From assembly GCF_009469605.1 (NCBI RefSeq), contig NZ_SSXU01000021.1, forward strand, positions 1-64,000: a stretch of 64,000 nucleotides of DNA. Direction: 5' to 3'. This document shows, in pieces, positions 1 to 64,000 of this stretch. Position numbers and translations under genes: made by a program. Position 1 is the first letter of the stretch, and each line of letters begins with the position of its first letter. The notes under the pieces were generated by a model. That model searched no databases. It saw only the letters and a list, made by a program, of their open reading frames with translations, and was not told where the DNA came from. The stretch is from Zoogloea sp. 1C4 (GTDB lineage Bacteria; Pseudomonadota; Gammaproteobacteria; Burkholderiales; Rhodocyclaceae).

Positions 1-415
1 TGGCGCCAAACATGCCTGCCGAACTGGTGTGCTCGGCCTTGCAGATGGCCATTACGCAGCGCCAGCCGCCGGCGGGCCTGATCGTGCATTCCGACCGTGG
101 CAGTCAGTACGCCAGCGAAGCCCACCGCGCCTTGCTGAGCCGTCATGGCCTGACGGGCAGCATGAGTCGCAAAGGCAACTGTTGGGACAACGCCGTCATG
201 GAGCGCTTCTTCCTCAATCTGAAGAGGGAGCGGGTCTGGCAAAACGACTACGCCAACCACGCCGAGGCGTGTCGTGACATTACCGATTACATCGTCGGGT
301 TCTACAACAACGTCCGTCTGCACTCGACGCTGGGCTACCTGCCGCCCACGGCCTATGAACGGAAAACCCCAGTACAGCACCCTATCGAGGTGTCCGGTAT
401 TACTTGACCACTACA
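1..415 (+). mobile_element. IS3-family insertion sequence, right end only
   Basis: The window opens inside an IS3-type element. The transposase frame runs in from the left edge and stops at 407. The sequence TGTCCGGTATTACTTGACC at 391-409 runs into CTACA at 411-415, and a CA terminus is typical of IS3 right ends, so I place the element boundary at about 415. The left end and the target duplication lie outside the window, so the boundary is inferred. The element ends about 49 bp before ridA. Confidence 0.72.
3..407 (+). CDS. IS3-family transposase OrfB, C-terminal part (partial)
   Basis: This is the C-terminal part of a DDE integrase-type transposase; the reading frame is open to the left edge, so the N-terminus is missing. 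The second catalytic Asp is visible in [10 protein letters not shown] and the catalytic Glu in DNAVMERFF. The usual IS3 tail follows ([16 protein letters not shown], then AYE). In this family OrfB is normally made as an OrfAB fusion by programmed -1 frameshifting; that region is upstream of the window. Nothing visible shows inactivation, so the copy may be functional. Confidence 0.9.
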
Positions 416-463
416 CCCAATCCCCCCGTAAACTCCGCCCGTTCAACCACGGAGCCCGCCCCC

Positions 464-844
464 ATGTCCAAACAGATCATCGCCACGCCCAACGCCCCTG
501 CCGCCATCGGCACCTACTCCCAGGCCGTCAAGGCCGGCGACACCGTTTATATGTCGGGCCAGATCGGCCTGGATCCGGCTTCCATGCAGATGGTCGAGGG
601 CTTCGAGGCCCAGACGGTGCGCGTGTTCGAGAACCTCAAGGCGGTGGCCGAGGCGGCTGGCGGCTCGCTGGGCGATGCGGTCAAGCTCAACATCTACCTC
701 ACCGATCTGGCCAACTTTGCCAAGGTGAATGAGGTGATGGCCCGCTACTTTGCCGAGCCCTTCCCGGCCCGCGCGGCGGTGGGCGTGAAGGAGCTGCCCC
801 GCGGCGCGCTGGTCGAGGCCGACGCCATCCTCGTGCTCGGCTGA
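464..844 (+). CDS. ridA: RidA family 2-iminobutanoate/2-iminopropanoate deaminase
   Basis: A 126-residue protein of the RidA/YER057c/UK114 family, matching the family length. RidA hydrolyses reactive enamine/imine intermediates released by PLP enzymes such as threonine dehydratase. Family features are visible: [20 protein letters not shown] near the N-terminus, [15 protein letters not shown] in the middle, and [19 protein letters not shown] carrying the conserved substrate-binding Arg. The ATG at 464 was chosen because it begins the conserved MSKQII sequence and has GGAG at 451-454; a longer frame to 404 runs back into the insertion sequence. It lies 2 bp before recG and is probably cotranscribed with it. 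In many betaproteobacteria spoT precedes this pair, so the IS may have split that operon. Confidence 0.95.
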
Positions 845-846
845 TC

Positions 847-2937
847 TTGCCCGAGACCGCCGCGCCCGTTGCCAACGCCGCGCCGCCCAAGAAGGCGGCG
901 GTGCGCGGCTGGCCGGGCGTGGGGCCGCAGCTGGCCGAGCGGCTGGCGAAGCTCGACATCTTCTCGCCGGCCGACCTGATCTTTCACCTCCCGCTGCGCT
1001 ACGAGGACGAGACCCGCCTCACCATGCTGGCCGACCTGCGCCCCGGCGTGCCGGCCCAGTGCGAGGTGGAGGTGATCTCCTGCGAGGTGAGCCCGCCACC
1101 GCGGCGCCAGCTGCTGGCCCGGGCGTCGGACGCCAGTGGCGAGGTGACGCTGCGCTTCGTCCACTTCTACCCCAACCAGCAGAAGCAGCTGGCGGCCGGC
1201 AGCCGGCTGCGCATCTTTGGCGAGCTGCGCGACGGCTTTTTTGGCGCCGAGATGATCCACCCGCGGGTCAAGCCCGTGGCCGCCGGCGAGCCGCTGCCCG
1301 ATAGCCTCACCCCGATCTACCCGACCACCGCCGGCCTCGTGCAGTCGGCGCTGCGCAAGCTCATCGGCGGCGCGCTGCGCCATAACCCGGTGGTCGAGGA
1401 CCTGCCCGAGCCCCTGCGCCGCCGCCTCAACCTGCCCACGCTGCCCGAGGCCCTGCGCACACTCCACGCGCCGCCGCCGTCGATGGCGATCCTCGACATC
1501 GAGGATCGCGGCCACCCCGCGTGGCAGCGCGTGAAGCTGGACGAGCTGCTGGCCCAGCAGATTTCGCTCCGCCGCGCCTACGCCGCCCGCCGCGCCAAGA
1601 ACGCCCCCAGCCTGCCGCGCCACGACACGCTCACCCGCAGCCTGCTGGAGCAGTTGCCCTTCGCCCTCACCGGCGCCCAGGGCCGCGCCTTTGCCGAGAT
1701 CGCCGCCGATCTGGCCTCGGACCACCCCATGCAGCGCCTGCTGCAGGGCGACGTGGGCTCGGGCAAAACGTGCGTGGCCGCGCTGGCGATGCTGCTGGCC
1801 GCCGAAAACGGCCGCCAGGCGGTGCTGATGGCGCCCACCGAAATCCTCGCCGAGCAGCACTACCGCAAGCTGGCCGGGTGGCTCGCGCCCATCGGGCTGG
1901 AGGTGGCGTGGCTCTCCGGCAGCCGCAAGAAGAAGGAGCGCGAGGCGACGATGGCCCGCCTCGCCGCCGGCGAGATTTTGCTGGCGGTGGGCACCCACGC
2001 GCTGATCGAAGACCCGGTGGCCCTGCCGCTGCTTGCCCTGGCGGTGGTGGATGAGCAGCACCGCTTTGGCGTGCGCCAGCGCCTGGCCCTGCGCGAAAAA
2101 GGCCAGGCCGGCGAATCGCCCCACATGTTGATGATGTCGGCCACGCCCATCCCGCGCACGCTGGCGATGAGCTACTACGCCGATCTGGATGTCTCGGTGC
2201 TGGACGAGCTGCCGCCGGGGCGCACGCCCATCGTCACCAAGCTGGTGTCGGACCAGCGCCGCGACGAGGTGATCCGGCGCGTCCACGACGCCTGCGTGGT
2301 CGGTCGGCAGGCCTACTGGGTGTGCCCGCTGATCGAGGAATCCGAAGCCCTGCAGCTCAAGACCGCCCAGGAAACCTTCGAGATGCTCTCGGCCGCGCTG
2401 CCCGATCTGGCGGTGGGGCTGGTGCATGGCCGGCTCAAGAACGACGAGAAATCCGCCACCATGGCCGCCTTCAGCGCCAACGAGGTGCAGGTGCTGGTGG
2501 CCACCACGGTGATCGAGGTGGGCGTGGATGTGCCCAACGCCAGTCTGATGGTGATCGAGCACGCCGAGCGCTTCGGCCTCGCCCAGTTGCACCAGCTGCG
2601 CGGCCGGGTGGGGCGCGGCGTGCATGAATCGGTGTGCATCCTGCTGTTTGCGCAGCCGCTGTCCCAGGCCGGGCGCGAACGCCTGAAAGCGATCTTCGAG
2701 CACACCGACGGCTTCATCATCGCCCGGGAAGACCTGCGCATCCGCGGCCCCGGCGAGTTCATCGGCGCCCGCCAGAGCGGCGTGCCGCTGCTGCGCTACG
2801 CTGATCTCGAGGAAGATGCGGTGCTCGTCGACATCGCCCGCGATCTGGCCGAAACCCTGCTGCGCGACGCGCCACGGGTGGCCGACGCAGTCACCGCCCG
2901 CTGGTTCGGCGGCCGGGCCTCGCTGCTGAAGGCCTGA
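847..2937 (+). CDS. recG: ATP-dependent DNA helicase RecG
   Basis: A 696-residue superfamily 2 helicase that remodels stalled replication forks and Holliday junctions. The N-terminal wedge/OB region contains GVGPQLAERLAKLDI and FHLPLRYEDETRL. The helicase core has Walker A in LQGDVGSGKT (about residue 300), DEQH in VVDEQHRFGV, motif III in MSATPIPRTLAM, and motif VI in QLHQLRGRVGRG. The C-terminal GPGEFIGARQSG segment is typical of RecG. Length matches E. coli RecG (693). The start is a TTG two bases after the ridA stop; the next plausible starts would remove conserved wedge sequence. Translational coupling to ridA is likely. Confidence 0.96.
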   Translation: MPETAAPVANAAPPKKAAVRGWPGVGPQLAERLAKLDIFSPADLIFHLPLRYEDETRLTMLADLRPGVPAQCEVEVISCEVSPPPRRQLLARASDASGEVTLRFVHFYPNQQKQLAAGSRLRIFGELRDGFFGAEMIHPRVKPVAAGEPLPDSLTPIYPTTAGLVQSALRKLIGGALRHNPVVEDLPEPLRRRLNLPTLPEALRTLHAPPPSMAILDIEDRGHPAWQRVKLDELLAQQISLRRAYAARRAKNAPSLPRHDTLTRSLLEQLPFALTGAQGRAFAEIAADLASDHPMQRLLQGDVGSGKTCVAALAMLLAAENGRQAVLMAPTEILAEQHYRKLAGWLAPIGLEVAWLSGSRKKKEREATMARLAAGEILLAVGTHALIEDPVALPLLALAVVDEQHRFGVRQRLALREKGQAGESPHMLMMSATPIPRTLAMSYYADLDVSVLDELPPGRTPIVTKLVSDQRRDEVIRRVHDACVVGRQAYWVCPLIEESEALQLKTAQETFEMLSAALPDLAVGLVHGRLKNDEKSATMAAFSANEVQVLVATTVIEVGVDVPNASLMVIEHAERFGLAQLHQLRGRVGRGVHESVCILLFAQPLSQAGRERLKAIFEHTDGFIIAREDLRIRGPGEFIGARQSGVPLLRYADLEEDAVLVDIARDLAETLLRDAPRVADAVTARWFGGRASLLKA

Positions 2938-2947
2938 TCCGGCCCCC

Positions 2948-3018
2948 TGTAGGTCGGACGTCAGTCCGACAACATCGGGTTGGGTAGGTGGAGGTGTCGG
3001 ACTAAAGTCCGACCTACA
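2948..3018. repeat. REP-like palindromic repeat, copy 1
   Basis: A 71-bp unit with mirrored ends (TGTAGGTCGGAC at the left, GTCCGACCTACA at the right). It holds two short hairpins, GTCGGAC-GTCA-GTCCGAC and GTCGGAC-TAAA-GTCCGAC, separated by a linker with GGGTTGGGTAGGTGGAGG. A second copy lies 100 bp downstream. It is intergenic, after recG. This organisation resembles bacterial REP/BIME elements mobilised by TnpA-REP (RAYT) enzymes; no such gene is in the window. Confidence 0.85.
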
Positions 3019-3118
3019 GTGAGACGGTGATCGGCAGGCCGGGATGAAAAGGCCGGTCCGCCCTTGGCCCGGAATCGCCCTGTGGCAGCGAAGCACCACG
3101 CCCGGCGGCGCCATCACC

Positions 3119-3189
3119 TGTACGTCGGACTTCAGTCCGACAGCGTCGGGTTGGGCAGGTGGAGGTGTCGGACTAAAGTCAGACCTACA
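3119..3189. repeat. REP-like palindromic repeat, copy 2
   Basis: The second 71-bp copy, in the same orientation as the first and differing at a handful of positions (TGTACGTCGGACTTC at the left, GTCAGACCTACA at the right). The first hairpin is intact; the second has a G-to-A change in one arm. The roughly 100 bp between copies has no gene. Together the two copies fill the recG-ubiC gap. Confidence 0.85.
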
Positions 3190-3271
3190 GTCCGCCGTGC
3201 TCCCCTGGTCCGCCATAAGCCGTACAATTGCGCGGCCCGCTTGCGGGCGTTTTTCGTTTTTCTGCACACCG

Positions 3272-3826
3272 ATGACCCTGGCCCACTTTCCGGGTCGCGA
3301 TCCCTTCCGCATGGCCGCCTGGCAGGCGCCGCGGGGGATGCGCGGCTGGCTCACCGACGACAGCTCCCTCACCGCCCGCATCCGCAGCCGCTGCGGACGC
3401 TTCTCGTTGCGCGTGGTGAGCCAGGGCAAGGGCGTGGTGCTGCCGGATGAAATGGCGGCTCTGGGCGTGCATTGCCACGGCCGGCTGTGGCAGCGCGAGG
3501 TGCTGCTGATCGCCGACGGTGAGCCGGTGGTGTTTGCCCGCTCGCTGGTGGCCGACACCTCCATCCCGGCGGACTGGCACCTGCTGCGCGGGCTGGGCGG
3601 GCGGCCGCTGGCGGCGGTGCTGTTCGACGACCCGCGGGTGGCTCGCTCGCGGCTGGAGGCGGCTCGTCTGGATGCCCGCGATTCCCGCTGGCACCACGCC
3701 GCCCGCGCCACCGGCAACGCTGATCTGCCGGCCCTGTGGGCGCGCCGCTCGGCCTTCCGGCGCAATGGCGCGCCGCTGCTCATCACCGAAATCTTCCTGC
3801 CCGCGATCCGGAGCCTGGCCCCATGA
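3272..3826 (+). CDS. ubiC: Chorismate pyruvate-lyase
   Basis: A 184-residue cytosolic enzyme that removes pyruvate from chorismate to give 4-hydroxybenzoate, the first committed step of ubiquinone synthesis. Recognisable segments are [19 protein letters not shown], the middle REVLL block, [13 protein letters not shown] (conserved Arg), and the C-terminal [22 protein letters not shown], whose Glu is catalytic in the family. The ATG at 3272 is chosen because upstream sequence in the same frame is the repeat region. It overlaps ubiA by four bases (ATGA), so the two are coupled. Confidence 0.93.
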
Positions 3827-4710
3827 ACCCGACCATGCCAACCCTCACCCTGCGCGAGCGTCTCGCCGAATACGAAAAGCTGATGCGCCTCGACAAGCCC
3901 ATCGGCATCCTGCTGCTGCTGTGGCCGACCCTGTGGGCGCTGTGGGTGGCGGGCGAGGGGCGGCCGTCGGTGCTGGTGGTGGCGATCTTCGTGATCGGCA
4001 CGGTGCTGATGCGCTCGGCCGGCTGCGTGATCAACGACTACGCCGACAAGGATTTCGACGGCCACGTGGAGCGCACCCGCAACCGCCCGCTGGCCGCCAG
4101 GCGCGTGACGCCGAAGGAGGCCCTGTGGCTGGCGGCCGGGCTGGCGGCGGTGTCCTTCCTGCTGGTGCTCCCGCTCAACACCCTCACCATCCTGATGAGC
4201 GTGCCGGCGGTGTTCCTGGCGGGCAGCTATCCCTTCACCAAGCGCTTCCTGGCGATTCCCCAGGCCTACCTGGGCATCGCCTTCGGTTTCGGCATCCCGA
4301 TGGCCTTTGCCGCGCTGCAGGGCGAGATTCCGCTGGTGGCGTGGGCGATGCTGGTGGCCAACGTGTTCTGGGCGGTGGGCTACGACACCGAGTACGCGAT
4401 GGTGGATCGCCCGGACGACCTGAAGATCGGCATCAAGACCTCGGCGATCACCTTTGGCCGCTTCGACGTGGCGGCGGTGATGCTGTGCTACGTGGCCACG
4501 CTGGCGATCCTGGGCTGGGTCGGGGCCGTCACCGGCGCCGGCGCGGCCTTCTTTGCCGGGCTGGTGGTGGCGGCGGGCATCATGGGCTATCACTACACCC
4601 TGATCCGCGAGCGCGATCGGGCGAAGTGCTTCAAGGCCTTCCTGCACAACAACTGGGTGGGCGCGGCGATCTTCGCCGGCTGGGCGGTGGATTACCTGCT
4701 GCGCGGCTGA
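3823..4710 (+). CDS. ubiA: 4-hydroxybenzoate polyprenyltransferase
   Basis: A 295-residue integral membrane prenyltransferase that attaches the polyprenyl tail to 4-hydroxybenzoate in ubiquinone synthesis. The first Asp-rich motif is [20 protein letters not shown] (about residues 69-88) and the second is [16 protein letters not shown]. Eight or nine hydrophobic segments are visible and the length matches E. coli UbiA (290). A second in-frame ATG lies 12 bp downstream; the first is preferred because it overlaps the ubiC stop. It ends tail to tail with waaA, with no gap. Confidence 0.95.
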
Positions 4711-5997
4711 TCAGCGCCGCTGGGGGCGCGAGCCCCGCAGCAGCGGGGTGAGCATGTCCATGGTGCGCTCGGTGGCGCCCCGGTGGGATTGGGCAAAGTC
4801 GCGCCCGGCCTGGCCCATGGCGGCGCGGCGGGGCGGGTTGGCGAGGATCTCGATGGCTTCCTCGATGGCGTCTTCGATGTCGTCGGCGCGCACCGCGGCG
4901 CCCACCTCGATGGCCTGCTCGCACACCACCTTGAAGTTGAAGGTGTGGGGCCCGACGATCACCGGGCAGCCCACGGTGCTCGCCTCGATGGGGTTCTGCC
5001 CGCCGAGCTTCTCCCACGAACCGCCGATGATCGCCACGTCGGCCGCCGCGCAGTAGGCGTACATCTCGCCCATCGAATCGCCCAGCCACACGCGGGTGTC
5101 GGCCATCACCGGCACGTCCTTGGAGCGCTTCTGCATCTGCAGGCCGGCGCGCTTGACCAGCTTGGCGACCTCGTCGAAACGCTGCGGGTGGCGCGGCACC
5201 AGCACCAGCAGCACCTCGGGCGGGCACAGCCGGGCGAAGGCTTCGAGCAGCGGGCCTTCCTCGCCCTCGCGGGTGCTGGCGGCCAGCAGCACCCGGCGCT
5301 GGGGCCCGAAGCGGTTGCGGAACACCGCGCCCAGGGCCAGCATCGGCGCCGGCGGGGCGATGTCGAACTTGATGTTGCCGGTGACCATCACGTAGCGCGC
5401 GCCCAGGTTGCTCATGCGCTGGCCGTCGGCTTCGGTTTGGGCGCCGATGGCCGACAGGTGCGCGAAGGCCTTGCGCGCCAGGGCCCCCGCCCGCGCGTAG
5501 CCCTTGGCCGAGCGGGCCGACAGCCGCGCATTGACCATCGCCAGCGGCGTGCCGGTCTGGCGGCAGGCTTCCACCAGGTTGGGCCACAGCTCGGTTTCCA
5601 TCAGGATGCCGAGGCGCGGATGAAAGTGCCGCAGGAAGGCCGCCACGGCCCACGGGAAGTCATAGGGCAGATACACGCTCTGCACCCGCGGCGCGAGGCT
5701 GCCGAAGAGCTCGGCGGCGGTGGCCCGGCCGGTGGGCGTCATGTGGGTGAGCAGCACCGAGTGATCCGGGTGCGCATCGAGCAGCGCGTGGAGCAGCGGC
5801 GCGCAGGCCCGGGTCTCGCCCACCGACACTGCGTGCAGCCAGATCACCGGGCCCGGCGGCAGGCCGGTGTAGCGGCCCAGGCGTTCGCCCACGTGCTGCA
5901 GGTATTCCGGCTGCTTGCGGGCGCGCCACAGCAGCCGCAGCGCGACGAAGGGCGCGGCGACGTACCAGACGGCGGTGTAAAGGCTGCGATGGATCAA
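4711..5997 (-). CDS. waaA: 3-deoxy-D-manno-octulosonic acid (Kdo) transferase
   Basis: A 428-residue membrane-anchored GT-B glycosyltransferase that adds Kdo to lipid IVA at the base of LPS. An N-terminal membrane anchor ([20 protein letters not shown]) is followed by [35 protein letters not shown] (catalytic Glu region), [34 protein letters not shown] and [11 protein letters not shown] prefer the TTG at 5997, which gives the usual length (about 425) and starts just before the anchor. An ATG at 6057 would add 20 atypical residues, and a -10-like TATACT (6032-6027) sits inside that extension. It converges with ubiA. Confidence 0.92.
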
Positions 5998-6166
5998 GGG
6001 GATGGCGATTGATTCGGGAACGTCAAAGTATACCGGGCGTTGCAGATGCCACGGCACAAGTTGTGTCCTGGATTTACGCTGTCATGTGCCCGTGCGAAAA
6101 TGCCGGGCTGACGGTTCCGCTTCCGAAGGCGTGCCCGCCCTACAACCTGCATCGTCCCTCACGAAC

Positions 6167-7174
6167 ATGAAAATTCTCGTTACCGGCGCTGCCGGCTTCA
6201 TCGGCTCGCATACCAGCCTGCTCCTGCTGGCTCGCGGCGACACCGTCGTCGGCCTCGACAACCTCAACGATTACTACGACGTCCAGCTCAAGCTGGATCG
6301 CCTCGCCCGCCTCACGCCCCACGAAAACTTCCGTTTCGTGAAGCTCGACGTGGCCGACCGCGAAGGCATGGAAAAGCTCTTCGCCGAAGAGAAGTTCGAC
6401 AAGGTCATCCACCTGGCCGCCCAGGCCGGCGTGCGCTACTCGCTGGTCAATCCCCACGCCTACATCGAGAGCAACATCTCGGGCTTCATGAACATCCTCG
6501 AGGGCTGCCGCCACAACAAGGTGCAGCACCTTGTGTATGCCTCCAGCTCCAGCGTGTATGGCGGCAACACCAAGATGCCGTTCGCCGAGTGCGACAGCGT
6601 CGACCACCCGGTGAGCATGTACGCCGCCACCAAGAAGGCCAACGAGCTGATGGCGCACACCTACAGCCACCTGTTCGGCCTGCCCACCACCGGCCTGCGC
6701 TTCTTCACCGTGTATGGCCCGTGGGGTCGTCCGGACATGGCCCTGTTCCTGTTCACGAAGGCGATCCTCGAAGGCCGCCCCATCGACGTGTTCAACCACG
6801 GCAAGATGAAGCGCGACTTCACCTACGTGGATGACATCGTCCAGGGCGTCATCAAGACCCTCGACCACACCGCCGAGCCGGACGCCAGCTACAACGCTGA
6901 CGCGCCGAACCCCAGCACCAGCAACGCGCCCTTCCGCGTGTTCAACATCGGCAACAACAACCCGGTCGAGCTGATGAGCTTCATCGAAGCCATCGAGAAC
7001 GCCGTGGGCAAGAAGGCCGAGAAGAACTTCATGCCGCTGCAGGATGGCGACGTGCCCGCCACCTACGCCAACACCGACGCCCTCAACGCCTGGACGGGCT
7101 TCGTGCCGGCCACCCCGGTGCCGGTGGGCATCGGCCGCTTCGTCGAGTGGTACCGGAGTTACTACAAGGTTTGA
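6167..7174 (+). CDS. NAD-dependent sugar epimerase, UDP-glucuronate 4-epimerase type
   Basis: A 335-residue extended short-chain dehydrogenase that probably interconverts UDP-glucuronate and UDP-galacturonate for surface polysaccharide. The Rossmann motif GAAGFIGSH starts at residue 7; the catalytic Ser region is [10 protein letters not shown], followed by the active-site YxxxK in [30 protein letters not shown] and [11 protein letters not shown] are typical of the glucuronate epimerase (LspL/CapI) branch, where WGRPDM is conserved. The start is the ATG at 6167 before KILVTG; an in-frame extension upstream has no similarity. It starts the plus-strand polysaccharide block. Substrate is inferred from motifs only. 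Confidence 0.9.
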
Positions 7175-7229
7175 TGTCTGTCGCGCTGGGCGGCGTCCTG
7201 CCGCCCGCCAATCCTGAAGTCGGGCGCTG

Positions 7230-8018
7230 ATGGAGCGCCTGACCGTCAGCCTCGTGCTGTACCGGCCCGACGCCGCGCAGCTCAAGGCAACCCTGGATTC
7301 GCTGGTCACGGCGAGCCGGGCGGCCGATGTCGTCCCCGATCTCTTCCTCATCGACAACGGCGGCAGCGACGCCGTGCTCGCCGGCCTGCAACTGCCCGAC
7401 GACTGGCAGGTTCACGTGTTCTCCGGCCACGGCAACGTGGGCTTCGGCTGCGGGCACAACCTCAGCCTCGATGGCGCCGGCGACGTCCACCTGATTCTCA
7501 ATCCCGATCTCGAACTGGCCCCCGACGCCCTCGTCGAGGCCCGGGCCTTCTTCCGCGCACACCCCGAATGCGGCCTGATCGCCCCGGCGGTGCGCTGGGA
7601 GGATGGCCGCGTGCAATACCTGTGCAAGCGCGTGCCGACGGTGTTCGACCTGTTCCTGCGCGGCTTTGCGCCCGGCTGGCTGCGCCGCCGCTTTGCCGCG
7701 CGCATGGCCCGCTATGAGATGCAGGACGTGATCGGTGACGCCGTGGTGTGGGATCCGCCGCTGGTGAGCGGCGCCTTCATGTGCTTCCGCACCGACGTGC
7801 TGCGCCGGCTCGGCGGTTTCGATTCGCGCTTCTTTCTTTACTTCGAAGACTACGACCTCAGCCTGCGCGCCGCCCGTGAAACGCGGATCGCATATGTGCC
7901 GACGGTGAAAGTCGTGCATCATGGCGGCCACGCGGCAAAGAAGGGCTTGCATCACATCCGCCTCTTCATGCACGGTGCCGCGCTGTTCTTCCGATTGCAC
8001 GGCTGGAAATGGTTCTGA
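7230..8018 (+). CDS. Family 2 glycosyltransferase (rhamnosyltransferase-like)
   Basis: A 262-residue GT-A glycosyltransferase. The N-terminal nucleotide-binding strand is LFLIDNGGSDAVL, followed by GNVGFGCGHN and the metal-binding-type motif ILNPDLEL (position equivalent to DxD). PLVSGAFMCFRTDVL and RFFLYFEDYDLSLRA match the acceptor-side motif of GT2 enzymes such as WbbL-type rhamnosyltransferases. The sugar specificity cannot be read from sequence. It overlaps the following ligase gene by 10 bp. Confidence 0.88.
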   Translation: MERLTVSLVLYRPDAAQLKATLDSLVTASRAADVVPDLFLIDNGGSDAVLAGLQLPDDWQVHVFSGHGNVGFGCGHNLSLDGAGDVHLILNPDLELAPDALVEARAFFRAHPECGLIAPAVRWEDGRVQYLCKRVPTVFDLFLRGFAPGWLRRRFAARMARYEMQDVIGDAVVWDPPLVSGAFMCFRTDVLRRLGGFDSRFFLYFEDYDLSLRAARETRIAYVPTVKVVHHGGHAAKKGLHHIRLFMHGAALFFRLHGWKWF

Positions 8019-8896
8019 AGACTCCCCTTGAAACCCGTCGCGCGTGGCTGCGCGGCGGGGTTTGCGCTGCCCTTGCGGCTGCGTTCTGCGGCCCGGCCCG
8101 GGTGCTGGCGGTCGCCGGTGTCGCGGCGCCGCCGCTGCTCCTGGCCGAAGTGCTGCGGGGCGATGTGGATGTCACCCGCTACTGGGTCAGCGAAAAACTC
8201 GATGGCGTGCGCGCCGTCTGGGATGGCCGCGTCCTGCGGTTCCGCAGCGGGCGCGTGGTGAATGCGCCGGCGTGGTTCGTCGCCGGCCTGCCGCCGGAGC
8301 CGCTGGACGGTGAATTGTGGATGGGCCGCGGGCGTTTCGAGGATCTGTCCGGCATCGTCCGCCGCCGCGAGCCCCGCGACGACGACTGGCGCCGGGTGCG
8401 CTTCATGGTCTTCGAGCAGCCCGGCGGCGAGGGTTCCTTCACCGAACGCATCGCCCTCCTGCAGGCCATCGTGGCCCGGGCCGGCGTGCCGTGGCTGGCG
8501 GTGGTCGAGCAGTTCCGCGTGGCCGATCGGCCGGCGCTCCAGGCAAAACTGGATGAAGTCGTCGCCGGTGGTGGCGAAGGGTTGATGCTCCACCTGGCCG
8601 ACGCGCCCTATCTCACCGGCCGCAGCGACGTGCTCCTCAAGCTCAAGCCGCTCCTCGACGCCGAAGCCACGGTGATCGCCCATCTCCCGGGCCGCGGGCG
8701 GCTCGACGGTCTGATGGGCGCGCTGCTGGTGGAAACCGACAAGGGCGTGCGCTTCCAGTTGGGTACCGGCTTCACGGATGCGGAGCGGCGCAGTCCGCCG
8801 CCCGTCGGCAGTCTCGTCACCTTCGTCTATCGCGACCTCACCCAGGACGGCGTGCCGCGCTTCGCCAGCTACCTGCGGCGGCGCGAGGTGTTCTAG
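8009..8896 (+). CDS. ligE: Exported ATP-dependent DNA ligase (LigE type)
   Basis: A 295-residue minimal ATP-dependent DNA ligase with adenylation and OB domains only. Motif I is SEKLDGVRAVWDG, with Lys63 as the predicted adenylated residue. ELWMGRGRF, FMVFEQP, EGLMLH and LLKLKP match motifs Ia, III, IV and V. The first 34 residues carry Arg-rich and hydrophobic segments, consistent with an exported protein, as known for LigE enzymes of Neisseria, Haemophilus and Vibrio. LigE has been linked to extracellular or imported DNA, so a role in natural transformation or biofilm DNA is possible. Its place between two polysaccharide genes, overlapping the glycosyltransferase, is unusual. The start could lie a few codons downstream. 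Confidence 0.9.
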   Translation: MVLKTPLETRRAWLRGGVCAALAAAFCGPARVLAVAGVAAPPLLLAEVLRGDVDVTRYWVSEKLDGVRAVWDGRVLRFRSGRVVNAPAWFVAGLPPEPLDGELWMGRGRFEDLSGIVRRREPRDDDWRRVRFMVFEQPGGEGSFTERIALLQAIVARAGVPWLAVVEQFRVADRPALQAKLDEVVAGGGEGLMLHLADAPYLTGRSDVLLKLKPLLDAEATVIAHLPGRGRLDGLMGALLVETDKGVRFQLGTGFTDAERRSPPPVGSLVTFVYRDLTQDGVPRFASYLRRREVF

Positions 8897-8901
8897 CCGC
8901 C

Positions 8902-9858
8902 ATGGGCATCCTCGTTACCGGCGGAAACGGTTTCATTGGCAGGCGCCTCGTGGCGGCCCTGCGCGCCGACGGCCTGCGCGTGCGGGTACTCACCCGGCGC
9001 GAGCCGGTCGGCCCTGACGAGATCCGCGGTGACCTGTGCCAGCCGGCCAGCCTGGCAGCGGCCTGCGCGGGCATCGATACGGTGTTCCACTGCGCGGGCC
9101 ACGCCCATGCCTTTGGCGCCCGCAGCGAGGCCGACGCGGCGCGGCATCGGCTGGTCAATCTGGAAGGCAGCGGGATGCTCGCCGAAGCCGCCGGTCGGGC
9201 TGGCGTGCGGCGGCTGGTGTTCCTCTCGAGCGTCAAGGCGATGGGCGATCCTGGCGACGACTGCATCGATGAAACCTGGCCGGTGCCACCGGCGTCGGCC
9301 TACGGCCTCGCCAAGCGCGAGGCCGAGGCCGTGCTGCTGGCCACCGGCGAGCGTTTCGGGATGCATGTGGTGTGCCTGCGCCTCGCGATGGTCTATGGCG
9401 CCGGCGGGCGGGGCAATCTGGAGCGGATGGCTGCGCTGGTGCGGCGCGGGTGGTTTCCGCCGCTGCCCGAGACCGGCAACCGCCGTTCGATGGTCCATGT
9501 GGCCGACGTGGTGGCGGCGATGCGACGGGTGGCGGGCGACCCGCGCGCAGCTGGGCGCAGCTACATCGTCGCCCATCCCCAAACCCATTCCGGGCGACAG
9601 CTTTACGACGCGCTGCGGGCCGCCAGCGGCATGCCTCCGGTTGGCTGGGCCGTGCCCCGGGGCGTGCTCGCCGCGGCGGCTCGGCTGGGCGATCTGGGCG
9701 CGGCCGTCCTCGGGCGGCGCATGCCGCTCGATAGCGAGGCGCTGGATCGGCTGCTCGGCTCGGCCTGTTATTCGCCGGCCCGCATCGAGCGGGAGCTGGG
9801 CTGGCGCGCCAGCCTGGATCTGGCCGATGGCCTGCGGGAGACGCTCCATGGGGCTTGA
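8902..9858 (+). CDS. NAD-dependent sugar epimerase/dehydratase, WbpV-like
   Basis: A 318-residue extended SDR enzyme. The N-terminal motif is VTGGNGFIGRRLV, the catalytic Ser region FLSSVKAMGD, and YGLAKREAE the YxxxK pair; RRSMVHVADVV follows. Order and spacing with the next two genes reproduce the wbpV-wbpL-wbpM tail of Pseudomonas O-antigen loci, where WbpV is a UDP-HexNAc 4-epimerase/reductase-type enzyme supplying the sugar that WbpL transfers. Specific substrate not readable. Overlaps the next gene by 11 bp. Confidence 0.88.
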   Translation: MGILVTGGNGFIGRRLVAALRADGLRVRVLTRREPVGPDEIRGDLCQPASLAAACAGIDTVFHCAGHAHAFGARSEADAARHRLVNLEGSGMLAEAAGRAGVRRLVFLSSVKAMGDPGDDCIDETWPVPPASAYGLAKREAEAVLLATGERFGMHVVCLRLAMVYGAGGRGNLERMAALVRRGWFPPLPETGNRRSMVHVADVVAAMRRVAGDPRAAGRSYIVAHPQTHSGRQLYDALRAASGMPPVGWAVPRGVLAAAARLGDLGAAVLGRRMPLDSEALDRLLGSACYSPARIERELGWRASLDLADGLRETLHGA

Positions 9859-10849
9859 GCTGCTGCTGGTGCCGGCGGTCGCCTTTGCGGTGGCCTGGGC
9901 GGTCACCTGGCTGTGTTGCCGGCCGGGGTCGTGGCTGCATTTTCTCGATCAGCCCAACGAGCGTTCGCTCCACGTCAAACCCACGCCGCGCACTGGCGGT
10001 GTCGGGGTGATGGCGGGGGTGATGGCGGCCGGGCTGGTGCTTGCACCGGGCGCTGCGCCAGAGCTGCTGGCGGCCGTCGGCGGTGGGTTGGCGCTGGCGG
10101 CGGTCGGGCTGGTGGATGATCGGCGCAGCCTGTCGGCGCGGTGGCGGCTGGTGGCGCAGTTGCTGGTCGCGGCGGTGTTTCTGGCGCTCTTGGGGCCTGC
10201 GGCGGGCTGGGCCTTTGGCCTGCTGTGTGTCGTCGGGCTGGTGTGGATGGCCAATCTCTACAACTTCATGGATGGCTCCGACGGCCTCGCCGGGGGTATG
10301 GCGCTGTTCGGCTTCGGCACGCTGGCCTGGGCGGCGCTGGTGGCCGGGCAGCCGGGGCTGGCGGCGCTGGGGGCCGGGATCGCCGCCGCGGCGCTGGGTT
10401 TCCTGTGCTTCAACTTCCACCCGGCCAGGATCTTCATGGGCGATTCGGGTTCGGTGCCGCTGGGTTTCATGGCCGGCGCGCTGGGGCTGGTCGGCCATGA
10501 GGCTGGGGCCTGGCCGTTGTGGTTTCCGCTGCTGGTGTTCTCGCCCTTCATCGCGGATGCGACGGTGACCCTGCTGCGCCGGGCCTTGCGCGGGGAGAAG
10601 ATCTGGCAGGCCCACCGCACCCACTACTACCAGCGGCTGGTGCGGATGGGCTTCGGGCACCGGGGCACGGCGCTGGCTGCCTATGCCCTGATGGCCGCGG
10701 CGGGGGGCTCGGCTGTTGCAGGCTTGCCACTAGGGTTCTCGCTGCAGTGCGTCATGATTACAATGTGGATATTCGTCTACATGATCCTTGGCTGGCTGAT
10801 CGACCGCGCGTGGCGCCGGTTCGAGGCCGCCGAGGCGCCCAGGCCTTGA
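9848..10849 (+). CDS. Glycosyltransferase family 4, WecA/WbpL-like initiating sugar-phosphate transferase
   Basis: A 333-residue polytopic membrane protein (about ten hydrophobic segments) of the WecA/MraY superfamily. It transfers a sugar-1-phosphate from a UDP-sugar to undecaprenyl phosphate to start O-antigen or capsule repeat units. Conserved features are GLVDDRRSLSARWR (DDxxD-type motif), NLYNFMDGSDGLAGG, FLCFNFHPARIFMGDSGS, and the cytoplasmic His motif AHRTHYYQRLVRMG. The ATG at 9848 overlaps the upstream stop. The stop overlaps the next TTG start (TTGA), so three genes form a coupled set. Confidence 0.92.
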   Translation: MGLELLLVPAVAFAVAWAVTWLCCRPGSWLHFLDQPNERSLHVKPTPRTGGVGVMAGVMAAGLVLAPGAAPELLAAVGGGLALAAVGLVDDRRSLSARWRLVAQLLVAAVFLALLGPAAGWAFGLLCVVGLVWMANLYNFMDGSDGLAGGMALFGFGTLAWAALVAGQPGLAALGAGIAAAALGFLCFNFHPARIFMGDSGSVPLGFMAGALGLVGHEAGAWPLWFPLLVFSPFIADATVTLLRRALRGEKIWQAHRTHYYQRLVRMGFGHRGTALAAYALMAAAGGSAVAGLPLGFSLQCVMITMWIFVYMILGWLIDRAWRRFEAAEAPRP

Positions 10850-12720
10850 TCAAGAAAGTCTTTCACCCTTCGCTGGTCTATCTGTCCGACGTGGTCGGCG
10901 TGGCGCTGGCCTGGTGGCTGGCCTACCTCGTCCGCTTCAACTTCGATATTCCGAAAGATTTCAACGCCGGCCTCTATCAGGGGCTGTTCGTCACGCTGGT
11001 GCTCCAGGGCCTGCTGCTGCGGGCCTTCGGGCTGTACCGGAGCATCTGGGTCTTTGCCAGCCTGCCGGATCTCGTCTGCATCGCCCGGGCAGTAGCGGTG
11101 TCCGCGCTGCTCACGCCGCTGGTGGTGGTGGTGGCGGTGCGCTCCGCGCCGGAGGTGCCCCGGCTGGTCTTTGCGATGCAGCCGCTGCTGCTGGCCATGT
11201 ACATGGGCGGCTCGCGGGTGCTCTACCGCACCTGGAAGGAATCCCGGCTTTATGGTGGGCTGCGGGCCCTCGGTCAGCCGGTGGTGGTGCTGGGTACCGG
11301 CGATGCGGCGGTGAGCCTGGTGCGCGAGCTCTCCCGCTCGGCCGAGTGGCGGGTAGTGGGCCTGCTCGACGACAACAAGGCCAACCAGGGACGCGAGGTT
11401 TACGGCTGCAAGGTGCTCGGCCGGATCGCCGATCTGGAGCGCATTGCGGAGGAATACAAGGTCGGCCACGCCATCATCGCGATGCCCAACGAGCGCCACG
11501 AGGTGCGCCGCAAGGTGGCCAGCGCCTGCGTTCGGGCAGGGGTGAAGGCGCTGATCGTGCCGGCCATCGCCGACGTGATGACCGGCCGCGTCAAGGTGAG
11601 CGAAGTGCGCAACGTGGACGTGGAAGACTTGCTCGGCCGCGATCCGGTGCGCATCCACACCGCCGAGGTGCGCGAATATCTGCGTGGCAAGTCGGTGATG
11701 GTGACCGGTGCCGGCGGCTCGATCGGCACCGAACTGTGCCGCCAGATCGCCCGCTACGAGCCGTCGATCCTGGTGTGCTTCGACATCAGCGAGTTTGCCC
11801 TGTACCGCCTGTGCGAGGAGTTCGCGGTTCATTACCCCAACATCCAGCTGGTGGCGCTGGCCGGCGACGTGAAGGACGCGGTGCGGGTGGATGAGGTCAT
11901 CACCCGCTTCCACCCCCACGTGATCTTCCACGCCGCGGCCTACAAGCATGTGCCGCTGATGGAAGAGGACAACGCCTGGCAGGCGGTTCGCAACAACGTG
12001 CTGGGCACCTGGCAGGTGGCGTGCAGCGCGGTGGCCTGCGGGGTGTCGCGCTTCGTGTTGGTGTCCACCGACAAGGCGGTCAATCCGACCAACGTGATGG
12101 GCGCCACCAAGCGGCTCGCCGAGAAGGTCTGCCAGGCCATGTCGGCCGAGGGCAAGACCCAGTTCGAGATCGTCCGCTTCGGCAACGTGCTGGGCAGTGC
12201 CGGCAGCGTGATCCCCAAGTTCCAGGAACAGATCGCCGCTGGTGGCCCGGTGACGGTGACCCACCCGGAGATCACCCGCTTCTTCATGTCCATCCCCGAG
12301 GCCGCGCAGCTGGTGCTGCAGGCCGGCTCGATGGGCAAGGGCGGCGAGATCTTCGTGCTCGACATGGGCGAGCCGGTGAAGATCGCCGAACTCGCGCGGG
12401 ATATGATCCGCCTTTCGGGCCGCAGCGAAGAGCAGATCCGCGTCGTGTTTACCGGCCTGCGCCCCGGCGAGAAGCTCTACGAAGAGGTGCTGGCCGACGC
12501 CGAGGAAACCCGCGCCACCCATCACCCCAAGCTGCGCATCGCCCGTGCCCAGCCAGTGGAGGAAGGCAGCCTCGACGCGCTGCTGCAATGGCTGCGCCAG
12601 CGCCGCCCGGTGGGCGCGCTGGAGGTTCGCCGCGAGCTGCGCCGCTGGGTACCCGAATACACCCCGTCACCGTCGCCGCCGGCGCTGACGGTGGTGGATA
12701 AGCCCGGACGGCGGGCCTGA
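10846..12720 (+). CDS. WbpM/FlaA1-like membrane-bound nucleotide-sugar 4,6-dehydratase
   Basis: A 624-residue protein of the WbpM/PglF/CapD class, which converts UDP-GlcNAc to the 4-keto-6-deoxy sugar for QuiNAc/FucNAc/bacillosamine pathways. Four N-terminal membrane helices are followed by a first Rossmann domain (VVLGTGDAAVSLVRELSRS). The catalytic SDR domain has VTGAGGSIGTELCRQI, and VSTDKAVNPTNVMGATKR carries the family's S/TDKAxxPxxxMGATKR signature, where Met replaces the usual Tyr. The start is a TTG overlapping the previous stop; no ATG is near. Slightly shorter than Pseudomonas WbpM (665). Confidence 0.93.
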   Translation: MIKKVFHPSLVYLSDVVGVALAWWLAYLVRFNFDIPKDFNAGLYQGLFVTLVLQGLLLRAFGLYRSIWVFASLPDLVCIARAVAVSALLTPLVVVVAVRSAPEVPRLVFAMQPLLLAMYMGGSRVLYRTWKESRLYGGLRALGQPVVVLGTGDAAVSLVRELSRSAEWRVVGLLDDNKANQGREVYGCKVLGRIADLERIAEEYKVGHAIIAMPNERHEVRRKVASACVRAGVKALIVPAIADVMTGRVKVSEVRNVDVEDLLGRDPVRIHTAEVREYLRGKSVMVTGAGGSIGTELCRQIARYEPSILVCFDISEFALYRLCEEFAVHYPNIQLVALAGDVKDAVRVDEVITRFHPHVIFHAAAYKHVPLMEEDNAWQAVRNNVLGTWQVACSAVACGVSRFVLVSTDKAVNPTNVMGATKRLAEKVCQAMSAEGKTQFEIVRFGNVLGSAGSVIPKFQEQIAAGGPVTVTHPEITRFFMSIPEAAQLVLQAGSMGKGGEIFVLDMGEPVKIAELARDMIRLSGRSEEQIRVVFTGLRPGEKLYEEVLADAEETRATHHPKLRIARAQPVEEGSLDALLQWLRQRRPVGALEVRRELRRWVPEYTPSPSPPALTVVDKPGRRA

Positions 12721-12725
12721 ACATC

Positions 12726-13559
12726 ATGGCAACTTACGCGATTGGCGACATCCAGGGCTGCTTCACCTCCCTCACCGCGCTCCTCAACCGGATCAACTTC
12801 GACCCCGCCCGGGATCGCCTGTGGCTGGTGGGCGATCTGGTCAATCGCGGGCCCGATTCGCTCCAGACCCTGCGCTTCGTGCGCGATCTGGGGGCTTCGG
12901 CGGTCACGGTGCTGGGCAATCACGATCTCTACCTGCTGATGGTGGCCTACGGCACCGTGCGTGCCCGGGGCAAGGACGACACCATCCAGTCGGTGCTCGA
13001 CGCGCCAGACCGGGACGCCCTGCTGGGCTGGCTGCGCACCCGCCCGCTGATGCATCTGGAAGACGGCTTTGCGATGGTCCACGCGGGGCTGCTGCCCGGC
13101 TGGACGGTCTCCCAGGCGCGGGCCCTGGCGCGGGAGGTGGAGGGCGCCCTGGCCGGCCCCTATCACGCCGATCTGCTCAACAACATGTGGGGCAGCGAGC
13201 CGGCCGCCTGGCACGACGGGCTGCGGGATTACGAGCGGATCCGGGTGATCGTCAATGCGATGACGCGGATGCGCTTCTGCACGCCCGACGGGGTGATGGA
13301 TTTCAAGGTGAAGGGCGAGGTCACCAAGGCGCCGAAAGGCTACGTGCCGTGGTTTGAGGTGCCGGGCCGGAAGAGCGCCGACGCGACGGTGGTGTTCGGC
13401 CACTGGTCGGCCCTCGGGCTGCGCATCGAGCCCAACCTGCTGGCGCTGGATTCCGGTTGCCTGTGGGGGCGCGAGCTCACCGCGGTGCGGCTGGAAGACC
13501 GCAAGGTGTTCCAGGTGGCCTGCCCCGGGCTTACCCACGGCAAGCTCAAGCCGTCCTGA
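12726..13559 (+). CDS. apaH: Bis(5'-nucleosyl)-tetraphosphatase, symmetrical
   Basis: A 277-residue cytosolic metallophosphoesterase that cleaves Ap4A to two ADP and also acts on Np4-capped RNA in E. coli. The phosphoesterase motifs are intact: GDIQGCFTSL, GDLVNRGPDSL, LGNHDLYLL, MVHAGLLPGW, and VVFGHWSALG near the C-terminus. Length equals the E. coli enzyme (280). The ATG at 12726 lies 5 bp after the wbpM-like stop, so it may be the last gene of that operon. Confidence 0.95.
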   Translation: MATYAIGDIQGCFTSLTALLNRINFDPARDRLWLVGDLVNRGPDSLQTLRFVRDLGASAVTVLGNHDLYLLMVAYGTVRARGKDDTIQSVLDAPDRDALLGWLRTRPLMHLEDGFAMVHAGLLPGWTVSQARALAREVEGALAGPYHADLLNNMWGSEPAAWHDGLRDYERIRVIVNAMTRMRFCTPDGVMDFKVKGEVTKAPKGYVPWFEVPGRKSADATVVFGHWSALGLRIEPNLLALDSGCLWGRELTAVRLEDRKVFQVACPGLTHGKLKPS

Positions 13560-13602
13560 GCGGGCCGTTGTCGGCTCGTCTTTCCTTCTGCTGATCTGAT
13601 GT

Positions 13603-13627
13603 GAAGCCTGCCGGAATGGCGGGCTTC
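13603..13627. terminator. Hairpin between apaH and olsA (possible bidirectional terminator)
   Basis: GAAGCCTGCC (13603-13612) pairs with GGCGGGCTTC (13618-13627) around a 5-nt loop, with one internal mismatch. It sits between the convergent apaH and olsA genes and overlaps the olsA stop. There is no clean T-tract on either side, so intrinsic termination is uncertain. Confidence 0.4.
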
Positions 13628-14306
13628 AGGCGCTTTCGATGCGTTCGAGGATCGCGGCCCGGGCCATGTGGGCGAGGGCCTTGCGATCCGGCGTCTCGCG
13701 GGTGCACAGGGCCGGCTCCACGTCGATGCGGGCAACGATGTGGCGCTCGCCGACGATGGCCCGCAGGCATTCGCCCAGGCTCACGTCGCCGTCGTAGGCC
13801 GGCGCCCGGGTGAAGCGGCCATCCGGCAGGCGGTAGGCGATGGCCAGCGGCTGGATCAAGGCGCCGGCGTCGATGGCCGGCTGGAGCAGGGCACCGTGGA
13901 AGTTGTGCAGGGTGCTGCCGTCGGTGGTCGTGCCCTCGGGGAACAGCGCCACGTACTGGCCGTCGGCCAGCAGCCCGGCAATCTCGCCATTCACGACCTT
14001 CGCGTGGCCGCGGCTGCCCCGGTGCAGGAAGACGGTCTCGCTCTTCACGGCGAGCCAGCCGAACAGCGGCCACTGGCGCACCTCGGCCTTCGAGATGAAG
14101 GCAGCGGGCCAGGCGGCGTTGATGATGAAGATGTCCAGCCACGACACGTGGTTGGCCACCAGCAGGCAGCCGGGCACCACGTCGCCACCGCCGCGAATCT
14201 GCAGCGTGACGCCGAGTACCTTTACCAGCCGGGCCGACCACCACTGCTTGAGCTGGCGCCGGCGTAGCAGGCCGAGGAAGGGGAAGGCCGCCGCCGCGAT
14301 GGCCAC
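13626..14306 (-). CDS. olsA: Lyso-ornithine lipid / 1-acylglycerol-3-phosphate acyltransferase (OlsA/PlsC family)
   Basis: A 226-residue membrane-associated acyltransferase. The catalytic HX4D motif is NHVSWLD and the phosphate-binding motif is FPEGTTTDG; FISKAEVRQWP and an HRGSRG box are also present. Placement directly after an olsB-like gene argues for the lyso-ornithine-lipid acyltransferase role over the general PlsC role. The GTG at 14306 is the only clear start, but the frame stays open upstream with a hydrophobic stretch (RYLRLAGHIAVGVA). The true N-terminus may therefore be longer and overlap the upstream gene. Confidence 0.85.
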   Translation of the reverse strand: MAIAAAAFPFLGLLRRRQLKQWWSARLVKVLGVTLQIRGGGDVVPGCLLVANHVSWLDIFIINAAWPAAFISKAEVRQWPLFGWLAVKSETVFLHRGSRGHAKVVNGEIAGLLADGQYVALFPEGTTTDGSTLHNFHGALLQPAIDAGALIQPLAIAYRLPDGRFTRAPAYDGDVSLGECLRAIVGERHIVARIDVEPALCTRETPDRKALAHMARAAILERIESA

Positions 14307-14380
14307 GCCGACGGCGATGTGGCCGGCGAGGCGCAGGTAGCGGGCGAGGCGGATTGCGAACGGAGCGGGGCTGTCGGGCT

Positions 14381-15139
14381 TCAGTCCTTGCGTCCCATGA
14401 AGTGCTTGGCGTAGCGGGCGTCGAGCCGGGAAACCGGCAGCAGGACGGGCAGATCGGCCGTGTTGAAATCAGGATCCCAGGCCGGTTCGCCGCAGATCCA
14501 GGCGCCGGCCCGCAGGTAGCCCTTGATGAGCGGCGGGGTTTCGGCGTCGAGATCCTGGCGCAGGGCGGCGAGGGGCAGCGGGGTGCGGGGGAACACGCGG
14601 TACTCGAGCGGGCACAGGTGTTCGTCCTTCAGCCGATTATACAGGCTGGCCGCCATGTGCCCGCCGTCGGCCATGCTCACCGAGGCGCAGCCGATGAGGT
14701 AGTCGTAGTTGTTCTCGAGCATGTAGCGGGCGAGACCCGACCACAGCAGGGTGATGACGGCACCGGAGCGGTATTCTGCATCGATGCACGAGCGGCCGAT
14801 CTCGACCATGCGGCTTTTGAGGTGGCGCAGGCGGGTGAGGTCGAACTCGTTTTCCGAGTAGTAGCTGCCCACTTCGCGGGAGGCGGAGGGCGACAGGATG
14901 CGGTAGGTGCCGACGATGCGGCCGGCGTCCTCGTCGCGGACGATCAGGTGCTCGCAGAACGGGTCGTAGAGGTCGCGATCCACGCCGGGCGTGCGCGGGT
15001 TGAGGCGCGCACCCATCTCGTCGGCGAACACGCGGTAGCGTAGCTTCTGGGCTTCGAGCACTTCGGTGGGGCTGGTCGCGAGGCCCACGTGCAGGTTGCG
15101 ACCGGGGCGTTGGGCAGCTTGTTGTTGCTTGTGCAGCAT
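14381..15139 (-). CDS. olsB: L-ornithine N(alpha)-acyltransferase (OlsB-type GNAT)
   Basis: A 252-residue GNAT-like protein that N-acylates ornithine from a 3-hydroxyacyl-ACP, the first step of phosphorus-free ornithine lipids. Characteristic sequences are EAQKLRYRVFADEMGARL, DPFCEHLIVRD, VEIGRSCIDAEYRSGAVI, YLIGCASVSM, and the C-terminal PPLIKGYLRAGAWICGEPAWD. The ATG at 15139 has AGGA seven bases upstream; 10 extra residues from an earlier start are unlikely. Forms a two-gene unit with olsA, suggesting a membrane that swaps phospholipid for ornithine lipid, for example under phosphate limitation. No Pho box was identified. Confidence 0.9.
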   Translation of the reverse strand: MLHKQQQAAQRPGRNLHVGLATSPTEVLEAQKLRYRVFADEMGARLNPRTPGVDRDLYDPFCEHLIVRDEDAGRIVGTYRILSPSASREVGSYYSENEFDLTRLRHLKSRMVEIGRSCIDAEYRSGAVITLLWSGLARYMLENNYDYLIGCASVSMADGGHMAASLYNRLKDEHLCPLEYRVFPRTPLPLAALRQDLDAETPPLIKGYLRAGAWICGEPAWDPDFNTADLPVLLPVSRLDARYAKHFMGRKD

Positions 15140-15235
15140 GGCGGAAATCCTCGTGGGGTTTCCGCGCATTGTGGGAAGGGCGCGTTGCGGCCCGGTGAAG
15201 GGGCGGTTACCGGCGTGTGACGGCGCCCAAAGGCA

Positions 15236-15258
15236 AAGGGAGCCGCGCGGGCTCCCTT
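15236..15258 (-). terminator. Rho-independent-type terminator after the lipoprotein gene
   Basis: A perfect 9-bp stem AAGGGAGCC / GGCTCCCTT around a 5-nt loop, 25 bp downstream of the lipoprotein stop on the minus strand, followed by a T-rich run (TTTGCCTTT). It separates the accB-to-lipoprotein run from olsB-olsA. Confidence 0.7.
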
Positions 15259-15283
15259 GCTGGATGCTGCCGGGCCGAAAGGC

Positions 15284-15739
15284 TCAGCGGGTCACGCGGG
15301 TGGTGCGGCCGTCCTGCAGCAGGCGGACGCGTTCGCCGGGCTTGAAGTTCTCGCCCTGGTCTTCCTGGGTGATGGCGAGCAGTTCGCCGTTGTCCATCTT
15401 GAGGGTGATTTCGACGCCCTGGCTGCGGGTCAGGCCTTCTTCCGCCGCCGCGCCGGCCAGACCGCCGACCACCGCGCCGACCACCGCACCGATCGCCGAG
15501 CCCTTGCCGCCGCCGACGGTGCTGCCGGCGATGCCGCCGACGGCCGCGCCGCCGATGGTACCCACCGGCGACTTGGTACCTTCGAGCTTGACCGCGCGCA
15601 CGCCTTCGATCACGCCGAGCCGGACGCTCATCACACGGCGGGTTTCGGTGCGCTGGTAATCACCCGCGCCCTGGCCGGTGGCACAACCGGCGACGGTGAC
15701 GGCGGCAAGCAGGGCAACGCCCAGATTCAGGATTCGCAT
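15284..15739 (-). CDS. Outer-membrane lipoprotein with glycine-zipper domain (SlyB/Pcp-like)
   Basis: A 151-residue lipoprotein. The lipobox is AAVTVAGC with the lipidated Cys near residue 19. A glycine-zipper membrane segment follows (VGTIGGAAVGGIAGSTVGGG and IGAVVGAVVGGLAGAA), then a C-terminal region ending GERVRLLQDGRTTRVTR. This matches the SlyB/Pcp/17-kDa antigen group, which supports outer-membrane integrity. The start MRILNL is chosen because it gives a clean signal peptide; six more residues are possible upstream. It lies 11 bp after the PfkB kinase and is followed by a terminator. Confidence 0.9.
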   Translation of the reverse strand: MRILNLGVALLAAVTVAGCATGQGAGDYQRTETRRVMSVRLGVIEGVRAVKLEGTKSPVGTIGGAAVGGIAGSTVGGGKGSAIGAVVGAVVGGLAGAAAEEGLTRSQGVEITLKMDNGELLAITQEDQGENFKPGERVRLLQDGRTTRVTR

Positions 15740-15750
15740 CGTTCTTCCTT

Positions 15751-16686
15751 TCACCAAAGGGTTGAGCCGAAGGCCTTGCGATAGGCCTCGGCGATTTCAT
15801 CGCGGCTGGGCGCGTGGTTCTGGCCGCCGCGGCTGGCAATCTTGATGGCGCCCATCAGCGAGGCGAGGCGCCCGGTCTGGTCCCAGTCGAGGCCGCGGTC
15901 GATGCCGTAGAGCAGGCCGGCGCGGTAGGCGTCACCACAGCCGGTCGGGTCTTCGACGCGGACGGGCACGGCGCAGGGGATGTCGATGCGCGCGCCGCCG
16001 GTGTGGATCTCGGAGCCTTCGCTGCCGCGGGTGACGATCAGCGCCTTGACCTCGCCAGACAGGGATTCGATCGAGCGGCCGGTGCGTTCGCACAGCAGGC
16101 GCGCTTCGTAGTCGTTGACCGTGCAGTAGTCGGCCAGTTTCAGGCAGGCGAGGAGCTCGCTGCCGCTGAACATGGGCAGGCCCTGGCCCGGATCGAAGAT
16201 GAAGGGGATGCCGGCCTCGGCAAACTGGCGGGAATGCTCGAGCATGCCGTCGCGCCCGTCCGGGGCGACGATGCCGAGGCGCACGCCGCTGGTCTGGCCG
16301 ATGGTGTTGACGTGGGAGTGGATCATCGCGCCCGGGTGGAAGGCGGTGATCTGGTTGTCGTCGAGATCGGTGGTGATGAAGGCCTGGGCGGTGAAGGTGC
16401 CGGGCACCTGGGTGACGTGGGTGCGCGGCAGGCCGAGGGCGTCGAGGCGGTCGAGGTAGGGCGCGGCATCGTCGCCGACGGTGGCCATGATGAGCGGCTC
16501 GCCGCCCAGCAGCTTGAGGTTGTAGGCGATGTTGCCGGCGCAGCCGCCGTATTCGCGCCGCATCTCGGGCACGAAGAACGAGACGTTCAGGATGTGCAGC
16601 TGCTCGGGCAGGATGTGATTGCGGAAGCGGTCATGGAAAACCATGATCGAGTCGTAGGCGATGGAACCACAGATCAGCGTGGACAT
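15751..16686 (-). CDS. PfkB family carbohydrate/nucleoside kinase
   Basis: A 311-residue ribokinase-fold kinase. The N-terminal block has YGGCAGNIAYNLKLLGG and the C-terminal signature DPTGCGDAYRAGLLYG, with the catalytic Asp in GCGD. NDYEARLL and LIVTRGSEGSEIH are typical of the adenosine-kinase-like subgroup. Homologues occur next to DUF3426 and prmA in related betaproteobacteria, suggesting adenosine or a related sugar as substrate, but this is not provable from the sequence. Full length; no oddities seen. Confidence 0.88.
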   Translation of the reverse strand: MSTLICGSIAYDSIMVFHDRFRNHILPEQLHILNVSFFVPEMRREYGGCAGNIAYNLKLLGGEPLIMATVGDDAAPYLDRLDALGLPRTHVTQVPGTFTAQAFITTDLDDNQITAFHPGAMIHSHVNTIGQTSGVRLGIVAPDGRDGMLEHSRQFAEAGIPFIFDPGQGLPMFSGSELLACLKLADYCTVNDYEARLLCERTGRSIESLSGEVKALIVTRGSEGSEIHTGGARIDIPCAVPVRVEDPTGCGDAYRAGLLYGIDRGLDWDQTGRLASLMGAIKIASRGGQNHAPSRDEIAEAYRKAFGSTLW

Positions 16687-16728
16687 GATTCGGCGATGGT
16701 TGGGCGGTTGCCCTGCCGGCGGCTGCCG

Positions 16729-18366
16729 TCAGGGGTAGAAGACGTACACGCGGTAGCCCGCGGCGGCGACGCCGGGGGCCTCGAAGGCGATCCGGGTGGC
16801 GACTTCGCGCTTGGCGGCGAAGGCGTCCTTCGGGGCGTCGGCGGGCAGCCACTGGGCGGGTTCGAGCACCTTGCGGACGAGGGCCTTGTCGCGGGCGTCG
16901 GTGAGGGTGATCTCGAGGTGCGGATAGGCCTGGGGGAACTCCGCCCGGTTGCGCAGGGTGGCGTGCAGGGTGAAGAAGGCTTCGCGGGCGGCGTCGGGCT
17001 GGATGTCGGAGCTTTCGATGGCGATGTCGGCGGCGTTGCGCGGCAGCGGCAGCTCGCAGCCGAGGGCGCCGCACAGGCTTTCCATGAACGGCCGGGTCTG
17101 GGGCGAGGACTGGACGATCTCGCTGCGGAACACCAGCGCGCCCTGGGCCAGGAGGGCGAGGCTCAGCAGGGTGGCGCCGGCAGTCCAGGCGGCCTGACGC
17201 AGTACCGGCGACGTGGCGGGTTCGGCTTCCGGTTCGATCGGCGGCTCGTCGTCGGCGTCTTCGTAGGATTCGACGGTCTCGACGGTTTCGGCGACGATCT
17301 TCGGCTCGGCCCGGCGGGGATCGGCGCTGGTGTCGATTTCGATGGGCACGTGGGCGGCCTCGGCCTGGGCTTGGGCGAGCATCGCGGCGGGCTCTTCGCT
17401 GGCCGGCCAGGGCTGGTCGTGGGGCGTGGCGGCGAGGGCTTCCGGCGGGGTCGGGTCCTCGTCCTGCTTGTGGAGCAGGGCGTCGAAATCGACGGGTTCG
17501 GCGGGCGGGGCCTTCAGGTCGAGATCGGCGGCGGACGGCCAGTCGGGCTGGAAGGGGGGCGCCTCGAAGGGTTCGACAGCGGGCGGGGCGTCGCTGGCGA
17601 TCACGTCGTCGAAGTCGTCGCGCTCGTCGGTGGTGTCTGCGGTGTGAGCATCGCTGCCGAACTCGGTGGTGGGCGATGCTTCGGGTGGCCAGGGTTGTGC
17701 CGCGTCGATGTCGATATCGATGTCGGCGAAGGGCGCGACCGGCGCGGCGGCTTCGTCGGCAGGCTGGGACGCTTCAGCGGGCTCGTCCGGGAAGGCGTCG
17801 ACGGGCTCGCTGTCGGGCAGGTCGAAGCTGGGGGCGTCGGCCGGGGCGGGTTCTTCGGGCGTGTCGAAGGCGTCGCCATCGCCTTCTTCGGCAGGGAGGG
17901 CTGCGTCCGGGGTGTCGTCCGGGAGGGCGGGCGCTGGCGGGATGTCGGCTTCGGCGATGAGCTCGTCCGCCAGGGGCTCGTCGGCCAGGGGTTCAGCGAC
18001 GGGGGACGGTGTGTCGGCGGGCAGGAGGTCGTCGAGGTCGAGGAGATCTTCGTCGGCCGGTGCGGCGATCGCTTCCGGCTGCGGGGCGTCAGCGGCTGCC
18101 TCGGTGGCCTCGACCGGCGCGGCGTCTTCCTGGGGCTTTTCTTCAAGAACGAAGATGGGCGGCTCGGCGGGAGCCTCGACAGCGGGTGCCGGCGTGGGCG
18201 CCAGGGAGTGGGTGTCGGTGGGTTCGGTGTCCTCGGGGATGCGGCTTTCCAGCGCGTTGAAGGCGTGCTGGCAGTGGCCGCAGCGCACGCGCCCGCCCCG
18301 GGCCTGCAGTTGCTCGGGGCGAACCCGGAAGGTCGTGGCACAGGCGGGGCAGCGTGCGAGGATCAT
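16729..18366 (-). CDS. Zinc-ribbon and DUF3426 domain membrane protein
   Basis: A 545-residue protein. Residues 1-40 form an MJ0042-type zinc ribbon (CPACATTFRV and CGHCQHAF, two CxxC pairs). A very long acidic, Pro/Ala/Asp/Glu-rich stretch follows (about residues 45-370). One transmembrane helix lies near residue 390 (TAGATLLSLALLAQGALVF), and the C-terminal DUF3426 domain (about 150 residues) ends in YRVYVFYP. The acidic linker is probably disordered. Function unknown; the family is usually found beside prmA. Its ATG overlaps the prmA stop (ATGA), so it is translationally coupled. Confidence 0.9.
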   Translation of the reverse strand: MILARCPACATTFRVRPEQLQARGGRVRCGHCQHAFNALESRIPEDTEPTDTHSLAPTPAPAVEAPAEPPIFVLEEKPQEDAAPVEATEAAADAPQPEAIAAPADEDLLDLDDLLPADTPSPVAEPLADEPLADELIAEADIPPAPALPDDTPDAALPAEEGDGDAFDTPEEPAPADAPSFDLPDSEPVDAFPDEPAEASQPADEAAAPVAPFADIDIDIDAAQPWPPEASPTTEFGSDAHTADTTDERDDFDDVIASDAPPAVEPFEAPPFQPDWPSAADLDLKAPPAEPVDFDALLHKQDEDPTPPEALAATPHDQPWPASEEPAAMLAQAQAEAAHVPIEIDTSADPRRAEPKIVAETVETVESYEDADDEPPIEPEAEPATSPVLRQAAWTAGATLLSLALLAQGALVFRSEIVQSSPQTRPFMESLCGALGCELPLPRNAADIAIESSDIQPDAAREAFFTLHATLRNRAEFPQAYPHLEITLTDARDKALVRKVLEPAQWLPADAPKDAFAAKREVATRIAFEAPGVAAAGYRVYVFYP

Positions 18367-19259
18367 GGCGTGACCGGTCGTTCTCCTTCGAGGCGGACCC
18401 AGCCGTCGTGCGTGGCGCCGACGGTGAGCGCGATGAAGGGTGCGTAGGCTTCGATGACTTCGTCCGCCTGGGCTTCGAGCACGCCCGAGAGGGCGAGCCT
18501 GCCGCCGGGTGCGACGCGGGCCGCGAGGAGCGGCGCGAGCATCTTCAGCGGGTTGGTGAGGATGTTGGCGACGACCCGCTGGAAGGTGCCGTCGAGGGGC
18601 TTGGACGAGACCTGCAGGTGCAGCTTCACGCCGTTGGTCTCGGCGTTGAAGGCGGCGGTCTCGACGGCCTTCTCGTCGATGTCGACGCCGGTGACTTCGC
18701 CCGCGCCCAGGCGCGCGGCGGCGATGGCGAGGATGCCGGAGCCGCAGCCGTAGTCGAGCACCGTGACGCCCGGCTCGATCACGTCGGTGAGCCATTCGAG
18801 GCACAGCCGGGTGGTCGGGTGGGAGCCGGTGCCGAAGGCCATGCCTGGATCGAGGATCAGGTTGATGGCGTCCGGCGCGGGGGCTTCGTGCCACGAGGGC
18901 ACGATCCACAGGCGGTCGGTGATGCGGATCGGGTCGAACTGGCTCTGGGTGAGCTGCACCCAGTTCTGCTCGGCGACTTCTTCGATGGTGAAGGGCGGCA
19001 CCGCATCGAGCCCGGCGGCGGCCGAGGCGGTTGCCAGGGCTTCGGCCAGGTCGGTGTCGGTGTCGAAGAGGGCGACGACGCGGCTGTGATCCCACAGGCT
19101 GGCCGGGTGCATGCCCGGCTCGCCGAACTGGGGCTTCTCGGCGTCGGTGCCCGCGTCGGCATCGTCGATGCTGACCGACAGGGCGCCGTGATCCATCAGC
19201 GCCTCGGACAGGGCCTCGGCGCGTGTGGCATCAGCCTGCAGGATGACGGAGATCCACAT
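18363..19259 (-). CDS. prmA: Ribosomal protein L11 methyltransferase
   Basis: A 298-residue SAM-dependent methyltransferase that trimethylates ribosomal protein L11. The AdoMet site is LDYGCGSGILAIAAARLGA, preceded by DPGMAFGTGSHPTTRLCLEWL, a PrmA signature, and followed by VANILTNPLKMLAP (NxL-type catalytic loop). Length matches E. coli PrmA (293). Start ATG at 19259 overlaps the accC stop by one base (TGATG). Part of the accB-accC-prmA run. Confidence 0.95.
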   Translation of the reverse strand: MWISVILQADATRAEALSEALMDHGALSVSIDDADAGTDAEKPQFGEPGMHPASLWDHSRVVALFDTDTDLAEALATASAAAGLDAVPPFTIEEVAEQNWVQLTQSQFDPIRITDRLWIVPSWHEAPAPDAINLILDPGMAFGTGSHPTTRLCLEWLTDVIEPGVTVLDYGCGSGILAIAAARLGAGEVTGVDIDEKAVETAAFNAETNGVKLHLQVSSKPLDGTFQRVVANILTNPLKMLAPLLAARVAPGGRLALSGVLEAQADEVIEAYAPFIALTVGATHDGWVRLEGERPVTP

Positions 19260-20626
19260 CAGCTTTTGCTGACCTCGTTGCGCCCCGCCAGCTTGTGCTC
19301 CAGGTAGTGGATGCTGGTGCCGCCTTCGACGAAGCGGGCGTCGAGCATCAGCTCCTGGTGCAGCGGGATGTTGGTCTTGATGCCTTCGACCAGCATCTCG
19401 GACAGCGCGATGCGCATCCGGCGGATGGCCTGGTCGCGGGTGTCGCCGTAGGCGATCAGCTTGCCGATCATCGAGTCGTAGTGCTGCGGCACGGTGTAGC
19501 CGTTGTACACGTGGGAGTCGACGCGGATGCCGGGGCCGCCGGGGACGTGCCAGTTGGAGATCTTGCCCGGGCAGGGGGTGAACTTGAACGGGTCTTCGGC
19601 GTTGATCCGGCACTCGATGGCGTGGCCGCGGAACTCGATGTCCTTCTGCTTGTAGCGCAGCTTCTGGCCGGCGGCGACGCGGATCTGTTCCTGGACGATG
19701 TCGACCCCGGTGATGAGCTCGGTGACCGGGTGCTCGACCTGGACGCGGGTGTTCATCTCGATGAAGTAGAACTCGCCGTTCTCGTAGAGGAACTCGAAGG
19801 TGCCGGCGCCCCGGTAGCCGATCTTGCGGCAGGCTTCGGCGCAGCGTTCGCCGATGCGCAGGATGTGGCGGCGCTCGATGCCGGGCGCGGGCGCTTCCTC
19901 GATGACCTTCTGGTGGCGGCGCTGCATGGAGCAGTCGCGCTCGCCCAGGTGGATGGCGTTGCCGTGCTGGTCGGCGAGGATCTGGATTTCCACGTGGCGC
20001 GGGTTTTCCAGAAACTTTTCCATGTAGACCATGGGGTTGCCGAAAAACGCGCCGGCTTCGGAGCGGGTGGTGGTGACCGCGTTGAGCAGCGCCGCTTCGG
20101 TGTGCACCACGCGCATGCCGCGGCCGCCACCGCCGCCGGCGGCCTTGATGATCACCGGATAGCCGATGGCGCGGGCGATCTTGACGATTTCCTTCGGGTC
20201 GTCGGGCAGGGCGCCTTCGGAGCCGGGCACGCAGGGCACGCCGGCAGCCTTCATGGCGTCCTTGGCGGAGACCTTGTCACCCATCAGGCGGATGGTTTCG
20301 GCGCGGGGGCCGATGAAGACGAAGCCGGACTGCTCGACCCGCTCGGCGAAGTCGGCGTTCTCGGACAGGAAGCCATAGCCGGGGTGGATGGCTTCGGCGT
20401 CGGTGACTTCTGCGGCCGAAATGAGCGCCGGGATGTTGAGGTAGCTGAGGGCGGACGAGGCCGGGCCGATGCACACGGATTCGTCGGCCAGCTTGACGTA
20501 CTTGGCTTCGGCGTCGGGCTGGGAATGGACCGCGACGGTCTTGATGCCCAGCTCGCGGCAGGCTCGCAGCACCCGGAGGGCGATTTCACCCCGGTTGGCG
20601 ATGAGGATCTTTTCGAACATGGCCAT
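19259..20626 (-). CDS. accC: Acetyl-CoA carboxylase, biotin carboxylase subunit
   Basis: A 455-residue ATP-grasp enzyme that carboxylates biotin on AccB, the first half-reaction of malonyl-CoA formation. Visible features: [18 protein letters not shown] at the N-terminus, [15 protein letters not shown], the glycine-rich ATP loop [22 protein letters not shown], and the active-site [14 protein letters not shown]. The start is MAMFEK; MFEK two codons later is equally possible. It lies 3 bp after accB. Confidence 0.97.
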
Positions 20627-20629
20627 GAT

Positions 20630-21085
<456 letters not shown>

Positions 21086-21364
21086 TGTGTTCCCCTTGAA
21101 TGAGCTGGTCCCCGCCGAAGGGCAGGGAGCCGGTATCTGGAATTAGGCGCGAAGGGCGCTAGGACGGAAGCGCGCAGGTGCGGGGGTGTGCGCCGCTCGG
21201 ACGAGCGTGCGGAAAATCACGGCCCCGGGGCCGGGCTGAACATGCGCGCAGTGCAGCGTCTGTTCAGCCGAGGTGATGGCCCAATGGCGGTTTTTGCGCG
21301 TCATGGACGCAAGTTTGCCGTAATTCGGCGCAAGTTGTCCACCGCCAGGGGCTGGCGGCGGGGT

Positions 21365-21919
21365 TCAGGAGCCGGTCAGTTCAGCCAGTTTGCGGTCGAG
21401 TTCGTCTTCGGACAGGGTGCCCAGCTTGACGAGGCCGAGCTGGCCATTTTGGGTGACGATCACGGTGAAGGGCAGCGCCTGGGAGGTGTTGCCGAGGGCT
21501 TCGGTGAGCCCCACGACTGACGGCGAGGCGATAACCAGCGGGTAGCTGACCTTGTTGGCCGCCTGGAAATCGCGCACGTTGTCGGCGGTGTCGATGCTGA
21601 TCCCCACGAACTGGACGCCCTTGTCCTGGTATTTGGCGCTCATCGCCGAGAAGGCGGGGATTTCCTTGCGGCATGGCGGGCACCAGGTGGCCCAGAAGTT
21701 CACCACCAGCACCTTGCCCTTCCAGTTTGCGAGGGGCTGTTTGGCGCTGCCGCTGTCTGGCAGCTCCAGCGCGAGGAGCTTGTCGAGGGCGGCCTGCTGT
21801 TCGGGCGAGGCGGTGGGGGCGCTGGCCGGGGGCGTGTTGCGGCGGGCCGAGTAGATGCCGGCGGCGCCGGCGGCCAGGGCGACGATGATGACGAGGACGA
21901 TGCGGAGGGTTCGGTTCAT
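21365..21919 (-). CDS. TlpA/ResA-type membrane-anchored thioredoxin
   Basis: A 184-residue periplasmic thiol-disulfide oxidoreductase. An uncleaved anchor (IVLVIIVALAAGAAGIYSA) is followed by the thioredoxin fold with active site NFWATWCPPCRKEIP (Cys80/Cys83). Such proteins reduce apocytochrome c or other periplasmic disulfides. Its ATG overlaps the stop of the upstream unknown gene (ATGA). It is not adjacent to ccm genes in this window, so its partner is unknown. Confidence 0.92.
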   Translation of the reverse strand: MNRTLRIVLVIIVALAAGAAGIYSARRNTPPASAPTASPEQQAALDKLLALELPDSGSAKQPLANWKGKVLVVNFWATWCPPCRKEIPAFSAMSAKYQDKGVQFVGISIDTADNVRDFQAANKVSYPLVIASPSVVGLTEALGNTSQALPFTVIVTQNGQLGLVKLGTLSEDELDRKLAELTGS

Positions 21920-22542
21920 GGCGTGGTGCCGGCGGTGGCCGGCGTGTTGCTGACGAGGGCTTCGACGACGGAGCGGCGGGCGCGTTCCATCTGCCGTGCG
22001 CCGTGGGCGCCGCGGCGGCTGACGCGCTCGATGTCCTGGGCGTAGATGCGCAGCTTGAAGGGGATGTCGTCCCAGTCGAAGACGAGGATGGCCTCGGGCC
22101 CGTCGGGCTGGTTGCGGCGCGGCTCGCGGTGTTCGTAGGCGACGTTCTGGTTGAGGAAGAAGATCTCGACTTCCTTGGCGCTCTCGGGGAAGAGGTCGAT
22201 CTCGACCTCGGAGTAACGGCCGGCGGTGCCTTCGAGCACGGCACCGGTGAGATAGGGGCGGAAGGCGTCGAGTTCGCGCATCACCTCGATGGCAGCAAGG
22301 CGCATCACCTGCTGGCGTTCAAGGTGCTCCTCATCCTGGAAAACCGCCAGATAGGTGCGGACCTCGGCCTCGATCTCGGCGTTGTTGGGCAGTTCGTCGG
22401 CGTTGACGGCGCCCAGCTGGCGGGCGGCCTTGCGCTTGGCGAAGCCGTAATCGCTGATGCCGTCTTCGGCGATCATCCGGGCGGCCAGCGCGGCGATCTC
22501 GCGGCGGAGGTTGCTGCGATGGGGAACGGCAGGGCGCGGCAT
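21916..22542 (-). CDS. Conserved hypothetical protein
   Basis: A 208-residue soluble protein with no signal peptide. I do not recognise a defined domain. The N-terminal half is helical and charged (REIAALAARMIAEDGISDYG, then FAKRKAARQLG). The C-terminal half contains TGRYSEVEIDLF-like and FDWDDIPFKLRIYAQDIERV segments that look like an alpha/beta fold. Homologues sit divergently from mpl in related betaproteobacteria as far as I recall. Divergent from mpl across an 87-bp gap that contains facing TAGAAT/ATTCTA -10-like hexamers at 22568 and 22581. Confidence 0.75.
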   Translation of the reverse strand: MPRPAVPHRSNLRREIAALAARMIAEDGISDYGFAKRKAARQLGAVNADELPNNAEIEAEVRTYLAVFQDEEHLERQQVMRLAAIEVMRELDAFRPYLTGAVLEGTAGRYSEVEIDLFPESAKEVEIFFLNQNVAYEHREPRRNQPDGPEAILVFDWDDIPFKLRIYAQDIERVSRRGAHGARQMERARRSVVEALVSNTPATAGTTP

Positions 22543-22629
22543 GGGCGGTCGGAGCTCCCCGTTCGATTAGAATAGGCCCCATTCTACACACGACTGTTGC
22601 GGCGCTGTTTCGGCCGCCTTCTGGATTCC

Positions 22630-23976
22630 ATGCATATTCATATTCTTGGCATTTGCGGCACTTTCATGGGTGGCGTGGCGCTGCTGGCGCGGGCCGCCGG
22701 CCACAAGGTGACGGGCTGCGACGCCAACGTCTATCCGCCGATGAGCACCCAGCTCGAAGAGCAGGGCATCGGCCTCGTCGAAGGTTATGGCGTCGATCAG
22801 CTAGGCCTTGCGCCGGATGTCTTCGTGGTCGGCAACGCGATCTCCCGCGGCAACCCGCTCCTCGAGGCGATCCTCGACCAGGGGCTGCCGTACGTCTCGG
22901 GCCCCCAGTGGCTGGCCGAGAACGTGCTGCAGGGGCGCTGGGTGATGGCGGTGGCCGGCACCCACGGCAAGACGACGACCACCTCGCTGCTGGCGTGGAT
23001 CCTCGAAGATGTCGGCATGAAGCCGGGCTTTCTGGTGGGCGGTGTGCCCAAGAACTTCGGCGTGTCGGCGCGCCTGGGCGAGACGCCCTTCTTCGTGATT
23101 GAGGCCGACGAATACGACACCGCCTTTTGCGACAAGCGCTCCAAGTTCGTCCATTACCGCCCGCGCACGGCGATCCTCAACAACCTGGAGTTCGACCACG
23201 CGGACATCTTTGCCGATCTGCCGGCGATCGAAACCCAGTTCCACCATCTGGTGCGGATCATTCCCAAGTCGGGCCGGATCGTCGCCAACGGGGCCGAGGA
23301 GTCGCTGCAACGGGTGATCCAGCGCGGCTGCTGGTCGGAGCTCGAATGGTTCAACGACGCCGCCGGTTGGTCGGTGGCCGAGGGCGCCTTCGAGGACGAA
23401 GTGGTGGTGCGTTTCGAGGGCCGCGAGATCGGCCGCAGGCGCCTGCCCCTGTCGGGCACCCACAACCGGGCCAATGCGCTGGCCGCCATCGCCGCCGCCC
23501 GCCACGTGGGCGTGACGCCTGAAGTGGCGCTGGACGCGCTGACCCGCTTCGAGGGCGTCAAGCGCCGGCTCGAGGTGCGCGGCACGGTGCGCGACGTGAC
23601 GGTCTACGACGACTTCGCGCATCACCCCACCGCGATCACCCTCACCGTCGAGGGCCTGCGCCGGCAGGTGGGCGACGCGCGCATCCTGGCGGTGCTGGAG
23701 CCGCGCTCCAACACCATGAAGCTGGGCGTGATGAAGGATCAGCTGCCGGCCAGCCTGGCCCAGGCCGACAAGGTGTTCTGCTACGCCGCCAACCTGGGCT
23801 GGGACGCCCGCGGCGCGCTGGCGCCCATCGCCGGCAAGACGGTGGTCGAGGACGACCTGGACGCGCTGGTGAAGGCCATCGTCGCCGAGGCGAAGGCAGG
23901 TGACCGCATCCTGGTGATGAGCAACGGCGGCTTCGGCGGCATCCACGGCAAGCTGCTCGCCGCGCTGGCGGGCTGA
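22630..23976 (+). CDS. mpl: UDP-N-acetylmuramate:L-alanyl-gamma-D-glutamyl-meso-diaminopimelate ligase
   Basis: A 448-residue Mur ligase that reattaches recycled murein tripeptide to UDP-MurNAc. The N-terminal Rossmann part is HIHILGICGTFMGGVALLAR; the ATP loop is VAGTHGKTTTTSLLAWIL; FVIEADEYDTAFCDKRSKF is diagnostic for Mpl over MurC. The C-terminal domain has VYDDFAHHPTAI and LEPRSNTMKLGVMK. The start MHIHILG fits the family; 11 more residues from an earlier start are unlikely. Ends at a hairpin likely to terminate it. Confidence 0.96.
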   Translation: MHIHILGICGTFMGGVALLARAAGHKVTGCDANVYPPMSTQLEEQGIGLVEGYGVDQLGLAPDVFVVGNAISRGNPLLEAILDQGLPYVSGPQWLAENVLQGRWVMAVAGTHGKTTTTSLLAWILEDVGMKPGFLVGGVPKNFGVSARLGETPFFVIEADEYDTAFCDKRSKFVHYRPRTAILNNLEFDHADIFADLPAIETQFHHLVRIIPKSGRIVANGAEESLQRVIQRGCWSELEWFNDAAGWSVAEGAFEDEVVVRFEGREIGRRRLPLSGTHNRANALAAIAAARHVGVTPEVALDALTRFEGVKRRLEVRGTVRDVTVYDDFAHHPTAITLTVEGLRRQVGDARILAVLEPRSNTMKLGVMKDQLPASLAQADKVFCYAANLGWDARGALAPIAGKTVVEDDLDALVKAIVAEAKAGDRILVMSNGGFGGIHGKLLAALAG

Positions 23977-23983
23977 TCCGCCG

Positions 23984-24015
23984 GCCCCGCTCCAGCCGGC
24001 GGCGCGGGGCGCTTT
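23984..24015 (+). terminator. Probable terminator after mpl
   Basis: GCCCCGC (23984-23990) can pair with GCGGGGC (24004-24010), followed by GCTTT. A nested CCGCCGG/CCGGCGG pairing is also possible. It marks the end of the mpl transcript and the edge of the foreign-looking segment. Confidence 0.5.
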
Positions 24016-24080
24016 AGTTGAGCATGTCGCCGACGTGAGAGAAGATACAGAATCTGGAAATAAGAAGTTGCGGCTGAAAG

Positions 24081-24123
24081 GCGGGGGCTCAATCGCTGCC
24101 CCCTCGACCCCCGCTATTGGAGG
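24081..24123 (+). promoter_or_regulatory. Mutually exclusive hairpins ahead of an exported orphan gene
   Basis: GGGGGC (24083-24088) can pair with GCCCCC (24098-24103), or GCGGGGG (24081-24087) with CCCCCGC (24108-24114). Both use the same 5' arm, so only one can form. The second ends 4 nt before the ribosome site GGAGG (24119-24123) of the gene at 24131. This could be an attenuator or simply a GC-rich hairpin. Confidence 0.4.
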
Positions 24124-24130
24124 TTTTGTG

Positions 24131-24826
24131 ATGACATTCCGTCAAATTCTTCTTGCGTCTGCCGCTGTTGGGGCCATGGTGCCTGCCATGCCAGCCCTGT
24201 CGGGTGATGACCTGATGGTTGCCCCGCACTATAAAGATTTTACAGACCGTCGTGTTGTCGGCTCCGCTGCGCGTTCGTTTGTGAAGCGATTTACAGATTT
24301 AGCTACTTTGCCTGCTGTAGAAGACGCTGGAATGCGAGATTTCTTGAATTCGACATTCAGGGTTGCGGCTGATTTTGATCAGCCCATCACAGATGCCGCG
24401 CGCACTTTTACCGAGCTGTTGCAAAAGCCTCAAAAGGCATCCGACCCCATTGTTTATACCCACCTGAACCCTATCAGCCCAGAAGGCGTAGTCACCACAT
24501 TTGCCGCGCGTGCGCCAGATGATGTCTTGGCCAGCTCCTCTACAGGTTTTGAATGGGGAGGCCAGATGGTTGCCTTCAGATATTGTATTGAGGTAAAGGG
24601 CCAAGTGGTATCGTATGGCGGTGTTGGTTATAACGGCTTGCCTGTTGCGCCAACTTCTGGGTCATCAATTCCGCGTAAAGTGGGTAAACCGATAATCGAC
24701 CCCGCGACAGGTGCTGTTGTGGTGGACGCTGCCACAGGTCAGCCGCGCACATCCTTTGTTTTTGCCTGTAAAGCGGTGTTGGCTCAGCCAATCAAAGATT
24801 ACATTGCATCCCGTTTAGGTCGATGA
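24131..24826 (+). CDS. Exported protein of unknown function
   Basis: A 231-residue protein with a probable signal peptide (residues 1-24, ending PAMPALS). I recognise no family. Notable sequences are SFVKRFTDLATLPAVEDAG, PIVYTHLNPISPEGVVTTFA, FEWGGQMVAFRYCIEVKGQV, and a repeat-like PATGAVVVDAATGQP. Two cysteines (in RYCIEV and VFACKAV) could form a disulfide. GGAGG lies seven bases before the ATG. Codon use is unlike all neighbours, indicating transfer. Its 3' end overlaps the broken gene on the other strand. Confidence 0.75.
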   Translation: MTFRQILLASAAVGAMVPAMPALSGDDLMVAPHYKDFTDRRVVGSAARSFVKRFTDLATLPAVEDAGMRDFLNSTFRVAADFDQPITDAARTFTELLQKPQKASDPIVYTHLNPISPEGVVTTFAARAPDDVLASSSTGFEWGGQMVAFRYCIEVKGQVVSYGGVGYNGLPVAPTSGSSIPRKVGKPIIDPATGAVVVDAATGQPRTSFVFACKAVLAQPIKDYIASRLGR

Positions 24827-25175
24827 ATATCAATATCACGACTACCTTTCCCTTCCACGCTCTCGCCCCCAGAAGGACGACCTGAATCCAGTCGTCGCGC
24901 TGCGCGCTCGGGCTGCTTCACCTGCTCAAACGTGTTCACAGGCCCACGCGGCTTTTGCAGTTCCTCTTCCTTGATCTCGGCGGCAATGCGCTGCCGCTCT
25001 GTCTTGTGCCATGTCTCATCAAGCTGTTCCAGCTCGTGGCGCTGCTTCTTTTCCAGCCTTCGGACCTCTTCCGCGTAACGCGCAGCCTGTGCCCGCTGTG
25101 CGGCTTCGTCAGCGGCTTCCTCTCTTGCGGTGCGCCCTGTGACCTCGGAAAGCCACTTGGACAGACGGTGATGCT
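24799..25175 (-). pseudogene. Truncated charged coiled-coil protein, C-terminal fragment (possible relaxase tail)
   Basis: An open frame of about 125 codons, with no start codon, runs from the ctaA stop to a TAA at 24799. Its translation is highly charged and helical (LSKWLSEVTGRTAREEAADE, VRRLEKKQRHELEQLDETWH) and ends in a Pro/Arg/Ser-rich tail. This resembles C-termini of mobilisation relaxases, but the match is by style only. Codon use matches the neighbouring orphan, not the chromosome. The 5' part is missing, cut off at the ctaA end, so it is probably a remnant. Confidence 0.5.
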
Positions 25176-26207
25176 CTAGCGCACTACCTCGAAACGCCTC
25201 GGAAAGCCCGCCGCTGGCACCCGGCCGCGGGCTTTTTCTCGCTCGAACACCCGGGCCACGGCGGCCAGGGTGGCGCATAGCAGCAGCGCCGCGCCGGTGT
25301 TGTGGGCGACGGCCAGCGGCAGCGGGAGCTGCAGCAGCACGTTGGCGATGCCGAGGCTGATCTGCAGCGCCAGCGCCGCCAGCAGCGCCATGCCGTGCCG
25401 GCGTAGCAGCGGCTGGCGACACAGCAGCACGCCCAGGCCGCCGACGACGATCAGCACCACGCCGGCGAACAGCCGGTGGGTGAAGTGGATGGCGGTGAGG
25501 GCCGCGCCGGGCAGCAGCGCGCCGGAGGCGGTGGCGCCCAGCTCGCGATCGAGCGTGAAGGCGTGGTGGGTGTCCATCTCGGGCCACCAGTTGCCCTGGC
25601 AGGTTGGGAAATCCGCGCAGATGGCGGCGGCGTAGTTGCTGCTCACCCAGCCGCCCAGGGCGATCTGCGTGAGCACCGCCAGCAGCGCGCCAGCGGCCAG
25701 CAGGCGCAGGCCGGCGGAGGCGGCGGGCCGTGCCGGGCGATGCTCGCGCAGCCACAGCAGGGCGAGGAGGGCGAGCGTGGTCATGCCGCCCAGAAGGTGG
25801 CTGGTGACGATCACCGGCTTGAGGAGCTTCGTCACCGTGAGCATGCCGAGCAGCGCCTGGCCGATCACCACCGCCAGCAGCGCCACCTCCAGCCACGGTC
25901 CGCGCCGGGCCCGCTGGCGCCACGCAAGCACTGCAAGGCCGAGGATGCACAGCCCCAGCGTGCCGGCGGCGTAGCGGTGGATCATCTCCTTCCAGGCCTT
26001 GGGCGCCTCCACCGGCTTGCCGAAGGCGGCCTCGGCGCGGGTGACTTCGTGGGCCGCTTCGGGCACGCCGATCAGCTGGCCGTAGCAGCCGGGCCAGTCG
26101 GGGCAGCCAAGGCCGGCGTCGGACAGGCGTACCCAGGCGCCCATCGATACGACGACCAGCGCGAGTACCAGCGCGAGGCTGGCGAGGAGGCGGTAGCTTC
26201 TGCTCAC
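25176..26207 (-). CDS. ctaA: Heme A synthase (Cox15/CtaA)
   Basis: A 343-residue membrane protein that oxidises the C8 methyl of heme O to the formyl of heme A for aa3/caa3 oxidases. Eight hydrophobic helices are present, with conserved heme-ligand His residues in [32 protein letters not shown] and [10 protein letters not shown], and the extracytoplasmic loop [14 protein letters not shown] with a Cys pair. The start is a GTG overlapping the cyoE stop (GTGA). The C-terminus meets a foreign segment, so the last residues (PRRFEVVR) may not be native. Confidence 0.92.
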
Positions 26208-27103
26208 AGCAACCGATCCAGGAAGAGCGCCGCAAACAGCCCGGTGAGGTAGATCAGCGAGTAGCGGAAGGCGTGGCGGGCGCGGGCGTCGGAGTAATGC
26301 CGCCACAGCACCCAGGCTTCGCGCAGGTAGCCCAGGTTGAGCACGCTCACCAGTGCCACGTAGATGCCGCCCGAGAGGCCGAGGGTGGCGGGCAGGTACG
26401 AGACCGCCGCCAGCAGCACGGTGTACAGCAGGATGTGCAGGCAGGTGAGCGGCACGCCGTGGCTCACCGGCAGCATCGGCAGGCCGGCGCGGGCGTATTC
26501 CTCGCGGCGGTAGCAGGCCAGCGCCCAGAAGTGCGGCGGCGTCCACAGGAAGATGATGAGGAACAGGGCCAGCGCCGGCAGGCCGATGGAGTCGGTCATC
26601 GCGGCCCAGCCGAGCACCGGCGGCATCGCCCCGGAGGCGCCGCCGATCACGATGTTCATGGGCGTGGCGGGCTTGAGGATCAGCGTGTAGACGATGGCGT
26701 AGCCGAGGAAGGTGGCGAGGGTGAGCCACATGGTGAGCGGATTGACCGCCACGTGGAGCAGCCACAGCCCGGCGCCGCCGGTGAGGCAGGCGAGGGTGAG
26801 CGTCTCGGCGGGGGTGATGATGCCCAGTGGCAGCGGCCGGCCGCGGGTGCGCGCCATGCGGGCGTCGATGGTGCGTTCCACCAGGCAGTTGATCGCCGCT
26901 GCCGCGCCGGCCACGAGGGCGATGCCGACGGTCGCCGCAACCATCAGCCCGGCCGGTGGCCAGCCGGGTACGGCAAGGAACATTCCGATCATCGCGGTGA
27001 ATACGATCAGGCTGTTCACCCGCGGCTTGCACTGGGTGGCAAAGGCGGCCAGACGCAGGCGCAGGGGCGTGGCGAGGGCGGTGGTGCGGAGGGTCGTAGG
27101 CAT
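26204..27103 (-). CDS. cyoE: Heme O synthase (protoheme IX farnesyltransferase)
   Basis: A 299-residue UbiA-superfamily membrane enzyme that farnesylates heme B to heme O. The Asp-rich motif region is [20 protein letters not shown], with a second loop [46 protein letters not shown] is diagnostic for CyoE/CtaB. The start at 27103 gives MPTTLRTT. It precedes ctaA with a 4-bp overlap, making heme O and heme A synthesis one unit. Confidence 0.95.
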
Positions 27104-27136
27104 CGTGGTCTCTCCGGTGGCGTGCGTGTGGTCTGG

Positions 27137-27727
27137 TCAGCCGGCCCAGGCGTAGCGGAGCAGGCGGTCCATGTCTTTGAGGATGTCCTTCGGGTCGGCG
27201 TCGGGGGCGTAGCGCAGGATGATCTGGCCCAGCGGATCGACCACGAAAACCCGGTGGCCGGCGGTGGTCAGGTCGAAGGCGTCGGCGGCGTCGGTGCCGG
27301 TGGCGACGAGCGGGTGCAGATCGGGCTGGATGGCGAGGAGCGGGGCGGGGTCGGCGCCGGGCTGGTCGGTGACCCAGGCGCGCTGCACCCGCGGCATCTG
27401 TTTGTAGAGGGCCACGTGTACCTGGCGGGTGATGGTGATCCACTGCCGGCAAGCCGCCTCGCAGGGGCCGCTGCCGGCGACGACGAGCGTCCAGTGGCCG
27501 TCGAAGTCGGCCTTGGCCACGGGCTTGCCGGCGGTGTCGGCGAGGGGCGGAACCGGGCGCGGCGGGGTGAGGAGCTCGCCATGGCTCGTCGCCTTGGCCG
27601 GCCGCCAGCCCCAGGCGTAGAGCCCGCCGCCGATGGCGAAGGGCAGGATCAGGAGCGCCACCACCAGCAGCAGCGGGCGGTAGCGGGCGAAGGGTGAGGC
27701 GGGCATGGTGGGGCTTCCTGCGCTCAT
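27137..27727 (-). CDS. Membrane-anchored oxidase-assembly protein, SCO-like fold
   Basis: A 196-residue protein with one N-terminal transmembrane helix (PLLLVVALLILPFAIGGGLYAW) and a periplasmic thioredoxin-like domain. Segments are LADTAGKPVAKADFDGHWTL, then SGPCEAACRQW, a CxxxC pair at the place where SCO proteins bind copper, and GHRVFVVDPLGQIILRYAPD near the C-terminus. The SCO-type distal His is not obvious. It sits between surf1 and cyoE, as in Pseudomonas oxidase loci, and its ATG overlaps the surf1 stop. Probably helps assemble the caa3 oxidase; exact role unknown. Confidence 0.82.
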   Translation of the reverse strand: MSAGSPTMPASPFARYRPLLLVVALLILPFAIGGGLYAWGWRPAKATSHGELLTPPRPVPPLADTAGKPVAKADFDGHWTLVVAGSGPCEAACRQWITITRQVHVALYKQMPRVQRAWVTDQPGADPAPLLAIQPDLHPLVATGTDAADAFDLTTAGHRVFVVDPLGQIILRYAPDADPKDILKDMDRLLRYAWAG

Positions 27728-28512
27728 GGCCGCCTCCAGCCGAGGGCGAACCAGATCAGCACCGCCGAGGCGGCAAAGCCGTACCACTGCAGGGCGTAGG
27801 AGAGATGGCGCTCGAAGCGCTCGTCGGGGCGCGGCCAGTCGCGTACGAAGCCGGCCGGGGCATCCGGGGCGAGCTGCACCACCACCGGCTGCAGCGGGTA
27901 GGGCGCGCTGCCGGCGAAGCGGGCCAGGTCGAGGTTCTGCCACACGGGCTGCCAGCCGGCCTGCGGGGCGTCGCCCAGGGTGAAGAAGCGCGTTCCGGGC
28001 ACGACTGCGGTGCCGGAGAGCGTCACCGGCCCGGCCGGCGTGGCGACCTGCGGGATGTCGTCGTGGCGGGCGTTGGCGGGAATCCAGCCACGATTGACCA
28101 GCACCCGCATGTCGCTGCCGTCGATGCGCAGCGGCGTGAGCACGTGGTAGCCGGCCTGCTCCCGGTGGATGCGGTTATCGACGAGGAACTGGCGGTCGGT
28201 CTCGAAATGCCCGCGTACCGTCACCGGCCGCGAGCGCAGGGCGTCAGCATCGACCGGGGCTGCGCCGATGCTCACCGGCGCGTCGCCGCCCCGGCTGTCG
28301 AGCAGGTGCTGGGCGGCGAGCTTGCGGTCGGCCTTGGCGTGCTGCCAGTTGCCGAGCTGGATGCAGCCCGTCGCCACCGCCAGGGCCACGGCGCCGCCCC
28401 ACCAGGACGGGCGGAAGCGCCGCCCGCTTGTGGCCGTCCGGGTGACGGCGCAGAATCGGGCGACGAAGTTGGGGGAGCGAGCCGTGCTGTTCAAGTTTGC
28501 CGTGGTGCTCAT
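27724..28512 (-). CDS. SURF1 family oxidase assembly protein
   Basis: A 262-residue SURF1/Shy1 protein assisting heme A insertion into subunit I. Two membrane helices flank a periplasmic domain: an N-terminal one (GGAVALAVATGCIQLGNWQ) and a C-terminal one (YALQWYGFAASAVLIWFALG). YHVLTPLRIDG and RVLVNRGWIP are family motifs. The only usable start is the ATG at 28512, which makes the gene overlap the divergent small gene by 29 bp. No later ATG or GTG precedes the first helix. Confidence 0.9.
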   Translation of the reverse strand: MSTTANLNSTARSPNFVARFCAVTRTATSGRRFRPSWWGGAVALAVATGCIQLGNWQHAKADRKLAAQHLLDSRGGDAPVSIGAAPVDADALRSRPVTVRGHFETDRQFLVDNRIHREQAGYHVLTPLRIDGSDMRVLVNRGWIPANARHDDIPQVATPAGPVTLSGTAVVPGTRFFTLGDAPQAGWQPVWQNLDLARFAGSAPYPLQPVVVQLAPDAPAGFVRDWPRPDERFERHLSYALQWYGFAASAVLIWFALGWRRP

Positions 28513-28678
28513 GCTGTTGCTGGTGATTGGCAGCCTCTTTTCGGGCTTGTTCTTCCTCTATCGAGACAAGGGGGCGGGCGACCGGGTTGTGCGGGCGCTG
28601 ACCTTGCGCATCTCCCTCTCCCTGCTCCTCTTTGTGGCCTTGCTGCTCAGCTATCGCTTCGGGCCTTACAGCCAGTAG
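28484..28678 (+). CDS. Twin transmembrane small protein (DUF2909 type)
   Basis: A 64-residue protein of two hydrophobic helices (FKFAVVLMLLLVIGSLFSGL and LRISLSLLLFVALLLSY) joined by FLYRDKGAGDRVVRALT. A GTG start follows GGGGGAG with seven bases of spacing. The only plus-strand gene inside the oxidase locus; the same small opposite-strand gene sits between surf1 and subunit III in Pseudomonas. Its 5' end overlaps surf1 and its 3' end overlaps subunit III by 13 bp. Likely an oxidase accessory subunit; function unproven. Confidence 0.85.
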   Translation: MLFKFAVVLMLLLVIGSLFSGLFFLYRDKGAGDRVVRALTLRISLSLLLFVALLLSYRFGPYSQ

Positions 28679-29538
28679 ACGACGACGAACAGCAGCAGCC
28701 ACACCACATCGACGAAGTGCCAGTACCAGGCCACCGCCTCGAAGGCGAAGTGGCGTTTGGCGTCGAAATGCCCCGACAGGCAGCGCCCGGCCACCACGGC
28801 CAGCATGATGGCGCCCAGCGTGACGTGGAAGCCGTGGAAGCCGGTGAGCATGAAGAAGGTGGCGCCATACACGCCGGCGCCCATGGTCAGGCCCAGCTCG
28901 GTGTAGGCGTGGTGGTATTCGTAGGCCTGGAAACCCAGGAAGATCACCCCCAGCAGCACCGTGAGGATGAGCCCGGCGTTGAGCTGCGCGCGCTTGCCCT
29001 GCATCAGCCCCCAGTGGGCCCAGGTGAGGGTGGCGCCGGAGGTGAGCAGCAGCGCGGTGTTGATCGCCGGAATGCCCCAGGCGCCCATCGGCGTGAAGCT
29101 GGCGCCCTTGGGGCCGGCCGAGGGCCAGGCGGCGGTGAAATCCTTGTACAGGGTGAAGGCCGGGTCCATGCCCGCCAGCGCCGGCACCGAGATGTTGCGG
29201 CAGTAGAACAGCGCGCCGAAGAAGGCCGCGAAGAACATCACCTCCGAGCCGATGAACCACACCATGCCCTGACGGAAGGATTGGTCTTCCCAGTCGGTGT
29301 AGGCCCCGCGTTGGTTCTCGGCGATCACCGCGCCAAACCACTTGAACAGCACCGCGATGATGACCGCCGCGCCCGTCGCCATCACCCACGGCCCGGGCGC
29401 GAAGTGGTTCATCAGAAGGATGAAACCCAGCGCCAGCAGGAACATCCCCCCCGACAGGATGAAGGGGTACAGGCTGGGTTGCGGCACGTAGTAGTGGCCG
29501 GCGTGGGGCGCGGCAGATCGGGCGTGGGATGCGTTCAC
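28666..29538 (-). CDS. ctaE: Cytochrome c oxidase subunit III
   Basis: A 290-residue, seven-helix subunit III of an aa3/caa3-type oxidase. Recognisable sequences are MVWFIGSEVMFFAAFFGALF (with the conserved Glu in helix III), FQAYEYHHAYTELGLTMGAG, FFMLTGFHGFHVTLGA, and AWYWHFVDVVWLLLFVVVYW at the end. The GTG start overlaps the ctaG stop (GTGA). Lies directly after ctaG in the oxidase operon. Confidence 0.95.
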   Translation of the reverse strand: MNASHARSAAPHAGHYYVPQPSLYPFILSGGMFLLALGFILLMNHFAPGPWVMATGAAVIIAVLFKWFGAVIAENQRGAYTDWEDQSFRQGMVWFIGSEVMFFAAFFGALFYCRNISVPALAGMDPAFTLYKDFTAAWPSAGPKGASFTPMGAWGIPAINTALLLTSGATLTWAHWGLMQGKRAQLNAGLILTVLLGVIFLGFQAYEYHHAYTELGLTMGAGVYGATFFMLTGFHGFHVTLGAIMLAVVAGRCLSGHFDAKRHFAFEAVAWYWHFVDVVWLLLFVVVYWL

Positions 29539-30104
29539 TGGGTGCTCCCTGAGGGTGGGGTTGGGGCCGGGAAGAAGGCGTAGGCGAGGGTGAGCTCGCT
29601 GATCTCGGGGCCGATCTCCCGGTCGACGATGAAGGTCAGGGCCATCTCGCGGGATTCGCCAGGGGCGAGGGTCTGCTGGGTGAAGCAGAAGCAGTCGAGC
29701 TTCTTGAAGTGCTTTGCCGCCACGGTGGGCGACACGCTGGGTACGGCCTGGCCGACGATGGGTTTGTCGGAGAGGTTGCGCACCAGGAAGCGGGTGGTGC
29801 GCAGTTCGCCCGGGTGGAGTTCGATGGACGGCTCCAGCGGGCGGATCTCCCACGGCAGGCCGGGCATCAGGGTGGTGGTGAACTGCACGCCCAGCTTGCG
29901 GCTGGCGTCCAGCCCGCCGGGGGCCACGTCGCCGGCGGCGATGGCGTCCTTCAGCGTCTTGCCGTTGAAGCCCACGACCCGGCACAGGGTGTCGTAGAGC
30001 GGCACCAGCGCAAAGCCGAAGGCAAAGCACGCCGCCGCTAGCAGCACCAGCCGGCTGACGAGCCGGCCGTGGCTGCGGGGTGGGGGCAGGGTGGCTTCGC
30101 GCAT
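29535..30104 (-). CDS. ctaG: Cytochrome c oxidase assembly factor CtaG/Cox11
   Basis: A 189-residue copper chaperone that inserts CuB into subunit I. A single N-terminal helix (LVLLAAACFAFGFALVPLYD, with the conserved Cys after it in TLCRVVGF) precedes the Cox11 beta domain. The copper site is LDCFCFTQQTL (CxCF). Length matches Cox11 of other proteobacteria. Starts 3 bp after the tiny upstream gene. Confidence 0.94.
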   Translation of the reverse strand: MREATLPPPRSHGRLVSRLVLLAAACFAFGFALVPLYDTLCRVVGFNGKTLKDAIAAGDVAPGGLDASRKLGVQFTTTLMPGLPWEIRPLEPSIELHPGELRTTRFLVRNLSDKPIVGQAVPSVSPTVAAKHFKKLDCFCFTQQTLAPGESREMALTFIVDREIGPEISELTLAYAFFPAPTPPSGSTQ

Positions 30105-30107
30105 GGC

Positions 30108-30224
30108 CTAGCGCTGGATGAAGAAGCCCACGATGTAGAGCCCCAGCGCCACGGCGCCAAGGGCCCACGCAAAGCGCGCGGACGACTTGCGGCGCTGGGC
30201 GAGGTCGAATTCGGTGAGGTGCAT
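30108..30224 (-). CDS. Cytochrome oxidase small assembly protein
   Basis: A 38-residue protein: a short polar N-terminus (MHLTEFDLAQRRKSSARF) and one hydrophobic helix (AWALGAVALGLYIVGFFIQ). It fills the gap between subunit I and ctaG, with 14 bp and 3 bp to its neighbours. Small single-helix proteins at this exact place are annotated in other betaproteobacteria as oxidase small assembly proteins. Confidence 0.85.
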   Translation of the reverse strand: MHLTEFDLAQRRKSSARFAWALGAVALGLYIVGFFIQR

Positions 30225-30238
30225 GGCGTCTTCCTTTC

Positions 30239-31837
30239 TCACTTGATGACCGGCTGGACATCCCACGAGTGGTGGGGCGGCGGCGAGCTGAGCTCCCACT
30301 CGAGGCCGCTGGTGCCTTCCCATACCTTGTCGCTGGCCCGCTGACCGCCGCGCACGCAGCGCCACACGTTCCAGGCGAACAGCAACTGGGACAGCCCCAG
30401 CACGAAGGCGCCCACCGTCGAGATGGCGTTGAACTCGGCGAACTGCAGGGCGTAGTCGGGGATGCGCCGGGGCATGCCGGCGAGGCCCAGGAAGAACTGC
30501 GGCATGAAGGTGAAGTTGAAGCTGATGACGGTGAGCCAGAAGTGCAGCTTGCCGAGCCGCTCGCTGTACATGTGGCCGGTCCATTTGGGCAGCCAGTAGT
30601 ACACGCCGGTCATCACGCCCATGATCCCGCCGGCGAAGAGCGCGTAATGGAAGTGGGCGACCACGAAGTAGCTGTGGTGATACTGGGCGTCGGCGGCCAC
30701 GTCGGCCAGCACCAGCCCGGTGAGCCCGGCGATGCCGAACAGCACGATGAAGCCGATGGCGAACAGCATCGGCGTCTCGAAGCTCATCGCACCGCGCCAC
30801 ATGGTGGCGATCCAGCAGAAGAACAGCACCGCCAGGGGCAGGGAGATGGCCATCGTGCTGTACATGAAGTACAGCAGCGCCGGCACCGGCAGCCCGGCGG
30901 TCATGAAGTGGTGAGCCCACACGATGAGCCCCAGCACGCCGATGGCGATGAAGCCATAGACCTGGGCGGTGTGGCCGTAGATCGGCTTGCGGGAGAAGGT
31001 GGACAGCACGTGGGGCATCAGCCCCCACACCGGCAGCAGCAGGATGTAGACCTCCGGGTGGCCGAAGAACCAGAACAGGTGCTGGAACAGGATCGGGTCG
31101 CCGCCGCCCGCCGCGTCGAAGAAGTGGGTGCCGAAGTGGCGGTCGGTGAGCAGCATCGTCACGCCGCCGGCGAGCACCGGCAGGGTGATGATGAGCAGCA
31201 CCGCGGTCACCAGCCAGCCCCAGCAGAAGAGCGGCATCTTCATCAGCGTCATGCCCGGGGCGCGCATGTTGAGGATGGTGGCGATGATGTTGATCGAGCC
31301 CATGATCGAGCTGATGCCCAGGATGTGGATCGAGAAGATCGCGAAATCCACCCCGATGCCGCCCTGCACCGACAGCGGCGCGTAGAGCGTCCAGCCGGTG
31401 TCCACGGCGCCGTCGCCGATGCCGAAGATCGCCAGGATGAAGGGCATGGTGAGCAGCATGGCGGCCGGCGGCAGCAGCCAGAAGCCCCAGTTGTTGAGCC
31501 GCGGCAGGGCCATGTCGGGGGCGCCGATCATCAGCGGGATCATCCAGTTGGCAAAGCCGGTGGCGGCCGGCATCAGCGCCGCGAAGATCATCACCAGCGC
31601 ATGCACGCCGATCAGCTGGTTGAAGAACTCGGGCTTCATCAGCTGCAGGCCGGGCTGGAAGAGTTCGGCCCGCACCGCCAGGATCATCGCGCCGCCGACG
31701 AAGAACATCAGCAGCGAGAAGGTCAGGTACATCGTGCCGATGTCCTTGTGGTTGGTGGTGGTGAGCCAGCGCATGAGCCCGGTGGGCTGATGACCGTGGC
31801 CGTCGTGGTGATCGAGGGCGTGGGTGGCGGTGTTCAT
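30239..31837 (-). CDS. ctaD: Cytochrome c oxidase subunit I
   Basis: A 532-residue heme-copper oxidase catalytic subunit of the A family. The low-spin heme and heme a3/CuB ligands are visible in LIGVHALVMIF, FWFFGHPEVYILLLPVWG (cross-linked His-Tyr, A1-type proton channel Glu-x-x-His region), VWAHHFMTAGL and YFVVAHFHYALFAGG. NHKDIGTMYLTF near the N-terminus is typical. Twelve helices expected. It lies 12 bp after subunit II. It reduces O2 to water while pumping protons. Confidence 0.97.
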   Translation of the reverse strand: MNTATHALDHHDGHGHQPTGLMRWLTTTNHKDIGTMYLTFSLLMFFVGGAMILAVRAELFQPGLQLMKPEFFNQLIGVHALVMIFAALMPAATGFANWMIPLMIGAPDMALPRLNNWGFWLLPPAAMLLTMPFILAIFGIGDGAVDTGWTLYAPLSVQGGIGVDFAIFSIHILGISSIMGSINIIATILNMRAPGMTLMKMPLFCWGWLVTAVLLIITLPVLAGGVTMLLTDRHFGTHFFDAAGGGDPILFQHLFWFFGHPEVYILLLPVWGLMPHVLSTFSRKPIYGHTAQVYGFIAIGVLGLIVWAHHFMTAGLPVPALLYFMYSTMAISLPLAVLFFCWIATMWRGAMSFETPMLFAIGFIVLFGIAGLTGLVLADVAADAQYHHSYFVVAHFHYALFAGGIMGVMTGVYYWLPKWTGHMYSERLGKLHFWLTVISFNFTFMPQFFLGLAGMPRRIPDYALQFAEFNAISTVGAFVLGLSQLLFAWNVWRCVRGGQRASDKVWEGTSGLEWELSSPPPHHSWDVQPVIK

Positions 31838-31849
31838 CGTGCGGACTCC

Positions 31850-33049
31850 TTACCGAAGGGCCTTGATCTGGGCGGGCTGGATCATGTCGCCCCTGGCGTT
31901 GCCGAAGGCGTTGCGCTCATAGGTGACGATGGCGGCGATGTCGGTGTCCGACAGGGTGGTCTTGAACGCCTGCATCGCGGTGCCGGCCTTGCCGTTCATC
32001 ACCCGGTCCACGTGGCTGTCGGGGATCAGCTTGCCCTCCGGCGAGAGCAGCGGGCCATTGACGATCTTGCTGCCGGCCAGCGCCGGGAAGGCCGGCGGCA
32101 CGCCCTTGCCGTCGGGCTGGTGGCAGGCGGCGCATTGCTTCTCGTAGGCGTCCTTGCCGTGGGCGATGAGCTCGTCCTTGGTCCAGGTCTTGTCGCTGCC
32201 GGCGGCTGCGGCGGCGAGCTCGCCCTTCTTCTTGTCGACCCACGCGGCGTATTCGGCTTCGGGCACGGCGTGCACCACCACCGGCATGAAGCCGTGGTCC
32301 TTGCCGCACAGCTCGGCGCACTGGCCGCGGTAGATGCCGGGCTCCTCGATGCGCACCCAGGTCTCGCGCAGGAAGCCGGGGATGGCGTCGCGCTTTACGC
32401 CGAACTGCGGCACCCACCAGGTGTGGATCACGTCGGTGGAGGTGAGCAGGATGCGCACCTTCTTGCCCACCGGCAGCACCATCGGGTTATCCACTTCGAG
32501 CAGGTAGTGCTCGCCCTTGGCTTCCTTGCCCTCGATCTGCTCCCGCGGGGTGGACATGGTGCTGATGAAGCGGATGCCCGAATCCGGGTATTCGTACTGC
32601 CATTTCCACTGCATCCCGGTCACCTTCACCACCATGTCGGCCTTGGTGCGGGTGTCTTCCATCTCGATCACTGCGTGGAAGGCGGGGATGCCCATCAGCA
32701 CGAAGTCGATGAACAGCAGGATGCCGAAGGGCACCAGCACCCAGAACCACTGCAGCGCGCCGGTGGGGCCGGTGAAGCGGGCGGGCTCTGCGCCGACGCT
32801 CTTGCGGTGCCTGACCATCGAATAGACCATGATCGCAAATACCACCACGAAGAGCACCGTGATGATCACCATGAACTCGTTGTGGATGTTCAGGGTGTCC
32901 CGGGCGATGGGGGTGACCGGGGTGGGGAAGTTCCAGCTGAAGTCGGCGAGGGCAGGGCCGGTGGCGAGGAGGGCGCCCAGTCCGGCAAGCAGGCCGGGGA
33001 TGCGTGGGGCTGACTGAGTGAGGCGGATGCGGGGGTTGAGTGTCGTCAA
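31850..33049 (-). CDS. ctaC: Cytochrome c oxidase subunit II with fused cytochrome c domain (caa3 type)
   Basis: A 399-residue subunit II. A signal/first hydrophobic part (LLAGLGALLATGPALA) and two membrane helices come first. The CuA domain follows with VIHTWWVPQFGVK and GQCAELCGKDHGFM (about residue 243). After that, a C-terminal cytochrome c domain has the heme site QCAACHQPDGKG (about residue 303) and Met ligand candidates near MNGKAGTAMQAF. The fused heme domain makes this a caa3-type enzyme that accepts electrons directly. First gene of the oxidase structural set. Confidence 0.96.
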   Translation of the reverse strand: MTTLNPRIRLTQSAPRIPGLLAGLGALLATGPALADFSWNFPTPVTPIARDTLNIHNEFMVIITVLFVVVFAIMVYSMVRHRKSVGAEPARFTGPTGALQWFWVLVPFGILLFIDFVLMGIPAFHAVIEMEDTRTKADMVVKVTGMQWKWQYEYPDSGIRFISTMSTPREQIEGKEAKGEHYLLEVDNPMVLPVGKKVRILLTSTDVIHTWWVPQFGVKRDAIPGFLRETWVRIEEPGIYRGQCAELCGKDHGFMPVVVHAVPEAEYAAWVDKKKGELAAAAAGSDKTWTKDELIAHGKDAYEKQCAACHQPDGKGVPPAFPALAGSKIVNGPLLSPEGKLIPDSHVDRVMNGKAGTAMQAFKTTLSDTDIAAIVTYERNAFGNARGDMIQPAQIKALR

Positions 33050-33079
33050 GGCTCTACCTCTTCTCGTCGTGGGATGATG

Positions 33080-33547
33080 TCAGGGCTGCAGCCGCTGCCG
33101 GAGATCCATCGCCAGCATCTGGCGCTGGTCGGGTGTCATCAGTGCGCCGACCCGTGCGGTCTTGCCGTGGGAACGGATGCACACCAGCGGATCGTCGGGG
33201 CGCTCGCCTTCGAGGCTGACCCGGGCCCAGCCGGCATGAAAGCTGTGGTGCGATTCGCAGCCCGGCAGATGGCGGGTGACGGTCAGGCGGTCGCCTTCGA
33301 GGCGGATCGATTCGAACGAGGCATCGCGGCGCACAAGGGCACGCAGGGCGACGAAGAGAAGAAGGAGTTCAAGACCGGCAAAGGGCAGCACCAGCCACGC
33401 GCCCGCCAGCCAGAAACCGAGGCTGATGAGGATGCTCGCCGCCAGGATCAGGCCGATGAGGCCGCGGCGGACTGCTGGGGTGAGTGAGCGGTTCGGGCGC
33501 GCGATCCATTCACGCGCGCCCGCCGTCTCTCTTGTTGTTATAGCCAT
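33080..33547 (-). CDS. DUF2244 membrane protein
   Basis: A 155-residue protein with two adjacent membrane helices (LIGLILAASILISLGFWLAG and WLVLPFAGLELLLLFVALRA), then a soluble part containing SIRLEGDRLTVTRHLPG and ARVGALMTPDQRQMLAMDLR. Matches the DUF2244 family often found upstream of cox genes. The ATG at 33547 has GGAGGAG just upstream; a longer start at 33613 is unlikely because it would span an FNR-like site. Function unknown. Probably first gene of the oxidase operon. Confidence 0.87.
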   Translation of the reverse strand: MAITTRETAGAREWIARPNRSLTPAVRRGLIGLILAASILISLGFWLAGAWLVLPFAGLELLLLFVALRALVRRDASFESIRLEGDRLTVTRHLPGCESHHSFHAGWARVSLEGERPDDPLVCIRSHGKTARVGALMTPDQRQMLAMDLRQRLQP

Positions 33548-33578
33548 GGCGTCTCCTCCAGGCCCTGTCTGCGACTTT

Positions 33579-33592
33579 TTGACGCAGATCAA
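33579..33592. promoter_or_regulatory. FNR/ANR-like binding site
   Basis: TTGAC-GCAG-ATCAA, one base off the FNR/ANR consensus TTGAT-N4-ATCAA. It lies in the divergent region, 32 bp upstream of the DUF2244 ATG and 86 bp upstream of the SCO gene. This position suits oxygen control of the caa3 oxidase operon, either as repression or activation. No fnr gene is in the window. Confidence 0.65.
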
Positions 33593-33677
33593 ATTCTGGA
33601 GCCAGTGTAGCATCGTGCATCGTTTTTGCAGTGCACTTGAAAAACGCGCAAGCAGTTGAAACTTAAAGGGGTTTTAA

Positions 33678-34286
33678 ATGATTTCGATGTTGCGCCGCAC
33701 CATCGTGACGGGCCTGGCCCTTGGCCTGCTGGCGGCCTGCTCGCCGAAGGGGGATGGCGGGCCCGGCGCGGGTTTTGCCAGCACCGACATCACCGGCGCC
33801 CAGTATGGCCAGAGCCTCAAGCTCACCGACCACACCGGCACCGTCCGCACCCTGGCTGACTACAAGGGCAAGGTGGTGACGATCTTCTTCGGCTACACCC
33901 AGTGCCCCGACGTGTGCCCCACCAATCTGGTGAACATGGCCGAGGTGATGCGCCAGCTCGGGCCGGATTCCGACAAGGTGCAGGTGCTGTTCATCACTGT
34001 CGACCCGGAGCGCGACACACAGGAGCTGCTGGCCCAGTACGTGCCGGCCTTCGACCCGCGTTTCGTCGGCCTGCTTGGCGACGCAGCGACCACCGCCGCG
34101 GTGGCCAAGGATTTCAAGGTTTTCTACCAGAAGCAGGGCGACACGAGCGGCAAGGCCTACACCGTCGATCACTCCACCGGCACCTACGTCTTCGACCCCC
34201 AGGGCCGGCTGCGTCTGTACGTGAAGCATGGCGAAAAGCCCGAGGTGGTCGCTGGCGACATCCGCAAGCTGCTGGCGGGCAAGTAA
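33678..34286 (+). CDS. SCO1/SenC copper chaperone lipoprotein
   Basis: A 202-residue lipoprotein of the SCO family, which delivers copper to the CuA site of subunit II. The lipobox is LGLLAACS (Cys21). The copper-binding pair is CPDVCP (Cys76, Cys80), and the distal His is in YTVDHSTGTYVFDP. The conserved FITVDPERDT is present. An AT-rich leader precedes the ATG. Divergent from the oxidase operon it serves, sharing the FNR-like site region. Confidence 0.94.
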   Translation: MISMLRRTIVTGLALGLLAACSPKGDGGPGAGFASTDITGAQYGQSLKLTDHTGTVRTLADYKGKVVTIFFGYTQCPDVCPTNLVNMAEVMRQLGPDSDKVQVLFITVDPERDTQELLAQYVPAFDPRFVGLLGDAATTAAVAKDFKVFYQKQGDTSGKAYTVDHSTGTYVFDPQGRLRLYVKHGEKPEVVAGDIRKLLAGK

Positions 34287-34370
34287 CCCGACCCGAAATC
34301 TGTGCCTATCGGATTTTCAATCTGATCGATCTGTGCCTATACCGGCTCTTGCCGGGCGCGGCACAAAACA

Positions 34371-34398
34371 AAAGGGCGGCCCTGAGGTCGCCCTTTTT
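34371..34398. terminator. Bidirectional Rho-independent terminator between sco and rpoH
   Basis: AAAGGGCGGCC (34371-34381 or so) pairs with GGTCGCCCTTT around a CTGA loop and is followed by TTTTT on the plus strand. On the minus strand the hairpin is followed by TTTTGTTTTG. It sits between the convergent sco and rpoH stops and can serve both. Confidence 0.85.
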
Positions 34399-34415
34399 GC
34401 TGTTGCCTGCCTGGA

Positions 34416-35270
<855 letters not shown>

Positions 35271-35296
35271 CAGTAACAACCTCCTTCACCCAGATG

Positions 35297-35323
35297 TTAG
35301 CACTCCCTGCCTGTGAGTGCTAA
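35297..35323. promoter_or_regulatory. CIRCE operator (HrcA site) upstream of rpoH
   Basis: TTAGCACTC-N9-GAGTGCTAA, an exact match to the CIRCE consensus inverted repeat bound by HrcA. It lies 26 bp before the rpoH start codon, so it is likely within the promoter or 5' leader. This ties sigma 32 levels to GroE-HrcA control, as known for several betaproteobacteria. Confidence 0.95.
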
Positions 35324-35512
35324 GGGGGCGATTGGTTCCGCGGCAGGGGATTTTCCATACCGCACGGGCGACGCCCGCGCCCGTTGTTTACGGCCGCTGC
35401 GGGGCGGACTGCATGCCGCGGTGGTGCTTCGCCCGCTGGCCCGCCGCGGCCCGCGCTGTTATCTTCCCGTCGCTACCGAAGGCGCCGCCCGCGCCAGCCC
35501 CGAGGACGAACC

Positions 35513-36040
35513 GTGCACCCCACCGCCGCACTCATCCAGCTTCACGACGACATCGACCAGCGGGTCGGAATGATCCGCGCCGGGCAACCCGACTGGCTGT
35601 GCGCCAAGGGCTGCGACACCTGCTGCCGGCGCCTCGCCAGCGTGCCCAGCCTCACCGCCAGCGAGTGGACGCTGCTGCGGGACGGGCTGGACGCGCTGCC
35701 GGCCGCCCAGCTGGATGAGATCCGCCGCCGCGTGGCCGCGCTGGCCGATGCCGCGGTACGTCCGGTGGTCTGCCCGATGCTGGATGAGGCCAGCGGCGCC
35801 TGCCCGGTGTATCTCAGCCGCCCGGTGGCCTGCCGCACCTACGGCTTCTACATCGAGCGCGACAAGGGCCTGTACTGCCGCGACATCGAGGCGCAGGAAG
35901 CCGCTGGCGAACTGGCCGGAGTGGTGTGGGGCAACCACGAGGCCGTGGACCGCCGGCTCGCCGCCCTGGGCGAAACCCGCCCGCTGACCGACTGGTTTGC
36001 CGGCTGGACCGACGATCCACCTGCTCGCGGCGCGCCCTGA
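35513..36040 (+). CDS. YkgJ family cysteine cluster protein
   Basis: A 175-residue soluble protein with a CxxxCxxC-type cluster. Cysteines occur in CAKGCDTCCRR, VVCPML, GACPVYLSRPVACRTYG and GLYCRDIE; the block RPVACRTYG is the YkgJ/UPF0153 signature, thought to bind zinc or an Fe-S cluster. A GTG start at 35513 follows GAGGA. Function unknown. Next gene on the strand is 91 bp away and has its own promoter. The 189 bp between the CIRCE box and this gene hold no other gene. Confidence 0.85.
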   Translation: MHPTAALIQLHDDIDQRVGMIRAGQPDWLCAKGCDTCCRRLASVPSLTASEWTLLRDGLDALPAAQLDEIRRRVAALADAAVRPVVCPMLDEASGACPVYLSRPVACRTYGFYIERDKGLYCRDIEAQEAAGELAGVVWGNHEAVDRRLAALGETRPLTDWFAGWTDDPPARGAP

Positions 36041-36071
36041 CGGGATTTGCGCGGGTGGCTGCACGCAGAAC

Positions 36072-36099
36072 TTGAAATCCGGCATTGACTGTATATTAT
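36072..36099 (+). promoter_or_regulatory. Sigma70-type promoter for the zinc-ribbon/helicase pair
   Basis: TTGAAA (36072-36077), 16 bp, TATTAT (36094-36099), in a locally AT-rich patch 33 bp before the ATG at 36132. Both hexamers are close to consensus. A TATATT two bases upstream is an alternative -10. Confidence 0.55.
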
Positions 36100-36131
36100 T
36101 ACAGCTTAAAGAGGGTTTCAAAGGTTTCACC

Positions 36132-36329
36132 ATGCCGCGCTTCATCTGCCCCCATTGCCATAGCCCGGTCGATCCCGCATCGATGGATTTCGCCACCGGC
36201 CCCGGCGCCTATTACCGCGTCTGCCCGGTGTGCGACGAAGCCGTGCTGGTGTCCCTCGCTGCCGGCCTCCACGCCGCCGAGCCCGAGCCTGCCGCCAACA
36301 GTGCGCCCGAGCCGGAGCTCGCCCGATGA
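36132..36329 (+). CDS. Small zinc-ribbon protein
   Basis: A 65-residue protein with two CxxC pairs (ICPHCHSPVD and VCPVCDEAVL) predicted to bind one zinc, then an Ala/Glu/Pro tail. I recognise no named family. The stop overlaps the helicase start (ATGA), so the two are translationally coupled, hinting at a role with the helicase or nucleic acid. Preceded by a good sigma70-like promoter. Confidence 0.75.
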   Translation: MPRFICPHCHSPVDPASMDFATGPGAYYRVCPVCDEAVLVSLAAGLHAAEPEPAANSAPEPELAR

Positions 36330-38404
36330 GCGACGCCGCTACGGCCGAGCTGCCCGCCTACCTCGCCAGCCTCAACGACGCCCAGCGTGCCGCCGCCCTC
36401 CACGGCGCCGGCGAGGATTCGCCTGGGCCGCTGCTCATCATCGCCGGAGCGGGCTCGGGCAAGACCAACACCCTGGCCCACCGGGTCGCCCATCTGCTCG
36501 CCCAGGGCGCCGATCCGGCGCAGATCCTGCTCCTCACCTTCTCGCGCCGGGCGGCGGACGAGATGATCCGCCGTGTCCAGCGCATCGCCGCGCAGGTCTC
36601 ACCGCGCCATGCCCGGCTGGCCCAGGGCGGCTTTCCGTGGGCCGGCACCTTCCACAGCGTGGGCGCGCGCCTGCTGCGGGAGTTCGCCGGGCGCATCGGG
36701 CTTGACCCCGGCTTCACCATCCACGATCGGGAAGATTCCGGCGACCTGATGAACCTCGTCCGCCACGAGCTGGGCTGCTCGGCCAAGCACAAGCGCTTCC
36801 CCCTCAAGGGCACCTGCCTTGCCATCTATTCGGCGGCGGTCAACACTCAGGCGCCCCTGGCCGAGGTGCTGCAGTCGAGCTTTCCGTGGTGCGCCGAATG
36901 GGAGACCGAGCTCAAGCCCCTGTTCCTCGCCTATGTCGAGGCCAAGCAGGCCCAGCAGGTGCTCGACTACGACGATCTGCTGCTCTATTGGGCGCAGATG
37001 GTGGCGGTGCCCGAGCTGGCCGATGAAGTGGGCGGGCGCTTCAGCCACATCCTGGTGGATGAGTTCCAGGACACCAACCGTCTGCAGGCCGGGCTGCTGC
37101 AGGCCATGAAGCCCGACGGCCGCGGCCTTACGGTGGTGGGCGACGATGCCCAGTCGATCTACAGCTTCCGGGGCGCCACCGTGCGCAACATCCTCGAGTT
37201 TCCCGATCAGTTCGATCCGCCCGCCCGGCGCGTCACGCTGGATCGCAACTACCGCTCCACCCAGTCCGTCCTGGCCGCCGCCAACGGCGTGATCGCCCAG
37301 GCGAAGGAGCGTTTCAGCAAGGATCTGTGGAGCGATCGCACATCGGGCGAAAAGCCCCGGCTGGTGTCGGTGCGCGACGAGGCCGACCAGGCCGCCTACG
37401 TGGTCGAGCAGGTGCTGGCCCGGCGCGAGGCGGGGCTCAAGCTCAAGGCCCAGGCGGTGCTGTTCCGCGCCGCCCACCACAGCGTGCGGCTCGAGATCGA
37501 GCTCACCCGGCGCAACATCCCCTTCGTGAAGTTCGGCGGGCTGAAGTTTCTCGAGGCCGCCCACGTGAAGGACGTGCTGGCCATCCTGCGCTGGGCGCAG
37601 AACCCGCGGGATCGCGTGTCGGGCTTTCGCGCCGTGCAGCTCCTGCCGGGCATCGGGCCGAAGACGGCCGGGCGCATCCTCGACAACATCCAGGCCGCCC
37701 CGCCAGGCTGCCAGCTGCTGCCCGAGCAGCCGGTGCCCGAAGCCGCCCGCGCCGAGTGGGAAGTCTTTGCCCGGATGGTCGAAGCCCTCGACACCCCAGG
37801 CGCCTGGCCGGCGCCGCTGGAGCGCCTCGCCCAGTGGTACGAGGCCGGGCTCGACCGCCTGTACGAAGACGCCGCCGTGCGTCAGGCCGACATCCAGCAA
37901 CTCGTGCGCATCGCCGCCACCTACCCGAGCCGCGAGCGCTTCCTCACCGAACTCACCCTCGATCCGCCCGACGCCACCAGCGACGAATCCGGCACCCCGC
38001 TGCGCGACGAGGACTACCTGATCCTCTCCACCATCCACTCCGCCAAGGGGCGCGAGTGGCCGGCGGTGTCGGTGCTGAACACGGTGGATGGCTGCATCCC
38101 GTCCGATCTCGCTACCGGCAGCGAGCGGGAGATCGAGGAGGAGATGCGTCTGCTCTACGTGGCGATGACCCGCGCCAAGGATCACCTCGACCTGATCGTG
38201 CCCCAGCGTTTTTACGTGAGCGGGCAGGCCGCCACGGGCGATCGCCACGTGTACGCCAGCCGAACCCGCTTCATTCCCAACCGGCTGCTGGATCGTTTCG
38301 AGAGCACCAGCTGGCCGCCCGTGGCGCCGACGGCCGATGTCGATCCCCAGGCGCGGGAGAAGGCGGTGGATCTGGCGGCGCGGATGCGGGCGATGTGGCG
38401 CTGA
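36326..38404 (+). CDS. UvrD/PcrA-like superfamily 1 DNA helicase
   Basis: A 692-residue 3'-5' helicase. Motif I is IAGAGSGKTNTLAHR, Ia LLTFSRRAADEM, II LVDEFQDTNRLQ, III GDDAQSIYSFRGA, IV LDRNYRSTQSVLAA, V STIHSAKGREWPAV and VI RLLYVAMTRAKDHL. It resembles the short UvrD-like helicases found beside, and distinct from, the housekeeping UvrD (about 720). There is no nuclease domain. Starts inside the stop of the zinc-ribbon gene. Confidence 0.92.
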   Translation: MSDAATAELPAYLASLNDAQRAAALHGAGEDSPGPLLIIAGAGSGKTNTLAHRVAHLLAQGADPAQILLLTFSRRAADEMIRRVQRIAAQVSPRHARLAQGGFPWAGTFHSVGARLLREFAGRIGLDPGFTIHDREDSGDLMNLVRHELGCSAKHKRFPLKGTCLAIYSAAVNTQAPLAEVLQSSFPWCAEWETELKPLFLAYVEAKQAQQVLDYDDLLLYWAQMVAVPELADEVGGRFSHILVDEFQDTNRLQAGLLQAMKPDGRGLTVVGDDAQSIYSFRGATVRNILEFPDQFDPPARRVTLDRNYRSTQSVLAAANGVIAQAKERFSKDLWSDRTSGEKPRLVSVRDEADQAAYVVEQVLARREAGLKLKAQAVLFRAAHHSVRLEIELTRRNIPFVKFGGLKFLEAAHVKDVLAILRWAQNPRDRVSGFRAVQLLPGIGPKTAGRILDNIQAAPPGCQLLPEQPVPEAARAEWEVFARMVEALDTPGAWPAPLERLAQWYEAGLDRLYEDAAVRQADIQQLVRIAATYPSRERFLTELTLDPPDATSDESGTPLRDEDYLILSTIHSAKGREWPAVSVLNTVDGCIPSDLATGSEREIEEEMRLLYVAMTRAKDHLDLIVPQRFYVSGQAATGDRHVYASRTRFIPNRLLDRFESTSWPPVAPTADVDPQAREKAVDLAARMRAMWR

Positions 38405-38417
38405 AGGGGAGGGCGGG

Positions 38418-38795
38418 TCAGGGCTCGCCCTGGGGGCCGATGCGGAAATCCGCCAGCAGGGTGTCGGCGTCGGGCGTGAGGGGGCGGCCCTTGCTCCTCG
38501 TCCGGTTGTCCCGCGATGCATCGCGCCCGCAGGACGGCATGGCCACCACGGGCCGCGACGGGTGCTTCTGGCCATAGCCGCTCAGGTCGTACACCTGGCC
38601 GTTGATCACCGTCCAGCAGTCGCCGGGCTTGTTGTGGCGGGCGACTTCGGCACGGCTGATGCGCTTTTCCACCGGCGCGGCGGCCACCGGGGCGGGCGCC
38701 GGTGCTGGCGGCGGTGTCATTCCGCTGCCCTGCCAGATCGCCGCGACCGCCAGCCAGAAGCCAACCGTGCCCAGATAGAACAGCTTGTGCATCAT
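38418..38795 (-). CDS. Membrane-anchored cytochrome b5-like protein, one heme ligand unclear
   Basis: A 125-residue protein with an N-terminal helix (LFYLGTVGFWLAVAAIW), a Pro/Ala linker (about 25-42), and a b5-like domain: ISRAEVARHNKPGDCWTVIN, then GQVYDLSGYGQKHPSRP. The first heme His (HP) is present, but the expected second His about 24 residues on is absent, replaced by a Cys/Arg-rich stretch (SCGRDASRDNRTRSKG). It may bind heme differently or not at all. The ATG overlaps the stop of the ferric-reductase-like gene, suggesting an electron partner. Confidence 0.8.
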   Translation of the reverse strand: MMHKLFYLGTVGFWLAVAAIWQGSGMTPPPAPAPAPVAAAPVEKRISRAEVARHNKPGDCWTVINGQVYDLSGYGQKHPSRPVVAMPSCGRDASRDNRTRSKGRPLTPDADTLLADFRIGPQGEP

Positions 38796-40042
38796 TTGAA
38801 ATCGAAGGGTTCGAAATGGATGTGCCTGTCGGGCACTCCTCGGGCGCGCAGCAGCGCCACGGCGGCCTGCAGCATGGCGGGAGGCGCGCACAGGTGGCAG
38901 TGCCAGCCGGTCAGATCGGACGCCTGGGGCAGGATGGCTTTCAGGTTCGGCGCCCTCGGGCCTGTTTCCCGGGTCTCGAGGTGCAGGCCGGCGTCGTGGC
39001 TGGCCAGCTCTTCGAGTTCGTCAAGGCAGGCCGCGCCGGCGTCGTCGGGGTACAGGTAGATCAGGCGCGTGGGGGACGGCAGTCGGCCCTTGCGCAGCTT
39101 TGCGATGAAGGGCGCGATGCCGGCGCCGCCCGCCAGCCAGATGGCCGGCGGCACGTTGTCCTGGGAGACGAAATCGCCGAAAGGCCCCTGGATGCGCACG
39201 GCCACGCCGGTGTTGAGGGCCTGCAACTGGCGGGTGCAGCTGCCCAGCGCCTTGATGCCCAGCGAGATCTGCCCGTCCAGGCGCACGCCGGTCAGGGGGT
39301 AGGGGTGGAATTCGCCGCAGCCCTTGAAGTCTGGCCCGGCGCCAAAGGCGGCCAGCACGAACTGCCCGGTGTCGGCCTCGATCGGCAGGGTGAGGGGTTT
39401 GATGCGCACGTCCACGCTGTCGGCGGCCGGGTGGGCGACGTGGTCCACGATGAAGGGGCGGGCGTTCAGGCCGCCGCCGCGCAAGGCCTGCCACAGCATG
39501 AAGGCGAGGGCCAGGATCGGCAGGCCCAGCAGGGGATGGGTGTGGCCCAGCGCCGCCAGGTGGGCGACCGCCAGCATCACCGCCAGCCCGAGCAGCCAGT
39601 GGGACGCCCGCCAGATGTCGTAGGGCAGCCGCCGGGCCAGCGACACGCCGACGCCCACCATCAGCCCCAGCAGGGCCGCCCAGCCCAGCCAGCCGGGCCA
39701 GCCCTGCTGGAGCGGGTCCAGCGCCGACCATGCCTGTTGCGGCGATTCTTCCCAGCTGTCGGCGGCCAGCGCCAGGGGGTGGAGCAGCAGCGCCAGATAG
39801 GCCAGGATGCCCAGCACGTTGTGCCAGCGGTACAGCCGCTCCAGCCCGCCCAGCCATTCGGTCACCCGTGGGGGGCGGAGCATTGTCAGCAGGCCGGCAA
39901 GGATCAGGCCAACGCCAACCCAGCCTGCAACGATCGCGACATTGCGCCCGGGGGTGAGATTTTCGGGGTAGGCCCAGTAGACGGGAAGGGCGATCAGCAG
40001 CCCGGAGATCAGCGGCAGGGAGAGCCGGTGCAGTGCGTTCAT
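38792..40042 (-). CDS. Ferric-reductase-like transmembrane flavoprotein
   Basis: A 416-residue protein. The N-terminal half has about six helices with candidate heme His residues in RWHNVLGILAYLALLLHPLA and WRASHWLLGLAVMLAVAHLA. The C-terminal half is a ferredoxin-reductase-type FAD/NAD(P) domain: the PFGDFVS block, AIWLAGGAGIAPFIAKL, and the final GVPDRHIHFEPFDF. Likely moves electrons from NAD(P)H across the membrane to iron, oxygen or the b5-like partner encoded next. Same overall architecture as NADPH-oxidase-like bacterial proteins. Confidence 0.85.
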   Translation of the reverse strand: MNALHRLSLPLISGLLIALPVYWAYPENLTPGRNVAIVAGWVGVGLILAGLLTMLRPPRVTEWLGGLERLYRWHNVLGILAYLALLLHPLALAADSWEESPQQAWSALDPLQQGWPGWLGWAALLGLMVGVGVSLARRLPYDIWRASHWLLGLAVMLAVAHLAALGHTHPLLGLPILALAFMLWQALRGGGLNARPFIVDHVAHPAADSVDVRIKPLTLPIEADTGQFVLAAFGAGPDFKGCGEFHPYPLTGVRLDGQISLGIKALGSCTRQLQALNTGVAVRIQGPFGDFVSQDNVPPAIWLAGGAGIAPFIAKLRKGRLPSPTRLIYLYPDDAGAACLDELEELASHDAGLHLETRETGPRAPNLKAILPQASDLTGWHCHLCAPPAMLQAAVALLRARGVPDRHIHFEPFDFK

Positions 40043-40055
40043 GTTGCTGGGCGGC

Positions 40056-40358
40056 TTACGGCTGGTCGGTTCGGGCTTGCAGGTGGGCGCAGAAATCTGG
40101 CCCGCCCGCCACCTCGCGCCCCGCGGCCCTGGCGCGCAGGGCGATCAGGCGCAGGTGGTCTTCCCGGTGGCGCAGGCAGTCGTCGTGGGTGCGAAAGCCG
40201 CGCACGCGGGCCTGATGTTCGATGCGTTCCGCCGGGCTCATCAGCGGCCAGCCGGGGGTGTTGCCCTCGTTCGCCCGCCACGGGCCGCGGGCAAACGCGC
40301 CGCCGGCTGCGCAGCTGAGCGCCAGGACGAACATCGTCCGGTACCCCCACTTGATCAT
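40056..40358 (-). CDS. Small exported protein of unknown function
   Basis: A 100-residue protein with a signal peptide (MFVLALSCAAGGAFARG) and a basic, helical mature part (SPAERIEHQARVRGFRTHDD, then CLRHREDHLRLIALRARAAG). Two Cys (in DDCLRH and DFCAHL) may pair. No family recognised. It ends 14 bp before the ferric-reductase-like gene, so it is probably the first gene of that three-gene unit. The start could be the second Met at 40334. Confidence 0.7.
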   Translation of the reverse strand: MIKWGYRTMFVLALSCAAGGAFARGPWRANEGNTPGWPLMSPAERIEHQARVRGFRTHDDCLRHREDHLRLIALRARAAGREVAGGPDFCAHLQARTDQP

Positions 40359-40539
40359 GACATCTCCCTACCCAAGGCTAACAAGGCTAACGGGCGTCAG
40401 TTTACTCCGCCTCTCCGGTCGCCTTGTGCCTTCCGTGAAACACATTTTCTGCCTTGAAGGCCCTCGGAGCCAACCGCGACGCCACGGATCGGGCTGGCGA
40501 GGCGTGGGACGGCGGGGTGATGTGCAATCGGGCGCCTAT

Positions 40540-40554
40540 TTTGTCATGGACAAA
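40540..40554. promoter_or_regulatory. Candidate LitR/CarH operator TTTGTC-ATG-GACAAA
   Basis: A perfect 6+3+6 palindrome overlapping the -35 hexamer of the promoter for the gene at 40683. The same palindrome recurs at 42564 and, degenerate, at 42490, both at the MerR-type regulator. Binding by that regulator is inferred from this co-occurrence. Confidence 0.7.
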
Positions 40555-40575
40555 TGATTCTGGATTGCCTAAAAT
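40547..40575 (+). promoter_or_regulatory. Sigma70-type promoter for the membrane protein at 40683
   Basis: TGGACA (40547-40552), 17 bp, TAAAAT (40570-40575); each hexamer is one base off consensus. The operator covers the -35. The 324-bp gap 40359-40682 holds this promoter, the operator and a downstream palindrome, and no other gene was seen. Confidence 0.65.
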
Positions 40576-40610
40576 TGAGTCAGGTTCAGCCTTGCTAGGG
40601 TTTGTGCCTG

Positions 40611-40629
40611 TTTTGTGTCAAAGACAAAA
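40611..40629. promoter_or_regulatory. Palindrome related to the LitR/CarH operator
   Basis: TTTTGT-GTCAAAG-ACAAAA, six-base arms with a 7-nt spacer. It contains a GACAAA half-site and lies about 28 bp after the expected transcription start, at the place equivalent to the downstream operator at 42564. Spacing differs from the canonical site, so it may be a secondary or decayed operator. Confidence 0.4.
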
Positions 40630-40682
40630 CGGTTTTCTCCTCCTGAGTGGCGTGGCCGGGTGGCCTTTTGAAGGGGTCGAGC

Positions 40683-40997
40683 ATGTCCAGACTGTTCAAG
40701 CGGCTTCCCGGCCAAGTGCCATCCCCCGCCGGTGCCGAACGCGTGGTGCTGCGTCGTCTTCCCCGCATCCTGTTGATCGGCACCCTGCTGCTGGCCCTGC
40801 CGCCGCTGGCTGCCCGACTGTTCACCGACATGGCGCCGGGCCTGGCGATGGTGGACATCTACTGCGTGAGCCTGATCGTCCTGCATTGGACGGTGGTCTT
40901 TACCGTGGGGATCGGGGCCTTCATCGTGATGGTGATGAAAGGCCCGGCCTACGTGGCCGACGCCTATCCCCTCTCCGACGCCGAGCGGCCCGGCTGA
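40683..40997 (+). CDS. Small inner-membrane protein, candidate member of the B12-regulator regulon
   Basis: A 104-residue protein with a basic amphipathic N-terminus (SRLFKRLPGQVPSPAG) and two membrane helices (ILLIGTLLLALPPLAARLF and VSLIVLHWTVVFTVGIGAFI). No family recognised. AAGGGG precedes the ATG. The promoter carries the same palindromic operator as the neighbouring regulator and gpx, so it is probably controlled by the same protein. Convergent with the lipocalin gene, 25 bp apart. Confidence 0.75.
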   Translation: MSRLFKRLPGQVPSPAGAERVVLRRLPRILLIGTLLLALPPLAARLFTDMAPGLAMVDIYCVSLIVLHWTVVFTVGIGAFIVMVMKGPAYVADAYPLSDAERPG

Positions 40998-41022
40998 GGG
41001 CCGCCGGCGCCGTCAGCCGCCG

Positions 41023-41577
41023 TCAGCCGCCGTCATCCTGCCGACCACTCACCAGCCTGTCCGGATCAAAACCCTGCGCAATCAGCCGGGCGCGGATGCC
41101 GGCTTCCGTGCGCGCATCGAGCGCCGGCTTGCGCGCGAGCACCCACAGGAAGCGCCGCGATGGCTCGCTGACCACCACCCACTGGTAGTCGTCGTCGATC
41201 TCCACCACCCAGTAGTCACCCCACACCAGCGGCAGGAAGGACAGCCACGCCGGCGCAAAGCGCACCTCCAGCTTGGGTGACGTAGGCCCGCCGAGCTGCC
41301 GGGCCTCGCCGATCGCTTCGTTCATGCTGCCGTCAGCCAGCCGGCAGCGGTTGGTCACCCGCACGGTGTTGTCGGCTTGCAGCTGGTAATCGGCCGAGGA
41401 TTCGCCGACGCATTGCTTCTGGAAGCGGTTGGGGTAACGGGCGATCTCGTGCCAGCGCCCCATGTAGCGGGGCACGTCGAGGGATTCGATGGTGGTGAGC
41501 GGGGTGGCGGCATCTTCGGCCACGGCCGCCAGTGGCGCCGCGACGGCCAGCGCGGCGGCGATCAGCAGGCGCTTCAT
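41023..41577 (-). CDS. Blc-like bacterial lipocalin
   Basis: A 184-residue exported lipocalin. The signal peptide (LLIAAALAVAAPLAAVA) has no lipobox Cys, unlike E. coli Blc. The family motif is YMGRWHEIARYPNRFQKQC, followed by VRVTNRCRLADG, WGDYWVVEIDDDYQWVVVSEPS and RFLWVLARKP. It may bind or carry lipids, including peroxidised or modified fatty acids. Its ATG overlaps the stop of the MerR-type regulator (ATGA), so it is made together with it. Confidence 0.92.
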   Translation of the reverse strand: MKRLLIAAALAVAAPLAAVAEDAATPLTTIESLDVPRYMGRWHEIARYPNRFQKQCVGESSADYQLQADNTVRVTNRCRLADGSMNEAIGEARQLGGPTSPKLEVRFAPAWLSFLPLVWGDYWVVEIDDDYQWVVVSEPSRRFLWVLARKPALDARTEAGIRARLIAQGFDPDRLVSGRQDDGG

Positions 41578-42488
41578 GATGCAGTGGCCCGGGCGGCGCG
41601 CCACGCGGCAAGGGCGGCGAGGGCGTCGTCGAGGGTGGCGAAGAGCTGCACGCCCTCCTGACGGGCCACCCGGGCCACGCCACGACCGCCGGCCCACAGG
41701 TCGATGTTCGCCGGCAGCATCTGGCGCAGTTGCTGGAGCAGGCCGGGGATCTGGCGCTGGGGAAATGCCACCGAGAACGACAGGGCGACGATGTCGGCCC
41801 GGTGGGCCTCGGCGGCGCGGCTGATCTCCAGCAGCGGCATCTGGGTGCCCAGCGGCACACAGTCGGCACCCTCCAGGGCCAGCATCGATTCGGCCATCAG
41901 CAGACCCAGCACGTGGGGCTCGTCGGGCACGCTGGTCAGCAGCACCCGCGGGCCGCGACCGGCCGTGGGCAGGGTGGCGATCACCTGGCGCAGCAGGCGC
42001 TTGGTGAGCTCGGTGTACAGGTGTTCCTCGAAGACTTCGAAGCTGCCGTTCTCCCAGGCTTCGCCTACCTTTTCGGTCAGCGGGGCGATGGTGTCCTGGA
42101 CAAAGTGCTGCAATCCCTGGCGAGCGAGGCGTTGCTGCATGGCCTGCTGATAGCCGGCGGAATTGTGCTGCTTGATGAGGGCAAGCAGCTCGTCCAGCTC
42201 GACGGCCTCGGCCGGCGGGGTGGATTCGACCGGCCGCGGGCGGCGCGGGGCCAGGCTGGCGAGCTCGTCGGCCGGTGCGCCGATCAGCTTGCCGGGCCGA
42301 TGCCCTTGATCCATCAGGCGTTTGATGAGGCGCAGGCGCTCCACCTGATCGGCCGGATAGACCCGCTCGCCGTTGCAGTCCCGTTGTGGCGTCGGAAAGC
42401 CGTAGCGCCGCTCCCACATGCGCAGGACGTCCTTGGATAGCCCGGTGTCGCGCTCCACGGCGGCGATGTTGAAGCTGAGGGTGTTCAT
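41574..42488 (-). CDS. MerR-family B12-binding regulator, CarH/LitR photoreceptor type
   Basis: A 304-residue repressor-type protein. The N-terminal MerR helix-turn-helix (FNIAAVERDTGLSKDVLRMW, with WERRYGFPTP) is followed by the four-helix cap with W145-x9-E155-H156, the adenosylcobalamin photoreceptor signature. The cobalamin-binding Rossmann domain has ExHxxG in SVPDEPHVLGLLM (His192 the predicted cobalt ligand). In CarH/LitR, dark AdoCbl-tetramer binds DNA and light releases it. The ATG at 42488 has AGGA five bases before it; this ribosome site lies inside the operator at 42490-42504, so autoregulation is likely. A TTG 15 bases upstream is an alternative start. Confidence 0.93.
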   Translation of the reverse strand: MNTLSFNIAAVERDTGLSKDVLRMWERRYGFPTPQRDCNGERVYPADQVERLRLIKRLMDQGHRPGKLIGAPADELASLAPRRPRPVESTPPAEAVELDELLALIKQHNSAGYQQAMQQRLARQGLQHFVQDTIAPLTEKVGEAWENGSFEVFEEHLYTELTKRLLRQVIATLPTAGRGPRVLLTSVPDEPHVLGLLMAESMLALEGADCVPLGTQMPLLEISRAAEAHRADIVALSFSVAFPQRQIPGLLQQLRQMLPANIDLWAGGRGVARVARQEGVQLFATLDDALAALAAWRAARATAS

Positions 42489-42489
42489 A

Positions 42490-42504
42490 TTTGTCCTGAA
42501 CAAT
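42490..42504. promoter_or_regulatory. Degenerate LitR/CarH operator at the regulator start
   Basis: TTTGTC-CTG-AACAAT, matching the palindrome TTTGTC-N3-GACAAA with two changes in one arm. It abuts the regulator's ATG and overlaps its ribosome site. A further GACAAA half-site at 42521 and an ACAAA at 42511 suggest a cluster of weak sites in this 90-bp divergent region. Confidence 0.6.
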
Positions 42505-42518
42505 TGTTAGACAAACCG

Positions 42519-42547
42519 TTGACAAATGGGAATCTGATCCCTATCTT
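42519..42547 (+). promoter_or_regulatory. Strong sigma70-type promoter for the gpx-folE2 operon
   Basis: TTGACA (42519-42524, exact consensus), 17 bp, TATCTT (42542-42547). Flanked upstream by the degenerate operator cluster and downstream by the perfect operator at 42564, a layout suited to repression. The start codon of gpx is 50 bp beyond the -10. Confidence 0.75.
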
Positions 42548-42563
42548 ACGAACAAAGAGCTAT

Positions 42564-42578
42564 TTTGTCTAGGACAAA
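42564..42578. promoter_or_regulatory. Candidate LitR/CarH operator TTTGTC-TAG-GACAAA
   Basis: A perfect 6+3+6 palindrome about 10-25 bp after the expected transcription start of the gpx operon, 18 bp before the gpx ATG. Identical arms to the site at 40540. A repressor here would block initiation or early elongation. Confidence 0.72.
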
Positions 42579-42596
42579 CAAAAAGTGAGGCTGAAC

Positions 42597-43154
42597 ATGC
42601 GTATCCAATCTGGCGGTTTTGCCTGGCTCGCGGCGGTGGTGCTGGCCGGTGCTGCGCCCGGCGTGGCATCCGCCGCCTGCCCGCCGCTGCTGGACCACAG
42701 CTTCACCACGCTCCAGGACGGCAAGCCGATGCCCCTGTGCCAGTACGCCGGCAAGGTGATCCTGGTGGTGAACACCGCCAGCTACTGCGGCTTCACCAGC
42801 CAGTACGACGGGCTCGAAAAGCTCTACGCCCGCCTGAAGGACAAGGGGTTGGTGGTGGTCGGGTTCCCGTCCAACGACTTTGGCGAGCAGGAGCCCGGCA
42901 ACGACAAGGAGATCGCCGATTTCTGCCGGCTCACCTACGGGGTGAAGTTTCCGATGGCCAGCAAGACGGTGGTCAGCGGCAAGGGCGCCAACCCCTTCTA
43001 TCTGAAGCTCGCCGAGATCACCGGCAGCCGCCCCAAGTGGAACTTCCACAAATACCTCATCAACCGGGATGCGACCCAGGTGGTCGCGTACACCAGTTTC
43101 ACCAAGCCGGACGACAAGGAATTGGTCAACAAGATTGACCAATTTCTCAAATAA
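42597..43154 (+). CDS. Exported glutathione-peroxidase-family protein
   Basis: A 185-residue thiol peroxidase with a signal peptide (LAAVVLAGAAPGVASA), so probably periplasmic. The peroxidatic Cys lies in NTASYCGFTSQYDGLEKLY, and the WNF motif in RPKWNFHKYLINRD gives the conserved Trp and Asn. The usual catalytic Gln (FPxNQFGxQEPG) is replaced by Asp in FPSNDFGEQEPG. It may reduce lipid hydroperoxides. First gene of the run controlled by the B12 regulator; 24 bp to folE2. Confidence 0.92.
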   Translation: MRIQSGGFAWLAAVVLAGAAPGVASAACPPLLDHSFTTLQDGKPMPLCQYAGKVILVVNTASYCGFTSQYDGLEKLYARLKDKGLVVVGFPSNDFGEQEPGNDKEIADFCRLTYGVKFPMASKTVVSGKGANPFYLKLAEITGSRPKWNFHKYLINRDATQVVAYTSFTKPDDKELVNKIDQFLK

Positions 43155-43178
43155 CCCCAACGTCAGGAGCCTGCCCCG

Positions 43179-43979
43179 ATGAATGCCCCCGAGTCCATCT
43201 TTCTCCCCGACGTGCAGTCCTCCGTCGATCATCGCCGGCTGGCGATCCACCAGGTGGGCGTGAAGGGCCTGCGCTACCCCCTCGCCTGGCGGGCTGCCGG
43301 CGGCGAGACGGTGAACTCCGTGGCCACCGTGACCATGAGCGTCGGCCTGCCGCCGGAGGTCAAGGGCACCCACATGTCGCGCTTCGTCGAGCTGCTCGAA
43401 GCCCGCGACGGAGCCCTAGACCACGCCGGCCTGCTGGCCATGGCCGACGAGATGCTGCTGCGCCTGGATGCCGCCAGCGGACGCATCGAGATGGCTTTCG
43501 CCTACTTCATCAAAAAGGCGGCGCCGGTTTCAGGCGTCGAGAGCCTGCTCGATTACGACGTGACCCTGATCGCCGAGCGGCTCGAGAACGAGGCGCCCCG
43601 GCTCACCTTGCGGGTCGTCGCGCCGGTCACCAGCCTGTGCCCGTGCTCCAAGAAGATCTCGGCTTACGGCGCCCACAACCAGCGCTCCCACATCACGCTG
43701 GAGGCCCGCCTGCGTGCGCCGATGGACATCGAGGAACTGGTGCGCATCGCCGAGGACGAGGCCTCCTGCGAGGTCTTCGGGCTGCTCAAGCGGCCGGATG
43801 AAAAGTGGGTCACCGAGCGCGCCTACGACAACCCCAAGTTCGTCGAGGATCTGGTGCGCGACATCGCCCTGCGCATGGCCGCCGAGCCGCGCATCGCCGA
43901 ATGGAAGGTGGCCTCCGAGAACTTCGAGTCCATCCACAACCACTCCGCCTACGCCGAGCTGTACGGCTGCAACCCCTGA
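43179..43979 (+). CDS. folE2: GTP cyclohydrolase FolE2 (type IB)
   Basis: A 266-residue enzyme converting GTP to 7,8-dihydroneopterin triphosphate, the first step to folate. FolE2 tolerates metals other than zinc. Landmarks are VSMSVGLP-like [20 protein letters not shown], the metal/active-site Cys in [19 protein letters not shown], and the C-terminal [13 protein letters not shown]. In many bacteria folE2 responds to zinc limitation; here it sits in an operon behind a light/B12-type operator, so it may supply pterin or folate under photostress. No Zur site seen. Confidence 0.95.
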
Positions 43980-43987
43980 GGCACGCC

Positions 43988-45298
43988 ATGCACCCAAAGC
44001 AACGCATCGCCGTGGTCGGGGCCGGCATCTCGGGCCTCGCCACCGCCTGGCTGCTGGGCCGCGATCATGCGGTGACCCTCTTCGAGGCCGGCGACTACCT
44101 GGGCGGCCACACCAACACCGTCGATGTGACGCTGGAAGGCCGCAGTCACCCGATGGATACCGGCTTCCTGGTGTTCAACGAGAAGACCTACCCCAACCTC
44201 ATCGCCATGTTTGCGCTGCTGGGCGTGGAGAGCGTCGAGACCGAGATGTCCTTCGCGGTCAGCCTCGAATCGCCCAACCTCGAATGGGCCGGCAGCAACC
44301 TGGCGACGATCTTCGGCCAGAAGCGCAACCTGGTGCGTCGGCGCTTCTGGGCGATGCTCTCCGACATCCTGCGCTTCAACCGCGAATGCACCGCCTGGCT
44401 CGACGCCAACCCCGACAACGACCTCCGGCTGCGGGATTTCCTCACCGAGGGGCGCTACTCCCGCGCCTTCGCAGACTGGTATCTGCTGCCCATGGCGGCG
44501 GCCATCTGGTCCTGCCCCACCGGCCAGATGCTCGACATGCCGCTCGCCACCTTCATCCGCTTCTGCCACAACCACGGCCTGCTGCAGATCTTCGACCGGC
44601 CCATGTGGCGCACCGTCAAGGGCGGCGGGCGTGAATACGTGCGGCGCATCGCCGCCCAGCTCGACGACGTGCGGCTGGCCTGCCCGGTGACCGCGGTGCG
44701 CCGCAGCGGCGCCGGCCTGCAACTCACCCACCGCCACGGCACCGAGACCTTCGACCAGGTGGTTATGGCCTGCCACAGCGACCAGGCCCTGACCATCCTC
44801 GGCGACACCGCCAGCCCAGCCCAGCGCAAGGTGCTGTCGGCGATCCGCTACCAGCCCAACCGCGCGGTGCTCCACACCGACAAGGCGCTGCTGCCCCGCG
44901 ACCCGCGCCTGTGGTCGGCGTGGAACTACTTCGCCGGCCGCGGCGAGCCGGGCCACCAGCCGGTGGGCGTGTCCTACCTCATCAACCGCCTGCAGCCGCT
45001 GCCCTTCCGCACGCCGGTGGTGGTCACCCTCAACCCCGCGCGGGAGCCCGACCCGGCCAGCGTGATCGCCGAGTTCGACTACGCCCACCCGATCTTCGAC
45101 GGCCCGGCCATCGCCGCCCAGCAGCGCTTGCCGGCGGTGCAGGGAGAGGGTGGCGTGTGGCTGGCCGGCGCCTGGGGCAGCTTCGGCTTCCACGAAGACG
45201 GCCTGCGCTCGGCGCTGGCGGTGGCCAACCGGCTCGGCGTGATGGCCCCGTGGCAGGGCGAGGCGCCGGCGAACGCCCGCCAGGCCGAACTGGCCTGA
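43988..45298 (+). CDS. FAD-dependent amine-oxidase-like protein
   Basis: A 436-residue flavoprotein of the NAD(P)-binding-8/amine oxidase group. The FAD motif is VVGAGISGLATAWLLG, followed by the GG doublet FEAGDYLGGHTNTVDV and MDTGFLVFNEKTYPNL. The C-terminal FAD segment is VWLAGAWGSFGFHEDGLRSA. Homologues sit with DUF1365 and a cyclopropane-type methyltransferase; in Rhodobacter a homologous set is tied to the singlet-oxygen response and to furan fatty acids as I recall, where such a protein may desaturate a methylated acyl chain. Substrate here unproven. Confidence 0.88.
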   Translation: MHPKQRIAVVGAGISGLATAWLLGRDHAVTLFEAGDYLGGHTNTVDVTLEGRSHPMDTGFLVFNEKTYPNLIAMFALLGVESVETEMSFAVSLESPNLEWAGSNLATIFGQKRNLVRRRFWAMLSDILRFNRECTAWLDANPDNDLRLRDFLTEGRYSRAFADWYLLPMAAAIWSCPTGQMLDMPLATFIRFCHNHGLLQIFDRPMWRTVKGGGREYVRRIAAQLDDVRLACPVTAVRRSGAGLQLTHRHGTETFDQVVMACHSDQALTILGDTASPAQRKVLSAIRYQPNRAVLHTDKALLPRDPRLWSAWNYFAGRGEPGHQPVGVSYLINRLQPLPFRTPVVVTLNPAREPDPASVIAEFDYAHPIFDGPAIAAQQRLPAVQGEGGVWLAGAWGSFGFHEDGLRSALAVANRLGVMAPWQGEAPANARQAELA

Positions 45299-45303
45299 AG
45301 CCC

Positions 45304-46071
45304 ATGAACACCGCACCGGAAATCCTCCTTGGTCACGTGATGCACCGCCGGCTGCGCCCGGCGATGCATGCCTTCGTGTATCCGGTGTTCTTCGTCCGCC
45401 TGCCCCTGCGCCGGCTCGAATCCGCCCGCCGGGCGATCTTCGGCATCGAGCGCTGGAACCTCCTCGGCTTTCGCACCGCCGACCACGGCCCCCGCGACGG
45501 CAGCCCGCTGCTGCCGTGGATCGAGTCCCTGCTGCGCGCCCGCGGCCTGCCGGCGGATGGCGAGATCGTCCTGCAGACCTTTCCGCGCGTGTTCGGCTAC
45601 GTGTTCAACCCGGTGAGCTTCTGGTTCTGCCACGACCGCGCCGGCCAGCTGGTGGCGGTGCTGGCCGAGGTGAACAACACCTTCGGCGGCCGCCACGCCT
45701 ATTTGCTCCACCACCCGGACGGCGCGCCCATCTGCGATGCGGACGAGTTCGGCGCCGACAAGGTCTTCCACGTCTCGCCCTTCAACCGCGTGGAAGGCAG
45801 CTACCGCTTCCGCTTCCAGCTCGGCCGCAGCGTGCAGGCCGTGCACATCGACTACGACGACGCCGAAGGCGAGCTCCTCGCCACCGCCATCAGCGGCCGT
45901 CCGCGCGCGTGGACGACCCGCGCCCTCGCCGCCGCCCTCGCGCGGATGCCCTTCCTCACCCTGGGTGTGATCGCCCGCATCCACTGGCAGGCCCTGCGCC
46001 TGTGGTGGAAGGGCGTGCCCTTCCTCGGCGCCCGCCCGCCCAACCCAGCCCTTCAGGAATCGACAAAATGA
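45304..46071 (+). CDS. DUF1365 family protein
   Basis: A 255-residue protein of the DUF1365 family. The conserved blocks are GHVMHRRLRPAMHAFVYPVF, FPRVFGYVFNPVSFWFCHD, LAEVNNTFGGRHAYLL, KVFHVSPFNRVEGSYRFRF, and a C-terminal membrane-proximal IHWQALRLWWKGVPF. Function unknown; it always travels with the FAD protein before it and the methyltransferase after it. It overlaps the methyltransferase start (ATGA), so the three are a coupled unit. Confidence 0.93.
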   Translation: MNTAPEILLGHVMHRRLRPAMHAFVYPVFFVRLPLRRLESARRAIFGIERWNLLGFRTADHGPRDGSPLLPWIESLLRARGLPADGEIVLQTFPRVFGYVFNPVSFWFCHDRAGQLVAVLAEVNNTFGGRHAYLLHHPDGAPICDADEFGADKVFHVSPFNRVEGSYRFRFQLGRSVQAVHIDYDDAEGELLATAISGRPRAWTTRALAAALARMPFLTLGVIARIHWQALRLWWKGVPFLGARPPNPALQESTK

Positions 46072-47258
46072 ACAACACGATGATCCTGCGCGGCGTTGCC
46101 CGCGATGCCGCGTCCCGCGACACCCGCACCGTCTTCGACCTGCTCGACAAGCTCGAAGGCGGCCCGCTGGAGGTGCGCCTGCCCGACGGCTCCTGCGTGC
46201 TCTTCGGCCACGGCGACCGGGGCGTCACCCTGCAGGTGCACGACAAGGCCGTGTTCAGCCAGATCCTCGCCCGGGGCGACATCGGCCTCGCCGAAGCCTA
46301 CATCGACGGCCTGTGGGATTCGCCCGATCTGCCCGGTCTGCTCACCCTGCTCGCCGCCAATCGCGACGTGCTCAAGAAGGCGCTCTACGGCTCGTGGCGC
46401 GAGCTGCTGTCGGCGCGCCTGCGCCACTGGCTCAACCGCAACAGCCGGGCCGGCAGCAAGCGCAACATCATGGCCCACTACGACCTGGGCAACGACTTCT
46501 ACAGCCTGTGGCTCGACCCCAGCATGAGCTACTCGTCGGCGCTCTACCGCGAGGCGCTGGAGCCCACCTTCGAATCCGCCCAGGAGGCCAAGTACCGCCG
46601 CATCCTGCGCCGCCTCGACCCCGAGCCCGGCCAGCGCATCCTCGAGATCGGCTGCGGCTGGGGCGGTTTTGCCGAGCTCGCCACCCGTCGCGGCGCCCAG
46701 GTCACCGGCCTCACCCTGTCGCCGGCCCAGCAGGCCTGGAGCCGCGCCCGGGTGCCCGAGGCCGACATCCGTCTGCAGGACTACCGGGACGTGAAGGAGC
46801 GCTTCGACCACATCGTCTCCATCGAGATGTTCGAGGCCGTGGGCGAGCGCTGGTGGCCCAGCTATTTCCGCACCATCGCCCGCAACCTCGCCCCCGGCGG
46901 CAAGGCGCTGGTTCAGACCATCACCATTCATGACGAGCTCTTCCCCCGCTACCGCAAGGGCACCGATTTCATCCAGCAGTACATCTTCCCCGGCGGCATG
47001 CTGCCGTCGCGCAAGGCCTTCCGCGCGGTGGCGGCAAAGGCCGGGCTGGCGGTGAAGGATGAGTTCGCCTTCGGCCACGACTACGCGGTGACCCTTGCCC
47101 AGTGGCGCGCCAACTTCGACGCCAACTGGCCGCGCATCGAGCGGCTGGGCTTCGACGACACCTTCCGCCGCCTGTGGCGGATGTATCTCGGTTACTGCGA
47201 GGCGGGCTTCCGGGCCGGCAGCGTCGATGTGGTCCAGTTCGAGCTTGTCCACCGCTAG
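46068..47258 (+). CDS. Cyclopropane-fatty-acyl-phospholipid synthase family methyltransferase
   Basis: A 396-residue SAM-dependent enzyme acting on unsaturated acyl chains of membrane phospholipids. The SAM motif is RILEIGCGWGGFAELATRRG (about residue 188), preceded by NIMAHYDLGNDFYSLWLDPS and followed by VSIEMFEAVGERWWPSYF and QQYIFPGGMLPS, all typical of CFA synthases. Given its partners it may be of the UfaM type, making methylated or furan fatty acids rather than cyclopropane rings; sequence alone cannot decide. No signal peptide. Confidence 0.92.
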   Translation: MNNTMILRGVARDAASRDTRTVFDLLDKLEGGPLEVRLPDGSCVLFGHGDRGVTLQVHDKAVFSQILARGDIGLAEAYIDGLWDSPDLPGLLTLLAANRDVLKKALYGSWRELLSARLRHWLNRNSRAGSKRNIMAHYDLGNDFYSLWLDPSMSYSSALYREALEPTFESAQEAKYRRILRRLDPEPGQRILEIGCGWGGFAELATRRGAQVTGLTLSPAQQAWSRARVPEADIRLQDYRDVKERFDHIVSIEMFEAVGERWWPSYFRTIARNLAPGGKALVQTITIHDELFPRYRKGTDFIQQYIFPGGMLPSRKAFRAVAAKAGLAVKDEFAFGHDYAVTLAQWRANFDANWPRIERLGFDDTFRRLWRMYLGYCEAGFRAGSVDVVQFELVHR

Positions 47259-47757
47259 GCGCCGGCTGCTGCTGGCGCTGGCCATCTGGCCCTGGCTGCC
47301 GGCCCTCGCCGCCGAGCCGTCCGCGCCCGTCCGCGGGCTGCGCCGCTGGGGGCAGGGCGAGTTCCGGCGCTTCGGCTTCCTCGTCTATGAGGCCACCCTG
47401 TGGGGCGGCGACGACCCCGTTCGTCCGCCGCTGGCCCTGCGCCTCGACTACCGGCGCAACATCGCCGGCAGCGCCATCGCCGAAGCCAGCGTGAAGGAGA
47501 TGCGCCAGCTTGGCGCCGACGAAGCCCTGCTGCGCCGCTGGGGCCCGGAGATGGCCCGGCTCTTCCCGGACGTGAAACCCGGCGACCACATCGTCGGCGT
47601 GTATCGGCCTGAGGGCGCGAGCTTCCTGTTCAACGGCCGGCCGCTGGGCGAGATCCCGGAGCCGGAGTTCGCCCGCCGCTTCTTTGGCATCTGGCTCGAC
47701 CCCCGCACCAGCGCCCCGGATCTGCGCGCCGCCCTGCTGCGTCGGCCGGAAGGCTGA
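47245..47757 (+). CDS. Exported chalcone-isomerase-like protein
   Basis: A 170-residue protein with a twin-Arg-like signal start (STARRRLLLALAIWPWLPAL, then A) and a chalcone-isomerase-like fold: RRWGQGEFRRFGFLVYEATL, LDYRRNIAGSAIAEASVKEM, and FLFNGRPLGEIPEPEFARRFFGIWLD. In bacteria this fold often binds fatty acids or heme rather than flavonoids. The TTG at 47245 gives the best signal peptide; an ATG at 47227 is also possible. Overlaps the methyltransferase by 14 bp. Confidence 0.85.
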   Translation: MSTARRRLLLALAIWPWLPALAAEPSAPVRGLRRWGQGEFRRFGFLVYEATLWGGDDPVRPPLALRLDYRRNIAGSAIAEASVKEMRQLGADEALLRRWGPEMARLFPDVKPGDHIVGVYRPEGASFLFNGRPLGEIPEPEFARRFFGIWLDPRTSAPDLRAALLRRPEG

Positions 47758-47758
47758 G

Positions 47759-48985
47759 ATGCCCGCCCGCCGCGCCCTTGCCTACGGCCTGCTGGGCCTG
47801 CCGCTGGCCTTTGCCGCGCTGCCGGTTTATGTGCACGTGCCGCGGCTGTACGCCGAGACCGCCGGGCTGCCGCTGGCGCTGCTGGGGGCGATCCTGCTGG
47901 GCGCACGCCTCCTCGACGCCGGCATCGACCCCTGGCTGGGCTGGCTGGCCGACCGGCTGCCCCGGCGCGGGATGCTCGCGGTGGCGCTGCTGCCCTTTGC
48001 CGCCGGCTTCGCGGCCCTCGTCAATCCGCCCGCCAGCCACGCCGCCGCCTGGCTATTGGGGGCGCTGGCGCTCACCTATCTCGGTTTCTCGGCGGCCACC
48101 GTGGCCTACCAGGCCTGGGGCGCCGACATCGCGCCGGATTCGGCCGAGCGCACCCGCTTCACCGCCGCCCGGGAAGGCTTCGGGCTGGCCGGCGTGGTGC
48201 TCGCCGCGGCCCTGCCCGGGCTGCTGGCGGCCGATCACAACACCGGCCTCGGCCGGCTCGGCTGGGTGCTGCCGCCTCTGCTGCTGGTGGCCGCGGTGAC
48301 GACGCTGGTGGGCGTCGGGCCGGCGGCGGGGCGCGTCGCCGCGCTGGCCGAGCCGGTCGGGGCCAGCCTGCGCGGCGCTCTGGGCGATGCCGCCTTCCGG
48401 CGCCTGCTGGCGGTGTTCGTCGCCAACGGCCTCGCTGCGGCGTTGCCGGCCACCTTGTTCCCGTTTTTCGTGGCCGACGTACTTGAGGCCGACGCCGCCG
48501 GCGGGCCGCTGCTGGTGGCCTACTTCCTGGCCGGCGCGGCGTCGCTGCCCCTGTGGGTGAGGCTCGCCGCGCGGCACGGCCGGGTGACGGCCTGGCTCGG
48601 CGCGATGGGGCTGGCGATGCTCGCCTTCGGCTGGGCGGCCCGGCTGGGGCCCGGCGACGTGGCGGGCTTTGCGCTGGTCTGCGTGGCCTCCGGGCTGGCC
48701 CTCGGGGCCGATCTGGCGCTGCCCGCCGCCATCGCCGCCGACCTGGGCGAACGCCAGGGCCGGGCCGGCGCCTGCTTCGGGGTGTGGAACCTCGCCGCCA
48801 AACTCAACCTGGCCCTCGCCGCCGGGCTGGCCCTGCCGCTGCTGGCGTGGCTGGGCTATCAACCGGGCAGCGGCACCGGGCTGCCCGCCCTCAGCTTCAC
48901 CTACGCGCTGTTGCCGCTGGCCTTCAAGGCGGTGGCGGCGGCGCTTCTGTGGCGCTGGCGCCACCTGCTGGAGATCACATCATGA
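47759..48985 (+). CDS. MFS transporter, GPH-symporter-like
   Basis: A 408-residue carrier with twelve hydrophobic segments. The cytoplasmic loop motif is DPWLGWLADRLPRRGM, a GPH/MFS signature. EGFGLAGVVLAAALPGLLA and AACFGVWNLAAKLNLAL-like segments are typical of the MelB-like branch, but sugar-binding residues are not evident. In related light/singlet-oxygen clusters a similar carrier occurs at the same place. Substrate unknown, possibly a lipid or its precursor. Starts one base after the preceding stop. Confidence 0.86.
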   Translation: MPARRALAYGLLGLPLAFAALPVYVHVPRLYAETAGLPLALLGAILLGARLLDAGIDPWLGWLADRLPRRGMLAVALLPFAAGFAALVNPPASHAAAWLLGALALTYLGFSAATVAYQAWGADIAPDSAERTRFTAAREGFGLAGVVLAAALPGLLAADHNTGLGRLGWVLPPLLLVAAVTTLVGVGPAAGRVAALAEPVGASLRGALGDAAFRRLLAVFVANGLAAALPATLFPFFVADVLEADAAGGPLLVAYFLAGAASLPLWVRLAARHGRVTAWLGAMGLAMLAFGWAARLGPGDVAGFALVCVASGLALGADLALPAAIAADLGERQGRAGACFGVWNLAAKLNLALAAGLALPLLAWLGYQPGSGTGLPALSFTYALLPLAFKAVAAALLWRWRHLLEITS

Positions 48986-49500
48986 AAACCCTGCTCGCCA
49001 CGGCCCTGTGCCTCGGCCTCACCGCCTGCGCCTCGCCGGGCGTCGAACAGTACAAGGCCGAAACCCCGGTGCTCGATCTGCGCACCTACCTCAACGGCAC
49101 CGTCGATGGCTGGGGGATGTTCCAGGGGCGCTCCGGTGAGGTGAAGAAGCGCTTCCACGTGGTGATCGACGCCCGCTGGGAGGGCGACACCGGCGTGCTC
49201 GACGAGCACTTCCAGTGGTCCGACGGCAGCACCTCGCGCCGGGTGTGGACGCTCACCCGCCAGCCCGACGGCACCTACCGGGGCCGCGCCGACGACGTGA
49301 TCGGCGAGGCCACCGGCAACGCCCTGCGCTGGCGCTACGTGCTGGCCCTGCCGGTGGATGGCCGCACCTATCACGTGGATTTTGATGACTGGATGTTCCT
49401 GATGGACGGGCAGGTGATGATGAACCGCTCGTACATGTCGAAATGGGGCTTCCGGCTGGGCGAGGTGACCCTCACCTTCGTCCGCCGGCCCGGGTCATGA
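48982..49500 (+). CDS. DUF3833 lipoprotein
   Basis: A 172-residue lipoprotein. Lipobox LGLTAC gives Cys at about residue 16. Conserved blocks are FQGRSGEVKKRFHVVIDARW, DEHFQWSDGSTSRRVWTL, GRADDVIGEATGNALRWRY and VDFDDWMFLMDGQVMMNRSY. Function unknown. It overlaps its neighbours by four bases on both sides, so it belongs to the same translationally coupled operon. Confidence 0.92.
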   Translation: MKTLLATALCLGLTACASPGVEQYKAETPVLDLRTYLNGTVDGWGMFQGRSGEVKKRFHVVIDARWEGDTGVLDEHFQWSDGSTSRRVWTLTRQPDGTYRGRADDVIGEATGNALRWRYVLALPVDGRTYHVDFDDWMFLMDGQVMMNRSYMSKWGFRLGEVTLTFVRRPGS

Positions 49501-50258
49501 ACCCGAAGATCACTGACTGGCGCGGCCGGCGGGTGTGGCTGGTGGGCGCCTCCAGCGGCATCGGCGCGGCGCTGGCGCAGCATCTGGCCGGGCTGGGGGC
49601 GCGGCTGGCCCTCACCGCCCGCAGCGCCGACCGGCTGGCGGGGCTCGATATCGGCGATGCCGACGCCCTGATCCTGCCTTGCGATGCCACCGACGCCGCA
49701 GCCCTGGCGGCCGCCCGGGACAGCCTCGTTGCCGCCTGGCAGGGGGTCGATCTGGTGATCTACCTCGCCGGCGATTACGTGCCGATGACCGCTGCCAGCT
49801 TCGATCTGGCGGTGGCCGAGCGGGTGGTGGCGGTCAACTTTGGCGGGGCGATGCGCCTCGCCGCCTGCGTGCTGGGCGATCTGCAGCCCGGCGGCGGGAT
49901 CGCCTTCGTGGCCAGCGTGGCCGGCTACCGCGGCCTGCCCCGGGCCCTGTGCTACGGGCCGGGCAAGGCGGCGCTGATCCACTTTGCCGAATGCCTGCAT
50001 TTCGATCTGGCGCCGAAGGGCGTCGGGGTGTGGGTGGTCAATCCGGGCTTTGTGGCCACCCGGCTCACCGCCCGCAACGACTTTGCCATGCCCGCGTTGA
50101 TGAGCCCCGATGCCGCCGCCGAGGCGCTGGTGGCGGGGCTCGCCACGGGAAGCTTCGAGATCGATTTCCCTAAACGCTTCACCCGCATCATGAAGCTGCT
50201 GGCGCTGCTGCCTTACCGCTGGTATTTCCCGCTGGTGCGCCGGCGGACCGGAGACTGA
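49497..50258 (+). CDS. Short-chain dehydrogenase/reductase
   Basis: A 253-residue SDR. The cofactor motif is VWLVGASSGIGAALAQHLAG; the catalytic residues appear as Ser in FVASVAGYRGLP and YxxxK in CYGPGKAALIHF. The C-terminus has a hydrophobic, basic stretch (MKLLALLPYRWYFPLVRRR) that may touch the membrane. Substrate unknown; operon partners suggest an acyl or modified-lipid substrate. Confidence 0.9.
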   Translation: MNPKITDWRGRRVWLVGASSGIGAALAQHLAGLGARLALTARSADRLAGLDIGDADALILPCDATDAAALAAARDSLVAAWQGVDLVIYLAGDYVPMTAASFDLAVAERVVAVNFGGAMRLAACVLGDLQPGGGIAFVASVAGYRGLPRALCYGPGKAALIHFAECLHFDLAPKGVGVWVVNPGFVATRLTARNDFAMPALMSPDAAAEALVAGLATGSFEIDFPKRFTRIMKLLALLPYRWYFPLVRRRTGD

Positions 50259-50259
50259 A

Positions 50260-50676
50260 ATGAGCCTGAACGCCCTGATCGCCTATTACGAGAGCCTCAC
50301 CGAGGAGAGTGTCGTCCGCCTGCCGGCCTTCTACGCCGAGGACGCCACCTTCACCGACCCCTTCAACGACGTGCGCGGCGTGCCGGCGATCCAGCGCATC
50401 TTCCGGCACATGTTCCGCCAGGTGGAGACCCCGCGCTTCGTGGTGCTCGAGAAGGTGGCGGATGCGGATGGCGCGGTGCTGGTGTGGGCTTTCCACTTCC
50501 GCTTCCGGCGCAGCGGGCCCGAGCAGGTGATCCAGGGCGTGTCGCACCTCAAGTTTGACGATGACGGCCGGGTGAACTTCCACCGGGATTACTGGGACGC
50601 CGCCAGCGAGCTCTACATGAAGCTCCCCGGCATCAGCCTGTTGTTGCGGCTGCTGCGCCGGAAGCTGGCTGCCTGA
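50260..50676 (+). CDS. NTF2/SnoaL-like fold protein
   Basis: A 138-residue small alpha+beta protein: LIAYYESLTEESVVRLPAFY, EDATFTDPFNDVRGVPAIQ, FRQVETPRFVV and HLKFDDDGRVNFHRDYWDA. This is the NTF2-like pattern, which can be an enzyme (isomerase/cyclase) or a ligand-binding domain. Starts 1 bp after the SDR stop. It is the last gene of the B12-regulated run; the 159 bp to the next gene hold no gene or obvious terminator. Confidence 0.85.
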   Translation: MSLNALIAYYESLTEESVVRLPAFYAEDATFTDPFNDVRGVPAIQRIFRHMFRQVETPRFVVLEKVADADGAVLVWAFHFRFRRSGPEQVIQGVSHLKFDDDGRVNFHRDYWDAASELYMKLPGISLLLRLLRRKLAA

Positions 50677-50835
50677 GGGCGCGCAATGAGACGCGGGGTT
50701 AAAGCCCGTGTGCATGCTGCCGATAATCAGTGCGGTGGTACGCTGTGCCACGTCATCGACCCGGTGCGCTCCCGAGCGCCTTCCGCCCGCTTCCCGGGCC
50801 AGGGTCGAACCCCGCATTCCCAACCGAGGCAGGTC

Positions 50836-52020
50836 ATGATCAGCAACGGCAGCGCCCCACAACACGCCGAGAACAAGCCGGGACAGACGATCCTGATCGT
50901 GGATGACACGCCCCAGAACCTGACCATCCTCGGCGAGCTCCTCCAGCCCTATTACCGCGTCCGGGCAGCCAACTCGGGCGAGCGTGCCCTGCGGGCCGCC
51001 GGGCTGCAGCCCCGTCCCGACCTGATCCTCCTCGACGTGATGATGCCGGACATGGACGGCTACGCCGTGATGGAGCGCCTGCGCGCCGACCCGGTAACCC
51101 GCAACATCCCGGTGATCTTCGTGACCGCCATGCACGGCGTCGAGAGCGAGGAGCACGGGCTCGAGCTGGGCGCCGTCGACTACATCACCAAGCCGATCAA
51201 CCCGGCCATCGTGCTGGCGCGGGTGCGCACCCACCTCGAACTCAAGCAGGCCCGCGACCGGCTGTCCGTCGAGAACCAGTGGCTCGAAGGCGAAGTCGCC
51301 CGGCGGATGCGCGAGAACCTGCTGATCCAGGATCTCAGCGTGCGCGCCCTGGCCTGCCTTTCCGAGGCCCGCGACAACGAGACCGGCCTGCACATCGTGC
51401 GCACCCAGACCTACGTGGAGCTGCTGGCCCGGCGTCTGGCCGACCACGAGCGCTTCCGCGACGCCCTCGCCGGCGACCGGCTGGGCATGATCGTCAAGGC
51501 CGCGCCGTTACACGACCTGGGCAAGGTCGGCATCCCCGACGGCATCCTGCTCAAGCCCGGCAAGCTGACCGACGAGGAATTCGAGATCATGAAGCATCAC
51601 GCGACCATCGGCGCCGACGCCATCGGCAAGGCGATGGCGCAGGCCTCGGCGAGCGCCGGCGCCGATGCGGCCGAAAGTGCTTCGCGGGCCTTCCAGTTTC
51701 TCGGCGTGGCGCGGGAGATCGCCCTCGGCCACCACGAGAAGTGGGACGGCTCCGGCTACCCGCAGCGCCTGGCCGGTGACGACATCCCGGTGTCGGCCCG
51801 TCTGATGGCCCTGGCCGACGTGTTCGACGCACTGATGACCCGCCGGGTCTACAAGCCGCCCTTCAGTCTCGAGGAAACCACCCGCATCATCCGCGACGGC
51901 CGCGGCAGGCATTTCGATCCGGACGTGGTGGACGCCTTCATGGCGTGTCTCGACGCCTTTGCCGATATCGCCGAGCGCCTTGCCGACCCGATGCCGGAAG
52001 ACGCGGAGCAGGCGCGATGA
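50836..52020 (+). CDS. HD-GYP response regulator (cyclic-di-GMP phosphodiesterase)
   Basis: A 394-residue two-domain protein. The receiver (residues 16-135) has phospho-acceptor Asp67 in ILLDVMMPDMDG and the Lys in DYITKPINP. A coiled linker (LELKQARDRLSVENQWLEGE) leads to the HD-GYP domain: HD in APLHDLGKVGIPDGILLKPG, HHEKWDGSGYP, then ALADVFDAL. All metal-binding residues look intact, so it should hydrolyse c-di-GMP when phosphorylated. The hybrid kinase 41 bp downstream is the obvious partner. Confidence 0.94.
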   Translation: MISNGSAPQHAENKPGQTILIVDDTPQNLTILGELLQPYYRVRAANSGERALRAAGLQPRPDLILLDVMMPDMDGYAVMERLRADPVTRNIPVIFVTAMHGVESEEHGLELGAVDYITKPINPAIVLARVRTHLELKQARDRLSVENQWLEGEVARRMRENLLIQDLSVRALACLSEARDNETGLHIVRTQTYVELLARRLADHERFRDALAGDRLGMIVKAAPLHDLGKVGIPDGILLKPGKLTDEEFEIMKHHATIGADAIGKAMAQASASAGADAAESASRAFQFLGVAREIALGHHEKWDGSGYPQRLAGDDIPVSARLMALADVFDALMTRRVYKPPFSLEETTRIIRDGRGRHFDPDVVDAFMACLDAFADIAERLADPMPEDAEQAR

Positions 52021-52061
52021 TCCCGTCTCCGCCCCGTCCGCCTCACTGAAAGCCGCCCCCC

Positions 52062-55000
52062 ATGCGCCGCTCCCGCCGTGTCCGATCCGATTCAGGAAGC
52101 GCGGAATGGCGCGTTCGGCAGGGCGGCCTGGCGGGCACCGCTGCCTTCCGCCGCCGCCGGCTGGCTCGTCACTCCACCGATGCCGCCGACGCCCGCGAGC
52201 AGCTTGCCGGCACCCTCGACGCGCTCCCCGACGCCTACCTCGAGCTGGACCGTGACGGCCTTTGCCTCGACGCCCACGTCCGCCACTCCGCCCTTTTCGC
52301 CAACCAGCCCGGGCCCCTTGCCGGGCGCGACATCCGCACTCTGCTGGCGCCCGAGCCCGCCGCCATCCTGACGGCCGCCCTGGCCGCCGCCGCTGCCCAC
52401 GGCAGCGATCAGGGCCGCACCCTGCAGATCGAGGCCGGCGGCCAGATCCACTGGTTCGAGCTGGCCGTCACCACCCGTCCGGGCGCCGGCGCCATGCGCT
52501 TCATCGTGCTGGCCCGGGACATCACCGCCCGCCGTCAGGTCGATCTGGACCAGAGCAACCTGCTGGAGGCCGAGGTGGCCCGGCGCACTGCCGATCTCGC
52601 CACCGCCATCGAGGAAGAGGCGGCGATCCTCGATTCGGCCAGCGTCGGCATCGTGGTGCTGAAGGACCGGCGGATTGTCCGCACCAACCGGCGGATGGAC
52701 GAGATGTTCGGCTACGCCCCGGGGGAGCAGGTCGGGCAGTTCACCCGCATCTGGTATTGCAGCGAAGAAGACTGGGCCGAGACCGGGCAGGAGGTGCGCA
52801 CCCAGGTGTGGCGCGGCCAGACCCACCAGCGCGTGCAGGAAGTCCGGCGCCGCGACGGCAGCCGTTTCTGGGCCCGCATGTCGGGCCGGGCGATCGACGC
52901 GGCCGACCCGACCAAGGGCATGGTCGGGATCATCGAGGACATCACCGCCGAGCGCGCCGCGGCCGAGGAGATGCAGCGCGCCCGGGCCCTGGCCGAGGAG
53001 GCCGTGCGGGTGAAGTCGGATTTCCTCGCCAATATGAGCCACGAGATCCGCACCCCGATGAACGCCATCGTCGGGATGGCCTACCTGACCCTCCAGACCA
53101 GCCTCACCGGGCGCCAGCGGGATTACCTCACCGAGATCCAGGCCGCCAGCCAGCACCTGCTGGGCATCATCAACGACATCCTCGACATCTCGAAGATCGA
53201 GGCCGGCAAGCTGGTGATCGAGCACGTGGGCTTCTCCCTCGACCGGGTGCTCGACAACGTCACCGGCCTGATCGCCGAGAAGACCGCCGAGAAGGGGCTG
53301 GAGCTGATCGTCGATGTGGCCGACAACGTGCCCGGCGAGCTGGTCGGCGACCCGCTGCGGCTCGGACAGATCCTCATCAACTTTGCCAACAACGCGGTGA
53401 AGTTCACCGAGCGCGGCGAGGTGACGATCCGCGTACGGCTCGCCGAGATGCGGGACGACGGGCCGTGCCTGCGCCTGTCGGTCACCGACACAGGCATCGG
53501 CATCACCGACGACCAGCGCGGCCGGCTGTTCCGCAGCTTCGAGCAGGCCGATTCGTCCACCACCCGCAAGTTTGGCGGCACCGGCCTCGGGCTCGCGATC
53601 AGCAAGCGGCTGGCCGAGCTGATGGGCGGCGAAGTGGGCGTGGACAGCATTCCGGGCGTCGGCTCCACCTTCTGGTTCACCGCCTGTTTCGGCCGGGGGG
53701 CGGCTCAGCCGCGCCGGCTGGTGCCGCGGGCCGATCTGGCCGGGCGCCCGGTGCTGGTGGTGGATGACAACCCCAACGCCCGCGACGTGCTCGCCGACAT
53801 GCTCCGGCGCATGGGTTTTGCGGTCACCGCCGTGGATTCGGGGCGCGCGGCGCTGCATGCGGTGCGCGACGCCGAAACCCGCGGCGCGCCCTTCGCGGTG
53901 GTCTTCCTCGACTGGCAGATGCCCGACCGGGACGGCATCGCCACCGCCGGCGACATCCGCGACCTGAAGCTCGCCGAGCCGCCGCGGCTGGTGATCGTCA
54001 CCGCCTACGGGCGGGAGGAGCTGATCCGCTCGGCGGGCAGCGTGGATATCCACGACGTGCTCATCAAGCCCGTCACCGCGTCGCTGCTGTTCGACACCGT
54101 GCTGCGCCTCCTGGCCGGCGAGGACGCCGGCGAGCGCGCGGCGGCTGTGGGCACGGCCCCGCCGCCCCTGCCGGCGGCCGAGCTGGGCGCCATCGCCGGT
54201 GCGCGCATCCTGCTGGTGGAAGACAACGACCTCAACCAGCAGGTGGCCACCGAGATGCTGGCTCACGCCGGCTTTGAGGTGGATGTGGCCGACAACGGGG
54301 CGGTGGCGGTCGAGAAGGTGGCGGCAGGCGCCTACGATCTGGTGCTGATGGACATGCAGATGCCGGTGATGGACGGGCTCACCGCCACCCGGGCGATCCG
54401 CGAGAAGCCCGATCTGGCCTGGCTGCCCATCGTGGCGATGACCGCCAACGCGATGTCCGGCGACCGGGAGCGCTGCCTCGCGGCCGGCATGCAGGATCAC
54501 GTGGCCAAGCCCATCGACCCGGCCACGCTGTGGGCCACGCTGCTGCGCTGGATCAAGCCCCGCAGCGGCATGGCCGCGCCAGTGGCGGGCGCCCGGGCTG
54601 AAGCCGAAGCGCCGGCGACCGGAACCGGCGCGGTGATCGCCCGGCTTGCGGCAATCGCCGAACTGGACGTGCCGGCCGGGGTGCGCAATGCCCTCGGGCG
54701 GGAATCCCTCTACATCGCCCTGCTGGGCAAGTTCGTCAGCGGGCAGGGGGATTTTCCGGCCCATGTGACGTCGGCGCTGCAGGATGTGGACTGGCTCTCG
54801 GCCGAGCGGCTGGCCCACACCCTGAAGGGCGTGGCGGCGCAGATCGGCGCCTACGGGCTGAGCGAGCTGGTGGCCCGTTTCGAGCTGGCCGTGCGCAAGC
54901 GCGAGCGGCTGGTGGTGATGGTGCCGCTGCAGGCCGAGATCAGCCGGCGGCTGACTGCGCTGGTGGCGGCCATCGTGGCGGCGCTGCCCGGCGAGCGCCG

Positions 55001-55241
55001 CCTGCCGGCGCCGGTGGCCGTGGATCCGGACGAGCTGCAGGCCGCCTGCGCGCGTCTGGCGCGGGAGCTGGCCGACGATGACTTCTCCGCCAACCAGACC
55101 CTCGATGCCCACGAGGCGATGCTGCGGGCGGGGCTGGGGCACCGCTTTCCGGTGCTCGCCGAGGCGGTGCGTTCGTTTGATTTCGGCCTGGCCCTGAGCT
55201 GCCTGACCGAAGCCGCGGCGAGCCTCGACATCCCGATCTGA
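52062..55241 (+). CDS. Hybrid sensor histidine kinase with two PAS, two receivers and Hpt
   Basis: A 1059-residue cytosolic hybrid kinase. Order: PAS (about 45-150), PAS-PAC (about 190-310), HisKA with His327 in FLANMSHEIRTPMNAIVGM, HATPase (NNAVKFTERGEVTI, DTGIGITDDQ, GGTGLGLAIS), REC1 with Asp617 (FLDWQMPDRDG), REC2 with Asp764 (LMDMQMPVMDG), and Hpt with His919 (LAHTLKGVAAQIGA). No membrane helix is visible, so the signal is probably cytosolic (redox, gas or small molecule through PAS). Follows the HD-GYP regulator and converges on a second hybrid kinase. Confidence 0.93.
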   Translation: MRRSRRVRSDSGSAEWRVRQGGLAGTAAFRRRRLARHSTDAADAREQLAGTLDALPDAYLELDRDGLCLDAHVRHSALFANQPGPLAGRDIRTLLAPEPAAILTAALAAAAAHGSDQGRTLQIEAGGQIHWFELAVTTRPGAGAMRFIVLARDITARRQVDLDQSNLLEAEVARRTADLATAIEEEAAILDSASVGIVVLKDRRIVRTNRRMDEMFGYAPGEQVGQFTRIWYCSEEDWAETGQEVRTQVWRGQTHQRVQEVRRRDGSRFWARMSGRAIDAADPTKGMVGIIEDITAERAAAEEMQRARALAEEAVRVKSDFLANMSHEIRTPMNAIVGMAYLTLQTSLTGRQRDYLTEIQAASQHLLGIINDILDISKIEAGKLVIEHVGFSLDRVLDNVTGLIAEKTAEKGLELIVDVADNVPGELVGDPLRLGQILINFANNAVKFTERGEVTIRVRLAEMRDDGPCLRLSVTDTGIGITDDQRGRLFRSFEQADSSTTRKFGGTGLGLAISKRLAELMGGEVGVDSIPGVGSTFWFTACFGRGAAQPRRLVPRADLAGRPVLVVDDNPNARDVLADMLRRMGFAVTAVDSGRAALHAVRDAETRGAPFAVVFLDWQMPDRDGIATAGDIRDLKLAEPPRLVIVTAYGREELIRSAGSVDIHDVLIKPVTASLLFDTVLRLLAGEDAGERAAAVGTAPPPLPAAELGAIAGARILLVEDNDLNQQVATEMLAHAGFEVDVADNGAVAVEKVAAGAYDLVLMDMQMPVMDGLTATRAIREKPDLAWLPIVAMTANAMSGDRERCLAAGMQDHVAKPIDPATLWATLLRWIKPRSGMAAPVAGARAEAEAPATGTGAVIARLAAIAELDVPAGVRNALGRESLYIALLGKFVSGQGDFPAHVTSALQDVDWLSAERLAHTLKGVAAQIGAYGLSELVARFELAVRKRERLVVMVPLQAEISRRLTALVAAIVAALPGERRLPAPVAVDPDELQAACARLARELADDDFSANQTLDAHEAMLRAGLGHRFPVLAEAVRSFDFGLALSCLTEAAASLDIPI

Positions 55242-55260
55242 CGCGCGCCCTCAGCCGGCT

Positions 55261-58788
<3,528 letters not shown>

Positions 58789-59014
58789 TGTGTAGATCCG
58801 TTCGGCGGCCTGGGTCGATGAGGCTTGGTGTCTGGATGGGCGTGCGCAGCGCGGAATCAGCCGGCGGAGGGTGGCGTTGCCGAGACCGCGGACGTCCGAT
58901 ACGCGCACCCCTTGTAGACGGCCCGTTCTGGGCGGACTTGAGTGAGGGGGTCGTACGGCCCATCGTGAGATTTAAACTCGTTAAAAACAATAATTTTGTT
59001 ATTATCGCAAAAAT

Positions 59015-60019
59015 ATGAAAAAACTTTATGGGTTTGTCGCCAGGGTGCTGGCGGTCGAGCAGATCAACCGGGCGGGCGGCGTGCAGGGCCGCAAGATCGA
59101 GCTCGTGGTCAGGGACGATGCCCAGAACCGGGAGACGGCGACCAAAGCCGCATCCGAACTGGTCGCTGCAAAGGTCGAGGCGGTGATCGGCCCGTTCACC
59201 AGCGGCATGGCCGAGGTGGTGGTGCCGGTGCTCGCTGGCAACGATACGCTGGCGATCAGCCCGACCGTCACCTCGATGGATTTCGTCGGCAAGAATGACA
59301 ACCTGGTGCGGATCAACCGCGGCTCCCGTGACAACGCCCGGGATTACGCCCGCGTGATGTTCCGGCGTGGCGAGCGCAAGGTGGCCGTGGCCTGCGATGA
59401 GCGCAACCGCTCGTTCACCCTGTCGTGGCTCAATGAGTTCCGCGCCGCCTTTGCCAAACAGGGCGGCGAGGTGGTGGCCGAGGTGGCCTACGAATCGCGC
59501 CCGGATACCGATTTCGGCGCGGTGGTCGGGGCGATGCTGAAGAAGGGCCCGGACAGCCTGCTCTTCGTGGCCGGTGCCATCGACGTGGCGCGGCTTGCCC
59601 AGCAGGCCCGCCGTCAGGCGCCGACGCTGCCCATCGGTGCCTCGGAATGGGCCGCCAGCGAACAGCTGATCGAGCTGGGCGGCAAGGTCGTGGAAGGGCT
59701 GCTGATCGTCCAGAACTACGACCGGGACGACGATTCGCCCCGCTTCAACGAGTTCCGCGAGGCCTACTTCAAGCGCTTCCAGAAGAATCCGGGCTACAGC
59801 GCGGTGGCGGCCTACGATGCGGCGATGGTGCTGTTCGAGGCCCTCTCCAGGCGCGCCGACGGCGAGAGCGTGAAGGCGGCGGTGCTGCGCAACGGGCCTT
59901 ATCAGGGGCTGCAGCAGCGCATCGTCTTCGACGCCAATGGCGACACCCAGCGCAAGGTGTTCTTCACCGAGATTCGCGACGGCGCCTACCGGAAGCTGGA
60001 CGAAACCCTCTCCCGGTAA
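59015..60019 (+). CDS. ABC-type solute-binding-like protein (LivJ family) lacking signal peptide
   Basis: A 334-residue periplasmic-binding-protein fold of the branched-chain amino acid/amide class: AVEQINRAGGVQGRKIELVV, DDAQNRETATKAASELV, AVIGPFTSGMAEVVVPVL, RVNRGSRDNARDYA-like segment and AAYDAAMVLFEAL. It starts with MKKLYGFVARVLAVEQ, so the signal peptide and first beta-strand (about 40 residues) are missing. The upstream 226 bp do not restore them in any frame and include an AT-rich run. It may be a truncated gene or a cytosolic ligand-binding protein serving the adjacent kinase. Confidence 0.8.
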   Translation: MKKLYGFVARVLAVEQINRAGGVQGRKIELVVRDDAQNRETATKAASELVAAKVEAVIGPFTSGMAEVVVPVLAGNDTLAISPTVTSMDFVGKNDNLVRINRGSRDNARDYARVMFRRGERKVAVACDERNRSFTLSWLNEFRAAFAKQGGEVVAEVAYESRPDTDFGAVVGAMLKKGPDSLLFVAGAIDVARLAQQARRQAPTLPIGASEWAASEQLIELGGKVVEGLLIVQNYDRDDDSPRFNEFREAYFKRFQKNPGYSAVAAYDAAMVLFEALSRRADGESVKAAVLRNGPYQGLQQRIVFDANGDTQRKVFFTEIRDGAYRKLDETLSR

Positions 60020-60031
60020 GCCGGGCACGGG

Positions 60032-60475
60032 TCAGCGGTCGATCGGCAGGTTGCGACGCAACACGACCGGCACGCCGCCGAGTTTCTTCTTGGCCAGCCA
60101 CTGGGCCAGCGCCGAATCCAGGTAGTCCGCGTGGCTGGGAAACCAGCGGGCCAGCTCGGCAGCAAACTCGCGGCCCACTTCCACATCGCCGGAGCGCACC
60201 AGGTCTTCCACCTGATAGGCCGATTCCATCACCGCGTTGTGGTCGTCCACGTGGCAGTCCCGGGGCGGGAAGTCGGTTTCTTCCATCCACGTCTTCTCCT
60301 GCCCGAAATGGGCTTCGGCGTGTTCGATGAAGGCGCGCATCGCGGCGGCGAGATCGTCATCGGGGCAGGTCAGCAGCCGGTCGACGACCTCGACGAACTC
60401 CCGGTGCGTGTCGTCCATGGCCTCGAACCCGAGCAGGAAGGCGTCGGTCCACGGCAAACCCTGTTGATCGGTCAT
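60032..60475 (-). CDS. Bacteriohemerythrin
   Basis: A 147-residue hemerythrin-like oxygen/iron-binding protein. The di-iron ligand pattern is visible: the first His in DDTHREFVEVV, HAEAHFGQEKTWME, then HVDDHNAVMES; a later His in WFPSHADYLD completes it. Cytosolic, no signal peptide. Possibly oxygen or iron sensing or storage. Convergent with the solute-binding-like gene, 12 bp apart. Confidence 0.92.
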   Translation of the reverse strand: MTDQQGLPWTDAFLLGFEAMDDTHREFVEVVDRLLTCPDDDLAAAMRAFIEHAEAHFGQEKTWMEETDFPPRDCHVDDHNAVMESAYQVEDLVRSGDVEVGREFAAELARWFPSHADYLDSALAQWLAKKKLGGVPVVLRRNLPIDR

Positions 60476-60562
60476 TTTCTGTGTTCTCCTGGCGTGTCAT
60501 TCTTCGACCCTGCGCGGGCGAGGTGCCAAGGATAACCCGAGGCTCGGCCCGTGTTACCCCTC

Positions 60563-60593
60563 GGGATGAAAAAATCTCGAGAATTTTTATCCC
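60563..60593. promoter_or_regulatory. Long inverted repeat upstream of the MFS gene
   Basis: GGGAT-G-AAAAA and TTTTT-ATCCC flank a self-complementary TCTCGAGA core, pairing over nearly its whole 31 bp with one bulge. It lies 25 bp before the MFS start codon, in the 142-bp gap between hemerythrin and that gene. It may be an operator or a leader hairpin. Confidence 0.5.
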
Positions 60594-60617
60594 TCGCCCG
60601 CATCCAGGAGACCGCCC

Positions 60618-61826
60618 ATGCTCCCTTCCGGAAGCCCCCCCACCGCCAGCACCCGTCCCCGACTGCCGGCGGGCATCTGGGCGCTCGGGCTGGTGTCGAT
60701 GCTGATGGACATCTCGTCGGAGATGATCCATGCGCTGCTGCCCGTGTATCTGGTGGGCGCGCTCGGGGCCTCGACGCTGGCGGTCGGGGTGATCGAGGGG
60801 ATCGCCGAGGCCACCGCGGCGATCACCAAGGTGTTCTCCGGCGCGCTGTCGGACTGGCTGGGCCGGCGCAAGCTGCTGGCGGCCATCGGCTACGGGCTGG
60901 CGGCCTTCACCAAGCCGGTGTTTCCGCTGGCCGACACGGTGGGCTGGGTGGTCGCGGCGCGTTTTGTTGACCGCATCGGCAAGGGCATCCGCGGTGCGCC
61001 GCGGGACGCCCTGATCGCCGATCTGGCCCCGCCGGGCCTGCGCGGCGCCGCCTTCGGGTTGCGCCAGTCCCTCGACACCACCGGCGCCTTCCTCGGGCCG
61101 CTCGTCGCCATCGGGCTGATGGCGCTCACCGGCGGTGACATCCGGCTGGTGTTCTGGGTGGCGGTGCTGCCGGCCTTCGGCGCCTTCGCGCTGATCAGCC
61201 TGGCGGTGCACGACGTGCCCCGGCCGGGCGCGGAACGGGTGCGCGCGCCCCTGTCCCGCGCCGAGCTGGCCCGGCTACCGGCGGCCTACTGGTGGGTGGT
61301 GGGGATTTCGGCGGTGTTCACCGTGGCGCGCTTCAGCGAGGCCTTTCTGGTGCTGCGGGCCCAGGAGCTGGGCGTGGCGCTGGCCTGGATTCCGGCGGTG
61401 CTGGTGGTGATGAACGTGGTGTATTCCCTGTCGTCCTACCCGGTGGGCGTGCTGGCCGACCGGATGCATCGGGGCAGCCTGCTGGGCCTGGGTTTTGCGA
61501 TGCTGGTCGCGGCCGATCTGGCCCTGGCGCTGGTGGACGGTCTGCCCGGCCTGGCCATCGGCGTCGCCCTGTGGGGCCTGCACATGGGCATGACCCAGGG
61601 CCTGCTGGCCGCGTTGGTGGCCGACGCAGCGCCGGCCGAGCTGCGTGGCACCGCCTTCGGGGTGTTCAACCTGGCTGGCGGGCTGGCCTTGCTGGTGGCC
61701 AGCGTGGTGGCCGGCGGGCTGTGGGATGCCTTCGGCTCCCGCGCCACCTTCCTGTGCGGCGCGGCCTTTGCGGCGCTGGCCCTGGTGGGGCTGGCGTGGC
61801 GCTGGCCGGATTCGGCGCGCGGCTGA
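60618..61826 (+). CDS. MFS transporter
   Basis: A 402-residue carrier with twelve predicted helices. The loop 2-3 motif is SDWLGRRKLLAAIGYGLAAF and the loop 8-9 equivalent YPVGVLADRMHRGSLLG. RFVDRIGKGIRGAPRDALIA is a conserved block of a subgroup annotated as MFS permeases of unknown substrate. AGGAG lies eight bases before the ATG. It is 103 bp before the bufferin operon; whether it is linked to metal handling is unknown. Confidence 0.88.
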   Translation: MLPSGSPPTASTRPRLPAGIWALGLVSMLMDISSEMIHALLPVYLVGALGASTLAVGVIEGIAEATAAITKVFSGALSDWLGRRKLLAAIGYGLAAFTKPVFPLADTVGWVVAARFVDRIGKGIRGAPRDALIADLAPPGLRGAAFGLRQSLDTTGAFLGPLVAIGLMALTGGDIRLVFWVAVLPAFGAFALISLAVHDVPRPGAERVRAPLSRAELARLPAAYWWVVGISAVFTVARFSEAFLVLRAQELGVALAWIPAVLVVMNVVYSLSSYPVGVLADRMHRGSLLGLGFAMLVAADLALALVDGLPGLAIGVALWGLHMGMTQGLLAALVADAAPAELRGTAFGVFNLAGGLALLVASVVAGGLWDAFGSRATFLCGAAFAALALVGLAWRWPDSARG

Positions 61827-61844
61827 AAAATATTTCGCCTACCC

Positions 61845-61874
61845 TGTAAGAAAGCCGGGCGCCGGACAGACTAA
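61845..61874 (+). promoter_or_regulatory. Candidate ECF sigma promoter of the bufferin operon
   Basis: TGTAAGAAA (61845-61853) and GACTAA (61869-61874), 15 bp apart, resemble ECF-type -35/-10 elements rather than sigma70. They lie 55 bp before the precursor ATG. The sigma gene at the end of the operon is the obvious candidate factor. Weak evidence; single instance. Confidence 0.4.
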
Positions 61875-61929
61875 TCGGCAGCCCGTGCATGTTGTGCGAG
61901 GCAGCCCCACCCCCGACAGGAGATTCACC

Positions 61930-62277
61930 ATGAAAAAGACGTCCGCGATCACCGCCGTGCTGGCCACTTCCGCGCTGCTTGGCGCCACCGCCGCCCAGGC
62001 CGGCGACAACCCCTTCTCCGCCACGCCCCTGGCGGGCGGCTACCAGCTTGCCCAGGCCGACACCAAGCCGATGGACGGAAAGATGATGGACGGCAAGATG
62101 ATGGACGGCAAGATGATGGACAAGCCCATGGACGGCAAGGCGGCCGACGCCAAGTGCGGTGCCGAGCGCAAGGCCGGCAAGAAGGCCGACGGCAGCTGTG
62201 GCGGCAAGAAATCCGATGCCAGCTGCGGTGCCGCCAAGAAGAAGGCCGACGCCTCGTGCGGCGCCAGCAAGAAATAA
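61930..62277 (+). CDS. Bufferin/HvfA-type RiPP metallophore precursor
   Basis: A 115-residue exported precursor. Signal peptide residues 1-24 (ending ATAAQA), then FSATPLAGGYQLAQADTK, a block typical of HvfA/BufA precursors. A Met/Asp/Gly/Lys repeat region (46-70) and a Lys-rich core with Cys76, Cys90, Cys99 and Cys110 (KCGAER, GSCGGK, ASCGAA, ASCGAS) follow. In the family, the MNIO enzyme converts such Cys to oxazolone/thioamide groups that bind copper. AGGAG precedes the ATG. The MDGKM repeats are unusual and could add metal-binding Met ligands. Confidence 0.9.
   Translation: MKKTSAITAVLATSALLGATAAQAGDNPFSATPLAGGYQLAQADTKPMDGKMMDGKMMDGKMMDKPMDGKAADAKCGAERKAGKKADGSCGGKKSDASCGAAKKKADASCGASKK
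62071..62139 (+). repeat. In-frame tandem repeat within the precursor gene
   Basis: Units of 15 bp encoding MDGKM (ATGGACGGCAAGATG) occur three times in tandem at the start, then a MDKP-MDGK variant. The first unit differs by GGA for GGC. Tandem perfect DNA repeats suggest recent expansion by slippage; copy number may vary between strains. Confidence 0.8.
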
Positions 62278-63125
62278 GCGCTCCGTCCGGCGCCTGGCCC
62301 ACGGGCGCCGGCCTGGGGTTCCGACGCGAGCTGCTCGCCGAGCTGGAAGCCGGCGTGCCGGACGCGATCGGCTTCTTCGAGCTCGCGCCCGAAAACTGGG
62401 CCGGCGTCGGCGGCGAATCGGCCCGCCGGCTGCGCGCTTTCACTGAGCGGCACCCCTTCGTCTGCCACGGGCTGTCGCTCTCGCTGGGCGGCAGCATGCC
62501 GCTGGATGTGGATCTGCTCAGGCGCATCCGCGCCTTCATGGGCTCCCACGGCATTGGCCTGTACACCGAGCATCTTTCGTGGAGCAGCGACGCCGCCGGC
62601 CAGCTCTACGACCTGCTGCCGCTGCCCTTCACCGCCGAGGCGGTGCGCTGGACGGCCGCCCGCATCCGCCAGGCCCAGGACGTGCTCGGCATGCGCATCG
62701 GCATCGAAAACGCGTCCCGCTACCTCACCCCGCCGGGGGCCGAGATGAGCGAGGCGCAGTTTGTCCGGGCGGTGGTCGAGGAGGCCGACTGCCTGCTCCA
62801 CCTGGACGTGAACAACCTCTTTGTGAACGCCCGTAACTTCGGCTTCGACCCGCTCGCCTTCCTCGACGCGCTGCCGCTGGATAGGGTGTGCTACCTGCAC
62901 ATCGCCGGCCATCACCAGGAGGCCGACGGGCTCCTGATCGACACCCACGGCGCGCAGGTGATCGGCGACGTGTGGGCGCTGCTCGACGCAACCTACCGCC
63001 GCGTGGGGCCGCTGCCCACCTGCCTGGAGCGGGATTTCGACTTTCCGCCGCTCGCCGAGCTGGGGGCTGAAGTGGCGCGGATCGCCGCCCTCCAGCAGCA
63101 GTCCCGGCAGGCGGAGGCCGCATGA
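62256..63125 (+). CDS. DUF692/MNIO-family modification enzyme (BufB-like)
   Basis: A 289-residue TIM-barrel multinuclear non-heme iron oxidase. Metal-binding candidates appear in FVCHGLSLSLGG, GLYTEHLSWSS, IGIENASRYL, LLHLDVNNLFVNARNFGFD, VCYLHIAGHHQEADG and LIDTHGAQVIGDV. It should oxidise Cys residues of the precursor. No ATG is available; the GTG at 62256 overlaps the precursor by 22 bp and is the only credible start before the conserved GAGLGFRREL. Strong coupling to the precursor is implied. Confidence 0.9.
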   Translation: MRRQQEISAPSGAWPTGAGLGFRRELLAELEAGVPDAIGFFELAPENWAGVGGESARRLRAFTERHPFVCHGLSLSLGGSMPLDVDLLRRIRAFMGSHGIGLYTEHLSWSSDAAGQLYDLLPLPFTAEAVRWTAARIRQAQDVLGMRIGIENASRYLTPPGAEMSEAQFVRAVVEEADCLLHLDVNNLFVNARNFGFDPLAFLDALPLDRVCYLHIAGHHQEADGLLIDTHGAQVIGDVWALLDATYRRVGPLPTCLERDFDFPPLAELGAEVARIAALQQQSRQAEAA

Positions 63126-63853
63126 CCGGCCTGCAGGCTTTCCAGTCGGCCTTCGGCGCGCGCCTGCGGGGCGGGCGTAGCGTGCCATGCCCACCCGGCG
63201 TGTCGGCACCTCGGATGGCGGTGTACGAGACGCTGCTCTTCAACAACCTGCGGGGCTTTGTGGATCGCTGCTTCCCGGTCGCCCGCGCCTGCCTGGGCGA
63301 AGCCCGCTGGAAACGCCTGTGCCGCAGCTTCTACCGGGACTGGCCGTGCCGTAGCGCGTGGTTCCGTGACATCCCGCGGGCCTTTGTCGACTACCTGGAA
63401 TCCGCCGCGCCTGCCGGGCTGCCCCGCTGGCTGGCGGATCTCGCCCGCTACGAGTGGGCCGAGCTGGCAGTCGATCTGATGGACGTGGCGCAGCCGCCCG
63501 TGGAGGCGGGCGCCAGCCTGCTGGACGACTTTCCCCAGCCCAACCCCGCGGCGCTGTCGCTGGCCTTTGCCTGGCCGGTGCAGCGCATCGGGCCGGATTT
63601 TCGCCCGCGCAGGCCAGAGCCGGTGTGCATCGTGGTGTATCGCGATGGGAGCGAGGCCGTGCGTTTCATCGAGCTCAGCCCGGCCTCGGCGCACCTGCTT
63701 GCCCTGTGCGACGGCGCCACCCGCGGGCGGGCAGCCATCGAGACCCTGGCCGCCGAGCTGGGCCGCGCGGCCGACCCGGCCTTCGTGGCCTTCGGCGCGC
63801 ACAACCTCGCCGCGCTGGCCGACGCCGGGGTGATCCTGGGGGCACGTCGGTGA
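63122..63853 (+). CDS. DUF2063 partner protein (BufC/HvfC-like)
   Basis: A 243-residue protein with the DUF2063 N-terminal domain: LQAFQSAFGARLRGG, APRMAVYETLLFNNLRGFVD, RSFYRDWPCRSAWFRDIPRA, and a C-terminal domain resembling RiPP recognition elements (RFIELSPASAHLLALCDGAT). In the family it binds the precursor and helps the MNIO enzyme. ATG at 63122 overlaps the MNIO stop (ATGA); its stop overlaps the sigma-factor start (GTGA). Confidence 0.9.
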   Translation: MTGLQAFQSAFGARLRGGRSVPCPPGVSAPRMAVYETLLFNNLRGFVDRCFPVARACLGEARWKRLCRSFYRDWPCRSAWFRDIPRAFVDYLESAAPAGLPRWLADLARYEWAELAVDLMDVAQPPVEAGASLLDDFPQPNPAALSLAFAWPVQRIGPDFRPRRPEPVCIVVYRDGSEAVRFIELSPASAHLLALCDGATRGRAAIETLAAELGRAADPAFVAFGAHNLAALADAGVILGARR

Positions 63854-64000
63854 GTGCCGCCGAGCTGATCGCCGATTTCCGCCCGCAGATGATCAAGTTT
63901 GCGCGCCTGCAACTGCACGACGACGCGGCGGGGGAGGATGTGGTGCAGGAGGCCATCGAAGCGGCGCTGGCGGGCATCGACCGTTTTGCCGGGCGCTCGG
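63850..64000 (+). CDS. Sigma-70 family (ECF-like) RNA polymerase sigma factor, N-terminal part
   Basis: The first 50 residues of a sigma factor cut by the window edge. The GTG at 63850 overlaps the preceding stop. Region 2 sequences LIADFRPQMIKFARLQLHDD and EDVVQEAIEAALAGIDRF (usual DxxQE pattern) are clear. Sigma factors with bufferin-type operons occur in gold/copper-induced gig clusters, so it probably drives this operon. Whether an anti-sigma follows cannot be seen. Confidence 0.85.
   Translation, partial: MSAAELIADFRPQMIKFARLQLHDDAAGEDVVQEAIEAALAGIDRFAGRS

Follow-up and report, generated by a model that had tools for sequence, protein, structure and literature searches.

The palindrome TTTGTC-N3-GACAAA is quite probably the operator of an adenosylcobalamin-type LitR/CarH repressor that switches photoprotection genes by light. 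The family of the regulator and its residues, the operator code, the promoter architecture, the conservation and the target genes are all read from sequence. A whole-genome scan found the exact palindrome at three places in 5.02 Mb, two in the window (the entire analyzed stretch of 64,000 nucleotides) and one at a flavoprotein/photolyase locus; its reversed control had no exact occurrence in the same genome. Within the window, five matches with up to two mismatches were found against 0.58 expected, a number reached in 0 of 100 shuffles. Chance is ruled out by these shuffles, by the reversed controls and by shuffled palindromes at litR promoters. A palindrome frequent throughout the genome, the outcome feared in the original prediction, did not occur, and three exact copies also rule out a generally common motif. 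The genome holds a single CarH/LitR-type match at E ≤ 1e-25, which supports a small, specific regulon of one such regulator.

The two perfect copies of the original prediction stand (40540-40554 and 42564-42578), but its single degenerate copy became two (40614-40628 and 42490-42504). The fifth window match, at 42090 inside litR with two mismatches, was rejected as an operator; the promoter scan lists no promoter-like site there. With one mismatch allowed genome-wide, the palindrome is not commoner than its reversed control (5 places versus 6), so that the evidence has to come from copies that are exact, paired or placed at a promoter. One such one-mismatch copy, on contig C64, was set aside. 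A shorter core with one mismatch proved too loose (at least 83 places in the genome versus at least 38 for the reversed control). Among the matches listed, exact cores on contigs C58 and C86 were set aside; they have GAA/TTC spacers, which are absent from 111 litR-promoter sites, a set that leaves out the window and locus L107.

The litR/carH-like gene (41574..42488, minus strand) encodes 304 amino acids with a MerR helix-turn-helix followed by B12-binding_2 and Rossmann-type B12-binding domains, the domain order of class I CarH/LitR proteins. The Pfam matches are MerR_1 (3.5e-13), B12-binding_2 (1.3e-08) and B12-binding (2.3e-07), the last scoring 31.1 bits, slightly under its 32.1-bit cut-off. 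Against Thermus thermophilus CarH (PDB) the protein gives E = 1.7e-30. Judged by these matches, it is a CarH/LitR-type MerR protein, and its 128.3 bits against the 400-bit cut-off of the NCBIfam CarH equivalog NF052513 mark it as a relative of that equivalog, not the equivalog itself. The W-x9-EH (WENGSFEVFEEH) and ExHxxG (EPHVLG) signatures were correctly foreseen; they align with CarH W131, E141, H142 and H177 and are kept in 71 of 71 litR loci. The SignatureFinder motifs GxxW, EH and GxxxP are likewise present in 71/71, while GxxH reads DxxH in the window protein, with Gly at that position in 12/71. The cofactor could be supplied by one PduO-type adenosyltransferase, and the genome has four cobalamin riboswitches; a CobA/BtuR adenosyltransferase was not found in it.

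At the position of T. thermophilus His132, the window protein has Glu, and His occurs in 0 of the 71 loci. The T. thermophilus release route thus cannot be assumed, and the light-state chemistry must differ. Excerpts of one report describe the H132A variant of T. thermophilus CarH as remaining mostly tetrameric in light, where an earlier report found disassembly (PMC10442372). The residue at this position varies among cobalamin photoreceptors, with R, Q or Y examples (PMC11796333), so that His132 does not define the whole family.

As read from the DNA, the palindrome belongs to a larger design. The promoter is bidirectional, its -10 boxes overlap, and its -35 boxes fall within the operators or in register with them; CarH-type 11-bp repeats complete the arrangement. 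The proximal operator (42490..42504, two mismatches) lies one base from the litR ATG (42488-42486) and, on the litR strand, contains AGGA 5 nt before that ATG. Three tandem repeats on the plus strand (42497..42524), TGAACA at 42497, TAGACA at 42508 and TTGACA at 42519, follow the class I LitR pattern, in which nnnnTnnACAn is directly repeated every 11 bp across a -35, and the last doubles as the -35 box of the gpx-side promoter. The distal, exact operator (42564..42578) is 74 bp from the proximal one, start to start. Of three promoter-like sites in a consensus scan of 40300-42900, the original prediction had named two, at 40547-40575 and at 42519-42547 (TTGACA-N17-TATCTT, plus strand, ahead of the gpx-folE2-lipid operon), and missed the third. 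This minus-strand site (42571-42543, TAGACA-N17-TAAGAT) is likely the litR promoter; its -35 falls within the distal operator and its -10 overlaps the -10 of the divergent promoter. The operator unit as first proposed holds for the palindrome, but as a whole it is amended: the palindrome is joined by TnnACA repeats of 11 bp, and both sit on a bidirectional promoter that the two directions share.

A second operator pair, again 74 bp apart, precedes a gene for a hydrophobic, likely membrane protein of 104 amino acids (40683..40997, plus strand; membrane character judged by eye) that matches no Pfam or NCBIfam family. The exact palindrome (40540..40554) overlaps the -35 of its predicted promoter TGGACA-N17-TAAAAT (40547..40575, plus strand, consensus scan), and the partner (40614..40628, one mismatch) is identical in the related genome of Zoogloea MAG.512, where the -35 is also identical and the -10 differs by one base. 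A terminator-like hairpin at 40608-40632 overlaps this second operator (1 found, 1.9 expected in shuffles). In other genomes, homologues of the small protein are neighbours of FAD-oxidoreductase, DUF3429 or ABC1 genes at palindromes.

On the minus strand, a lipocalin gene (41023..41577, Pfam Lipocalin_2 1e-43) overlaps the end of litR and is likely cotranscribed with it; a lipocalin match occurs in only 6 of 71 litR loci. The plus-strand genes encode glutathione peroxidase (gpx, 42597..43154, Pfam GSHPx), GTP cyclohydrolase (folE2, 43179..43979, GCHY-1), an FAD-dependent amine-oxidase-like protein (43988..45298, Amino_oxidase; match in 57/71 litR loci), a DUF1365 protein (45304..46071, by Pfam; 52/71) and a cyclopropane/furan fatty acid synthase-like methyltransferase (46068..47258, CMAS; 50/71), whose lipid product would be of the cyclopropane or furan type. 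The operon tail (47263..50676, plus strand) comprises chalcone isomerase-like, MFS_2, DUF3833 and SDR genes and an ORF in place of an Azoarcus NTF2-family gene, in the same order as in Azoarcus sp. KH32C. No carotenoid gene was recognized among the targets seen; carotenoid desaturase models match the window flavoprotein weakly at its N terminus, with scores far below their cut-offs. The genome contains two tandem PF00494 genes, which are probably hopanoid hpnC/hpnD.

Of the 71 litR loci, 63, from 39 genera, have palindromes at the litR promoter; the reversed pattern is there in 3 loci, and shuffled palindromes in 1.35 on average (maximum 14). The other eight loci have no site between -140 and +10. 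The predicted autoregulation is supported. The exact palindrome occurs in 63 of 81 LitR-positive related genomes (117 places versus 5 for the reversed control) and in 30 of 118 LitR-negative ones (36 places versus 19; 16 genomes for the control), counts that are not independent since the genomes are related. At 52 litR promoters the operators are paired at spacings of 62-64, 74 or 86 bp, about whole helical turns. Among these promoters, T[AG]GACA occupies the expected litR -35 in 50, TTGACN the divergent -35 in 49 and TANNNT each of the two -10s in 50, with all four elements in 46. Site columns are 87-92% identical across 29 promoters, versus 37% for the spacers. Two TnnACA elements stand 11 bp apart in 27/71 loci, and at offsets of 7-10 and 12-15 in at most 2. 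Of 20 stretches with remote palindromes in the genus, 15 have a photolyase, flavoprotein, DUF3429 or ABC1 gene next to the palindrome, and the remaining 5 fit no light gene. The expectation of sites at photolyase and membrane-lipid genes is borne out. Copies in the genomes G015, G021 and G012 lie inside flavoprotein coding sequence and may be coding coincidences.

The nearest known systems each resemble this one in part. T. thermophilus CarH shares the domains and the W131, E141, H142 and H177 equivalents, and its locus includes a photolyase gene. Its carH promoter, our positive control for repeats, has three TnnACA repeats of 11 bp; one reads TTGACA, which excerpts of PMC9304148 give as the -35. 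However, the window protein is ~34% identical to CarH over 82% and lacks the H132 equivalent, no palindrome within two mismatches was found at T. thermophilus carH, where the window has paired palindromes, and no carotenoid gene was recognized among the window-regulon targets seen. Myxococcales CarA/CarH also use 11-bp repeats, and CarA has inverted repeats both over the -35 and farther upstream, according to the same excerpts (PMC9304148), but they control carotenoid operons and many have His after the Trp. In Vibrio cholerae, the MerR-like VCA0056 acts with ChrR/sigma-E in a blue-light response that includes a photolyase and a CFA synthase gene; unlike here, that response is shared with an anti-sigma factor (excerpts of PMC5241685).

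Pseudomonas class II LitR (PplR/PmlR) has targets that include photolyase, FAD-oxidoreductase, SDR, UfaM and folE (excerpts of PMC9758184). On its model, LitR may bind these operators without being the light sensor, and repression would be relieved by some other cue or by a partner, for example a short LOV protein or a different blue-light protein. In the same excerpts, a LOV protein releases PmlR2, whose two operators lie on the -35 and downstream of the start; the absence of the bis-His residue in 71/71 would also suit a partner. We consider this improbable. Class II LitR has the site TGTACA-N12-TGTACA, LOV-protein control and no functional B12 domain, the PmlR proteins lacking a recognizable Rossmann B12 domain (excerpts of PMC9758184), whereas the window system has the palindrome, both B12 domains and, in 71/71 loci, the W-x9-EH and the H177 equivalent. 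More unlikely still is a repressor that senses the level of adenosylcobalamin rather than light and governs folate, lipid and redox genes by B12 status. Binding residues are kept while the light-state His is missing in all 71, and the cell monitors B12, as its riboswitches show; yet photolyase/cryptochrome targets suit light, the whole-genome exact scan placed no palindrome on the riboswitch contigs (C31, C56 and C77), and photoreceptors with R, Q or Y instead of this His exist (PMC11796333).

A different question is whether the spacing reflects cooperative paired operators. That the fixed 62-64 and 74 bp instead follow from promoter geometry, two -35s around a shared -10, plus duplication of an 11-bp repeat is a serious contender, falling a little short of even. 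In 49 of the 52 pairs, in either spacing class, the divergent -35 precedes the distal operator by 45 bp, as a bidirectional promoter demands, and the 74-bp group has one extra 11-bp step. Against this, the two operators at 40540/40614 also have a 74-bp spacing, yet the position of their promoter with respect to the downstream site differs by 22 bp, and spacings of 65-73 bp are absent among the 52 pairs despite at least six changes of spacing class on the tree.

In the preferred reading, for which we infer LitR binding, a role of adenosylcobalamin, repression, light release and operator bridging, adenosylcobalamin-loaded LitR would sit in the dark on the operator pair bracketing the shared bidirectional promoter. 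One arm would comprise the upstream palindrome and the 11-bp repeats that reach the -35 box ahead of the gpx-folE2-lipid operon, and the other the downstream palindrome carrying the litR -35. Spacings of 62-64, 74 or 86 bp would put the operators on about the same helix face, allowing cooperative or bridging binding. With both directions shut, LitR is proposed to repress itself. Light would cleave the Co-C bond and LitR would leave the DNA, releasing litR-lipocalin, gpx-folE2-flavoprotein-DUF1365-cfa/ufaM, the small membrane protein gene and the flavoprotein-photolyase/SDR locus, a putative photoprotection program with no recognized carotenoid gene. We suggest only tentatively that a betaproteobacterial branch of cobalamin photoreceptors dropped the bis-His switch and clamps a bidirectional promoter with twin palindromes about six, seven or eight turns apart, whose operators also provide the -35 boxes and, in many genomes, Shine-Dalgarno sites; one light-released repressor would thereby set transcription in both directions.

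In the open-licence literature we found no description of the TTTGTC-N3-GACAAA palindrome or its betaproteobacterial regulon, and literal forms of the motif gave one, unrelated match. The palindrome would thus offer a testable operator code, undescribed in that literature, for a widespread branch of B12 photoreceptors, and would challenge the generality of the bis-His mechanism. For green-light optogenetics, the compact bidirectional promoter is a candidate part. Non-carotenoid photoprotection through membrane lipids, folate/pterin and photolyases would be linked to light in betaproteobacteria, and light sensing in these nonphotosynthetic bacteria should become directly testable.

The original prediction that the palindrome TTTGTC-N3-GACAAA defines a regulon of LitR, the CarH/LitR-type regulator read on the minus strand from 42488 to 41574, held up in a scan of the whole genome (5.02 Mb, 140 contigs). 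That scan returned only three exact copies, two in the window (40540 and 42564) and one on another contig (C9:9932), and no exact copy of the reversed control. Further window copies carry one mismatch (40614) or two (42490). With one mismatch allowed, the genome holds 5 palindromes versus 6 reversed controls, so loose copies alone carry no meaning.

LitR homologues were found in 81 of 199 related genomes, at 86 places; 70 of these and one Geobacter locus made up the 71 litR loci analyzed. At 63 of the 71 loci, in 39 genera, a palindrome with no more than two mismatches was present in the interval from -140 to +10 relative to the litR start; the reversed pattern occurred at 3 in the same interval, and shuffled palindromes at a mean of 1.35 (maximum, 14). 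LitR-positive genomes carried the exact palindrome in 63 of 81 cases and LitR-negative ones in 30 of 118 (Fisher P = 1.8e-13, uncorrected for kinship); the reversed control occurred in 5 and 16, respectively. The Geobacter metagenome-assembled genome (MAG) has an exact palindrome (L007, 5985-5999) 17 bp ahead of its litR homologue, with an ABC1-kinase-like open reading frame (26% match) upstream on the opposite strand; from this locus, the code seems to extend beyond betaproteobacteria. A homologue was present on seven non-Thermus plasmid records, of which five were inspected. Azoarcus has two palindromes (exact and one mismatch), Eleftheria two exact ones, and Comamonas one with one mismatch; none was found in Caballeronia or Allorhizobium, for which start codons were guessed, and the code is therefore not universal.

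Outward from litR, the order is palindrome, TTGACA-N17-TATCTT, and second palindrome, and in the direction of litR the reverse strand has T[AG]GACA-N17-TANNNT, the -10 boxes of both directions overlapping in CTATCTTAG. Among 52 palindrome pairs, the reverse -35 and -10 were each present in 50, the forward -35 (TTGACN) in 49, the forward -10 in 50, and all four boxes together in 46. Because the palindrome itself largely gives the reverse -35, more weight falls on the -10s and the 17-bp spacing. Scanning 40300-42900 for promoters returned exactly both litR-region promoters and the one at 40547. On the divergent strand, TnnACA pairs 11 bp apart occurred at 27 of 71 loci versus 0.16 in shuffles, and triples with the same step at 6 versus 0; neighboring offsets gave at most 2 loci. 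The window triple is TGAACA, TAGACA, and TTGACA, the last being the -35, and Thermus thermophilus carH has the same kind of triple, in agreement with the operator printed in an excerpt of PMC9304148. Of the 52 distal operators, 48 contain AGGA on the adjoining gene's strand, as do 33 of the 52 proximal ones; on the opposite strand, the numbers are 0 and 2, respectively. AGGA may reflect a Shine-Dalgarno site or the T required by the TnnACA repeat; in the window, the litR copy alone is well positioned as a Shine-Dalgarno site.

The 52 pairs, from 29 genera, are spaced by 62 (1 pair), 63 (29), 64 (5), 74 (16), or 86 bp (1), and a single 11-bp step, located between the -35 and the first palindrome, distinguishes the 74-bp from the 63-bp group. 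Across 29 promoters, palindrome sites are 87 to 92% identical and spacers 37%. On a LitR protein tree (74 rows, 54 with spacing; quick method, SH-aLRT support only), the spacing classes require at least 6 changes, compared with 15.5 after shuffling; when strongly supported branches are considered alone, the 62-64 class needs 3 changes and the 74 class 4. LitR may bind both operators and bridge them.

Similarity matches (tblastn, E ≤ 1e-8) within the litR stretches, some of them incomplete, placed FAD-oxidoreductase (57/71), DUF1365 (52/71), cfa/ufaM-like (50/71), gpx (35/71), folE2 (34/71), MFS (23/71), and lipocalin (6/71) genes near litR. On Azoarcus sp. KH32C plasmid pAZKH, with palindromes 74 bp apart, the order is flavoprotein-DUF1365-cfa-chalcone-MFS-DUF3833-SDR-NTF2, and gpx and folE2 are absent from the stretch. 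This LitR-lipid operon (L182, pAZKH 713228-730064) is on a 738-kb plasmid typed mobilizable. Within 23 genus genomes, the exact palindrome occurs at 41 places and the reversed control at none. Palindromes remote from both litR and the small membrane protein gene gave 20 stretches. In 15 of them, the neighbors are genes for FAD-oxidoreductase, photolyase/cryptochrome, SDR, DUF3429, or ABC1 kinase; photolyase genes are present in 8 of the 20. The other five do not fit (G018:C22, G001:C41, G019, and a CBS gene in G005 and G022). A CBS-domain gene sits beside the exact palindrome in two genomes of the genus (L165, 4133; L168, 3743). At 34416-35279 (minus strand), some 6 kb away from the regulon, lies a gene for an alternative sigma-70 factor that has regions 1.2, 2, and 4.

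The small membrane protein gene (40683-40997) has its own predicted operator pair, likewise 74 bp apart. Its product matched no Pfam or NCBIfam family, and homologues occur in remote-palindrome gene clusters of other genomes. In Zoogloea MAG.512, the operators of this gene are identical, the -10 differs by one base, and the spacer has drifted. In the leader of this gene, the second operator coincides in part with a terminator-like hairpin (40608-40632) that precedes TTTTCTCC and has a near-identical counterpart in MAG.512. The hairpin is a possible attenuator; chance alone would give 1.9 such sites in the stretch that was scanned.

LitR has MerR_1, B12-binding_2, and B12-binding domains and aligns with T. 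thermophilus CarH across residues 6-287, retaining the residues with which CarH holds AdoCbl (W131, E141, H142, and H177). W-x9-EH and ExHxxG are intact at all 71 loci. At the CarH His132 position, directly after the Trp, none of the 71 has His; the residues are L (24), M (20), E (8), V (7), A (6), T (2), F (2), S (1), and I (1). In excerpts of PMC10442372, H132A CarH mostly remains tetrameric in light, and an earlier report cited there has it disassembling; excerpts of PMC11796333 give R, Q, or Y at this position in other cobalamin photoreceptors. The genome has four cobalamin riboswitches and a PduO-type adenosyltransferase; no CobA/BtuR adenosyltransferase was found in it.

CarH/LitR repressors, 11-bp repeats, two-operator promoters, and photolyase, UfaM, and folE targets are already in print for different bacteria, as are bidirectional promoters with symmetrical elements (PMC12825309 and PMC10268837). 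The literature searched yielded no description of the palindrome code, the helically phased pairs, or the His132-less branch. Because the AdoCbl residues are kept, His132 is absent, and photoreceptors with R, Q, or Y are in print, this LitR branch is plausible as a cobalamin photosensor, and its light state, if it is one, must differ from that of T. thermophilus CarH. The sequences themselves document the promoter architecture, its conservation, and the identity of the target genes. As the best reading, we infer that in the dark, LitR with AdoCbl as cofactor would clamp the bidirectional promoter, repressing it in both directions, and that light would destroy the chromophore and release both.
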